Part shown: positions 1-64,000 of the stretch, piece after piece | Position numbering within the stretch: the first letter of the stretch is position 1 | How the letters are laid out: each line of letters begins with the position of its first letter | From: Diprion similis | Taxonomy: Eukaryota; Arthropoda; Insecta; Hymenoptera; Diprionidae | Length of the DNA: 64,000 nt | Direction: 5' to 3' | Assembly: GCF_021155765.1 (NCBI RefSeq) | Contig: NC_060111.1 | Span: forward strand, 6,358,481 to 6,422,480 | Program-made: the position numbers and the translations under genes | Notes under the pieces: model-generated | The model's database searches: none | What the model saw: only the letters and a program-made list of their open reading frames with translations | Told to the model about the DNA's origin: nothing

Positions 1-220
1 ACTTTATACTGAGTTTCGAAAGCGCGGGCCAATCGCAACTTCTCTGTAATACAGCGCATAGCTAATTAGGTCTGTTTCCCACTCCGCCTCTGCATCACTA
101 CAGGGAATTCCGGGCAACGAAGGGACGGAACTTTGTCCTGTGAAACGCGCAAACTTCGATGACTGTCATCTATGTGTTATATTATATAGAATACAGGTAC
201 ACATGTATATGTGTATATAC

Positions 221-840
221 ATTAGGGTGGCGCAAAAAAAAACCGACTATTTTTTTTTTTTGAGTCTCGTGTGACAAAATGTTGGTTTTTGATGTTTTGA
301 GAGCCCACTATAAAGAACAGTTCAGAAAAAAAAATTTTCAGAGGTCGCTCCACATTTTTTAAAACGTCAGTAATCGTCAAAAATCGATTTTTTTTTTTTT
401 TTTAATTTTTCTCGTTACGGTATAATTTTATAGACAGAAAAAAAATAAGTTTCCGAAAGTTTCAGTTCAAGATTCGAATTTTGAAAGGTCGCTCATAATT
501 TGTTTTCAATTTTTTGGTGCATTTCTTTAGATCTTTACGAGCGACCTTTTAATATTCATATTAAAATTTCATAAATTTTTTTTCTTCAATTTCGTGAGAA
601 AGAATCGACAACAATACACCACGACATGAATTAAAAATCAAACAAAATACTGAAAATACAATTTTTTTAATTTAATTTTTTGACGATTTTTGACATTTTT
701 AAAAATTTGGATCGACCTCTTAAAATTTTTTTTTCCGAGCTGTCCTTTGAAGTGGGCTCTTCAAACATGAAAAACTAACATTTTGTCACACGAGAATATA
801 AAAAAATAAAAAATAGTCGGTTTTTTTGCGCCACCCTAAT
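221..840 (+). mobile_element. Palindromic MITE, family 1, copy 1
   Basis: A ~620 bp near-palindrome begins ATTAGGGTGGCGCAAAAAAA and ends with the reverse complement, TTTTTTTGCGCCACCCTAAT. If the flanking TA is the target duplication, the element proper runs from GGGTGG to CCACCC, which suits a Tc1/mariner-type non-autonomous element. The word GGTCGCTC occurs on both arms in opposite orientations, close to the ends and again near the middle, so the copy has nested inverted repeats. No ORF of transposase size is present. Copies at 7631, 12052 and 15831 share extended sequence across the whole length. The superfamily is inferred from termini and TA flanks only. Confidence 0.88.
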
Positions 841-3800
841 ATACATGTATCGTCTTCAAACGAAGCATTGAAAGGAAGTTCGAAAAACTTGATAATAGAC
901 TACGAAAAGCCTTGATGTTTACTCGATTTATTATTCACTCCGGCCGACTCCTCGAAAAATTATAAGAAAAAATATCGTGAGAGAATTTCAAGTAAATTTT
1001 GAAATTTCTTTTTATTAATAAATACTGAAAAATTTTCCCCTCACTTTTTTACCACGCGATGAATAGCATTACAATGTCGTTAACTAGAAAGATTGTGTTT
1101 TTTTTCTCTCTCTTTTTCTTCTTCTTTTATTTCGAAAAAGTATTCTTTGTCGATTTTCAACACGAATTCGTTTACGATCGAATCAGTTTGTAGCTAAATT
1201 CGACTATAAAAATAATTATTTTTACAAACACAAAATATTAAAATACGGTTAAAAGTTATCCTAATACGTGTAAAAATTTTTACTTTAATAAATTAAAAGG
1301 TTTTCCAAACAAAAATTCTTGAAAAATCGATTTTTTTTCGACCCCTCCTGACTGTATACGTATAACCCCTTAAGGGAAGAAATGCGATTCTCAAGGCTGG
1401 TCATTTTTCACGGTAGCCGCGCCCCTTTAACGAAATTCCGAAATACGATCCGAGATATTTTTCGAGCGTGATGTTTTTCCGCTCAAATACAGCTCTTTGA
1501 AATTGACCTGCGGCTGCCGCCGCCGCCGCCGTTGAGCGAAGGTGAAATGCGTGAAAATCGACTTGAGGTGAAAGAACACAAGAGTTTCAAACAAGCCTCG
1601 ATTTGAATGAATGGGCGTTCAAAAAACCAACGAAGAGAAAACGGGATTTTTTTTTTCAGGAAGTATAAATCAGCTCACACAACGTCTAATTTCTTATTTC
1701 AAACATCGTAATTTTTTTTCACTCGATTATCGAATCATAAATTCGATTGTATATAATCGTTAGTGTCCCTCAGGGTTTCAAGATTCAGTTGATAGTTTAC
1801 ATCAGCTTCGATCAGAGCTTTCCCCGCCTGTTTCTTCCTCCTTTTCTAAAACCCAGAGCTCCGTTGCGGATAAATCTTGCTTGTTAAAATCAAACGACAG
1901 GAAGACGTTGGCGTTAACATTGTATGAAATATGGATCAGAGAAGGGGATGAAGTTCTATCGCTTGTCTAATGGTGTAAGAAACGTGTGCGCCATTACACG
2001 ACCTTTCACCACACGTACAGATAAAAGGGCGCACTTCCCCCCCCCCCCTTTGTATTCCACGCGAAGAACTTAAGGGTACGTTCAAAAACCTTGGAATTGA
2101 AACTTTGTGGAAAACTCATGGTGTAAGGCAAAGTAGGGGAGGGTGACGTACGACCCTCTCCCATAAAAAATGTCGCCAAAAATTAATTTTCTTCTTTTCT
2201 AACAAATTATCGTAAATTTCATGTATTTAATTAATTTTTAGGCCAATGCCAGATATCTGGGGGCCATAATAGACCATCCAAAAAAATTGGGTCAAATTTT
2301 ATTTCATTTTATTTTATTTTTTTTCTGCTAATTCAGAGTATTCATCCGCTTAGGATATTTCCTGGCGAATTTACCATATCCTGGGGGAAAATGGACCTTT
2401 TACAAAAAAAAAAAATTTGCTATCAACTGTTTTTTTTTTTTTTTTTTTTCTCTTCCCCCAACAGTTTTGGTAATATTTCGGTGAATTTGTTCAAAGGCCG
2501 TTGTGCCTGACCCTCCCCTACATGTTACGGTTGATATTGTTTTTTGAGAAAAAGAAAAGTTTTATAAATTCTTCCCGAAATTGCGGAATCTTCGCGTTTC
2601 GAAGGTTTTCAACCCTTTCGGTCACAGTGGGAGGCTCATCGTCTCACCTCAAAAATTTTCATGTTCTAGCCTTGTCACAGTTTAGGTATTTACGACTTCG
2701 AATGCTCTTTGTTACTTCGCATAACCCCGAAGACCTTCAAGCAACAATTAAGTTTCGGCCAGAATCATCGAGTTTTGATGGTTTTTTTTTTTTTTTATTT
2801 TCCATCCGCCCTATCCGATTCGTCATTTTTGAATTAGTAATGACGAAATTTTCACTTCAGATTCGTGATCTCAGTGAACCCGAAAACTCTTGAGTGACAA
2901 AATTTGTGCCTAAACGTTGAGTTGATAAATGTATGAGACTAAAAGTGTTTAATAAAGCCTCGAAAAATAAAAAAAGGAAAAAAAAAAAAAAAAGAAATCT
3001 CCGATACGATCGATATCATTTTTTGAGAAGATATAAAATTTCAAAGATTTTTTTTTTGAAGTCGATAAATCTTTACGACGCGTGACGCTAAGATTTTTCC
3101 GTCCCTTACGAAAAAAACAAGACGCTAAAATGGCGGGTATAATTTAAAAAAAAAAAAATGTGACAAATGAGAATATATTTTGGTACCGGAAGGGCGTATC
3201 GACCATACACAAGGCCTTTTACCTTCGTTTATATTTTTGAATAATTTCAGTATATATATATATATGCGTTTTCAGTGCTTTTTCATCGAATTAGGCAAAA
3301 AAAAAAAAGTAAATTATACGCCCTTTTACTACCAAATTCAACTTTTCGGCGCATATTTTCGTACGCAAATTTGCGATTCGCGGTGTAAAATTATCCAGAG
3401 AAGTATACGTCAATAATTTTGCCCCGTTTATACAGCGCGATAAATTTTGCATACAAGGGTTTTATGTATAAACATTCGCTTTAATTACTGCAAGTGACGA
3501 AGAATACACTCCAGTAGGTATAAGCCATAAAAATTATTCACGACAAAAAGCAAAATCTTGGATCATTATGTTTTGTTCGATTTTTCATTATATCTGCGGA
3601 TCAAAATTTTCAAAATTTTTATGTTTCGAAATTGCGAAAGAATTGATCGAATTGTTCGAATGAGAATTGATGAGCTACGATTGCGATCAAGATAGAAAGT
3701 AAGAAAGAAAGAAAAAAAAAAAAGAAATTAAATGAAGCTTTTCAAATCGGTGAATCTCCAAATCGCACATTTTTATTTTTTTTTTTGTTTTTACCAAACA

Positions 3801-4691
3801 AACTTACGCACGTGGCATTTATATACAAATAATAGAAATTACACCGCGATTACGAAAATGAACATTGCAGAATTGACGCTTGAAATATGATTTGAAATTA
3901 AATGATTTTCATTGTAAAACTCATGAATGAGACGACATTTTTGCAGTAGTTGGAAAAAAAAAAAAAAAAAAAAGTAATATACCGACGTGCAACCTTTATT
4001 CACGGAATGAATTCGCAATAGAGCGCAGGCGAGACAGCTAAAGTTAATCTGTCTTTTGAAATCGGATTAGACAGCGGCTCTGCATATATACAATAATAAT
4101 AATAATAATAATAACAACAACAATAATAATAATAATAATGACTTTCAACAAAACGGTTGTCTTGAATTAATCGAGCTTTATAGCTTGAGCGCATATTTCA
4201 ATCGTAAGGATAGATCGGATAAAACATCACGAATTTGATAAATAGTCCGTTTTTTCATTTGTATTAATTCATCGGTTCGTTTTTTTTTTTTTTTTGTTTT
4301 TTTCTCTTTCCTTCAACGCATTTAAAAAACGTTAAACGAATGAAATTTATGAGCGAAATGGTTATTAATTTGCGACTGGGTAAATCTTTTGAAAAAAAAG
4401 AAGAAAAGAAAGATGGAACAAAAAAAAAGAAAGCAAACAAAAAAAACTGATCCAAGCAAAAGGTGAATTATTTATTGTTTTTCGAAATTTAAACCTCTTA
4501 TTCCCGAGACTTATTCACTTGTTTTGAACTTTGCGAGGCTTAAAGCAACGATCACTTTTTTCTCGAGCCAATCAATAGCCGCGAGCCACTGGTTGCGCTT
4601 TTCGGCCAATATGTCATGAAAGGGCCGTCGAATTATTTGCAGAGCTTAAATTAATAACGACAGTTTTTGTTTCGGTCGTCGAAGATCGTTG

Positions 4692-4724
<33 letters not shown>

Positions 4725-7630
4725 CTCTCATAAATTGCATTATATATATATATATATTATATTGCATATTTCTATAATAAATTGCATAATAATTGTCGTA
4801 TTTTCAATGGAAATATATGAACAGCGGTTTGTTAATCAAAACGAACCGACAGTTTCAAATTTGAATGAAATCTAATTACACCCGCCGGCGTTAGTCGAAG
4901 ATAATAAATATACCGTGAAAATTGATGGTGTAGCCTTGATCATAAGAATCGATTAAGAACTTATCCTCAGTCGGAAGCAGAATTTATCCTACTCGGGATC
5001 TAATCAATGAATTTAACCCCATCGAGTTCGGGGTAGTTAGGTGTTTTTTTTTTTTTTCTTTATTTCTTCTTGTCCTTCAGGGTAGATCGTTTCAAACTAA
5101 TTCTTTTATAAGTTCTTTTTTTGTTTTTTGTTTTTTTTTTTCATCAAAAATGCAGTGCAAAAATTTTCAAAACAATTCTAGTCATGCGTTTGATATTTTG
5201 GTTGAATATTTTTTTTTCTACTTTCGTTTTCTTCACCATCATTACCGATCAAAAAATCCGAAATCCGAAATATTTAGAACTTGCGACATAGAAAAAAATG
5301 TCGATCATGTCGCCAGATTTTTTATGAAAAACTTTCTCTCACAGGAATGGAAAAGTAAATCGTTTTTCTCTCGCGATTTTCTTTAGGGTTGAAATTTATT
5401 CTAATCGTAATTCAATTGGTTCGTTTGATCATTCGTGCGGTGAAATTTTGGTGGAAATTTCTATCACGGTTAGGAAAGCAATGGATTTTTGTAAAATAAA
5501 TTTAACCTCGAAAGCTACGGTCGATTTGGAATTTGTTTATTAATTCTCCTCACGTTTGTAGACAAATTTTATTTCATTCAACTTCGATTTACAATTACAT
5601 TATCCCAAACCGCGTAATGCGATTCAAACTTTTCGCTGTGAAAAGGTTCGCGTGTATTCAGTCCAAAAACGACCCAAATCGAATGTTCGACGAGGTTCAT
5701 TCGATTCCTGGGAATTTATTCTCCGATAAATAAAAAGGAATTTTCTACCCTTGTTATGTATTTCAATTTATCGAATTGAATTTCAACGATTCGAGCTTAT
5801 TTCACGTAATCGATCGTGACTCGGTTAAAATTATTGATATTCTTGATATTATTCATATAACAATAATTATTGTTATTGTCATTGTTATTAATTTATGTAC
5901 CATTTGTTATTAAATTCGATGAGTTTTTATTCAACGAAAAACAAACGTGTTTCCGGTGAAAATAAATAAATAAATAAACAAACAATGCACGCACGCACTC
6001 ACACTCAACACAGAACAAGTTATTGTTCACAATTTAACTAACTCTTTAAAAGTATCTCGTTAGAAATTTAATAATACATATCACGTGACACATGTGTAAT
6101 AATTTTATTTCAACAGGTGGTGTAAAATGAATCAAAGTTAAGGAGAAAGAAAAAATCATTCTCCCTTTGCTTTTCTCAGCCTTGCAATTTTCATCCCGCG
6201 GGTTCCTTCGAACTTTGTACTCGAAGAGAGCTTTTTATCTCGTCCGGCCGCTCGTGAGGCTCGACGACAACTGAGCGACGCCGACGCCGACGCGGAGCGT
6301 CGCGACGACCCTTGCCACTCTGCCACCTGCATGCGATTCGAACCCCTTTTCACTCCCCTTATACAAGTCCAAGTCCGATCCAATCCCCCAAACTTCCGTC
6401 CGATTACAATTGCAACGATTCATCATTCTGCAGTTTCTGCTAATTCATCCCCTCAAATTCACCCCCATTAATGAATGACTAACACCTGCGCCTGTGTTAT
6501 TCTGCCGAATATACGCCGCGGTTTTATATCAGATCTCTGAACGCTCGGCTGTCATGGAATTTTACTCAAATTTATCTTTATTCATTTACCCATCTTCCGA
6601 TAAGTGACCCTTCATATTTTTTATTCCAAATTTAAGTTTTTATAGCACAAAGGGTTGAAATTCGTTTATAAGTTCCATAAGTTTTCAATAGATGGCGATG
6701 TGAGTTGATCTATCGAGTTCCAAAAGTTTTTTTATAGATGGCGGTGTGAGTTAATCTATTAACATCAATATTAATTTAGCATCTAACACGACACTCAAAC
6801 ATCATTTGTTGTCTAATTTGTGTATAAGTATTCAATAGAAGAAGCCGTGTTTTAATTTCAAACGTTGCATACCGGAGGTTAGATTAGGTTCGGCTAGAGG
6901 TTGGGTCATTAAATTTGGATGCGGGAGAAGCCGGAGTTTTTCATGGTATGATATAGAATTTTTTATTTTTTATTACTCTAATTTTTTTTCTCTGCTTTTT
7001 GAATAACCTTTGTGGCAAAAAAAAAAAAAAACCTGTGATAAAAAAAAATTTCATACAAGCAAAGTAGGTACAAAGATTTTAAAAGAAATGAAATGCATGA
7101 TTTTGTATGAATTGATATTAAATTTCTTTGTTCGTAATTTCGATTCAATGAAGTAGAAAAAAAAAAAATAATTTTCGGTGAAATGACAATTTTCAATCCG
7201 GGATAAAATTTGAAAATGTCAGAAAATTTCAAAATCAAAATATTGCAATTGCAAGCCTACGATAGTTTATTATATTCTAGGTTTTTTCTTGACGATTTTT
7301 TCATACGATCTCGAAGTTTTTTATTTTATTTTGTTCTCGTTTTTCTTCACCAACAATTTTCAAAGCACCCCGAAACTCATTTTTTTTATTCACTCAGCGG
7401 TTTCGATTAACAACAAAACTGTTCCACCCCTACGCTAAAATAATTCTTAACACTTGGACAGGTGGAAAAATAATTTTTGCCACTTTTCTTCTTTTTTAAG
7501 TTAAAATATCAAATCTTTGGTGCTTTTTGTTTAATAACGCAGAAAAAGAAGGGCTTGACAATGGTTAAAGCTTGAAATGGGTGAAAGCATAGTGTCATAT
7601 AATATATTACACATATATATATATATATAT
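841..7630. other. Gene-free AT-rich stretch
   Basis: No supportable gene was seen in this 6.8 kb. It holds many A/T homopolymers, a short (CCG)n run near 1518, C12 at about 2037-2048, an AAT/AAC microsatellite at about 4090-4140, (TA)n tracts near 3251 and 4740, and a GC-rich patch at 6240-6310. The GC-rich patch could be a promoter or first exon of something not visible. ORFs in this stretch are short, low-complexity and without recognisable domains. Confidence 0.6.
6688..6760 (+). repeat. Two-copy tandem duplication, ~46 bp period
   Basis: The word ATAGATGGCG followed by (A/G)TGTGAGTT(G/A)ATCTAT occurs twice about 46 bp apart, giving an imperfect direct duplication. No function is evident. 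Confidence 0.6.
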
Positions 7631-8230
7631 ATTAGGGTGGCGCAAAAAAACCGACTTTCTTTTCTTTTTTGAGTCTCGTGTGACAAAATGTTAGTTTTTG
7701 ATGTTTTAAGAGCCCACTTCAAAGGACAGCTCAGAAAAATAATTTTAAGAGGTCGCTCCAAATTTTTAAAAATGTCAAAAATCGTCAAGAAATTAAATTA
7801 AAAAAATTATATTTTCAGTATTTTGTCTGATTTTTAATTCATGTCGTGGTGTATTGTTGTCGATTCTTTCTCACTAAATTGAAGAAAAAAAATGTATGAA
7901 ATCTTAATATGAATATTAAAAGGTCGCTCGAAAAGATCTAAAGAATTGCACCAAAAAATTGAAAAAAAATTATGAGCGACCTTTCAAAATTCAAATTTTG
8001 AACTGAAACTTTCGGAAACTTATTTTTTTTTGTCTATAAAATTATACCGTAACGAGAAAAATTAAAAAAAAAAAATCGATTTTTGACGATTTCTGACGCT
8101 TTAAAAAATGTGAAGCGGCCTCTTAAAATTTTTTTTTTTTCGAACTGGGCTCTTAAAACATCAAAAACTAACATTTTCTCACACGAGACTCAAAAACAAA
8201 GAATAGTCGATTTTTTTGCGCCACCCTAAT
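7631..8230 (-). mobile_element. Palindromic MITE, family 1, copy 2 (inverted)
   Basis: The same element as at 221-840, in the opposite internal orientation: the internal block containing CACGACATGAATT in copy 1 appears here as its reverse complement. Both ends are intact (ATTAGGGTGGCGC ... GCGCCACCCTAAT) and it lies inside a (TA)n microsatellite, consistent with a TA target. Short ORFs across it are by-products of the palindrome. Confidence 0.88.
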
Positions 8231-10639
8231 ATAATATATATATATATATATATACAAGCCGTTTGATGCGGTGATTGCGATCCGAGCTTAGTGATCCAAA
8301 AAGGGTTAAAAGCTTTTCCAGGGGAAATCTCGTGATCGGAGAGTCGTTTTTTCAAGTTTTGAAACAAACTGATGCTTTGCACCACCGAATGTGAGAATTG
8401 CGGATCTGAAAGCTGTGCCGTTTCTCGTTATCGCAATTATCTCTCCTCTCCCCCCTCCCCCCGCCCTTTTTTCCTTTTACAAGGACTGCTTTTTTCGTAT
8501 CGCACAATGACGATGATCCTTCAGCGCGTTAGTCTTTCACCGAAAGACGGGATCCGTCCTTCGCCTTCTTCGGACCTCCGCGACCTGCGAAAAAGATACT
8601 ATAACCCTCGACCCTCGCCAATTGCTTGCCGCAGTTGCTTTTTCGAGTGCCGCTTTAATCCTCTCGTCGCATCCTTTGGGCGCCTCTTCACCTGTCCCAG
8701 GATTACCGTCACGTTACTGAAATAATTGCACAAGATGGCGATGCTGTGTGTCAGAAATTACCGGGAGTTATTTGTGAGTTTAATTTTTATGGAGAAAATT
8801 TTGAAAACCGCGATTCCTTGAACGTTTAAGACGAATATTATTTTTTCTCTTCATTCGATCCGGATTTTTTTAATTTAAGGCTTTTCCCGGAGCTTCGGTC
8901 ACGAATCTGTACTCAAATGTTCGGATTCCAAATACCCTGAACTACCGAAATCATTTCTCGAACAATTGAATTTTTTTTCATTTTATTTTATCGTGTTCGA
9001 TTCGCCATTCGTCAAAATACTGTCACGTGACATGCCGTACATGCTGCCATTGTATTAAATTTGCCATTTATTATTACGAATAAACTAAATACAAATTACA
9101 TTCACAATTGCACATTACGTTTGTATTTTTGTTTACAAAAACGATACACATTTTTTAATGCAATACAACAGATTTTGTAATACGAATTATATTTTTCTTT
9201 TGTGATGCAAATAAAATACAAATTTTTGACTGCGATAAAACACATTTTGTAATACAAATTATATCAGTCTGTATTTTCTAGAGAATTTTTACAGAGACAA
9301 ACACAAGCAGTGAAAAAACTTAATTACAGAAGAAAAATGTAACCAGTGTGTTATATTTTACTTCAATTACGTTATACAAAATTTTTATCTCTTTACAAAA
9401 TGAAAATGTAATTTGCACTCTATTTAACTTTGATTAAAAAATAACAATTTATTTCATAGTTTCTCTTTCCAATGAAAAATGAAACAATGTATAATGCGAT
9501 ATGTAATCCTTTTTGTAATCCAAGCATAAGTAATTACAATATGTAATCCGACGATGTCAAACACTGATTTCAACTTTCTCATTTCCTACACTCACACTGA
9601 AAGTACTTCATTTTTAGTTCCATACTTTCGTCGCACTTTTTCCAAAATATTACCGATTTGAACGTTTAGATATCAACCAACGACGTAATTATTAAAAAAA
9701 AAAAAAAAAAATTTCTTGGCAAATCAGAAATCAATATGAAATGCTCCGAGTTGCGTGTAGCGGCGTAAAACCGTCGAGAGGAAGGACCTCCTCACCTAAT
9801 CGTCCATATTGTTGTTGATTTACTCTTGCAAAATGGCGATGCACGAATGGATTGGAGGGTCGTTTAGCGGCCTATAGGACCTTGGAAAGATTTTCATGAA
9901 GATTGGAATCGAGATTGAGTAACGGTAGTTCGATCAGCTTGGGACCCGGGTAATCGCCATACGTTGAACGGACGTTTCGTCCTTGATTTCCCTCCGCTCT
10001 CTTCTTTTTTCATTTCCCAGTTTATAAACTGAGGGAATATAACGACCACCACGATACCAAGTTACGCAATGTGGTTGGTCGAGCAAAATGAAAGTCAAAC
10101 TCGAGGTAAGCTCTTTACTTGACAAGGTAATAAGCCGGAGTGCCTTGACGGCTCACGTTGCCGCCCGTTTCAAAGCTCTCTCGAGGACTCGACGATTTTT
10201 CCGGAAGTCAAAAGAGGATCAAGGATCAGGGATTAAAAACACCGCCGGCCTTTCGACGATTCGAGGAAGCTTGAAGATGACGTTGGATGTCCCACTTTTT
10301 AACTGTCATTTTTGCACTGGATTAGCAACTTCGACTGTCCAAAACGTCTTTCGATTTTTTAATCGATTCTTCTTTTGTTTGGCAATAACTTTTGGCGATA
10401 TTCAACCCTCGAGATATTCGCGTCACCCTAAAGATCGTGCATTACTGAGCCCCAAAGCGAATGAATCCTCGAGTTCTGTTTACTAATTCGCTTCATTGTT
10501 GCAATTTTACTCCGACGAGCTTTTCGCACTTCGTTATTTTCATACAAATAACATTTTTACGGCATGGGAATTGAAAAGTCCACTTTTTGTGGCAGTTTTC
10601 GTTCCGTAAAGTTACGCTTTATACGGTAGCGAACAAAGT

Positions 10640-10693
10640 TGCGGAATAAAGTCTTTATTCCGCAGTTTTGATGCGCAGTTCGAAGTGCGCATC
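10640..10693. repeat. Two adjacent short hairpins
   Basis: A perfect 25-nt palindrome (arm TGCGGAATAAAG, single T at the centre) occupies 10640-10664. Immediately after it, 10670-10693 forms a second stem (GATGCGCA / TGCGCATC) around an 8-nt loop. The surrounding 10570-10720 repeats fragments of the same words (CCGTAAAG/CTTTATACGG, GCCGAATAAAG), suggesting a scrambled foldback element. Confidence 0.7.
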
Positions 10694-10788
10694 CCAAACT
10701 GCCGAATAAAGTAGCTTCGTCGAACAGATCGCGACATAACCTCACTCTTCGTATTGCTTTTCAATGCCCATATCGTAAAAAATATTGC

Positions 10789-10914
10789 ATGTGGCATGCC
10801 CGTAAACCGTTTTTTGGCTCAGATAATTTCAGTACTCGCTTCCAGCTCGCCTTCAGCTCGTCCTGAAATCTTTATCCTTGCCAAAAAAACAGGCGGTTTA
10901 CGGGCATGCCACAT
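10789..10914. repeat. 126 bp foldback with a 21 bp perfect stem
   Basis: The left arm ATGTGGCATGCCCGTAAACCG is exactly reverse-complemented at the right end. After a 3-nt bulge the pairing continues through a T6-7/A7 GGC block, and an imperfect inner stem (GATAA..TTTCAG against CTGAAATC..TTATC) extends it. It is either a very small foldback transposon or a hairpin RNA precursor; the sequence alone does not decide. Confidence 0.75.
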
Positions 10915-12051
10915 AAATAGCTATTTCTTTTCGTTTTATTCACAATTCTACTCATAATCAGTAATGGGCAACGTCTAATCACAATTTTTAATTAGGTAAT
11001 TATTGATAATCTCATTTTATCTTATCTTTATTAAAAAATACAATTTTAATATACATTTTATTTTTATCCAATTACAGATTACAACTTACAAGGACAATGA
11101 AAAAGTAAAGGAAAAAATAAAAATTCAATTCTCATCTTCCAATTTACCAATCAAAATTTTCTTAAAAAATATTTTTACTTCTATCACGATGTAAAATTTC
11201 AAACCAAAACTGGTCCAAGCTCGAAATTTTACCTCCTATACTTAACGTTTTGTAATCCTTTTTCACTTCGACTTTTAATCGTGAATCCGAAGTACCTTAT
11301 CGGAACTTCCCAATCGAAATTGGTTCACCTTGAGCGAAGTTACTCAGACAGCGATACCTGAATCAAATTTGGAAAAGCTAATACGTTCAATATCTGGATC
11401 GTACTTTTTTGCCATACGCAAAAACTTTTTCCAACTTATTTTTTACGCGCCTTCTCTCCTTCGGCCCGAACGCAATACTGAACAACCAAATTGCCATTAC
11501 CGAGTCAAAGCAAACAAGTGCATGCCAACCCCTTGGATAAAAAGTTACCCTGCACTTAGCCAATATTAGAAGTGTATACATATCACGTGCGATGAAACGC
11601 TGATTTTCTACGGAATTCTCAGGTTGCATGCAAGCTTCCACGGCTGGGTAATCAGCTTTATGCCGTGAGGCTATTTTCGGCAGCGGTTTCTTTTTTCTTC
11701 TCCCTCTTCTCTCTCTTCGTCTCTCTTTCTCTCTTTCTTCGTTATCATCGTATTTTTTCATCATGTATATGGGGCAGTCCAGCTCGCTTCGACCTACGTA
11801 CACTCCTTGACTTATCCGATTTGGCCGGCAATTTTTTACGTGGTTGTTCTTACTTTGAAAAGCGCTAGGTTTTTGTTTTCCCCATTTTTTTTCATACATT
11901 TTTTCGACACGAGAATCGAATAATCGTGTAACCAGATACCAAAATCTGGAGGGAAGAGATTTTTCATTCTCACTGTTTTCAAGCTTTTTTTGGTAAAAAA
12001 AATGTTTAAAAAATTAGAAGCGGGAATCATTTTACTATAATATATATATCT

Positions 12052-12676
12052 ATTAGGGTGGCACAAAAAAACCGACTATTTCTTTTTTTTTTTTTGAATC
12101 TCGTGTGACAAAATGTTACTTTTTGACGTTTCAAGAGCCCACTCCAAAGGACAGTTCAGAAAAATTTTTTTAAGAGGTCGCTCCACATTTTTCAAAACGT
12201 CAGAAATCGTCAAAAATCGATTTTTTTTTTTTTAATTTTTTTCTCGTTACGGTAAAATTTTATAGACAAAAATAAAAAATAAGTTTCCGAAAGTTTCAGT
12301 TCAAAATTTGAATTTTGAAAGGTCGCTCATAATTTTTTTTCAATTTTTTGGTTCGTTTCTTTAGATCTTTTCGAGCGACCTTTTAATATTCATATTAAAA
12401 TTTCATAATTTTTTTTTTCTTTTATTTAGTAAGAAAGAATCGATAACAATACACCACGACATGAATTAAAAATCAAACAAAATACTGAAAATATAATTTT
12501 TTTAATTTAATTTTTTGACGATTTTTGACATTTTAAAAAATTTGCAGCGACCTCTTAAATTTTTTTTTTTTTTTGAGCTGTCCTTTGGAGTGGGCTCTCA
12601 AAACACCAAAAACTAATATTTTGTCACACGAGACTCAATAAAAAAAAAATATTCGGTATTTTTGTGCCACCCTAAT
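12052..12676 (+). mobile_element. Palindromic MITE, family 1, copy 3
   Basis: Same family and internal orientation as copy 1. It starts ATTAGGGTGGCAC and ends GTGCCACCCTAAT, with the same A-for-G change in both terminal arms. Flanked on both sides by TA-rich DNA. No coding capacity. Confidence 0.88.
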
Positions 12677-12819
12677 ATGTATATATATATACATTGCTGA
12701 AACACAGATCACAAAGAATGTAATTTCAAGGGCGTGTCACCAGACACTCTGCAAGCAGATAATTACACAGTATCGATTCAACCACAGTTGATATTTCTCC
12801 GAGCTTCTCGTAATATCTC

Positions 12820-12855
<36 letters not shown>

Positions 12856-15830
12856 TGATACGGTTTGATGGGTTCCCGATTCTAGATATTCTCGTTATAA
12901 CTTACGAAACCGAAATTGGATTAATTTGCAATTGCAGTGTAAAGTTTTTAAAAAACGGGTCGATTCCGCGGTTGAGATTCTTTCTGACGATCTTATGCCG
13001 AAAAAATCACAGCTGCAAGTCCTCTGAATAATCCTTGAATGCCGTTTACAGTTTTTTTTTACAGTGATTTAGCGATTGAGTCTCGCGGAAAGTTTAACTT
13101 GAGGGATCTGTTGCCGATCAATTTTCATTCAGCAAACTTGGTTTCATCGTTTTTTAACGCTTTAAGGAGCTAACAAAATTAAGGGATTTGTTAACGATCA
13201 ATTTCCATTCAGCAAAATTGTTTTCGTCGTTCTTTGACGGATTAAGAAATTGTAAAAATTTCGCCACAACTCGATCAACCTAATTGTGAAAATATTACCC
13301 CAAATTGTATGGATATTGTAAAATTCTTCTACCTTCCCTGCTTTATTCCACCAAGAAAAAGGGGGGGAAAGAGACGAAATGATTATCTATATTGGGGAAA
13401 ACTCCTTTCGGTTATTCCTTGACGCAAATTCCTTTCGTGTATACTTGTATTATTCTCTTGTGGGTAACTTGAGTTTCTCACTTATTGATCAAGCAACCCG
13501 CATTAGGGAAATAATGGAAAATTCTAGCCAAAGAAGTTTTCGACGAATCAATCCGTTGTGATATAAAATTATTTGTGTACTTCTGACAACTGCCTGTTAA
13601 TTTGTGAGTTTTTGTTTTGCAGTCATTGTAGAGTCATTTGAAATTTTTTGTTTTTTCTTCGCTTGCGCTTTCCTTCTTGCGTCCCCTTAAATATTCCAAA
13701 ATTCATTTGGTATTTATTCAATTTTTATATCCTTAATTCAGGAAGATTATTTTGGAAGTAAGATAACAGAAAATACGGAAATTAAAAAAGCTCACATATC
13801 AATGCTTAGTCTTAGATAGCATTAAAATTTTTATAAAACCAGTAGATTTGTTCGATTTCACGTAACGATTAGCTATTTTATAAAAAAAAAAAACTATTCT
13901 CTAAAAATCTACTGACTGTAAAACGGATGTTTTATTTTTTATTCTTCTTTTTTTGTTTTTCTTTACTGGCAGGCAATCCAATATTTCCTGTTATTTATAT
14001 TATATAAACGTTAATATTGTTGCGATGTCGTAAAATTGAATAAAATATCAACGACGCCGTCAAGATGAAAAAAAAAGAAATTTTTTCACCAAATTCGTAG
14101 AAAATAAGTCTTTTCAATAAAATGAAACATCGTATCGTGAATTCAAACGAATCTTATACAGATTAAAAAAAATTTCAAAACGATCTCAAACCAATAAACG
14201 AATCTTAGCTTTTCTTTAGCATTCCAGTATCTTTTATTTTTTCACTTCTTATAAAATCCTGTACTTGGAATCATTAAATAAGATTTTCTAATTTTTTTGA
14301 CTAGCATTTATTGCTTGGTTTTTTCAAACATTCAGGTTTTTATTTGGCCAATCGAACGTCTTCCCAAGGTTATTCCAAGCGCTTTCAAATTTCTGCTGAT
14401 TATTATCGAAAACTCGAAGCTTACGCAATCCTCGATCCTGCCTTCGATTAAAATTCAAACGGAACTTGAGAAAAATCTCGATCAAACTCAAACAAATTCA
14501 AACTCGATCGCCTCGATTTTAGGGGATTAAATTAAGGGTATTCAGTTTTCACATTTCTCAAAATACAAATCCGTACAAAATCTGTCCCATAGCATAGAAA
14601 TGTTGAGATTCCACTTTGACGATTTCTGATCCCACAGATTCGTCTGATTCATACTTATTGTTAAAGAAGAAAAGCAAACGTCATACGTGCAGCTTTATCT
14701 CAACTCTCGCTTCTGTGATTTTGTGAAAATGCGGGAGCGCCGAAGTGAATCGTGCGGAAAAGTTTAACGATAAATATTCCCGACTTTCTCCTCACTTCAC
14801 CGATCATCGCGTTATATGACGAAGCACCTTGGATTTAACAGCTTTTTATTTCCCTCTATCAAGAAGCTCAGAAAAAGCTTAGGCACGTGAGAACGACGGT
14901 CAATTCAATTCACTTCTCGCTAACTGATCTTGCCTCGTTATTTGCGAATTCGAAATAATTTAACCAGACGCGAAGTTTTTAGGTCTTTAGGTTAACGTAG
15001 CTAGTATTCTAATAATTTGTTGTATTGATTTATTTTCTTTTTCTTCTTCTTCTTCTTCTTTTTACGGTTAAAAGTGAAGATTCGTTAACTTTTAGCTGCA
15101 ACAAAAAAAAAAAAAAAAAAAAGAAAAAAAAATCTAGCACGATTTACAATTTAAGTTTTAATTTTCCATTTTCGTCACTCGTACTATAAAATACACTTTC
15201 GTTGTAATTATTATAAAATTCATTTAAAGGCTTTGTTTAGCTGGAAAAAAAAAATTAGCAGACAACTATAATCGGTCTAAATACTTACTTGTTAAAAAAA
15301 ATTCAATTTTCTGCGATTTCAACGAAATAATTCGAAACACTATTTGTATAACGATTAAAAATTTTACAAAAATTTTCTCAATCACAATTTATAACGTTGG
15401 AATATTTTTCAGTGTAGTTTACGCGGTTTTCGTGACCCAGAGGCATTAATAATAATAATAATGAAATTCGTTGGGTGGCGACTGGCAGCCTCAAGCCTAT
15501 TAGCAGTGGTCTATTAACGAATGCAAATTCGTGTCGTCACACACAAAAGCTTGTCAAGCCGCAGAATTGGTAGTCGCACGCCAGCCTTCTTTCATTCGTA
15601 ATAACGTTTTAATGCAATTTCGACACCATGTGACCCTTTCAGGCAAAAACTATGCGCTCAGCGCAGAACCGAGTAATTACCGAGTAACATCAACACCCTA
15701 TTGTTCGAATTTCGATCTTCTGTCCTTTGTCACGGATTCTCAATTTTATCAGGCCCTGTAATTCCATCAAATTTCGGCTCATGAATGCCCAATTTTTTTT
15801 GCTCAAATCATTCTCTTATATACATGTATA
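12677..15830. other. Gene-free AT-rich stretch
   Basis: Contains a (TA)n run at about 12821-12850, the 80 bp two-copy repeat at 13101, a TTC/CTT run near 15045 and A-rich tracts. No gene, RNA gene or domain was recognised. Confidence 0.55.
13101..13260 (+). repeat. Two-copy tandem duplication, 80 bp period
   Basis: Two diverged 80 bp units begin at 13101 (GAGGGATCTGTTGCCGATCA) and 13181 (AAGGGATTTGTTAACGATCA) and share a block ending in ATTCAGCAAA and a CGTCGTT-type tract. No function is evident. Confidence 0.75.
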
Positions 15831-16393
15831 AAAATGTTAGTTTTTGATGTTTTAAGAGCTCACTCCTTGGACAGTTAAAAAAAAAAATTTTAAGAGGTCG
15901 CTCCACATTTTTTAAAACGTCAGAAATTGTCAAAAATCGACTTTTTTCAATTTTTTTTCTCGTTACGGTATAATTTTATAGAAAAAAATAAATTTCCGAA
16001 AGTTTCAGTTCAAAATTTGAATTCTGAAAGGTCGGTCATAATTTTTTTTCCAATTTTTTGGTTTATTTCTTTAGATCTTTTCCAGCGACCTTTTAATATT
16101 CATATTAAAATTTCATAATTTTTTTTTCTTATAATTAGTAAGAAAGAATCGATAACAATAAACCACGACATAAATTAAAAATCAAACAAAGTACTAAAAA
16201 TATCATTTTTTTATTTTATTTTTTGACGATTTTTGACATTTTTTTAAATTTGGAGTGAACTCTTAAATTTTTTTTTTTTTTTTTTTTGAGCTGTCCTTTG
16301 GAGTGGGCTCTTAAAACATCAAAAACTAACATTTTGTCACACGGGACTCAAAAAAAAAAAAAAAAATAGTCGGTTTTTTTGCCCCACCCCAAT
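15831..16393 (+). mobile_element. Palindromic MITE, family 1, copy 4 (5' truncated)
   Basis: Same interior and orientation as copies 1 and 3, but the outer left terminus (about 50-60 bp) is missing, so homology begins within the left arm at AAAATGTTAGTTTTTGATG. The right end survives with mutations (GCCCCACCCCAAT for GCGCCACCCTAAT). This is the most degraded of the four copies. Confidence 0.85.
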
Positions 16394-17903
16394 ACACGTA
16401 ATTTCAATTAGATAAATAAAAAAAAAATCAACAACCTCATGATACTTTTCAATCACTTTTTGTTCAAAATACTCTACCATCAAACTTCCGGTATCGATGG
16501 ATAAATTTCAAAGGAAATTTAAGACCTGCAGAATTGATTTAATTTCGTCCAAACAACTCGTAATTGAATCTGACTTCGATAAATGAACTTTCCGTCACTT
16601 TTTTTTTTTTTTTTTTTTTCCTCACACACGCATTATTTCCCTTTTACGAGAACGTTTCTATTTTCAGCCCCGACTAAAAGTGTATAAATCAATTAAAAAA
16701 ATATCAAACGTGCCTAACAAAAACACCTTTATTTGTGTAAAAACTCTAAAAGCATACGAAAATAATTGATTTTCAGTATAAAAAAAAAAAAAAAAAAAAA
16801 GGATTCGTTTTAGTCAAGATTTTAGAGAATAATTGTGAAATTCGAAAAATATTTTCCAAAATACTATCAGTTTAAAGTTCGCTTCGTTATTGTAACATGG
16901 TTTAAAAAAAAAAAGAAACACGTTTTATTATTTCGCAATTTGCGACTTGTTCGACATTCTATGAACCGTAAATACAGGATCAACAGACTTAGAATTTGTA
17001 AATTAAATTACGTTCTGTTATCCTGAATAGCAAGAAAATTGTGATTTCTATTTCGACTATTCGTCTATTAGCTGTACTAAAAAAAATTATCCTCACAGAA
17101 TTTCAGGTTCTTCCTAGTCTTGCCCACCGCGAAATACCGACTTGATTTATTTTACGAACTAGAGTCGAACCGGGCAGATATTACTTTTTACCAGAAATGA
17201 AATTAAGACCGATTTTCCTCACCAGTCACCTCTCTCTCTCGCTCTCTCTCTCCCTTCCCCTTCCTCTGCAAACATTTTCCAAACGAAGAAATATGGCCTC
17301 TAATCTTCTCGCCTGACGCCTGATGTTTACTTTTCCGTTTACGTGCTCGCGTGCTTGTCCATTCGTAGGAATGGCGTGTAACCGACAAATGGCGGAACGT
17401 CGTAACTCAGGCTTTTCCTTGTCCAGGTGATGAAACAGCCGGAGCTTGCAATTTTGTGACAAATTTTCTACGTCAGGATTTGCAAAAGTATATTCGGCTC
17501 TTGCACCTACAAAGAGTGATTCCGCTGAAATTACGATAATATCGAGTTTTTACTTTTGGAAATTACTAAAAAAAAGATGAGATAAAAAATTCTTGCCAAC
17601 AAAATTTAGATTACGGGCAGTACGTGGCCTGAAATTGTATATTACGCGCCTAGGGGGGAAAGTAGGCTATTCCAAACTGCGTGCAAGATTCACACCCGAG
17701 CCGAAAGTGAGGAATTTTTTCTGCCCACCCCCAAATCAACTTCAAATAATTCTAAAACAATTGCTTAATTTCTTCACATTTCTACCTTAACTCTGGGATA
17801 GTCTGCTTTGTGATCGAAGTTTCTTATCGGAATAACATGGGAAAAACTTATTTCCTCGGCATATATTTTGTTGCAAGAGTAATAATATTGAAAATAATCT
17901 GTA

Positions 17904-18110
17904 ACTGCGAGGTTTTAGTGGGCGTTAGTGCTAATATTTGTAAAAAAAATTTACGTCACGATACCGGCAAATCTAGACGAATTGCACTTCCTCTAAGTGC
18001 TAAAAAAAAGTCAGATTTCGAAGGTGTGCAATTCGTCGAGATTGCGTGGTATGATTATGGGAATTTTTTCCCATACAGTAGCACACCAATGCCGACTAAA
18101 ACCTCGCAGT
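17904..18110. mobile_element. Foldback MITE, family 2 (TA-flanked)
   Basis: A ~207 bp palindromic element with ends ACTGCGAGGTTTTAGT and its reverse complement, flanked by TA on both sides as expected for a TA target duplication. Pairing continues inward through diverged arms and rises again near the centre (GACGAATTGCAC on both arms), so the whole element can fold into one long imperfect hairpin. It has no coding capacity. Only this copy was noticed in the window. Confidence 0.8.
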
Positions 18111-18328
18111 TAAAAATTTTTTTTTTCAACATTATTACTTTTACAATAAAATATATACAGAGAAAAAAAGTTTTTTTAATTTTTTTTTTTTTTTTTTTTT
18201 TTCTCAAAGTTGCACAAGTACTTGCAATAAAAAATTAAAAATACTACCGAAGAACTGTTTTGTCTTAGCTGCATAGTTATATTTATCGCTTGAATTCGGG
18301 AAAAGTTGGAAAGAAAAAATGGGAAAAA

Positions 18329-18585
18329 ATGGCCCTTACAACCTCTTCTAAATATCCTCTTAAATTTGTGTTTGCTATCCGGGAATTCGATGAAAATTTT
18401 GTTCCCCGTTTCGGAATTTCAATGTTGACAAAAATCGAAATAGAAAATGAAAAAATAAAAAAAAATAAAAAAAATAAAAAAATGGCACTTACAGCCTCTT
18501 TTAAATATTCTCTTAAATTTGTGTTTATCATCTGGAAATTGGATGAAAAGTTTTCTCACCGTCTCGGAAATTTTCAATTTTGAAA
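18329..18585 (+). repeat. Two-copy direct duplication, ~153 bp period
   Basis: ATGGC(C/A)CTTACA(A/G)CCTCTT begins at 18329 and again at 18482, followed in both units by TAAATAT.CTCTTAAATTTGTGTTT and a diverged tail. The units are separated by an A-rich linker at about 18445-18481. Overlapping short ORFs on both strands are artefacts of the repeat. Confidence 0.8.
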
Positions 18586-19114
18586 CCGCGCGTTTTCTCT
18601 ACGGATTATTCGATCTGGTTACGTTTAATATTAACGTGTACCTACCTACCTACGTAACGCAGCTCGGGAAGTTTGCATAAGCCTGATCCTGCTATCCGTG
18701 GCAACATCTCTGAAACTACCCCGCTTGCCAAATAACTCGACACCTTTTTGCAAGTCCAAAGTTTTCCGTAATTCATATTCCAAGAATGGAACTGTAAGCC
18801 GCGTAGCAGCAAAGCATGCCAGCTACTCGTTTCTACGGATTTCCCAAAATTCTCTACAGCAAATCTTACACCCTCATCCGCTTCGACGATAAACTTTGCT
18901 CGAATAATTTTCCCAAACAATTATTGCACTCGGTGTTTGAGAAAACGGTGGGATTAATCTCAAGATTTAAACATTTTTCGTTATTGCGTGTAAAGTTAGA
19001 CAATTAAGTGACGACAAAATCATCAAAGAAGTATTTGAGGTTTCTTTTGAAAAACTTGGACTACTCGATAAGAAGATATTAGTTCTTCGATTTTTTTTTT
19101 TTTTTTTTCAATTA

Positions 19115-19690
19115 TGAGTTTTTGAGGTCGCTAATTACGAATCTGAAATCAGATTTTGAAAATTCGAGATAACGAATCCAATATGGCGAAAGAAAATTTA
19201 AAAAAAAAAACTGTCCAACTGTTTTTGGAGTCGCTGATTACGAATCTGAAATCAGATTTCGAAAATTCAAGATAACGAATCCAATATGGTGAACGAAAAT
19301 TAGAAAAAAAAACTGTCCAGGTGTTTTGGAATCGCTGAATACCAATCTGAAATCAGATTTTCAAAATTCAAGATAATGAATTCAATATGGTGAACGAAAA
19401 TTAGAAAAAAAACAGTCCAGGTGTTTTGGAGTCGCTGATTACGAATCTGAAATCAGATTTTGAAAATTCAAGATAATGAATTGAATATGGTGAACGAAAA
19501 TTAGAAAAAAAACAGTCCAGGTGTTTTGGAGTCGCTGATTACGAATCTGAAATCAGATTTTGAAAATTCAAGATAATGAATCTAATATGGCGAACGGAAA
19601 TTAAAAAAAACTGTCCAACTGTTTTTGGAGTCGCTGATTACGAATCTGAAATCAGATTTTGAAAATTCGGCAGGGTGAATCCAATAAAGT
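19115..19690 (+). repeat. ~100 bp tandem satellite, about six units
   Basis: Units recur at about 19127, 19231, 19332, 19431, 19531 and 19631. Each carries TCGCTGATTACGAATCTGAA, then ATCAGATTTTGAAAATTC, AAGATAA(C/T)GAAT and CCAATATGG(T/C)GAACG, then an A-rich spacer and CTGTCCA/CAGTCCAG. Middle units are nearly identical while the outer ones are diverged, as in arrays that homogenise by unequal exchange. The unit is homologous, in reverse orientation, to the interior of the MITE at 26245-26872. Confidence 0.9.
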
Positions 19691-20976
19691 TTTTTGACTG
19701 TATTTGATGAAATTTGAAATTTTAGTCCGCCATATTGGATCCGCAAGCTTGTATAATTGAAATTTGATTCAAGATTAGTAATCAGCGATACGAACTATCG
19801 CGTTGTAAAATTTGACTCCGCACAGTAACGCGTGACTCAAAAAGTTATCAAAACCTTGAAGCATCGACTAACAATAAGCCTGCATAGCATTTTGTTCGGA
19901 CGAATTTTTATCCCAGTGAATCCAATTCGTTCTTTCAACGCGGTCTTGAATCAGACAAGAGGATTGGCGAGCTCGTCTGTGCAGAGAGAACGAGGCCAGC
20001 GGCGTGTAATAAGCTGGGCCTCGGGCGTCATTTTGGGGGTTTGCGAATCCTCAATATCGGTGGTATAATCCCTGAGTATACGGACTGAAACCCAAAGGTG
20101 GTGAGTAATTGGCGATCGTGAGGGACACTGTTTTGCTGCAGTATCTTGGCTTAGAACCTTAGCATGTGTTCGTACAACTCGTACAAATTTCCCTCAAATT
20201 CTATGCGCCAAGAAATACTTTTTGTTATTTACAGTCACAGCTTAAATATTATTCACCAGAATTTATATAAAATCAATTTCGTTGAACTGAAAAATATAAT
20301 TCGTAAGTATTACAGTCGTTAATACTTAAATACATTTTCTGCTTATTGAAAGGTTTGATTTTGTTTTGAGGTATTTTTTTTTTTTTTTTTTTTTTTTATC
20401 TTGCGGGGTTTTCTTGTTTCAGTTCTTTTCATGTAAAAACTTGACATCGGTTTATTCTTTCACAATAAACAATAAAATCGTAGCGATAGTTGGAAGAGAA
20501 TATAAGTATCAGTAACGAAAATTAAAAATATTATGGGGAGATCTGTCAATTTTTCATATCCACTTTCGATTATTTGTTTCCCAAAATATTTCAAATAATC
20601 AACGGATTAAATTCAATCAACGAGCTTCTTTGAAATCTCACGCTCGAGGCGTTTCTACGTCGGAGAATACAATAATCATATCAGTTTCAATTCTCCACTC
20701 ATTTACCAACGACGAGGATCGAATATTGATTGAAAAATAAAGAAAAAAAGAAGATGAAAAAAAAAAATCCTTTTTCTCATATATCGTATAGTTATCGATT
20801 ATATTCAGGTATTTATAAATTCTGTAGAGCAGAAATAGAAGAAAGATTAAAGAGATGAAAAGCTACGGTTGCAAAGAGAAAAATAAGGAAAAAATAGAAA
20901 GAAAAGTGTTGAGGTTTCTTTGATAATTCTTTTTCATTTTGTATTTCTTCATTTTTTTATTGTATCCTTATAGATG

Positions 20977-21015
<39 letters not shown>

Positions 21016-22950
21016 ACGATCTATTTATCTTGTTCGTAAAAATAAGCGGGAAAACAAAACCGATACCGATTCTGTTCAACTTTTAATCTCAGTTCGTTGA
21101 TTTTTTTATTCTCTTTCGTTTTGTAATATTTCAGTAATTCTGATTTCTATTACAAAAAGTATTCACACTGTAATAAAATGAAAATGGTATAAAGGAGGGC
21201 GAAGAAAAAGAAACGAATTTGTGTAACCGACCCTGAGGACCCTTAAATTTCGTTTACGTTATATTTCCTCTTCTCTATTTTTGTCTGTCGTATTTTCACC
21301 GGCCGTAACACACATCTGGAATAATTATTAAAACCATGAATATTCATGCAGCTAACTATAGGCTGACTGCCTAATAAAGTAGTGAGAAAGGTGGAGGCGG
21401 GTAGTGGGGTTATATATCTGTAAGGGGTGGAAAGTTGTGGAATATATCTACCTAGCTTAGATACGAAGAGGAAAGGGCACGATTTATAATTTTCTTCATT
21501 GTTCTTCGCTACTTAATTGCACCTTGGATATAATTTTAAGCCAAGAAGTTATCAGCTGTATATTAAATATTTTATAATTATAGCAAAACTTCATTCTCAG
21601 AGACTTCATTTTATTAACAATTTTCATTATCAGTTTCAGTCAGGTATAATTATAATTTCATTTCAATACTATTCTTCTCGTTTCTTCTCTTTATTAACAT
21701 ATATATATATATATATATACTAAATTCTACGTCATTGCATCGTTAACTGCAAAATAATGTCTCAGCTGTTCATAAGAATGTGCGAAATTCGATTACACAA
21801 AAACAAATTAGCAGCTTGTAACGAGTAACGATAATTTTTTCCTTCCCCGATTGCTTCTTTTGTTTTTTATTCTCTCCTTTCTCGCTTTCTTTCTTTTTCT
21901 CTCTTTTCATAATTCTTTCCTTGTTCTACAGCTTGTAATCCAAATCGCGTTCGTGACTGATTCTCATTTCGCGTTCTCCACGCTGTCGAGACGTACATAT
22001 AGTTACAGAGAAAACGAGATTGGCTATATATTTATCTAGGTGGGTGTATGTATGACTGCAAGGAAATATATGGGCAATTACATTTCAATCTGATCACGGG
22101 ATTATAATTTCTTTTTTTTTTTTATGCTCACTCGATTCACCCTCACATTTTGATTCCCCTTTTCAGAAAAACTTTCGTTTCGCGTTTCTATTCGTTATTC
22201 GTTTATTTATTTATTTGTTTATTTTTTTGCCAAGCTCAAATCAAAACCGGCTACAGTATTTTTTTTTTTTTTATTTTTAAATCGATCCTGTAAAATATAT
22301 TTATTACTGAAATATTTTTAGGGTTTCAATATTTCGTACAATTTGTCAAACGTTTTTCAAGCAGTATCGAAGCAATGAAATTAATTAATATTAATGTATA
22401 TTTTTACAAGAGTAGAAATAAAGGTAAAAGTATTTGACGATGTGGCATTATAAAAGAAGAAAAAATGTACCGTTACGTTTTTAATGAAAATTAAGTAAAA
22501 ACAGTCATGAAACGTTTTTGTATATTTATATAAGAGTGATAATGAAGATTGAAGAAAATATTGAGTAACCTGGATATTATCTGGGCCTGGGACAGGACCA
22601 AATGTTTGTGAAATTCGTACGGAATACCCTATATGTGTATAAAATATGATATTGCAATGAAAAGTACACTAGGATTTTAGCTGAAAGAAATTCCGAGGAA
22701 AAATATGGGAATAAACTGGTTCACTAGAGCCTGCATAGCGTAAGGAAATAGCTGTAGGTAAGGCTTACGTATATTATAAGGACCTTGTGAACAGAGGATG
22801 GAAAAGGAGAAGGAGTGAGGGAGAAGAAAATGGTGGATAAAGTGTTGATAAAAATGCGGAGAAATCCAAAAGTATTTTATAAAATTTTTCGAACTTAGAA
22901 AGTCGAATTGCAGAAGAGTAAAAATGTTTACAAAAGGATGAAGTAGGGAA

Positions 22951-23015
22951 AACCAAAATGTAGAATCGTCAGAATCTTATATTCGTATTCACCCCGACGA
23001 TTCTACATTTCGGTT
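22951..23015. repeat. 20 bp stem hairpin with 25-nt loop
   Basis: The left arm 22951-22970 (AACCAAAATGTAGAATCGTC) pairs with 22996-23015 at 19 of 20 positions. Weaker matching flanks (GGATGAA, and CAGAAG.GTA.AAATG further out) suggest a larger decayed foldback of about 190 bp with unequal arms. It is either a MITE relic or a pre-miRNA-like hairpin. Confidence 0.7.
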
Positions 23016-24061
23016 GATTTTTATCGAACACTTTTTTCATCCAATTTCTAAATTCTAAGATCAAATTTCTAGATTTCATTTCTACACTTCTGGAACAAAA
23101 TTAATACCCCCTCCCCCAGTCAACACCATCACGTTTTTGGCAAAAAAAAAAAAAAAAAAAGGTTAAACTTTGAAACGATGTAACTTTGCGTGAATTGGAA
23201 GTAGTACGTCAAAAACCATATTGAAGCTGAAAATCTTGGCTTTAAGCTCCATCTTGCAAATTTATTCTATACGAATTTTCTCTCGAGTAATCTTATCTTT
23301 GAGTTATTTAGGTCAAATGTATAAAGTGAACCTTTGACTTCGAGCGGTGATATTTGATGAACAGAACTTTGTTTCAGATTTAAAAAAAAAAAAAAAAAAA
23401 AAACAATTTTTTATCTTGGTGTTTCCCCTTTAAAATGAAATTTTTAAATTCTGTCTGTGGTTTTTTTTCGTTAAATTTAAATACAGAATTTTGAAAGGAA
23501 ATCTTCATGCTTCGAGATAAGTGAGGTGAGAAAAAATGGTAAAGTTTAAATTTCGATATCCTAATTTTTAAAGATCATATTTGGAAACTTGTCACATCTG
23601 CCAGTGACGTCGAAGATAATTTGTTTTACCAAAAATATCCAGAAAGGCGACATTTATAAGTTCAATCTCATTTTTTGTTTTCCAAATTTCTGTACGATGG
23701 TTTTTTTCACTTGTTACGTGCGTAGGACAAAAAAAAAAATTTCGTCCAATGAATTTTTATTTGCTGCTGAATAACTTGGCGAAAAAAAAACGTAGACAAA
23801 ATTTAGAAAAATCATTCGGAAACGAAAACTTGAAGCTACGAAAACAGTTATTTTGAAATAAGTTCTGTGTATCACGCATGGCCGCGTCAAGTCGAAGGTT
23901 TACTTTTCAAACTTGACGGCAAGTGACTCGAAAGTGAGCTTAGTCGAGAAAAAATACGTCTATACTGAATCTAGACGATAAAGCTTGAAGCCAAGATTTT
24001 TAGCTTTAAGATCATTTTTGATTCAAAGTTAGATTTCTTTTCGGCTAAAACCTAGGGCGGT

Positions 24062-24083
24062 GGGGGGGGGGGGGGGGGGGGGG
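24062..24083 (+). repeat. Poly-G tract (about 22 G)
   Basis: An uninterrupted run of about 22 G, preceded by GCGGT. Runs of this length are unusual in AT-rich DNA and can form G-quadruplex or triplex structures. The true length may differ, because such runs are hard to sequence. Confidence 0.85.
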
Positions 24084-26244
24084 CGTTAATTTTTTCTGCA
24101 AAACTCTCTAAAATGCATATTCACGTCCTTTTGAAAATTTCTCGGCGCAAACGCGATTCTCCTAGTCTCTGATCCTTCCACATTTGCGCACCCCACCCCC
24201 ACCCCTACCCGGAAAGTCGGAAAAACACGGTGTCACCTTTCAGCGCACTTTGCACTCACGGCATTTCGCCACTTAGAGCGAACTAGTCTCGGCTCTTAGT
24301 GCCTACTGTGCAGGGCTGCCGCTAGACCGAAGGACAACGAGCCTTGCGGGTATATTGATTTCTGTTAATTCCCTCCCAGCAAGTCCTGCGGCCGATGGTC
24401 GACTTGCTCCATCTTCCCGCTTTGTTCCCACTGATACCGGTCTCTCGATTTCCACCATCAATCTTGCGGAAACCGGGATTCTCACGGTATTGCGAATTAC
24501 TCATCCCCGATGCAAATAGAATTTACAACCCCCTCCCCCCTCCTTTCCTCGCACCCTGACCCTCTGAAATCGGCTATACGATACTTCCGGCGAACCGGAA
24601 ATAGCCTCCTATTATCGTTAAGCTCTGAAATTATCCACCGACTATGTTTCATTTCCGTTAAACAGGATTCGTCTGTAGACTTAAGTACTTCGGTTTAGTT
24701 CGATATTTAATCAACTGTTTTGTTTGACAATCTGAATTACGTTACGACTTATCGAGTATTGTTGAAATAATTAAATATTTTTTTTTCACCTAAATCTGAA
24801 TAAAAAATAATTAAAGGGAATAAACTACTTTTATCCCTGTGTTATATTATATACAGGACTTTATTCCCGACTCAGTGATCCATCGTTATGAAAACTTTAA
24901 TATTATTGAGAGTTTGTAATAATACAAACGAGAGATGTTGAGTTGAGGATGGAAAAGAAAGAGAGAAAATCTGAGAAATCTATTTTACAGAAATATAACC
25001 GCTATATTTCTTGCTAATTTAGATTTACTGGAAATATGATCTATCGTGTACCGTAAATGCAGAAGAAAAGCGCTACTTTTTTTTTTTTACCATAGATGAG
25101 GAAAAAAAATATATTATACGAATGCATAATTGATTAAAACGTATTATTTGGATTTTAAAAAAATTCGAAGACATCGTTTACGAAATATTTTATTACATGC
25201 ATATAGTGCAAAGGAATTAAAAAAAAAAAACTTTACTCAATAAAATGTAACGAAAATGGATGTCAGCGTGAACTGTACAGATCATTAAAATCCGGCTGTT
25301 TGATTTACTTTCATTAAATATTACGCGATGGTGTAACCGTTTGCCCTTTTCGTCTAATCCCCTAAATATAATCAGTCGTGAACTTTCGGTGGCTAATTTC
25401 TCACTCGTTGAATAGCGTATTTCCCTCATTTTATAAGCTCAAACAAGACCTGAATTAGCTTGCTCCATCCGTATCAAATGTATAATCAGTGGGCGCCGAA
25501 TAACTCTGTTTTACTCCCCACGCTAAAAGGTGAAGACAATTACGAGAGACAGGAAATGCCAATCAGTAAACACGCTGAGAGCTTAAAGTAATTACTTGAA
25601 ATGTTTGAATCCTTTAGTGCTAAGAACAGCGAGGCGTGAGGAGAAAGGTAAAGAAAAAGGATCACCGAAATTGGATTTGAATTTTCTGGAAAGAAGTTTA
25701 ATTTTTCGCCATTACCATTGATCGAACTTTGGACAGTATTTCGAATCGACCGTTAATCAAATTCCATTATTCAAAATCAAGTGGCGTATTAATCTGTGAT
25801 GTTTCAAGTGCCCGCAGTTCACGTCAGCTATACCATAACCTCTACCACTGAAAAGTGGTTACAGCTGTGCCTGACAACCATGCTCTGACAAATAAACCTC
25901 CTCCGCTACCCGCAAACGTGCAAATATTTTGGCAATTCGTCAACGGGAAAGTAATTCAATCATTGCAAATTCAGTACGTCAATTATCGCGATCCAATTTT
26001 CAATGATCAAAGGAACGGTTGTTTTTTCGTACCTTTTTTTTCTCGATTTATCAATGGCACTTCCCGTCTTGGCTCATCGCTTGTTATCTTCTTATCCGTT
26101 TCTAAGCCAGAGGCGTTTCCTTTCTGCTGCAATTTTTCGTGGAAGTGGGAGAAAAAAAAAAAAAAAACTGAAGTGAACTCGGGGTTTTTGAATCTTGTGT
26201 ATCTCACGGTTCATGTTCGTTTAAATTTGACTTCAATTACTCTT

Positions 26245-26872
26245 TTAACCCTTTGAGGGGCAGCGGTACACATTTGTACCACCTTTTTTCTTGCAGTTTT
26301 TTCATTATTGCCGTTTTATTTTCCAATACCTTTATACTTCGAAGTCGTTTCTAGTATCTTGAAGGTTCAAGCTAAAAAATACTTGGGAAAAAAAGTGGAT
26401 ATTTGTTCATTTATAATTAATTATACATAATTCAAAAGCAAAAAAACTCGTTTTTCTTCAGAATAAATTCAGCTGTTCTTAAACGAAGTGTCGAAACGCT
26501 TTAAAAAATTTTTCGTATATTCTTCAGGTCTATTACTAACTTATAAAATTTTTTCAGACTTTTCGGCAGGTTCAAATTTTGAAAAAATAATTATCGAATT
26601 TTCTAAAAATCCAATTTCGAAGAAAAAAGTTTATGTTTTACATCAGATATCAGAATCGTAATCAGCGACCCCAAAAAATCCTCTATAACAAATTTTGTAC
26701 CGATTGAACGAAAAACCACGAACTTAACCTAAAATACTCGCCATTTTGGGTCCGCCATCTTGAATTTTCTAATTCTGACGTCAGAATCGTAATCAGCAAC
26801 CCCAAAAACCCTTAGACCACCTATGATTTTGAAAATTTGTTCCATAGAAAAATGTGCCCCACAAAGGGTTAA
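26245..26872. mobile_element. piggyBac-type MITE with TTAA flanks
   Basis: TTAA followed by CCCTTTGAGGGGCA on the left is mirrored on the right by TGCCCCACAAAGGG then TTAA. The TTAA target and CCC..GGG termini are the hallmark of piggyBac elements. The ~620 bp interior has no transposase ORF. Just inside the left end is a near-palindrome, GGTACACATTTGTACC. The interior has two diverged copies of a unit containing CAGAATCGTAATCAGC(G/A)ACCCC (about 26650 and 26785), homologous to the satellite at 19115-19690. Confidence 0.8.
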
Positions 26873-27865
26873 AGTCGCGATGATATGAATCGTTTTCGAT
26901 TCATTTTATAATCACGTAAAAAAAGTTCATCCCCCGTCAAACTATTGATTTATAGTTTTTACAAAATCTTACACACAGTATGAATGTACCAGAAAAAGTC
27001 GTAACATACGACGTACCTATTGCTTCGTATCGCGTAGCTCGTGGATGCTTGACGATAAGGTTTCTGTCTACACGCGAAACACGTAGATACAGTCAAGGAT
27101 GGAATTATTCAACCGTGACCTCTGAAAATGGGTGTGCGATACGTAAATTTAACCCGCATTTCCCAGCTTTTTCTGGATTCGAAGCATTTGCACTTACTGG
27201 CAGATCGTAAAGTGAGAGTAGGTACAAATGTGACGAAATCCAGCAGCTCAGAGGACGCGTAAAGCTGACACGTGACCTTTGACATTTTAAGGTTAATCCA
27301 AGCAGCTTCGTGCCGTCTTCTGATGCATTTGAACTTCTCCGCGCTGGTTCGTCGGTGTCATTAGTGACTATATTTCGCCTAGTTATGTATGTATAATCGT
27401 TTTCACCTTGTCTTGCATTGATTTTTGTTCTCTAACGGTATCCAGTTACTTGCTTGTAATTAACGACCTGCAGTCAGACACCTGCAATATGTATAGCAAC
27501 GAATCGTGAAAGCGCAAGTTGCACAAAGAACGTTTCTTCCATTTTTGCGTTCAATATTCCCGTCTTTCACAACAGCACAACACCCATCCAGCAACGAAAA
27601 CGTGTCGAACGCCTTTAGAGGCCAGTCATTGAAATTTTCACTTTACCCTCATTTCTTTTCAGTGTCAAAGGTATTCAGGCAGCCCTTCGACCCTGTAAGT
27701 TGAAAGCAGGTATGCGATATGAGAATTCCACACCCATTCAGGCATCTTTTCTTTCCAAGAAACTTAGCTCAAAATCGTACATCCTTTCTACGTTCGTTCT
27801 CCATTAGCTTGAATGATTCTGAGTAGGTTCAATGCTCAATTCGTCCTTTGTTTTATGAATTCCAG
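26873..27865. other. Non-coding stretch upstream of janus-A exon
   Basis: No exon of the janus-A N-terminal half could be matched here. A short splice-bounded segment (acceptor TTTTCAG, donor GTAAGT) occurs near 27662-27693, but its translation does not resemble the family. Confidence 0.4.
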
Positions 27866-30800
27866 CACACATATACGAGGAAGTGGAGGAGAAGATTCTC
27901 AAAGAAACGGCACCACGTCTTGAAACTGAATGCATAGGCGGTGGATTCATCGAGCACAAACCTGCGGATAAGAAGATCAAAGTTTACGGCAGGTCAATGG
28001 TGAGTGTAAACGGTAAAAACCGGCCATTGTCACCAAAGTGATCTTTTTACTCAACCCCCTTCTATACTGGAGTAAAAAATTTAATTCTTCCCTTACGGTT
28101 GGTCTCACTAATGCTCCAGAATGTTCAATGTTACTCAAAAACCTTCGTCCACTGTAGCACATGGCTGTTGTTACAATAGTAAGAAAAGTGCTGGTCCAGT
28201 AGAACAACATCCAATTATCTAGTCTAGAAGTTCATGAAAGGTAATATTATGTCGATGGACTAAACCCCCCCCCCCCCCCCCCCCCGCCTCCCTCTTTCCC
28301 AAACTCGAAAGGTAGTTCACTTGAATGTTCTCCGAAGATTAGTGCTCGCTTTGGTAAAGAAGCTACCGTTGTTAGCAAGGCTATCCATCGTTCTTGTAAC
28401 ACAATGTACGTTATGTTCTTCGATTACACGCTTTGTTGAGGACAACAAATGAGTTTCGATCAGTAGAGTTTTCCTCGAGGTGTTGTGAACATCAATCGAA
28501 TTCGAGACACACTCGAGCCTTGAAGGAGGCTATTGGAGAGCTCTGGAATGGGAATCGCTGTTCGCACAAAGTGTTTTGGACCCTGTGAATATACACCTTT
28601 GGATCGTCGTCGTGTCGATAACGGAATTAAACGTGGCTTTTGGAATAGGGTGAAAATTGAAGGATTTTTGTTACCGAACCCCTTTTGAAGCTAAAGTCCC
28701 TCATAGAGGCTGAGAGTAACGCACATTTGAGTCAACCGCAAATTATGCACGCTGTAGCACGAACTAATACGCGAGCTTCGTTCTAAACTTCATGGATGCT
28801 TGTTTTCACTGTCATCAGCAAGTTTTTTATTTTATTTTATTTTTTTGGTCAAACCAGACTCTCCTAGAGCAATCTAAACTTTTTTACCACTCTATTTGCC
28901 GCGGCTGTAGTCGACGCTGCGTTTGATTATACGCTGGCAGATGCTGATGACTTCCTCAAACCAAGAAGGTCGAATGACCGACCAAACGTCCATGGAAACT
29001 AGACTGATCACCTTCAACTGACGCGGAAATGCGCAGTGACTTTCTAGAATCAACCCGTATTCCTAGGATTTTCAATTTGCTCAGCTCTAGTTTATGGTTA
29101 AACTTGATTGTCCCGGTGCGAGGAATGCAACCTCTCGAGATATAACCGTGAACAATGAAAAGCTATTCAAACTGGGTTTACGGGATGAGTATATGAAGTC
29201 TTGACTCCGGTATTCCAAGACCTTGTGTATAACTGTATATTTGTTCAAGGTAGCAATTTTTATGGGCTCAAGGTGTTTCCGGCGGAAAACGGAAAACTCC
29301 TTTGGATGCAGTCTCGATATCGTATCGAACGAAATTCAACGATATTCGTACGGTATTGGCCTTCGGGAAACTACTGTATCCGTGATTATATACCAACGTT
29401 TTCTCTCAATTTCGACTCAAGCAAACCTATTTCTACATATGAATTTAAAATAAGTGTGCAAAAGCATGTGAATACAGATCATTATTATGATACAAATATG
29501 TTCAGGATTTTGGACACGTTTCTCTGTTTAAATTTAAGCAAAGAAAAGCGATGAAATAATTCATCTGAACAATATTGATACGGTTTGAAACAGGAGATGA
29601 ACAAATATATCAACCAATGATTGGTATTTTTCTGCTTCAGCTTCGCCGGCAAACTATTAAACGGGTGATTGATCGTTGGTGATTTTCTTCCATTTTTTTT
29701 TCTCTTCCTGTGCTCGCTGTGAACCATTTAATACCAACGATATAAAAGTGTCAGTAACAACCGGTGAATAAAAGTGAAACTTTGAAAACTCGTTTATCAA
29801 ATTGATAATAATTGACAATGACTGTATATTTAGGGTAAAAAAATAAGGCCGGATGTGTGCTTATGGTTAGTTTTAGGGAATTATATTGTTTTAGAGTTTA
29901 CTACTGTGCGAACAAATGAACTGGAGTTTAATGTTGTTAATTAAATTTCTATTTTAATTGGTTGTATATATTTTACGATAGGAAGTTAAAATTATTTGTT
30001 TAATATACGGCATTCCTCCGACCACTTTGTTGTCCTTTATCCCACATCGTTTCTAGTTATTGACTCGCCAATTAGTTGAATTATTTTTTCGAAGTGTTAA
30101 GTGGCCGCCATTTTATATCGCCTCTGCAACACTTTATTAAAATATCGGGCTGATGTGAGCACTCGAGGTGAAATCCTATCGATTTTAATGTTTCATCTAT
30201 TTTGTTTTCTCTCCTTCTCTCTTCAGCCGAAAGTACCTACGTGAGTTGTGTTTCCCGATTTTACATTTATGGCACACTGAAAATTTACCGAGAATATAGA
30301 ATCTCCGAATACATTGATAGAACGATGCGAAAAATGACGGAGGAAATTCGGTAAACGACCAAACGGATATCGATTTCACCTAATAGCCACTTTCTTCATT
30401 ATTATTTTTCTTTTTGTATACGAACGCCATCGGCTGCCCAAACACAGGGGCATTAAGAAGACAAATAGTTCTTGACTTAGCACGCGTTAGTTAGATCGTT
30501 TGGAGGCAAAAAATAAAAAGAAGTACACTAGAAAAAAGAAATGATCAAGAGTTGCACGGTTACAAATAACGTCCGATAATTATTTTACTGTAAAATTCTC
30601 GACGAAAATTACTTTCAGTAATATTACCTAACTGGTGTATAGAAAGAATTCAAGTGCAACTGCGTGACTGAAAAGTCTCTCGTCACTGAATCAAAAATTT
30701 TTATAATCCCGATCCGTCGCGCGTTAAGGTTCGGTGATTGCGTCATGCAATTACTTATTTCATTCACCTTGAATACCGTAACGATCAATCTTCTCTTACG

Positions 30801-31933
30801 AGCAAAGAAACACGGTTAACGTTATTCGGCTGGCATAAAGTTCGATTTGCCGCAAACTTTACCTTCTTGCGGTGCTGTAACGTTTTCTTTGAGGTGGTTC
30901 TTTTTCCCTTTATCCATTTCCTTACTTCTTACTTCTTCACTTAATTAATTAACTTTTCTTGTTACTTTTATCCACGCCTCATAAGCCGACGTCGAACGTT
31001 AGAACGTCTCATCACCGAGACAGCCGTTTGTTCTTTCTAGAATGATTCGAAGTATATTTTGGTCCTTAAAATTCAAAATGGTTCGAAAATCAGTCGGCTA
31101 TTACAACTGGCGGTTTTATCACGTTCTACTATTTTTCGAGTGTTTAAACTTTTCACATTCAACGACGCAGCTGCAGCAGCTTTATCTAAGGAATTATATA
31201 ATACCTTAGTTATATATCCTGTCACTCGAATAAATTGTACAAGAAAAACCGATTATTCTATCTCGTGTATTATTTCTGGGGCTGGAAATATTTGTATCAC
31301 GGTCTGGTACTATTTACTTTTCAAACAGTTATCTTTAGTCCTTAGTTACTCCACAATCGAGCATCTGCTTTGCGGCGATAATAGAGACCAGCTAGTCCGG
31401 CTTAGCAACCGTGCTTCTATCGTAGAAATTCGAAGAATCGAGAAGGCCGGGATTTGTCGTTAATTTCTGTAATTGAACTCACAAGTTCGTCAAGAGAATA
31501 ACTGTAGAGTGCAATTGACGCGTTAAGAGCAAATTGCACGAACTTTATTACGCAGTTTCGTCAAAATCATCTGAAGCTTGTTGTTCCATTTTTTGAGTTG
31601 AGAAATTTTTTAGAAACATCTTTCGCGGACTTTCTGCCCCAGATGTATTTTTAAGGTCACATTATTCATTCGAATACTTTCTCATCGTAGCAGTGGAAAC
31701 GGTAATGAATATCGCGTTGCGGAGTAATAAAGGATTATAGTTTCCAACTCGTCGTGTGGCTTTGTCCCAATACTTAGTCGGCAGAAGGATTCGGCGAAAT
31801 TTGCCCCGTCTATAATTCATTAGTACTAATTCTGTCTTTCCAGGGCTTTGGCAAAGCTGACCACGACGTCGCCGTCGAGCTCTTGAAGAAGGCTTATCCC
31901 GACTACGAGGTCATCACAACTAACGAGGAATAG
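27866..31933 (+). CDS. janA: Janus-A / 14 kDa phosphohistidine phosphatase (PHPT1), 3' two exons
   Basis: PHPT1/janus proteins are small cytosolic phosphatases acting on phosphohistidine. Two exons are visible: 27866-27999 (acceptor TTCCAG, donor ATG|GTGAGT) and 31844-31933, ending TAG. The first encodes IYEEVEEKILKE, then ECIGGGFIEH and KKIKVYGRSM; the second encodes GFGKADHDVAVELLKKAYPD and ends VITTNEE. The CIGGG core, the KVYG.SM block and the YPDYEV ending are the family signature, and the intron positions match the vertebrate gene as I recall it. The exon encoding the N-terminal ~50 residues, including the FKY.LI strand and the conserved RGY..AEYH region, was not found and must lie upstream, so the start is unknown. 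AATAAA follows at 32034. Confidence 0.9.
28265..28285 (+). repeat. Poly-C tract (about 21 C)
   Basis: An uninterrupted run of about 21 C, 4.2 kb downstream of the G22 tract and inside the janus-A intron. Length is subject to sequencing slippage. Confidence 0.85.
28900..29145 (-). pseudogene. Possible decayed non-LTR retrotransposon RT fragment
   Basis: On the minus strand, a frame reading ..IKFNHKLELSKLKILGIRVD.. resembles the KYLGV.LDS region that follows the palm domain in R1/Jockey-type reverse transcriptases. About 20 codons later the frame shifts, and another open frame continues with VISLVSMDVW and WFEEVISICQ. No catalytic YxDD box or flanking element structure was seen, so this is a weak call resting on one short motif. 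Confidence 0.2.
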
Positions 31934-32929
31934 TCGTTCTGACGTGTACATACTTATTTTTCCCTTATTTGTATGTACTCTTTTATTCGTGTGCGTTATC
32001 CTGTCTTGTGCTCCTCCTTTGACCTTGATATTTAATAAAACAACCATTAGATCCTGGACTGAACCTCATCCAGCTACCTACTCCTGTTCCAAGTTATGAT
32101 GATATCGACAACGATGTTGATATTACCCAATAACAGAGGCTCTCGCTGAAATAAATATCCCTACTTGCATTATTATATATCTGTCGTTGAGAATAATGTG
32201 TTTGCAATACAATACACCTTCAATGTACTGACTACAGACTAGAATATGTGTCAACCTACGCCCCAAGCAACTATCGACAATGAAGTAAATCCAGTTTCTC
32301 CGCAGCCCTTCATGTTGCAAAAAGTATACCTAGAAATTAGGTTGCAATGTAAACCTCAGGTTACCATTGCCGTGAAATTACGGGAGTACAGAGTATACAA
32401 GAGAAAAAGTGGATAGTTACTTATTAATCGTTACAAGAAAATGCATGGTAGACTATGACTGTTGTAAACCAAATACACCTGTGTGTAAATGTTCAACCTG
32501 AAAATAATCGCGCATCGAGTGAGCGTGATGTGTGTTGCGTTACATCTATTCTATCCAGTATAGACTAATGGTTGTGTAAAATTGACATTTGTTTTGTACT
32601 TATTACATAATTGCATTACATCTTCCAAACATAATTGTGATTAAAGTCTATTATTATTGTTGTTACAAAGGGTGAAATCACCCGTTCCACCCCTCTTCTA
32701 AAGATCTAGTAGTCGGCATAGTAAAAGAAGATTAAGAGTTCTTCTGTCTTGAAATGAATAGGGTTCTCGCCGACTCATGAACCCCGTAATACGAACAAGC
32801 TGCTTGAAGATGCGAAGTAGACCAAGAGTTCGTTGGGGGATACGAGGTACAACCCGGGCGTCGGGTGGCGGTCTCGACGTCCCCTTGTCAGGGAGACCAT
32901 ACATGCATACCGAAGGATGAGCTTAGCGT

Positions 32930-33140
32930 CAGGTACTTTAGTCTGACGTTTCCACGCGCGGAGCGCTGCTGCGCCATTTTCGCGCTTGAGATCAGCTGGT
33001 TGCGAGCGCACGTACTGCGCATGCGCGGCGGCGAGCGAGCGCGCAGCGCGAGGCTAGTTAGACGAGCGAGAACCGAGCGGTGAGGCAGTTCGCGATCAAG
33101 CTCAGAGAAAACGAGTGCATCGTCACGGAGACAAGGCTTT
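32930..33140. promoter_or_regulatory. GC-rich promoter-like segment with NRF-1-type palindrome
   Basis: A CpG-rich block in otherwise AT-rich DNA contains TGCGCATGCGCGG at about 33016, a match to the palindromic NRF-1 (insect Ewg) site GCGCATGCGC, amid runs of GAGCGAGCGCGC. It may drive a 5' non-coding exon of GRASP, whose ATG is 1.2 kb downstream, or an unannotated transcript. Confidence 0.45.
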
Positions 33141-33881
33141 CCTCCACATTAGTCACAATTATTATTGTTATTATTATTGTTGTTGTTGTTATTATTTGGG
33201 ACGAAAGTAAAGCCATTGTAGACTGCGCAGGCGCGAAACTATCTTCACAACACTAAATGAAATCGACTTTTTTGGTCCCGCTAAACTATTGCGCAAAGTT
33301 CCACTTTGCCTGTTAGTTTGCCTGTTTTTAAGCAATAAACTTGTTTTCGATATGAATTCCAAAATATAATTTCGTTACGGTAATAATGTTCATTTGGTTT
33401 TAGGATACTTTTGTGAAATCTACTTATAAACTTTTTGATAATTTGTCCAAATCCCAGACAAATAGAAAAACCGTCAACTGTAGAAGATTGCATTTACGCC
33501 TAAAGCTTAAATGACTGGCAACCCGTCGTGCAGGGTTTTTTATTATGCGCAATGCTCACAGCATTTCTAACTTTGCAATTTCCCTAGCTTTCAACCAATA
33601 GCTAAGGCGAAAACCTGGGGGAAACTTACTTGAGAAAAATCAAACGTAGGATTAAGTGTATTTTTGAACACTTTTATGTTCCAGGTATTTACGGTAGAGA
33701 TAAGAAGAAATGTCTCATATGGGTTTCGAACTGAAAAAGTATTCACCAAAAAGCAGCAAATATTGGTTCAACAAGTCACCAGAATGACACTAACAATCAA
33801 TAAAGGAAATCACGGTCTTCGGCGCTTCGCAAACAACGTGATTCGCGCTTTGTGGAACTTTTGCTGCAGCAACGCCATCTT

Positions 33882-34014
33882 AGGATGCGTTCCGAAATTA
33901 ACTGGAAGCGCAAAAAATTCCCTAGGACTGAGACAGAGCTAGTCACAAAGTCGGCAGCGCAAAAGAGATAAAAGATTATTGACAGCTCTGGGAGCTAATT
34001 TCGGAATGCACCCT
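33882..34014. mobile_element. Short MITE (ends GGATGCGTTCCGAAATTA)
   Basis: Inverted ends GG(A/G)TGC(G/A)TTCCGAAATTA bound a ~133 bp element, with TTA on both sides as a possible target duplication. A lone copy of the same terminus (TTCGGAATGCACCC) occurs at about 63307-63320. The element lies 280 bp upstream of the GRASP start codon, within its likely promoter region. Confidence 0.65.
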
Positions 34015-34291
34015 TAATTTGCCTTTACGGAGACTTTCTATCATAAAGCTTTCTATACACAGAGATAGTCCTACTCACCTCTACCCTGCAATACTGCATA
34101 GTTTAGGGCCAATCAGGGCAGGCCATCCGCCACGACGCCGTGGACATCTACGATTTGAGTTTGTAGTCAGAGTACGTGCCACGTAATTTTTGCCCCTCAG
34201 CAGTTGTGTCAAATAATCGTTCGGAACGGTATTATTTAATGCATGCCTATCGCGGTATCAGTGCAGCGGTAACAACGAGTGATTTGTAAAT

Positions 34292-36531
34292 ATGGGATCA
34301 TCCCAGAGCGTTGAAATACCCGGCGGAGGTACGGAAGGCTATCACGTTCTTCGCGTAAGTTTCCTCTGTCAAATGCATCTTAACCTATTACATGCCCGAC
34401 GTTAATCTGTCTACTCCATACCGGATCATAATAAAACTTGTCCATTTAACAGGTCCAGGACGGTTCGCCGGGACAAAAGGCTGGCCTCGAAGCCTTCTTC
34501 GATTTCATTGTAGCAATTGGAAACACCAGATTGGTATGTCATATTTTGCATTTCTACAAAAATTATGTCCCATTCTTTGTTATTTTTTCTAATAGTCATT
34601 CGTTGGTTATCGGTTTCACAGGGCGGCTAATAGATGCTGTATAAGTGACCGTATTTAATTTTGTGCAATTTTTATTCAGGATCAAGACAACGATACGTTA
34701 AAGGAGCTTCTAAAAGCTGGTGTTGACAAAGAGCTTCAAATAACTGTTTATAGCAGTAAAACGCAGTCTGTCAGACAGTCTGTGATTGTACCCAGTATGA
34801 CTTGGGGCGGTCAAGGTCTGCTCGGTGTCAGCATAAGGTTTTGCTCGTTTGAGGGTGCTAACGAAAATGTTTGGCACGTGCTTGTGAGTAATATTGACCT
34901 CATTTCACGCCAAGAAATCAGTAGGTCTTACGCTGTTTAATTTTCTGTTTTAGTATCAGATTCAATCTCGCTCGATTTCATTTCAAATTTAATTTTGAAT
35001 GTGAAATTCATTTTGAGAGTGCTAAATCTATTTTTTAATTAGTCATTTTCCGAAGCCAAAAACTTTTGTTGGAATTATATAACAGTTATTAACCTTATTT
35101 CTTGACGTGATATTCTTATTAATTTATCTATGTATTTATTTTAGGAAGTACATCCTTCGTCACCAGCTGAACTGGCGGGATTAAAATCGTTTACTGATTA
35201 TATTATTAGTGCAGACTCTGTTCTGCACGAAAGTGAGGATATATTCACATTAATTGAAGCCCACGAGTCTCGCCCACTCAAACTTTATGTTTATAATACA
35301 AATGAAGATTCATGCAGAGAGGTGACCGTCACTCCCAATAATACTTGGGGTGGGGAAGGCAGGTGAGTAATTTTTAACTAGTTTCACTATATCCTCCACA
35401 GATAACCACTATTTCTCAGGAAAATATGAATGATCAGTGATGCGATTTAAATACGATATTAGAAAGTTGAATCAAACGTGATACCATGATTATTCTTACC
35501 ATTTTCATATGCATGTAGCCTGGGATGCGGCCTTGGATATGGATACCTTCATAGAATACCCATCAGAAATATTCAGTCTCCATCCGTCACTGCCAGTAGT
35601 CATTCGTATGCGGTAATTACCATTCTTATAAGCGGTATAAGTTATTTGCTTATCGCATATCACAAAACTTGTGGATATTTTTTGTTGGGCTACTCAGTAA
35701 TTACTTTACAAGTTTCAAGTTTTTAATTATTTTCTTGCAGAGTAACGTTAAACCTCCCGTGACGACAACGGCGTCAACGAATGTTCATATCAGTCAGAGT
35801 AATCCAGTTACCAATATACCACCTGGATTTTCCATTCCTCCAAGTTACGTGACAAGTAATGCGGCAATAGCGCCGCCACCTGCAATTAATGAAACTGTAG
35901 AAGCTACAACATCAGTCTCTATCACTTCAGTTTCTACCACTTTGCCACAAACCGTTAATGTCCCTCAAATAGATCCTGTATCTGCTGGAGCAACAACCAC
36001 AACTGCCACTTCGACATCTCATCTGTTTACTGGACAGTCTGATGTCAATTTATCTCAGAGTAAGTGACGCGTCGAATTGTACCGCAACTCTTATGCGTTT
36101 CTATAGGATTTACCTGTAACGCTAAAATCCATGTACAAGTACTTCCTTTGCTTGCTTAATGAACGTAATACTTTTAACCAGGTTCTGTACAAGCTGCTGA
36201 ATATTACGGAACTCCGAATATACCGGGTATGCCATTGACTCCAGCTTCACCCGCAAGCATGGTCAACGTTGGCCCGCCGTCAGGCATACCTATGTATACT
36301 ACACCCCTACCAAATTACAATTTGCTAAGTGGCCCAACGAGTGCAGCTCTGCCGTACAATGTAAGTCAGCCTCACATGGTGACCACACCTATTTCTTTAC
36401 CCGGAATGCCTCCAATTACCGTCAGTGCTACTCTTCCTCAGAACCATCCTTACTATCCTCCTGTCTGTAATCCTAATCAGGTACCTATCCCAACACCAGG
36501 CTTGCCGTCTACAACGGCGTCGGCACAATAA
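34292..36531 (+). CDS. GORASP2: Golgi reassembly-stacking protein (GRASP55/65)
   Basis: GRASP tethers Golgi cisternae and acts in unconventional secretion on the cytoplasmic Golgi face. Exons: 34292-34354, 34453-34533, 34680-34883, 35145-35362, 35519-35612, 35741-36059 and 36182-36531; all join in phase, giving 442 aa. The protein starts [20 protein letters not shown]: the N-myristoylation glycine is present, followed by two PDZ-like domains (about residues 5-105 and 108-200) with [17 protein letters not shown] in the first and [15 protein letters not shown] in the second. The remainder is a Ser/Thr/Pro-rich tail with many PP, IP and MP pairs, as usual for the regulated SPR domain. Insects have one GRASP, and length and architecture fit. 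AATAAA lies at 36807. Confidence 0.97.
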
Positions 36532-37894
36532 CAAGATCGTTCGGTGTTAGTGAAAGAATATTCTTTGCGCAGTCTAAAATTCCAATTCTATAAAGAATCA
36601 GAGGCCTACATGGCAACGATTATGAAGCAAGAATATAAAAATTGTCGACTGATTCAATATTATATGAAATGAAATCTAGAAATATGATTTTTTTTCTATC
36701 AATTTAATTTGAATCTTATTTCTATCAAGTAGTACAGTACAGGAGAAAAATGAACAGGAATTTACAGTGAGATTGTCAGCACGCTTTGTATAGTTGATAC
36801 TAATTCAATAAATCATTTTTAATTACAAAAGCTTTTTGCTGTGACTTTAAAGCTTGGTCTACTTGTCGCATTTTACTGCAAAGTGGCATGCAAAACTAAA
36901 ACACAAATTAGGTCACAGAGGAAGAATAATAATTTATCAACTGAAATTCTTTTCACATTTGAACTCCGAAATGACAATGGTCAATAAACCACTTATGAGT
37001 AATGTAAATTTTTGATTCCATTTTGTAACAGCGAATCTAAGTAACTTTGCGTGGTTGTTATGCCCAAATTTTAAATCATATACATAGGTATGTATCATGT
37101 ATGTACACTGATATTAGATAAATTACTATATTAATTTATACACATGTATTGTAATTATGCTACCTGGAATTATTTTGAATGAACTTGTTCGATCGTTAAA
37201 ATGCATTTATACATACATACATAAATGAGAGTTTTAATTTGAACGGGGGATTTTTAAAATGGGGACATTTGGTTGGATAGAAAAAAAAGACAAAAATCGG
37301 TACTATCGCAGATTTGAGACTATTTCTGGTCAACGTTGTATACAGATTATATGACGAAAGAGACGAGTTGTAGAAGTTTTTAACAATTAATTTTGACAAG
37401 ACTTCGGATTAGCTTTGTACTGTAAGGCTTTAGATCTTATTTTCCATCATGGTGCGTCTCTGCTGCTATTAGTTTGGAAGTGTATTATATTTTTCATAGT
37501 TTTTACAAAACTATAATAACAAATATTAAATGGTATTTAAAAAATGTATCATTATATGTAGAATTATTTTCCACCGCTTTAACTGAATTCCTAAAAAATG
37601 AAAACTACTGCGAGAAGGAGATTGACTAGGTTTTGTTTCAAATGAAGAGTGGATGAAAAAAGAAACATTGGATTGCTAGTACGCAATATTTTATTGTTAT
37701 CTGCTGGTGAATACGAAGACTGTATAATAGCAGTTTGCTCGGAGTGTAAGTTTGTTTTTAGTATCATAAGTTAATATACATGTACAGTTTGCTGTTCGCC
37801 AGGTGTGGGGTAACGCTTTATCCTAAATAATATCAACTATCGTTCGCAACAACATGCAGTTTCCAGAAGAAAATTAACATGATTGAATTATTGT
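36532..37894. other. Convergent 3' intergenic region (GRASP / NDUFB11)
   Basis: AT-rich DNA holding the GRASP 3' UTR with AATAAA at 36807. The minus-strand 3' end of NDUFB11 has a signal (TTTATT on the plus strand) near 37689. Nothing else was recognised. Confidence 0.6.
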
Positions 37895-38320
37895 CTAAAT
37901 GATGATCTCTGTGTCGCCCAGTTCCTCGTCGCTTGGAAGTTTGATTTTTGCAGGGTCGATCAAGTTGCGATCAATCAGAGGAAGTCCATTCTCTTCTCTA
38001 TAGCGAATTAAAAGGTATGCTTCTCGTTGCGCCCAGTCCTTCAGCAATGGATCTGGCAAGTAGGACCAGCCAAATCCTCCAAAAACGAGGCAAACGGTGA
38101 CGGTGACGAAAAATGTTTGCTTCATAACATTCCGATCAATGGTCTTGTTCTTGCTATCGAAACCGTAGCTCACCCAGTTCTCTTTAGGGGGTTCCGCAGA
38201 CTGCGTCTGACCCTTGGCTTCGCATTTTTTCGAAGAGGAATTTATGCTGCGTCTTGAAGTTACACCTGTCAACGCGTTTCTCAGCCTCTGAAGCCCTTGT
38301 AGACGAACTACACCCGCCAT
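37895..38320 (-). CDS. NDUFB11: NADH dehydrogenase 1 beta subcomplex subunit 11 (ESSS)
   Basis: Accessory single-pass subunit of the membrane arm of mitochondrial complex I. One exon, 141 aa. The ATG at 38320 is chosen; the frame continues four codons upstream but only to a GTG. The first ~30 residues are Arg-rich without acids (MAGVVRLQGLQRLRN, then SRRSINSSS), a mitochondrial targeting sequence. A soluble segment with NWVSYGFDSKNKTIDRN precedes one transmembrane helix (about residues 70-88, VTVTVCLVFGGFGWSYL). The C-terminal intermembrane-space tail has DWAQREAYLLI, GLPLIDRNLIDP and LPSDEELG, the conserved end of the family. Divergent neighbour METTL13 starts 662 bp away. Confidence 0.94.
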   Translation of the reverse strand: MAGVVRLQGLQRLRNALTGVTSRRSINSSSKKCEAKGQTQSAEPPKENWVSYGFDSKNKTIDRNVMKQTFFVTVTVCLVFGGFGWSYLPDPLLKDWAQREAYLLIRYREENGLPLIDRNLIDPAKIKLPSDEELGDTEIII

Positions 38321-38982
38321 CCTCGCTCTCACTAATCACTATTAGAGACCAGCAGCAAACCTCGATCGTAGAGGTTAGTTACGCAAACTATAAGGCACGA
38401 GCCAACGATCAGACGTAGCTTCGAATCTGTACCACAAATAAAGTTGTAACTGTGATGTGAGTGAGAATATGAGGCGTGTTCTTCCGATCGATGCGTTTTT
38501 CTCCCGTTCTGCATCGACCGTATGAAAGCCATCTTCTCAAAGATTTTGACTGCGATTGGTTAAAAATCCAAGATGGCACTCATACGGTTGGTTGTTAGAG
38601 ATTGGTTCTTAGAGGTAGTTGCGCAGGAGCATACCTCGATTGTAGCAGCGATTGTATAACACGTGCCACGAAGACGAAGGAGCTTTTCAGCAGACGACAG
38701 GTATCGAACCATCGACTTGGGCGACTTCCTTTGATCGTCGTCAGCTATCACGGACTTGGGAAATAGAGCTATAGACAGTCAGCTTTTGTGAGCCAATCGT
38801 GTTTTAGAATCCAGTGGCAACTGCCACTGGATTTCTCTCGCTGCTATTCTGGCTACACAAGCTCATTAAGTTTTGAAACGGGTTTGATGGAAACGAACCT
38901 TTCAGCGGTCGACATAAATTAAAAAAAAGGTTAGGAGTGAGCGCAGCGCGTGGTTCGCGCAAAATTTGAAAAGATAAAGAAA
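38321..38982. promoter_or_regulatory. Divergent promoter region, NDUFB11 / METTL13
   Basis: The only space between two divergent start codons. It contains an inverted pair of AAGATGGC words (GCCATCTT at 38528-38535, CCAAGATGGC at 38568-38577), matching the YY1/Pleiohomeotic core, with an inverted CCAAT box (ATTGG) between them near 38555 and another CCAAT near 38793. Two diverged segments (about 38345-38410 and 38595-38670) share words such as CCTCGAT(C/T)GTAG and may be an old duplication. Confidence 0.55.
38808..38833. repeat. Perfect 12 bp stem hairpin
   Basis: AATCCAGTGGCA, then AC, then the exact reverse complement TGCCACTGGATT. It lies 150 bp upstream of the METTL13 start, in promoter or 5' UTR. 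Confidence 0.8.
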
Positions 38983-41666
38983 ATGGATTTATTGCCTAAA
39001 TCCCACGAAGAATTCAGCCAACAAACTTACTGGAATACATTTTTCTCAAAGCGTGGAAAAAAGGCCTTTGAATGGTAAAATGAGATCACTTTTTTTGCTG
39101 TCGAAATAATGCTAACCTGCCATAACCTAACCTATCCTCAGTTGCCCATTTCAATAATTTTTCATTTTAATTTATATTCCATGTGATTTTATAAATTTCA
39201 GGTACGGAGAGTATCCAGAATTATGCGGACATCTCCACAAATACATAAAACCAAAAGATGACGTCTTAGTAGTTGGCTGTGGAAACTCGACTCTGAGCAT
39301 GGATCTGTACGATGTTGGTTATAGGTATGAATTTAGGTGGAAATTGAATAGAGAATATAAAAAGTTTAGCCCACGATAACTTTGCCGAAAACTCTGTACG
39401 TAATTGCAAGTTTTATTGTTTCAGGAATATCACAAACATCGATATATCGCATGTTGTGATCAGGCAAATGATAGATCAGAATAAGACACAGAGACCTATT
39501 ATGCTATTTGAACAAATGGATGCTACAGCGATGAGCTATTCTAACGATAAGTTCAGTGTCGTATTAGATAAAGGGACTCTGGATGCTTTGATGCCCGACG
39601 AAAGCAAGGATGTTATTTCTCGAGTAGATAAGCTGTTTGGGGTAAGAAAAGGAGTGGGAAACGGAAACAGAAGCCGTTCACAGCCAAAACTTTGTCATGT
39701 CATTTTTTTCAGGAAATAACAAGAGTCTTGCGAACTGGAGGGAGATACGTCTGTGTATCATTATTGCAAGAGCACATTCTTAGAAAGTTACTCTCCTATT
39801 TTCCTCAAGCTGATTTTATGTTCAGAGTAGCTCGCTGCTACGAAGCTGAAGCAAAAACCCGTGAAGAAGATGGTAGTGCAATGCCAGTGTTTGTAGTAAT
39901 TGCTACAAAATTTAAGAAGCTACCAGTGCCGGTAAAATTTTTGTTTTTCTAATGGCATAGCAACTTTACACGAGACATAAATATTTTCCTGCCAATTTTA
40001 ATTTGTAATTTGAATAGGTTCTTGAAGTGGGCCTGGTCGAAGGTTCTTTAGAACGTGTTTCTACTACCGATGATATTATTTCAGCCATAAAATCTGCTCA
40101 ACAAATGGCAGTTATTTGCTCGGGACTTCATAAAGGAAATGTTGTGGATGTTGGAGAGGTTTCTTTCGACTTATGCAGACCTGGAGAACAGCATTCGAGA
40201 TATACAATATACATTTTAGATCAGCCCTATGCAAGGGAAAATGAAATATATGCTGCCTTCATAGTTCCACAAGGAAGGTAAACAATTCCAGTAATATTTT
40301 ACATAGTAATGTAAAATGTAATTACCAATTTTGGCTTCGTTCATGGTTAAATAGACATGATTCACAACTTTACATGAAGTTAATTACCGCAACAGAGAAA
40401 CAATGTGGCTTTTTTGCACTAAAGAGGGTCGGCAACAGCTCCTGAAAACTACTAAGAGAAACAGATTAGTAATAGTGACTTTGCGCCGAGAGCATACATA
40501 CGAAAGTTTGGATGCAGTGAAAAAGGAGCTTAGTGTTACTGTTCGCAACTTGGCTCCAGCAGGAGTCAGTAATGATGCTCAAATTCCTTATCTGTCTTTG
40601 GCGTCGAATGTTGGAAAACGAGAAGTTTGCCATGAAGGTGACAGTAAATTCAGTGGACCATATGTTATCGAAGAAATTGAAGATGACAATGGCTCGGTAT
40701 TCAGAAGACTGATATTTCTGAATAATCAATTTGTAATCCAAAGTGAAGCTAAACTAAAAATTGGTAAGGAGTAGAAGTATTTTTCTTCTATGTACGATTT
40801 AATTAGCATTACACTACTTGTGATTATCGTTTATTTTCGTTTGTTTTAAGTCAAATCAAGAAGAGGAAAACCGAAAAAAGTCGTGGATCCCGGATATCTG
40901 GCTTGCGAACATCATATCTACATGAGCGTCGGAGTTTCAATGATCACAAAGAATGCTAATCAAAATGATATTGCTATCATCGGTCTCGGTGGTGGAGGTC
41001 TCTGCACATTTTTGCGACAGTGCCTACCTGAGGTAAACTGATTGACTTTACACCTAGATCGATAGGTGTTCACATTTTCTCGTAACTGTTGATCGAATCA
41101 ATTTCCAACCTGTCTTTCAGATCAACATTACAGCAGTCGAGATAGATGAAGCCATGCTCCAGATAGCAACAAACTATTTTGGCCTGGTACAAGACGCTAA
41201 ATTGAAAGTCGAGATTGCAGATGGTCTAAAATTTATTCTAGACTCGGCAAATCAGGGGAAAAAATTCAGTTCAATTCTTTTTGATGTAGACAGCAAAGAT
41301 ACCACGGTGGGCATGAGTTGCCCACCAAAGCAGTTCATTGAAACATCTATCCTGCAGGCGGTTTCAAAATGCATAGGAGAAACGGGACTTTTCATTTTAA
41401 ATTTAGTGTGTCGAGATCCAGAACTTAAACGCATGGCGTTAAGTTCACTTAAATCCATTTTCAAATCAGTTTATTCTTACAATCTTGAAAGTGATGTGAA
41501 CGAAGTCGTGTTTTGCACAGTTTCGGAGTTAGGCGACAAAGCAGTATGGAAGGAACATATTCAAACTGCCGCTGATAGTCTGAATCGCCAAGTACAGACC
41601 CGAAAATTGCAAAATGAAGATATTGTGGACGTGGCAGATTTGTTGGAACGATTAACGATGCAATGA
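38983..41666 (+). CDS. METTL13: METTL13, eEF1A lysine and N-terminal methyltransferase
   Basis: METTL13 methylates eEF1A at the N terminus and Lys55 through two separate methyltransferase domains. Exons: 38983-39074, 39202-39324, 39425-39641, 39713-39931, 40018-40277, 40396-40763, 40851-41032 and 41121-41666; all phases agree, giving 668 aa (human 699). The start [20 protein letters not shown], with [16 protein letters not shown], is the METTL13 N terminus. The N-terminal Rossmann domain has the SAM loop [12 protein letters not shown] (about residue 50) and [10 protein letters not shown]. The C-terminal spermidine-synthase-like domain has the SAM loop [17 protein letters not shown] (about residue 480), followed by a VEID motif and LFDVDSKD. 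Both loops are intact, so both activities look preserved. Its 3' end converges on gene A. Confidence 0.96.
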
Positions 41667-42351
41667 ACTGTGATAAGCATTTTCTGATACCTGGTAACTC
41701 TGATAAATAATTCAATACGAGCGCATCTTATTCAGATTGATGGACTCGAGAGCTGTAATACAGCATCTCGAAAAAAAATTCTCCGGGTTTCGAATAGCGT
41801 CGAAGATATTACTTGAATAGTACGATGAGAGAATAATATTCTTGTTGCATTCCATCTACTAATCAGCTTGACGCGTATTCGAGAAGCTGGAAATTTACCG
41901 CGGAATTCTATACCAATAAGTTTTAAACGTAGACTTTGATCGCTAAATGATAAGATTTCGTACTGTAATAGCGGTTTGTCAAACAAGCTTATGATTAAGG
42001 ATCTTGAATATTAAATTTATTTTGACTTTTATCGAAGGTAATTATCTTGGATGAATCTCGTCGTTGGGTATTGAAGTTGAGACTCAATTGAATGAAAAAT
42101 ATTTTTCGGCTAAAAAAGTTTATTCCTAGTATTGTCTGAGAACGTATTTTGTCTTTATTTATTAATAATTACAAAGAAAAACTTCTTCCCGATAAATGTA
42201 CACAGGGTGGGATACGTCGTTGTAATATACCGATAATTACCATTATAGAAAGAATACGATACTTACTTTACCGACTACTTAAGAGCTATGCGAGAGAATA
42301 CAGTACGTGAAACATAAGGCTCATAAATAACAACTCTCGTTACTTTTCTAA
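41667..42351. other. Convergent 3' intergenic region (METTL13 / gene A)
   Basis: About 0.7 kb of AT-rich 3' UTR and spacer between converging stop codons. AATAAT near 41704 may serve METTL13, and TTTATT words near 42150 are possible minus-strand signals for gene A. Confidence 0.5.
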
Positions 42352-45300
42352 TTATCCTGCGTGAGACGCGGCCATTGTCGTAGTGGCGGTGCTGGCAGCG
42401 GCTATGGCGTCCAAATCTTCCTTGGAAAGATTCGCCGTCAACCAGCGTTCGATGACCGGCAAATTCTCCTCGCTCCACTGCGTCTCTTCCTTGATGTTCT
42501 TCAACGCTTTTTCTATAATAGCATCGGTGGTCTCAACTTCCCCTTGGCGGCTGACGTACAATTCTGACACCATGTCGTAGCCATCCTGAGTGTTGAAAGA
42601 CAACGTCGCGGAATTCACAATTCCGTCCCAAAGGTGCTTTTTATCCTGAAATTTCAACTTTATCTCATCCCAGTTCTCAGAGAGGAAGTTGAACAAGGTT
42701 GTATATCCCGTTGCGCTTCCCGTTAGCATACTGAATATCAGATGTATGTCCGCATCCGTGAAGTCCGAGTTCTTTCCAAGTATCGTTTCCGCGAGCAGCC
42801 TGAAAACGAAAAGACATTGCAAATGTAAAACCGGGCCAGCGCGTGACATAATCGTTAATAAGCTATGCAAACATACTTTTTAATCTTTGATGCATCCTTC
42901 GGGCATCCCGCCAAGGTCTTAAGCAGATAGGTACGCTCGCTCTTGTTCCTTTCCGGGGAGTTCAGAGGGAAGTTTATCACACGTTTTAATCCAAAGTCCC
43001 ACTCGTCGTCAGTTCCCCATTTGAAAACTGGACAGATGAATTCGTGCGCCACTCTAAAAAGAGAGAAGTAAACCTCAATTCATGATCAGCCTGTGACGAA
43101 AATCATTATTATGTTACATGTAATGGTACTGACGGGTTTCCTTTGTCCGGTTCTTCATTCGCCATCCACTTCTTGTACTGCTCCCGCGCTTCCTTGATGC
43201 AAGGTTCGTATCCAGCCTTGCACAAGAAGTTCTTTGTCACTCCTCTCAATTGGGTTTTCCACAGCGGTTCTCCCGGTTGTGGCATTTCTCCGAGTCTTGC
43301 GTAAACAGGCTTCAACAGCGAGCGAATAAATGCCTGAAGAGAAAAATGGTTTTAGAATAAATCGAAGATGTTTGTAAACAAAACGATCCCCACTCTTGGT
43401 CCTTGCATAAATTACCTCAAACTTGAGATGTACGCAGCTATTTTCAATGCGCCTTCCGATGTGATCGATCATCGGGAATACCGGCTCCCAAACGACGTGG
43501 CTTCTTTCTTCCTTCAAGAACAACGTCATGTTCAGAGCTATATCGAAACACAGATCCCCAGCGTATGCGATATTCCAAGCGTCGTGTAAAAGTTTGGCAC
43601 GGGTTAGAACTGGAATTTTCTCTCTCTCTGGGCCCTGCAGAAACTTGGCCAGCATTTCCCAGTTGCGAGAATCGTAGTTGACGGGGAACATACCTAAAAA
43701 TCATCCGGAGTTCACCCATTAGACATATCGCGAAAACAGAAGGTGAAACCGACGAACAAACTTCAAAAGCATTTCATAAATTCTCGTTTACCTATTTCCT
43801 CTGGATTTACAATAACAAAACTATTGTTTGTCGCTACGTCTTTTATGGTCAGACTTCTGTCCGCGTCCTTCATCATCCACACCGTCGGTACAGTTTTACT
43901 GAAGTCAAGATGGGCTTGGGAGACGATTACGATGGGTATGTACCAGGTGTACTTACTCCTCTCAGAAGGCTCTTGAGGTCGGTCTCTCAAGTAAACTTCC
44001 TACGACGCAAACAAAGAGTCAAACTGATGAACGGCGTGGCGAAGAGCAATCGATGAATGCAAGAAGAGATGCAGATGTAATTAGCAAGGGTAATTTACGC
44101 ACGGGGACATCAATCATACTAGCTATAATCGTCAGTATCGATCGTAATCTTTAGAGTGGCTGAAGGGTCCCTTGAAAAGCACGAATCCACTCGTAAGTTT
44201 ACGACGCTAATTGAATTGCATTATCCTTGTAACTACGATTATATAATGCCTGGTTGGGTCAAGGCATCAACGCACAACCAATATTCGTCGATAATCACTA
44301 TTACAAACCTGACTGAAAGTTATATTTCCTGATTCATAATCACGAGTGACCGTGACGAGAGGCAATCTGTCCCGGTTGATCCAGGAGGCAGCAATGTTAT
44401 TTAAAGTCAGATCGGGAATCAGCTTCTGCGACTCATTGGCCACGTCGTTCAAGCAGGTGTAAATATCATCCGTGAAAAAGGTCCTCGACTTTCTGTGTCA
44501 TATTAAACTTGAATGTATTTAATCATCGTCTATTAAACCTTGTTGAAAGATTATAGTCGGGAGTCAATTGATCGAAATTTCATTTACATTCGCTAGAGAC
44601 CTTATGAAGGATTCTCTCGACATCATACGAGGACGATTTATGTCCAAGATGACGCATGTAACGAACTACTATCACCATACTTGATGCTCAAGCTACTCAT
44701 ACCAACACACCAATTAACTTTGAAGGTAAAATTGAGATGCAAGTTGAGTAACACCTTGGCTGATGTTTTTCACACTTCTAAGACAGACTGCGATCAGTGC
44801 CAGTGTTTCAATATGGACGGTTACACACTATTATTTAATGGCTGGAGATAAATTTAAATTATAACCCGCTCGGGTTAAGCTAACAGAAATTTGTGAATGA
44901 GTAATTCCAACAGAACAAAGGCGATTTGACTCCCGACTAAGTAGAGAAGGCATTACTACTCTCGCCACTGATTTTGGATAAATCTCCGAAGACTGCGTTG
45001 CATCAAGTCATTTCCAAGAGTGTAGTTGAACATTCGGAATACCAACGCAGCTGCAATGAAAAAGAAACAATAATTCAGTATCTGCCTAGCAGCGTTGTTT
45101 TAATGCTTGAGGATTGTATTGTGTGTTATGTGCGCGTGCAACGGCATAAGAACAGTCGGTTTCTCTACGCAACTATTTGTCGTCAGCGCGAGCAATAAAA
45201 TTTAAGATAACATAGACCAACATAAACCCACGTCGAGATTTTTATACACGATAAATCTTGATAGCTGCTATTACCTATTTACTCTATTACTTTCTTTTGT

Positions 45301-47231
45301 TTTAATTCAACAAGTAACCTTGTGTCAAATCCAATTAAAAAAAAATAAAAATACATACTTTTGGCAGCAGTGGCGTCTTGTTTGATTCCATTGATTCTGG
45401 AGAACGGGAATCTTTTGCCGAATTCATAGTAAAGAGAATAGAGGGTAGTTGTAGGCCACTTTCCATCCAATTCATCGGGGTATATCTGGAATTGCGTAGT
45501 AATTGATATTCCATTAGTATTCAAGGTGGTAAATCACAATTAAATGTTGAACGTTGTAATTAACGCCTAAATTATTCCAATATTGTACATGCAAGTAGAT
45601 ACCTCGAGAGTAGTCATTGAGGCCAAATACGAGTTCAGGGCTTCATTCACTAGGGAATCACTCCACCAAAACGGCGTTGCAAACTGTCCAATCCATTGAT
45701 AGGTTATTTGGTATGCCGTAGACCAGACTCCAGTGCTGCTTAGTTCACTCTCCCTGTGAAAATGAACGAGATACCGATCAAGTGCATGATCAAAAATTGA
45801 GACAATAAAATTAAAACTCACTTGAAGAACATGAGGCCCCAGCTGTCCGATGGCTGGGACGCTGAATACATTGGAATAGCCATAATGTCGAGCTTAGGAA
45901 CCAGGATTGAAGAGTTGAAGAAGTCTTGTAGATAATTAATGATCTTGACAACTTTGTCTGGGACCGCTTTCAGGGTCTCTAAGTACTCCTTCCGACTCCA
46001 GATCCTGATGTCTAGGCTATTTCCGTTCATTTCATTCACCTTTGTTGTCGGGCTTATACTTTCAAAATCAGAAATCACGAGTGCCAGTTGATACGATGAT
46101 ATTTTAGGCGTCTGTGCAAAGTGATCCCACACAATATCCGGTTCTCCCGACCTTAGAATGAAATGAAATAAAATCAGCAATGTGAGTTTTGAATGGACCA
46201 GCCAGAGATTAAAACAATATTATTATTCAGCCGGATTTATTCCTATCGAATACTTACACGTCTTCGGTCTTTTCTACCGGGGTATTGGAACGAGCCGTGT
46301 AATTTCTTGGCCGAGTCACACTAAGGTTAAAGGTGGCTTTGTAAGCTGGTTCGTCAAAGCACGGAAACATCCTTTGTGCATGGTTTGGTCGTAGATAGGT
46401 AGCCACGAAGAAACTGCAAAGTAATGGTCATTCAATCAAATATTTCAACAGTTTTAAACGGTCACTTTCCTGAATCCAATCTTAGTCTGTTTACTTACTG
46501 CTCTTGGCCACTAGAATCCTTGTACTGATTCCTGAATAATCCTTGAGTAGCATTTGTAGTAATATTTCCTGAGTATGTAATGTCTACCTCATAGAGATCG
46601 TGTACGTCTAGTATTTGTTCGAGGTGAATGATGTACCACGGTCTTTTGGTGTGGCGTTCAGTCCTGGCCACATTGACAGTCAACGTTCCGGATGGCCGTG
46701 TTTCCTTCCTAGAATAAGTTTTGTATCGTTATGAAGAATGTTCAATAATGAGACAACTTCCAACTTCAGTCGTGGATTATAATGCGTGCTACCAACGTTG
46801 GGGAAGAATCCAATTGAGTGACCCTGACATCAGAGTGAGAAATTTGTAGATCCGGATGAACGTTTAATGTGATTCGATCGGTCTTGTCGGTCGGGACGAT
46901 GTGGATCTTTACACGACCCTTGAACTTGCCCTCCTTAATGAAAGGTTGTAGTTCGAGACGGTAGCTCGTCGGCTGAATTTCTTTTGGGAGTCGATATGAG
47001 CCTATCATCGAATAGACTTCATTCAGATCAACGCTACGCTTCTGTCTATCACCCTGAGAGTTCAAATGTTGAAATGAAATACCATTTGAGTAACGTTTAC
47101 AGGAAGTTCAATGTATTATTGTGGTTGTCTAAATTCGAACAATCATCCGGTACCTGTTTTAGGTAAGCTGCGACGGACCCCAAAAATAAGAAGGCAGCTA
47201 TTACCGTAAAAAAAACGGTGGTTCGCCCCAT
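42352..47231 (-). CDS. M1 aminopeptidase-N-like ectoprotein, catalytic motifs lost (gene A)
   Basis: Type II membrane M1-family homologue, 961 aa. Exons in transcript order: 47231-47154, 47053-46793, 46704-46499, 46413-46258, 46151-45822, 45753-45603, 45485-45359, 44686-44601, 44488-44309, 43999-43792, 43693-43416, 43333-43134, 43053-42877 and 42799-42352; all join in phase. The eighth exon was placed by alignment to gene B and the third exon's acceptor is ambiguous by a codon or two. Start MGRTT has a good Kozak context; residues ~4-24 are the signal anchor. The N-terminal M1 domain begins near SYRLPKEIQPTSYRLELQP and keeps MFPCFDEPAYKATF. GAMEN is replaced by QPSDS (333-337), HExxH by YQITY (358-362), and the catalytic Tyr region reads DATAAK. 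The downstream zinc-ligand Glu (N-E381) is kept at the exact spacing, as is WIGQFATPFWW. An ERAP1_C-type C-terminal domain follows. It cannot be a normal zinc peptidase; a binding or scaffold role is inferred. Known insect relatives are midgut ectoenzymes. Confidence 0.9.
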
Positions 47232-48047
47232 GGTAGGTTGTCGTTTATTTTCCTGTAACACAATATCAGACATTGTAACACTCTTTTGATCTTTCTGCTG
47301 TTCTAGGAAGTAGAGTACACAATTTCTTAATGCAGGTATGGTTATTTTAAGGTACACCGTGTTCTAAACGAGTCCTTATCGCACGCTTACAACTTCCAGC
47401 GCGTGTTGAATAGACCATTGCTCTCGGTATAAGATACACAATAATCATTTGCAAATAGCTTATAACGAAGATGCTTATTAGATAAGACGCAGAAAGCGCC
47501 CATCCAAAAGCTAGTTGGAATCAGTTGCACGACAGCCTCGAACCTGTTAGGAATGTTCAGAGGTATAAGTGGAACTTTTATTACTTTATAAACTGGTAGT
47601 GATTTTCTCGCTTCAAAATTTATTAATATTTTCATTTTACCGGGTGGTATGGAGAGCCCTTTAACTCGTATTATCTCTTCAACAGTTTACTTTAGTATCT
47701 GCGGTTACAATAATGACTAAACACAAATCAGAGAAACTGGCATGCAAGCAAGCCCGTCAAGTTATATTGTAAATATTCGAGAAATAACGCTTTGCAGCCT
47801 TCCAAAGTCATTATAACCTGGTTGACACCGTTTGAAGTTGTTTTCATCTTGTTCACAGAATTTCTGATCGTCGGTTTCTTGACGTGGCGTATCGATTTCG
47901 TTTTATTAACGCGTAATCAGGTGAGGACGACCAATTTAATGGTAAATGATCCATTGACCATTCTGATTATAAAGGACCTAACAGTTAAAAACGCTTCCTT
48001 CACCCCAAGTCCGCATTAACCAAGGTATATATCTTTCTACTATTTAG
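47232..48047. promoter_or_regulatory. Divergent upstream region, gene A / adhesion GPCR
   Basis: An ~800 bp interval between two genes transcribed apart. Gene A probably has a 5' UTR intron: TGTTACAG|GAAAAT on the minus strand ends at about 47251, just before its ATG. A GATA-factor word, TTAGATAAG, sits at about 47478-47486; GATA sites are common in midgut-gene promoters. The segment 47798-47925 may be a GPCR exon. Confidence 0.4.
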
Positions 48048-51000
48048 TGCCCTGAGGAACTATCCACCGTCGACAGCATCCAAGGAAATGTTGGTCGAGT
48101 TACTTGGCCGAAGACGTTTTCCCACACGTCGGTTTACTCCGATCCGTTGTGTCTTTCGGAAGATTATCATCTCATGAAGAGAGAGTGCTCAGACACATGG
48201 CTTCCCCGGGTAGCAGCAAACTGCATTTACGTTTCCCCGAGAAAATCGAAACTTTATTGCCCTCCAGGATATGCAGCAATCAGTGGCAAGGAAGATCACG
48301 TTTGCATAATGGTTTCCAGGGAAATGTGGGCCAGCACTTGTAAATTTTCCCCCAAGATGTTTGATGACGTGGGGACGGACTTGCTGATCGCAATTTTCGA
48401 ACACCTCAAAAAACGTGGGTTGCATACAACATGGCTCCCCGTTAAAAGGTTGGACAATTTTGGTCCTCTGCTTTGGATTATCCCGGGTCCACTCTGGAGT
48501 TCGCGTTTTCACATGTCGGAGGCATTTAATGTGACTTATGGAGATAGAAGCAAAGGGTGTCTGGTGCTCGATTTATCGAATGGTTTCAACGTGCGGGCTG
48601 AGAGTTGCGCCGCCACTCATCCCTACCTGTGTATCGTAGAGAAGGATTATTTCGTGCAAGGTGCTTGTCCTCCAAAGTACATTGCCTCGCCAATTCCGGG
48701 GGATAAACGGTGCTTCAATCTGGTGAAGAGCGAGGAAAGAATCGACTGGCGAGGGGCTATGAACAGCTGCAAGACCGCGCAAATCGACAATCCATTTATC
48801 GAACAATTATTTTCTGGAGTGGCAAGGAAACGGGATTTGGAGGAGACGGAGTTTTGCTGGATCGGAGGTGACGGCAGATACACCAGCAACACCGTGGCAA
48901 TGGCTGTGAACGGTGAATCCAGAAATTTGAATACCAGCGTTAAGCTGCGTTGCGTCTTCTGCCAAATTGACACTCCGATTCATCCTGCTCCCAGCATTAG
49001 TTTGAAGTTTTATCAAAACGATAAACAGCTTCACCTTAGTGTTCACGGTGATGAAGGTCTGTGGAAGTTATCATCGTCCGATCCCGGAATTCGATGTTTT
49101 ACCGACGCGAACGGCGACTTAATTCGGAACATTAAAATGAAGAGAATCTCGGACCAGAGATGGACGTCTAAGGACATTGAGCCAGACGTCGACTTCGAGG
49201 ATCGCGTTGACCTCAACGTGGATATCCACAAGACTGTTTATCAATTAAAAATCAGCGATAGGGGTCCTGGCTCTTACATTTGTGATGCTCACACTGTCGG
49301 CGGAGAATTATTGTCCACGAAACCTGTGATTGCTTACGACGATCTAAAGGGAAATGCGTTCGCGCTGGGGGTTGAGGTCATCGGTGCTTGTGAAAGCATA
49401 GAAAAATGCGACCCAACGTTCTACAATATGAATAAAAAACTTGCCACAGACATCGAGGAGACAACGTCTGAACAGTTGGTAGAGGATATCAGATTGATGC
49501 GAATCCTCAACATCACTCCCGACGGTAACGTAAGTGCTTTGTATCACATAACCACGAAATACTTTGACAATGAAAATTTTGCTGCAGAGGTTAGCGCGAA
49601 CGCGTTCATGAGGTCGAAGCGACTGTTCCAGCTACTTGCTGCGATGAATCCACAAATGTATAAGTTCATTTTTTTACGCAACTGCGACGGTTGCTTAAGG
49701 TCGGTCACCGGCAAAGGTAAGAGTCACTTGGTGTGGCCGTATACATACGTCGGGGTTACCACTGTTTCGGAAGAAATTTGCTTGGACTCGAAAGAACTTC
49801 CGGTGCACCGAGTTTGCCAGGGAAGCTACTTGCACGGGGGCACGTGGTCCGAGCCATCCGACGAGTGTGCGAGTGACGTTTCACCGTCAACGAGGAGATT
49901 TTACGAGATAAGCAGGAACGTTCAGGCATACGACCGTGAATCAGGCAATGAAGTTTTGAGGATAGTTGAAAATGTAGAGCAGCTCTCGACCGCCGATATT
50001 TATTTTCTTTCAAAAATAATCGAACACGAGGCTGCGACTCACGTTGCAACGGAAGTGACGCTGGAAGACGTATCCCGCATCTCGATTATATTGGACAAGG
50101 TGATGAAAACAGATTCAACCGTACTCAGACAGTCCGGGATTCTGAATTCCACTAATATTCTTCTGGACTCCCTTGGTAGGCTGCTGGACTTCGCGTCAAC
50201 GACGATCAGTACGGAATATCTAACTGAAGACGACGGGTTGATTAGTATCGTTACGTCGAATCTAATCATCTACATATCAGATCCGAATATCACGAACGTC
50301 ACTGGACTGGCACTGATAAAAAACTCCACGAATTACACCGTGGCGACTAGCTCTTTCTTCGACTTTAACCTCGTGCCTCTGGGTCCTGACCATAGTATTG
50401 AAAATGTCGCTGGACTGGGTGACGTTGAGGTGGCGACCTGGCTACCAAGGAATCTGCTCGACCTGCTCATGAAGCCAAACTATACGAATTTCAACTCGAG
50501 CGTAGGAAATTCTACCGTAAACGATTCTCTCAGGGTTGTAACCACTCTCTTCTACGATGACATAGTGTTCGACAGTGGTTTGATGGGTCAAAATCCCAAC
50601 GAGGTCAGCAGCCGAGTGGTCAGCATGTCGGTGCCTGGATACGGCGCAAATCTTCCGTTTCCGATACCGCTTCTGTTTAAACCATTGAAGGGAACTCCGC
50701 AGCAAACGAAGACCTGCGCTTTCTGGGACTTCGATTATGTCAGCATTTCTACCGTAGCTTCATTCAGCGCATGGTCTGAAGATGGGTGCCAGGACTCCGG
50801 AAGAACACGAGATCTTTCCGGTGAGTTGAACGTCTGTCTTTGTTCTCATTTGACGCACTTTGCGCAGTTAGTTTTGGGCCACTTTCCGGGTCCCGAGGAA
50901 GTTGGGGACCCAGTTTCCATCCAGCACGGACAGGCCCTCGAGGTGATAACGGTCATTGGTTGCATCCTGTCCATGGTCGGTGTATTCGGCATTCTGATAA

Positions 51001-51806
51001 CAGCAACCGTCTTCAAAACTTGGCGGAAGAAGCCTGGCAGCAAAGTCTTGATCCAACTGGCCTTGGCTTTGGGACTGGAGAAGTTTGTGATCGGCATTTT
51101 GCCGATAGTGGATTCCGTGAATTATCCGATTCCCTGCATCGTCACTGGCGCAATTCTTCACTACGCCGTGCTTGCGGAATTTTCGTGGATGCTGGTAACC
51201 GCTTGGCTTCAGTTCAAAAGATACGTCACGGTTCTTGGCGCTAAGCGACCACCAAGATTTTTACTCAAGGCGGCCGGATTCGCCTGGGGAGTTCCTATGA
51301 TAATAGTTTCCATCGTTGCTGGAATCGATCCTTACGCCTACATGCCGGAAACCGATTCCAGGGTGACTTATTGCTACGTATCTGGTATCGCACAATACGT
51401 CGGTCTCCTCGGACCGGTGATTACCGTTATTTCTCTGAACGCATTTCTGTTCGTTCGCGTAATTCACAGCATCCTAGGGGCTCAGAATAAAAGATCCAAC
51501 TTCCATGGCGATAAGACCCTTGTCATCGCGCAACTCAGGCTTGGAATCATGCTGTTCTTTCTACTGGGAATCACCTGGGTATTTGGTCTGGTCGCGAAAA
51601 TGGGGGGTGGCTTGCTATTCAGTTACCTATTTTGCATCACCGCCACCTTACAAGGTTTAGTTTTGTTCACGTTTTTTATTATTTGCGACCCAGCCACGAG
51701 ACAACTATGGTATTCGCTTATTAAACTGAAAGGAAAAACGCCTGGTACAGTCAGCCCAAACTCTTCGCCTAGTAGCGCTGTCAGCGAGTACAGTCAACGT
51801 TATTGA
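48048..51806 (+). CDS. Adhesion GPCR with HRM-like, C-type-lectin-like and Ig-like ectodomain
   Basis: One 3.76 kb exon (1252 codons plus stop) follows acceptor CTACTATTTAG|TGC; the signal-peptide exon upstream is uncertain. The frame is already open and conserved-looking before the TTG at 48147, so that is not the start. Numbering from this exon: Cys-rich HRM-like segment 1-60; a first lectin-like domain ending CAATHPYLC (195); a second (about 207-305, IDWRGAMNSC, FCWIGG); an Ig-like domain (about 312-425, GPGSYICDA); a second HRM-like motif (about 578-607, HGGTWSEPSDEC); the GAIN domain; and a GPS with CAFWDF, CLCSHLTHFA and likely self-cleavage at L935|T936. Seven hydrophobic helices (about 966-1214) and a short Ser-rich tail follow. 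Both GPS tryptophan/cysteine positions look intact, so autoproteolysis is expected. The ligand is unknown. The lectin-like domains lack an obvious EPN/QPD sugar motif. AATAAA at 52005. Confidence 0.9.
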   Translation, partial: CPEELSTVDSIQGNVGRVTWPKTFSHTSVYSDPLCLSEDYHLMKRECSDTWLPRVAANCIYVSPRKSKLYCPPGYAAISGKEDHVCIMVSREMWASTCKFSPKMFDDVGTDLLIAIFEHLKKRGLHTTWLPVKRLDNFGPLLWIIPGPLWSSRFHMSEAFNVTYGDRSKGCLVLDLSNGFNVRAESCAATHPYLCIVEKDYFVQGACPPKYIASPIPGDKRCFNLVKSEERIDWRGAMNSCKTAQIDNPFIEQLFSGVARKRDLEETEFCWIGGDGRYTSNTVAMAVNGESRNLNTSVKLRCVFCQIDTPIHPAPSISLKFYQNDKQLHLSVHGDEGLWKLSSSDPGIRCFTDANGDLIRNIKMKRISDQRWTSKDIEPDVDFEDRVDLNVDIHKTVYQLKISDRGPGSYICDAHTVGGELLSTKPVIAYDDLKGNAFALGVEVIGACESIEKCDPTFYNMNKKLATDIEETTSEQLVEDIRLMRILNITPDGNVSALYHITTKYFDNENFAAEVSANAFMRSKRLFQLLAAMNPQMYKFIFLRNCDGCLRSVTGKGKSHLVWPYTYVGVTTVSEEICLDSKELPVHRVCQGSYLHGGTWSEPSDECASDVSPSTRRFYEISRNVQAYDRESGNEVLRIVENVEQLSTADIYFLSKIIEHEAATHVATEVTLEDVSRISIILDKVMKTDSTVLRQSGILNSTNILLDSLGRLLDFASTTISTEYLTEDDGLISIVTSNLIIYISDPNITNVTGLALIKNSTNYTVATSSFFDFNLVPLGPDHSIENVAGLGDVEVATWLPRNLLDLLMKPNYTNFNSSVGNSTVNDSLRVVTTLFYDDIVFDSGLMGQNPNEVSSRVVSMSVPGYGANLPFPIPLLFKPLKGTPQQTKTCAFWDFDYVSISTVASFSAWSEDGCQDSGRTRDLSGELNVCLCSHLTHFAQLVLGHFPGPEEVGDPVSIQHGQALEVITVIGCILSMVGVFGILITATVFKTWRKKPGSKVLIQLALALGLEKFVIGILPIVDSVNYPIPCIVTGAILHYAVLAEFSWMLVTAWLQFKRYVTVLGAKRPPRFLLKAAGFAWGVPMIIVSIVAGIDPYAYMPETDSRVTYCYVSGIAQYVGLLGPVITVISLNAFLFVRVIHSILGAQNKRSNFHGDKTLVIAQLRLGIMLFFLLGITWVFGLVAKMGGGLLFSYLFCITATLQGLVLFTFFIICDPATRQLWYSLIKLKGKTPGTVSPNSSPSSAVSEYSQRY

Positions 51807-54800
51807 ATCCAATCGGATTTCCATTTCGTGATTTTATAAAGAAATTCGATTTTCAATCTAAATGATTATAAAAGTTCTCGGCTTTAGTCTGATTGGAAAT
51901 CTTATAAGAATTTGAAAATTCTCGTGGCGAATTGTACTCCGTATTTCTTTGGGGTAGAAAAAAAAGTATTTCAAAGGAAAAAGTACCGCATAGCTTTTTT
52001 ATCCAATAAATAAAATGATTAATCTTCTCCCAAACTCTGCTATCGTATTCTTTTATTGCACATCCAAGCACTAATAACACAAGTGAACATTTGCTTACTG
52101 TGACTCATCTTCCAGGTGTTTTATTATTACACACAACGAACGTGGATGGAAGATTAAACCTACTTACATCACATGACGTTAATTAGAAATACCGACGACT
52201 GTATAAATATTATGCAGAAGTAAGATATTTCCAAGCTATTGTCATCACAGCCCGGAACACGAATAGTTTCATTGTACTCAGATCAAGTTTCGTTAACGAT
52301 ATAGATTACGTTTGATTTTAATTAATGAAGCTGATCTATTATTCTTCTACAATCATCGGTTTTTCCAGAAAATTGAAGAATACTTCCCTTGGGAAGAGTA
52401 GCCGCGTCTAATTACCTTGAGTCAGCAGCAGGTGGAGGATAATTAAACTCGAACTGCCTTGAAGGAAAACACCCGTGGTGAACAACTGTTCCCCAGAGAC
52501 TGCGAGTGTGGAATCTAGAAAGAAACTTTGGGCCATGTTGGTCCGGTAGATTGAGATGAAAAAAATACGGACCACGTGACCCCCTCTTCTGAAGTCGAAG
52601 CACGGAATTGCGTTTACCCACTTAAGGGAACGTATAGTAATGGACACCCACCGGCCCATTATCCAATTCATCGTTGGACGTAACAAAAGTGCCTAATCGT
52701 AGGTAAGTGAGGCAGACATAAGCCGGGCTGAACAGTACGAAGCGGATCGTGAATGGGCAATAGGAAAATCGGGTGATCGTGATGCTGCGTTGTCAATAGG
52801 ACGAATGGGACGTGGCCTAGTGTACGATCTAATCCTTCGACGATTCACGCACGGTGCACGTCACGAGTTTCCCCAATTATGCCCTGCCAACCGGCTGTAC
52901 AAACGAGCGGATACATTCTCGTTGATTGCTGAGGATGTCAACAGCTTATTGAATCTAGGGAACCCGACGTACTTTACGCTATGCGTATAGGTTTCATAAC
53001 GTACGTGCCCCACTTCACCACTGCGTCGGAATACGATAAAGCTGTTTACGTCAGCCGTAAGTCTCGCCGCTGGATAATTATTGCAAATCAAGTTTCACAG
53101 AGGCTAATTCAATTGGCCGATTTGGAGGACGTATTTTCAACCGTTTACGTAATTCTGCACACGAGGTCCAACATCGAATCGGATTCCATTATATCAACTT
53201 GTCGCATGTTTTATGTGTATCCCTTGTAAGCGTACCTGGATTGAATAACTGCTGTTTTTTCTACAACTCTCGCTGTAATTTATGTTCACACAACAATAAA
53301 ACATTCATATTTCTCTGTCGTACGCCTGTTCGCCGTCTCAACAATAATTTCTTCGTTTGTTACATCTTACCGTTCCACACAATGAGCACGGTAAAATAAT
53401 TGATCAGAACAATGGAGTACCATTCAATATCACGTGAGTGACCAGTTATTGCGTTTATATAAATGTACGATACCGCTACGAGTGCATACGACTCTTGATT
53501 TTTGCATTTGAGGCAGGAAAAGACAAAACATCATTCAGAAGTCCGAATGAACTCTTTCTCTAAAAATTGAGAATGTAATTGAGAGGGGCTGAGTATGAAG
53601 AGCGCATAAAAAGATATGATTCCCGGGTACATTACTGGATTCACTTGGCGAGGTGGATAACAACCACATATTATTACATCGACATTATAACAGATTGAAG
53701 TACATTTTGCATGCGAGGTGGGAGATCCGTTTGTAGAACAATAGCGGAATGGATTGTCGCATATGCAGGTACGGTGCCGATCCATAAGTGGGGGAATTAA
53801 CGAGTCGACTTCTGGCTCACGGTCCGCACCTCGACTTGGATAGGTAAAACCGTGGAAGTCGGGATATCGGCAACTCTATGATTGTGCTCGAACTGTTTAC
53901 CAGCTCTGTAATTTTCTTGCCAATCAACAATTAACCCGTTTCAGCTTAGATTTGAAAAGTACGTGTGTTTCCTGTGAACTAATCCTTAATCATAGTGATT
54001 GGTGATTCGCATTTCAGTGATTTTACAATGCGTCGAGGGTCCATCAGCTCCTGGGAGCCTTGGGCAAGGCGAAATTGTAAGTTGAGATTTAGATATCTGC
54101 CGTTTCTTGTTCTTCTTCTAAGCTAAATCCTCTGGTCTAGCAGATCATCTGATCAAACTGATCTAACCACTCATGATTTCTAAATGATTTTACTATACAA
54201 TTAAATCAAAATTCACGTTATCACGTACCATTCAATTAAAACCTTTCACGTATCCCATAATGTCTAGTAATATTGCAAGCATTTGTGGAGAATTCGCACT
54301 TTGATAAATGCTGCAGTCTATATCATTATGCAGTGTGATATATGCAATGTGTGTATGTCGGTTCTCTGTACTGCTGCATCACCAGAACGAAGGAGAATGG
54401 CGTCGCAGTTCTTTGATAGTGTGCAACGTTTCTTATCAGATGTGTTACTACACACTCGCAATTCGTTGTACCGACCCACCTTATACCTGTCCGTCCCCTT
54501 TAGCTGTTATCGCTTGCTGGACCAAGTGAGGCTCGCGATGCAATTTATGACGGGTGCAACCTGCGAGAGAGCTTGCGTACGCGTGTAATTCGATTTCATC
54601 TCGTGCGCACGCTGCCCAACTCACAATGATGCTGGACAATTTAAATTCCAACTTCAACCCCGCTTCGATCAGTTTCAATATATAACCTGACTAGAACAGT
54701 TAAACCGGAAATACAGACGTTGCGTGATCTAGCTGAAGTTATAAGCCCGAAGTGTGACCTACAAGGTCTTCTCAGCATGTTTAATTCTTTGAGTTGTATC

Positions 54801-55255
54801 GTGTAAATCATCGCGAATCTCATGTCTGGGACTGAATCTTGAATTCGAACTAATTGATGAGCTTTTAAGTAAATTCTCTTAGAAATTTTCCAATCGAGAT
54901 CTTAGCGGTGAACCGGAAGTAGATCAGTAACATAAACAATGCAATTACTGAGTATACGTTTAGTCCGATCGCCGTATAACTCCGCGAAAGATTCTTCGTG
55001 TGGCTTTCAGTCAAATGTTTTGGATCGAAATGCTTGGATAGCGTGACCATTTGAGCTAATTACGACGAAATGATGATGTCACTGGACACGATACCGGACT
55101 ACTATAATCTATTCAAGAATTCACATAATGCTTGTACGATTTATTTTTACTTCAAGTTTAAGAATACGCGAAAAGAAAAAAGCCATGAAAAATTTTCCAA
55201 CACTCATCACTTAAACACACACTAATTGCTGACTTCTTCCTCGTTATTGCTTCAG
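51807..55255. other. Intergenic / 5' region of gene B
   Basis: 3' UTR of the GPCR (AATAAA at 52005), then 3 kb with no recognised domain. A splice-bounded short exon at 54018-54076 can add an in-frame N terminus to gene B. Other open frames here are short and unconvincing. Confidence 0.5.
54018..54076 (+). other. Candidate upstream coding exon of gene B
   Basis: Acceptor-like GCATTTCAG ends at 54017 and the strong donor AATT|GTAAGT follows 54076. An ATG at 54028 opens MRRGSISSWEPWARRN, ending in phase 1. Joining to the acceptor at 55255 reads through CT GCT AAC into ATG GCC in frame, adding 19 residues to the cytoplasmic tail. The coincidence of frame and consensus sites supports it, but transcript evidence is lacking. 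Confidence 0.4.
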
Positions 55256-55263
55256 CTGCTAAC

Positions 55264-58200
55264 ATGGCCCAGATCGCAGGTAGCAGATCAGAGTTCACAA
55301 CGAGCGACCTCGGGCTCAGTGACACGGAGTGTAAACAAAAGGGTGGCTGTTTCTTGTCTTACAAAAAAAGTGCCCTAATAATCCTGATGTTCATCATTGG
55401 TGTTATCACTGCAGGGTTCATAGGAGCCTACTCGAGTCCCTGGGTGAAGAAGCCAGTGAGTTATATCGACGGTTTTGACTTAATTTCTTGCAGCCTGATG
55501 GTGAACTAATTTCGATGATATTTGGCCGGAAACAGCATATCTAAAACGTGATCTTTGTGGCATTGTGCAGACTGTGACAGCTCTGACTTTACCTGAAGAG
55601 GACGACGTTGAAGGAATCAGACCTTCAGCCAGGTTCTCCGTCTCTCCTTTGATCTCGCCAACACTTTACGAAGTGGAACTGATTCCAGTCATGGAACAAG
55701 GAGTGACTAAGTTGAACGGTCATCTGGTCGTGGAATTTGCTTATAACGGAAATCGACCCTTGTCAAAAATCGTTTTGAACGCGAAGGAGATCACGGTACT
55801 CCAAGCGAGACTGTTCTCAACAGATGATCCGTTACCTGCGAATGCACACTTCAGGAGAAGGAGGGACGTTACCGATGAGAATGTTATAAATCCTGAGGCG
55901 AAGAGTACCTCCGAGTCTACGAACCAGGGTTCTGGAATGACGCCAGAAGGTAAGACTTAATTCCCTCAGGTTTATTTTCTGCTTTCTTTTTTCCTAATGA
56001 CGCGAATGCTCTCTTCATGGTTGTCAGACTCGGGCTTGGACGATACTTCCTCCTGGACTTCAGTGAATCTCCCCAGCATTTTGACGGCCGAATCATCGAG
56101 TGAAAAAGTTGTCGACGATGAAACTCCGGACCCTATCTCGATTACATCTCCCGACGTCATCACCACGAGCAACAATACTTATTCTGAAAAAGACAAGGCC
56201 ACATTACCGGCCTCAAGTTCTGAACTGCCCGTAGTCATTCAAAAAATTTCACCACCTTCGATCACCACTCGTCCGATTGTTTCGAGCTCGACGTTCCAGT
56301 CTCCTTCAACCTCTTCTCCGAAGAGGAGCACCGAGATTGGAATCGCCAATGATGAGATGGACGCCGTTGATGGTTTCTATGTAATTTACCCGAATGACCC
56401 TATCCAAAGAGGAATCTATTCCATTGAAATAACGTACGAAGCCAAGGTCGACGGCCAGGCCGTTTTCAATATCACCTACAACCTTGAGGACCAGAATAGG
56501 TGAGTCGATACTCGATCGTCCGATGATCACTCTCCATAAATTTTATCCAACTTTTCCAGATGGCTACTGGCGACCAACTTGAAACAGTTTGGCACTGGTA
56601 CGCTCTTTCCTGGATTCGAAGATCCGAAAGACAAGGCTATATTTTCACTGTCAATAGCGAAGCTTACAAATGTTCACACTCTGACCAATATGCCTCTGGT
56701 ATCATCAAGCGCCATGTGAGTACCGATAAAGCTGGTTGAAATTTTCATAGCAGTGCAATAACTGGTCCCTGCACATTCGTTTCAGTTCCAACGACTTGAT
56801 GATGGACCATTTCCAGACGTCGCCTCCACTCTCTTCGCACAATCTGGCATTTGCTATCACCAATCTGCAACCGATATCAGAACCTACTCTTCAGAACTTA
56901 GAAATACCTCTAACCTTGTGGATCCGAAGCAGAGAAGTTGGTCAGACTCGTTTCATCTTCGAGACGATAGGGCGAGTCGCGCAAAACCTTAGTCACTTCT
57001 TCTCAGTCCCGTATCCACTGCCTAAATTGGACGTCGCTACTCTTCCTGGACTTGATGGTGACGGCATAAGCAGCCCCGGGCTAATTTTCATCAGGTCAAT
57101 ATCATCTCAAGTTTAATATTTGTATCGATGCATGGCATATCCACCTTTTTCAATGATATATATTTTATATTCACGTTATCCCGTGACAGAGAATCGATGC
57201 TGTCACTTGACCAAGAATCTTCTGCAATTACGAAAGAGCTCAAGGTTCAGAATCTGATCAGGTTGATCGGCGAACAATGGCTCGGGGGGCTGGTCAGCAC
57301 CCAGACTCGGATGGACGCTTGGTTCCTCGAAAGCTCATTATTCTACTTACAATACTTATTAGCTGATAAGGCAAGTAGCTATAGAACGGCATTTAGCAGA
57401 CCGGAATATTCTTTATAACAGCTGTTTAATCGACTTTTAGATAGATCCGACCCTCGATTCCTTCAATTCAATCGGCATCCTTCAGCACAGCGCGTTTGAG
57501 GCTGATGCCTACGACGTATCGAGGTCTATGAAGTCCAAGCTCAAGTTTCCAGCCTCTCAAACCACCTACGAAAAGGGTGAGTGACTATTAAAACAATATA
57601 TGAGGGACAGAAATTGATAAGCGATCCTTTGAATCCGGTAGATCATTTGAATTGTCGATGAAATTCGATGTTTTTTATTACAATGAACACACGTTTTTGT
57701 TAAGCATAAATTGTTACTGGTTATAGGTGCATGTCTGATTCGCATGCTGAATTACGTGATATCTGACTCGGGATTTAGGAACGGCTACAAAACGTTCCTG
57801 ACTAGGTGGTGGGTACCCGTTTCACTAACATGTAACGATCAACGTTTTGCTGCACTAGATTTTCACTGTCGCTTCCACAGGGCGAACGCGAATGCTGATG
57901 TATCCGATTTTCTTGCATCTATGTCGAAAGAAGCACAATGGCTTCCGGACGACGTATCCTTCGCCCAGGTTTTTGCTTCCTGGATCGACCAGGGCGGTTT
58001 TCCCGTTGTCACTGTCACCAGGAATTACGAAAGTGCTTCTGCAACCGTGCGGCAGGTAAGTTACTGTTAAATTCGATTACCAAACTCACCGGTAGATAGG
58101 ATATACTGAGTATAACAAAGTTCACGTTCATTTAACGTTGGGTACCGAATATAGATAACTGTATACAGTGGGAGATAATGGATGAAACTGCTGTCGCTTA

Positions 58201-61200
58201 TCTACAATCAAAGGGATCTATTACGGTTTTTTAAATGAAAGACTTATACGACATCTTGACTACTGATCATCGTTCAATTATATCATTGTTCGAAATGTAT
58301 GCCAAAGTTCTGTAACTTTTTGGATTCTGCGGACTATTTCTCCGGCCGGAAATGGTCAATCAAAATGGTCAGAATCCGACTTGCGAAGTATAAGTTTCCG
58401 AGAATTTACGTTGTGGACGATGAAGCATTAACCTCAACGCATATTATAGGTAAATTGAATAATAGCAGAAATGATGGCAACGGTGCAGCAGTTGACGAAA
58501 ACAACGGATGGTTCAAGAAGTACCAAGAAGGGGATATTGCGCCGGACGCAATATGTTACACTAATTAACTCATAAGACTCGAACAGTAGTTACAATTACT
58601 TGAGACCTGGCGATTGTTCGTTGCGTACAAAAAGGGGGCCCAGCCGTTGGATCCTCCGTTAAATTAATACTAACTAACTCATCGGTTGATTGAAGAAAAA
58701 CCATGTTCAATTCACTGTCAGCTGAAGAAGCATGCATTACTAACGATTATTTTCTTTTAAACTTGCTAATCGAAATTATACACATGGTCATTATTCATAC
58801 CAGGAACAATTTGCTTTCGATAACGAAACAATAACGAATCGCAAGTTGTGGCACGTTCCTGTTTCTTACATCGTCGACGGAGATGACTGGTCGTCGCCGT
58901 CAAGAACGTGGCTGAGCCAGGAGGAGACAACTTTGATGGGGCTCGGAAATAACGAGGAAAAAAGGTGGCTTTTGCTGAACGTTAATCAAACTGGTGAGTG
59001 GAATCATTCGTGCCAAAGAATATGCACCATATTGAGGCCTAAGAGTCAGAGATCGGCAAAATCCAAAATTTTGAGTATTCATTTTTTGTTTTTTAAAAAG
59101 TATTAAATAAAATCAATTGAGATGTGAATTTTTTTAGAGTAAATTATTTATTCAAATCATTGTTACTGATTATTCAAATACTTAAAAATTAAAACAATAT
59201 TAGTATCAATTATCTGAATATTGAATAATTAAAGATAGAAAAGTTACTAATTATTTGAATACTCAATAGTCAATATTAAATATTTTTAATTGGTGTTCAG
59301 TAATTGATAGCCAATATATTATTAATTTGTGCAATATTTGATAATTTATGATAGAATGTTACTAATTAGAAAGATGTTCAATAATCATCAGCCAATACAT
59401 TACTAATGTATACACACAACAATATACTATAATTACTAGCTTGGCTACTATTTACTTGGCTATCAATTACTGAATACCGAATCAATTAAAAGTGATTAAT
59501 ATTGACTATTGAATATTCAAATAATTAGTGACTTTTCATTTTTAATTATTCAATATTTAGATAATTGGTGGTACTATTGTTTTAATTCTTAAATATTTAA
59601 ATAATTAGTAACAATGATTCGTACAAATAATTTATTAAAAAAAAAAAAACATTACATTCCAATTGATTTTATTTAATGCTTTTTAAAAAAACAAAAAATA
59701 AATACTCAAAATTTTGGATTTTGCCGATCTTTGCTAAGACTTGCTTGTTACGCTGATTATAATAAACCGATAAATTCTTTGGGCTCCGGCACCTCTGATC
59801 TTGATCACCTCGACAAAGCTGGAGAAAATTAGAGTAGAAAGTACCAACGTGTATAGTTTATTTTCTAAAATTGGTTTGGGTAATTACAACAAAGCTCAAT
59901 ATCTTCCGCAACTAAATATATTCTACTTTATGAATTGAAAATAGGATTTTCACCATGAGTAATGTATTTTTCAAAGGATATTACCGGGTTAATTACGACT
60001 TGGATAATTGGAGCCTGTTGGCGTCGGCTCTTGACTCAAAATTCGATATATTTCCGGTGACAACGAGAACTTCGTTAGTCGACGATGCTCTTAGCTTGGC
60101 TTGGGCCGGCCGCTTGGCCTACCCTACAGCTTTGAACTTAATTCAGTTTCTTCACAAACGGGAGACACACCATTCGCCATGGACGGTCGCCTTTCAGAAT
60201 ATGGAAAAGCTCAACTATCTGCTGCAGAACACTGTTGCATATTCCAGCTTTCAGGTAATCAAGCTGCTTGGATTGTCCGTTCGTTGAATTTTAGTGCCCG
60301 GTTAGTATGTTGCTGTACAAATTGACGCAAATTAGCACAACGTATGTATCGCATTCCACGTGAAATAATTGTTTAACGTTTAATTCATAATACGTAATTA
60401 CTCAAGAACATGAAGTTGCAGTTATGAAAAATATGATAGTAGAAGCTGATTTTGAGATTTAATTAGATTTGGACATTGACTGGGTTAAAGAAAATTATGT
60501 TTTTCTGCGTTCAGGAGTTCATGGTGAAGTTCATATCACCTCTCTTCAACACCGTAACAGCATCCAATACCGAAACGCAGCTCAAATTGATCACCGTAAA
60601 ATGGGCTTGTCTGGTCGATAATCCAAAGTGTCAGAGCTACATGAAAAATCTGTAAGAATATATATATTGTCCCATAGATTCTCTCACTTTAAAATTTTAC
60701 AGAGGTTGAATCTGAAGAAATGAAAATGATGAAAAATATTAACGAAATTTTCTGTATGGTTGTTATGATATATTCTTGAATAATTTTTTTTTATTTTACT
60801 GATTATCGCAATCCAAAGTTCCAGCGTGCCTAATTACCTCGAAAAAACTCACCACTGCACTCTAGCGAGATTTGGTGGAAAGCAGGAATGGGACTTTCTA
60901 ATCTCGAAAATCTCTGCCGCTTCGAACAAAGAAACAAAGTTGAAACTTTTATCAGCCTTGCCGTGCTTTCAGGTGGAATGGATCCTTCAGATGTAAGTAT
61001 GCGGTTAACTCAATATGATGAAAATAATCGTGACGCGTTATCGGGTGAGACAAAAACGTGTCACGTAAATATCAAGTGAACAATAAAACCATAATCAAAT
61101 TTATTTTCACTCTTTTTCCAAACAAGACTTTTGAACGACATAATGACTGAAGGGAAAATGGACGAACACGAAACTCTCGAATTACTTCGCAGCTTTCGTC

Positions 61201-61808
61201 AAAATCCAATCGCTGCTCGATCGGCATTCAAGTTTTTCCGAATACAATGGAATGAGATTTTCAAAAGGTTTGTTGTGTCCTTCATGTATAAATATAAATT
61301 ATTGATTTAATGCTTAATTACTTTTAATTACTAACTATGCGATTGTTTTGCACAAGTTTGGAAGACCATCGTCTGGTTCTTTTAAACTACATAATAAAAT
61401 AGTAAGAAAAGAAATTTGAAACTATTGTAAAATTCTGTAAGATCAATTTTTTTGGACGTAAAATTTACCAACAACATTCTTTTCAGGTTTTCGAAATCGT
61501 ATTCGATCCTAAAAGCCTTCGTCGAAGCATCTGTTAGTGGTATTACGGACGAACAAGATCTCAAAGATGTGAGTAAGAGGTTTCATTCTGAAAAACGGAA
61601 CACAGACTAGAATAGAATAAGCACATAAATAATATACCGATGTTTGCAGTTTCAGATTTTCAAAGAGAAACACTTTGACAGTTTGAAGTTTTTGGGACAC
61701 ACCATACGAGTTGCTGAGACCGAAGCGAGGTCAAGGATTTCATGGCTCAAGAAGAATCTAATCACGGTTCAAAGGTGGCTGGACGTTTATATCAGACCAA
61801 CGATATAG
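55264..61808 (+). CDS. Divergent M1 aminopeptidase-like ectoprotein, catalytic motifs lost (gene B)
   Basis: Second M1-family type II membrane protein, 1075 aa from this ATG. Exons: 55264-55455, 55571-55949, 56028-56499, 56560-56715, 56786-57094, 57190-57370, 57441-57576, 57727-57805, 57881-58055, 58804-58993, 59977-60254, 60515-60651, 60825-60992, 61127-61267, 61487-61568 and 61656-61808; all phases close. The cytoplasmic start MAQIAGSRSEF is followed by a membrane anchor (LIILMFIIGVITAGFIGAY). The M1 N-terminal domain is interrupted by a Ser/Thr/Pro-rich insert of about 130 residues and preceded by an RRRR site (159-162). FPCFDEP has become FPGFEDP, GAMEN is DGISS (492-496) and HExxH is RLIGE (527-531). 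Glu550 keeps the exact HExxH-x18-E spacing, and TTYEKGACLIRML keeps the catalytic-Tyr position (Y606). The GYYRVNYD block and ERAP1_C-type tail are intact. One intron uses a GC donor (after 57370). The reading frame is maintained despite loss of catalysis; function unknown. AATAAA at 62399. Confidence 0.87.
59048..59733. mobile_element. Long inverted-repeat MITE in gene B intron 10
   Basis: Arms of about 330 bp start AGATCGGCAAAATCCAAAAT on the left and end with the reverse complement on the right, pairing almost to the centre near 59390. The arms are AT-rich and carry subrepeats of GTTACTAATTATTTGAATA. No coding capacity. The element begins only 55 bp after the donor at 58993 and enlarges an intron whose neighbours are mostly 60-300 bp. 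Confidence 0.85.
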
Positions 61809-64000
61809 TAATCAGAGAATCTGAAGATGCTCAAAAAACAAGTTGATTAATTAAATGCAATATGCACTAAATCACTTACTTAAATATTAACTGATAACGT
61901 GTTTATTCGCCTAATTTTCAACGCTCGTTAATGAGCGTTAAATATTTCAATTTGTGTTTCAGGCAATTATATCGTTGAAGTTTCGATTGTTTTGTACATA
62001 TTTTTTCTTTTTTTGCTGCGTTTTTAACAAAAATTTATCTTGAAACACGATATGGTAAAGTTTTGTGTCCATGAGAAAGTTGACTTGATTTTGTGTAAAA
62101 TCTTGTTTGATCTTCATTATTAATACTATCTAGGTATGTGGATATAATGAGAATAATATAAATCTTCGGATATTGGCTTTTGATACTTTTTAGTCCTGTA
62201 TGAATATGATACCTAACGATTGAACTTGATTCGTTTATTGTCGAAACGTTTGAATTTTATAACGCGGTAACCGATAAGGAGCAGGATTTCGATTGCATCG
62301 TTTGATTAGTTGGTCCAAATACCAAATGCGCATTTCGTACGTTCAATATACATTCATTGAGACGGTTTTGGCATTTCTAGTCCAGCTGCCACTTTTGAAA
62401 TAAAGTAAAATATAATTTCGGTGATACGATTCGTTTCTGAACCTGATTTTAGATTAATTAAAAAAATCTAAACTATCAATGGTTTTTAGAGGTATCGAGT
62501 TAAATTAGTTCGTGACAATTTTTGGAATCGGTTAACCTGCACGGGCTAATAAAATTCATTTGATCGCGGATGATATACGGTTTTCAAGAACTATGAATTT
62601 TTTGGTGCAAATCATGGTTCTCTTATAATTATACAATTATTCTTCATGTTTGATAAACATTACAATATGTATTATACAATTGATGAAAATAGGAGGCTAG
62701 AACTATTACATCGAATACTTATATATTGAAAATGATGACAGAATAATATTTCTCCCTGTCAAGTCGTTTATCTTTTATACATTTTCACTTCTATCATGAT
62801 TTTTACAATCAAAGAAACCATACAATAATGCAATAGCAATGTATTCACAAACACGTGTTAAGGCGAATGGTGTTATTACTAACAAAGATAAAGCAAAAAA
62901 ATGTAAAGAAAAAACGTGTACTTTATGACAAGTAGAGTATGGATATTGCGAACATTTCAATATGTGATTCCGTGAGAATCGATGTGACATTCTATGCAAT
63001 GTTTAAAATGCATATTACGCGTAACGTGAAGAAGCAATAATCTGTCGATAATCCTATTCTGTGTGTTAAATTATTATTTAAGGTTCGATAATTGTATGAA
63101 TGACATAATTTCAACGAAATAAACTATCGTGGTAAAATTTTTTATGCGTAATATATTTCGTAAGTGGACCTCAAATTTAATTAATTATCTTAAGATTAAA
63201 CTCAATTCGATTAATATTCGTGATAAGAATTATTACACGTGCCACAGGTGAAAATATAACACTATCGAAAGTGGTTGATATTTTTCGATTGCGAGTTGAA
63301 CCTATTCGGAATGCACCCACTCGATTCATCTCTCAAAATTACGGCGATATCGCGCATAACAAAGTCGATTCCAGCATTTTTTTAAATCATTGAAATATTC
63401 ACGAAGACTCCCAAAGACTTAGCCTTACTTTTTATGCAACGAGTCTTTTATCTTAAAATCCAGTTGGATGATGGTTTCGGAACTGATTTGATCCTCAGAA
63501 GTCCGCAAAAGAGATCTATAACAGCAACCAACCAGCAGTTTAGGACATACGAAAGAAATACGGTGAGAATTGATTTCTTATTTATTTTAACACAGGTTAC
63601 ATAACATAGGGATAATACAATATCATACATCATATATCGTGTCCTGCAAAAGCCTGTTGCACCTGTACGCAGGCGGAAACTTGAGCTATATTTGAGAATA
63701 AGCTATATTTGAATGATAAGCTGTATTGAAAATGACGATGATAACTGTCTGATATAGAATATTGAATATTCTGCCTGAGAAAATGTGAACTGCTTCTACG
63801 GATATTTAGATTTCTTCTGTGTAATCTAATCTAATTTTAATCAAGGTTTGTTAGTCCTCTTGGTCGTTCACTTCAGTTCTAATTATGAATTTGTTGAATA
63901 AGTATATACGAACACCCGAACACTTGTATTATGAATTAAGACAAAGTCAATAAACTGAGCTTTTGTGCGATAAATGTGGAAATTTTTTACTCACCTTTGC
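61809..64000. other. 3' UTR of gene B and intergenic DNA
   Basis: AATAAA at 62399 probably ends gene B. The rest is AT-rich with no recognised gene. TTCGGAATGCACCC at about 63307-63320 is a solitary terminus of the MITE seen at 33882-34014. Confidence 0.55.

Follow-up and report, generated by a model that had tools for sequence, protein, structure and literature searches.

Research on insect aminopeptidases N (APNs) has dealt with them both as digestive enzymes and as receptors of toxins. The passages available from one source describe lepidopteran APNs as bearing a signal peptide and a GPI anchor and report one, AgAPN10 of Anticarsia gemmatalis, that is without the entire GAMENWG and HEXXHX18E motifs (PMC11554492). 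Elsewhere among the metallopeptidases, the accessible portion of a second source describes Tma108, a yeast M1 pseudopeptidase that keeps HExxHx18E and binds nascent chains via its substrate pocket, as well as Gone early of Drosophila, from family M13 (neprilysin), a type II membrane protein whose metallopeptidase ectodomain is dead (PMC11266112). The FlyBase pseudoenzyme group, as excerpted, lists 180 pseudopeptidase genes, all families together (PMC12869072), and among the matches listed from open-licence PMC literature (titles and opening lines) none dealt with inactive M1 genes of Hymenoptera.

Here we describe gene B, an M1 gene from a 64,000-nt stretch of the Diprion similis genome (C7:6358481-6422480, the whole stretch analysed and hereafter the window), compared with its paralogues in a genome of 269 Mb in 60 contigs. 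Gene B shares with insect APNs the Pfam domains Peptidase_M1_N, Peptidase_M1 and ERAP1_C, intron positions and phases, and the APN group of the tree, but lacks HExxH and GAMEN and carries a 142-aa Ser/Thr/Pro-rich insert. Where lepidopteran APNs have a signal peptide and GPI anchor, it has a predicted N-terminal anchor and no hydrophobic C-terminus. It resembles AgAPN10, compared by the paper's description only, in being an APN paralogue without both motifs, that is, a pseudo-APN. Tma108 and gene B are both M1 proteins for which binding is the supposed mode of action, but gene B no longer has either motif and carries a predicted membrane anchor; with Gone early, of another family, it would share type II topology and a dead ectodomain. 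Its neighbour, gene A, is likewise a dead M1 gene, with other substitutions and no such insert. To judge from the excerpted description of AgAPN10, an insect APN without both motifs is already in print, so the kind is known and gene B adds a new member with an unusual loop.

Gene model and catalytic motifs

The hand-built gene B model (Table 1) leaves all 1079 codons open, with no stop or frameshift and with consistent intron phases throughout. All 13 comparable introns (of 15) match insect-APN paralogues in position and phase, each being shared with at least one of the genome's 11 APN-lineage paralogues that carry HExxH, which, together with its place in the tree, puts gene B in the insect APN clade. 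One of the 15 introns, intron 6, has a GC donor, and introns 5 and 8 have weak donors yet lie at positions common to paralogues. For exon 2, an acceptor ending at 55493 follows a better pyrimidine tract, but paired with the donor at 55455 it would give an intron of only 38 nt, which is too short, and by eye a stop is met in all three frames downstream; we adopted the acceptor ending at 55570, and the idea of a frameshift at the start of exon 2 was dropped since all frames beyond 55493 hit a stop. A profile-driven model had treated the insert as intron and had exon 14 interrupted by a frameshift, both of which we judged alignment artefacts; that run gave gene A one stop and gene B one frameshift, and the hand-built models used for both genes have none.

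Table 1. Features of gene B and related M1 genes (window positions, except where a contig is named).
Feature	Position	Strand	Remarks
Gene A, second predicted dead M1 gene	42352..47273	-	YQITY for HExxH; 14 exons, 978 aa, hand-built
Gene B	55264..61808	+	16 exons, 1079 aa, hand-built splice model
Gene B exons 1-8	55264-55455, 55571-55949, 56028-56499, 56560-56715, 56786-57094, 57190-57370, 57441-57576, 57727-57805	+	
Gene B exons 9-16	57881-58055, 58804-58993, 59977-60254, 60515-60651, 60819-60992, 61127-61267, 61487-61568, 61650-61808	+	
Predicted N-terminal membrane anchor	55363..55434	+	aa ~34-57, preceded by ~33-aa tail; Kyte-Doolittle
RRRR, possible furin-type site opening insert	55853..55864	+	aa 159-162; chance of minimal furin motif not low
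142-aa insert in domain I	55865..56368	+	aa 163-304, Ser/Thr/Pro-rich core aa 191-292; spans 78-nt intron 2
FPGFEDP, replacing FPCFDEP	56606..56626	+	alignment to solved APN chains
DGISS, replacing exopeptidase motif GAMEN	57060..57074	+	alignment to solved APN chains
RLIGE, replacing HExxH	57260..57274	+	RLIGE aligns with HELAH of solved APN chains
Glu550, third zinc-ligand position	57329..57331	+	exact HExxH-x18-E spacing
Intron 6, GC-AG splice sites (AAG/GCAAGT)	57371..57440	+	position and phase common to A, b, c, g1-g4, g6
Tyr606, catalytic-Tyr motif (TTYEKG)	57567..57569	+	6-8 residues closer to Glu than in 14 active paralogue models
17 M1/ERAP1_C genes	nine clustered on C1 (17.09-17.17 Mb); b, c, d on C1; t10 on C10; t12 on C12; t3 on C3; A, B on C7		
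t3, third predicted dead M1 gene	C3:1941945-1946728		YGITH for HExxH, VES for MEN, catalytic Tyr also lost; open model of 872 aa

By descent gene B belongs to the M1 family, its three Pfam domains occurring in order and all above cut-offs (Peptidase_M1_N 55.9, Peptidase_M1 87.5, ERAP1_C 206.3 bits) and its best solved relatives being aminopeptidase N chains (best E 1.2e-72). The Kyte-Doolittle 19-residue maximum is 2.62 at aa 37, the next beyond aa 1-80 being 1.36, and the hydropathy profile contains no hydrophobic C-terminus; gene B is thus predicted to encode a type II membrane protein with a dead M1 ectodomain. Across the window as a whole, CpG observed/expected was 1.27, a value that along with the APN gene family points to an insect, perhaps of the Hymenoptera, and there were no Rfam matches at gathering thresholds. 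Viral contigs matched none of six peptide patterns, and a scan for bacterial-type promoters upstream of gene B is uninformative for a eukaryotic gene.

With RLIGE in place of HExxH, both zinc histidines and the general-base Glu are gone, and gene B departs from the active M1 pattern both at HExxH-x18-E (RLIGE-x18-E) and at GAMEN (DGISS). The earlier note had read these replacements, together with FPGFEDP, as a loss of M1 catalysis in an intact coding gene, with substitutions other than those of gene A, and the sequence supports this reading: the coordinates that it gave for RLIGE and DGISS are exact, all three peptides align to the motifs claimed, and gene A has YQITY where gene B has RLIGE. 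Its further statement that Glu550 and Tyr606 stay at family spacing holds for Glu550, which lies 19 residues past the last residue of RLIGE and so at exact x18, but not for Tyr606, whose motif is right but which follows Glu550 by 56 residues vs 62-64 in 14/14 active paralogue models. As the two zinc histidines are absent, and with them the general base as well as GAMEN, zinc binding as in APN, catalysis and the usual capture of the peptide N-terminus are probably lost, and use of the pocket in the manner of Tma108, as outlined in the source excerpt, is for that reason unlikely. An activity that used another metal site or mechanism, built on Glu531, Glu550 and Tyr606, would account for the retention of the latter two residues, but it has to contend with the loss of both histidines, the general-base Glu and GAMEN as well as with the altered Glu-Tyr distance, and we consider it extremely unlikely.

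The Ser/Thr/Pro-rich insert in domain I

Composition sets the insert apart from the rest of the protein and from the rest of the family, with Ser, Thr and Pro making up 49% of its core (aa 191-292) vs 20% of the gene B protein outside the insert, and with the highest 100-aa window among 16 other M1 models (some partial, most beginning at domain I) reaching 35%. Paralogues have, by eye, ~20-35 aa at the same position within domain I. The insert is more likely exon than intron, because its GC is 0.49 and its exon-3 part was open in frame in only 229/5000 order-1 Markov copies. It has no tandem repeat structure, and its composition suggests O-glycosylation.

The earlier note had presented the insert as a stalk or linker preceded by RRRR. 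The insert is real and RRRR stands directly before its first residue, aa 163, but a membrane stalk of the mucin type, a Ser/Thr/Pro region between anchor and folded ectodomain, does not describe it, since the insert lies inside domain I, after the first strands. RRRR itself arose in 4/2000 shuffles of the gene B protein, and the minimal furin motif R-x-[KR]-R in 292/2000, the latter occurring also in 2 of the 16 other M1 models (A and c). A cut at this candidate site would nick domain I and would not simply shed the ectodomain, because the first part of domain I would stay on the anchor and folding would hold the remainder. For a juxtamembrane furin-type site, the better-placed candidate appears to be RQKR of gene A (aa 43-46), which lies between the predicted anchor and domain I.

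Gene A, t3 and the number of losses

A genome search with ERAP1_C returned at least 43 matching stretches, falling in 17 genes (Table 1), of which 15 were modelled with a custom spliced aligner and A and B by hand. The first paralogue models were poor or broken near the exon before HExxH, and so were rebuilt with a profile and the tree repeated; the models start at domain I, lack the 3' end in g1, g3, g5, g7, b and c, and include one profile model with a frameshift (t12, whose row kept an X), while t2 on C2, of another M1 branch, was excluded from alignments and trees. HExxH-x18-E is present in 14/17 models and absent in A, B and t3. The nine APN genes at C1:17094508-17168644 lie on one strand, and 9/9 models carry HExxH-x18-E, with motif variants in g3 (SEA for NEG) and g7 (TAMEN for GAMEN). 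Gene B is 20-27% identical to the other 16 models, and the starred APN group of the trees holds it both without A (first models) and with A (refined models), t10, t12 and d/t3 falling outside. The loss in t3 is clearly separate from any in A or B, because t3 pairs with the active gene d at 100/100 (45.7% identity).

Whether A and B lost catalysis once or twice is a closer question. Gene A also has Ala at the catalytic Tyr position; A and B are 23.1% identical over 815 aligned positions, have 11 introns in common, and have their 5' ends 8 kb apart. The phylogeny that the earlier note had proposed, of gene A and active APNs, joins A and B at 92/93 with refined models (80/85 with the first) and proves neither one loss nor two, the join being one of two long branches meeting. 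When either A or B was left out (first models), the position of the other next to b, c and the C1 cluster was unresolved. The AU tests left standing the pairings of B with b (p 0.179 with first models, 0.0585 with refined), of B with c (0.251 and 0.257, in the same order) and of A with b (0.181, refined), and gave p 0.0537 for A with c (first models). At columns conserved in at least 10/14 active paralogues and changed in both members of a pair, the same new residue was found in 17/79 cases for A-B, 9/53 for A-t3 and 13/67 for B-t3, and new residues absent from all 14 active models numbered 11, 5 and 5, respectively; shared new residues thus lean slightly to A+B. All 11 introns shared by A and B occur in other APN paralogues too.

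A single loss therefore has only the best tree and linkage in its favour, because the AU alternatives stand, the shared residues are near the controls and the introns are common. We take a single ancestral loss in a tandem A/B pair as the simplest reading and independent loss as possible; the differing substitutions, from which independent losses had been claimed, do not establish them, as such differences are expected after one ancestral loss too. The related claim that B is more diverged than A agrees with branch length in the refined tree (2.66 vs 2.09) but not with the Peptidase_M1 Pfam score, which is lower in A (36.3) than in B (87.5 bits).

Between the two genes, at 48048-51806 (+), lies an uninterrupted 1252-aa frame with GPS and 7tm_2 domains, adhesion-GPCR-like and perhaps a retrocopy, its neighbours A and B having 14 and 16 exons. 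A frame at 41058-41666 (+) with a Spermine_synth match (29.3 bits) lies tail to tail with gene A.

Maintenance of gene B and its proposed role

Gene B does not look like a decayed pseudogene, because its GC3 (0.531) is far above its intron GC (0.317) and because its comparable introns all sit at APN positions and phases. The same contrast was seen in 13 paralogue models measured (GC3 0.393-0.591, intron GC 0.284-0.364), each with GC3 above that of its own introns. Simulated neutral decay of two paralogues to 45% identity produced at least 12 stops in 40/40 runs (means 24.8 and 25.4), whereas gene B, at 20-27% identity to the other models, has none. From these patterns we infer purifying selection on gene B.

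Erosion is considerable all the same: of 111 near-invariant columns (those where at least 13/14 active paralogues are identical) gene B keeps 57, compared with 62 in A and 82 in t3. By domain, with borders set from general M1 architecture, B keeps 14/36 in I, 20/46 in II, 14/14 in III and 9/15 in IV, so that retention is lower in II than in III+IV (Fisher p 0.004), as it is in A and t3 (p 0.017 and 0.036); domain III matches the consensus at 28/48 columns. Erosion is not confined to the catalytic domain, domain I being as eroded as domain II and these two having changed most, and scores are below those of active b and c for Peptidase_M1_N (55.9 vs 153 and 154), Peptidase_M1 (87.5 vs 289 and 239) and ERAP1_C (206 vs 331 and 285 bits). 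The long branch, the columns lost and the mobile-element-like inverted repeat within intron 10 would suit a gene whose function is gone and which is decaying into a pseudogene, but a 16-exon model free of stops and frameshifts, the coding GC3 contrast and the complete retention of near-invariant columns in domain III make such drift quite improbable. The repeat itself (59047-59733) is a 687-bp AT-rich element with outer 53-nt arms 94% complementary; it has 91 matching stretches genome-wide (including itself, palindromic copies counted per strand), many on C7 and mostly 70-89% identical, forming a MITE-like family.

We therefore return to a maintained gene, and consider it rather probable that its product is a pseudo-aminopeptidase of the insect APN lineage, a type II membrane protein working non-enzymatically at the cell surface, its most likely role being that of a membrane-anchored binding or partner protein. 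Deprived of zinc and of peptide N-terminus capture, the protein would act non-enzymatically at that surface; its outer domains would bind a ligand, a matrix component or a partner protein, perhaps an active APN (any naming of the partner being a guess), and the Ser/Thr-rich loop of domain I would probably be a glycosylated spacer or shield. A more specific proposal, in which the C-terminal half of B pairs with an active APN whose folding, sorting or activity B then controls, draws on the retained ERAP1_C domain (206 bits), on the 11 APN-lineage paralogues with HExxH available in the same genome, and on the dimerisation of mammalian APN through domain IV; in domain IV B keeps only 9/15 near-invariant columns, and we regard regulatory pairing as unlikely. 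Further out, A and B might descend from a single ancient tandem pair of pseudo-aminopeptidases at the cell surface, retained for binding by the C-terminal half, with B, having gained a glycosylated and furin-nicked loop in domain I, serving as a two-chain, processing-controlled binding partner, a scheme that we put forward as highly speculative; we know of no other M1 protein of such sort. A surface decoy that binds toxins or microbes normally using active APNs as receptors would fit the description, in the available passages, of insect APNs as binding proteins and putative Bt toxin receptors (PMC11554492), but no sequence feature points that way and we hold it to be very doubtful. For the preferred role as a binding or partner protein, the broader precedent is CD13: a membrane APN can act without catalysis, since by the excerpted account its catalytically dead mutants (H388A, H392A or E411A) still orient epithelial polarity (PMC8338993).

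Annotation by family name would label gene B an aminopeptidase, which would be wrong if the non-catalytic reading is true. More broadly, 3/17 modelled M1/ERAP1_C genes have lost the zinc motif but kept their frames open, with at least two separate routes to that state, and such repeated loss suggests that the APN ectodomain is useful without catalysis, with named genes now available for testing which domain carries the non-catalytic role.
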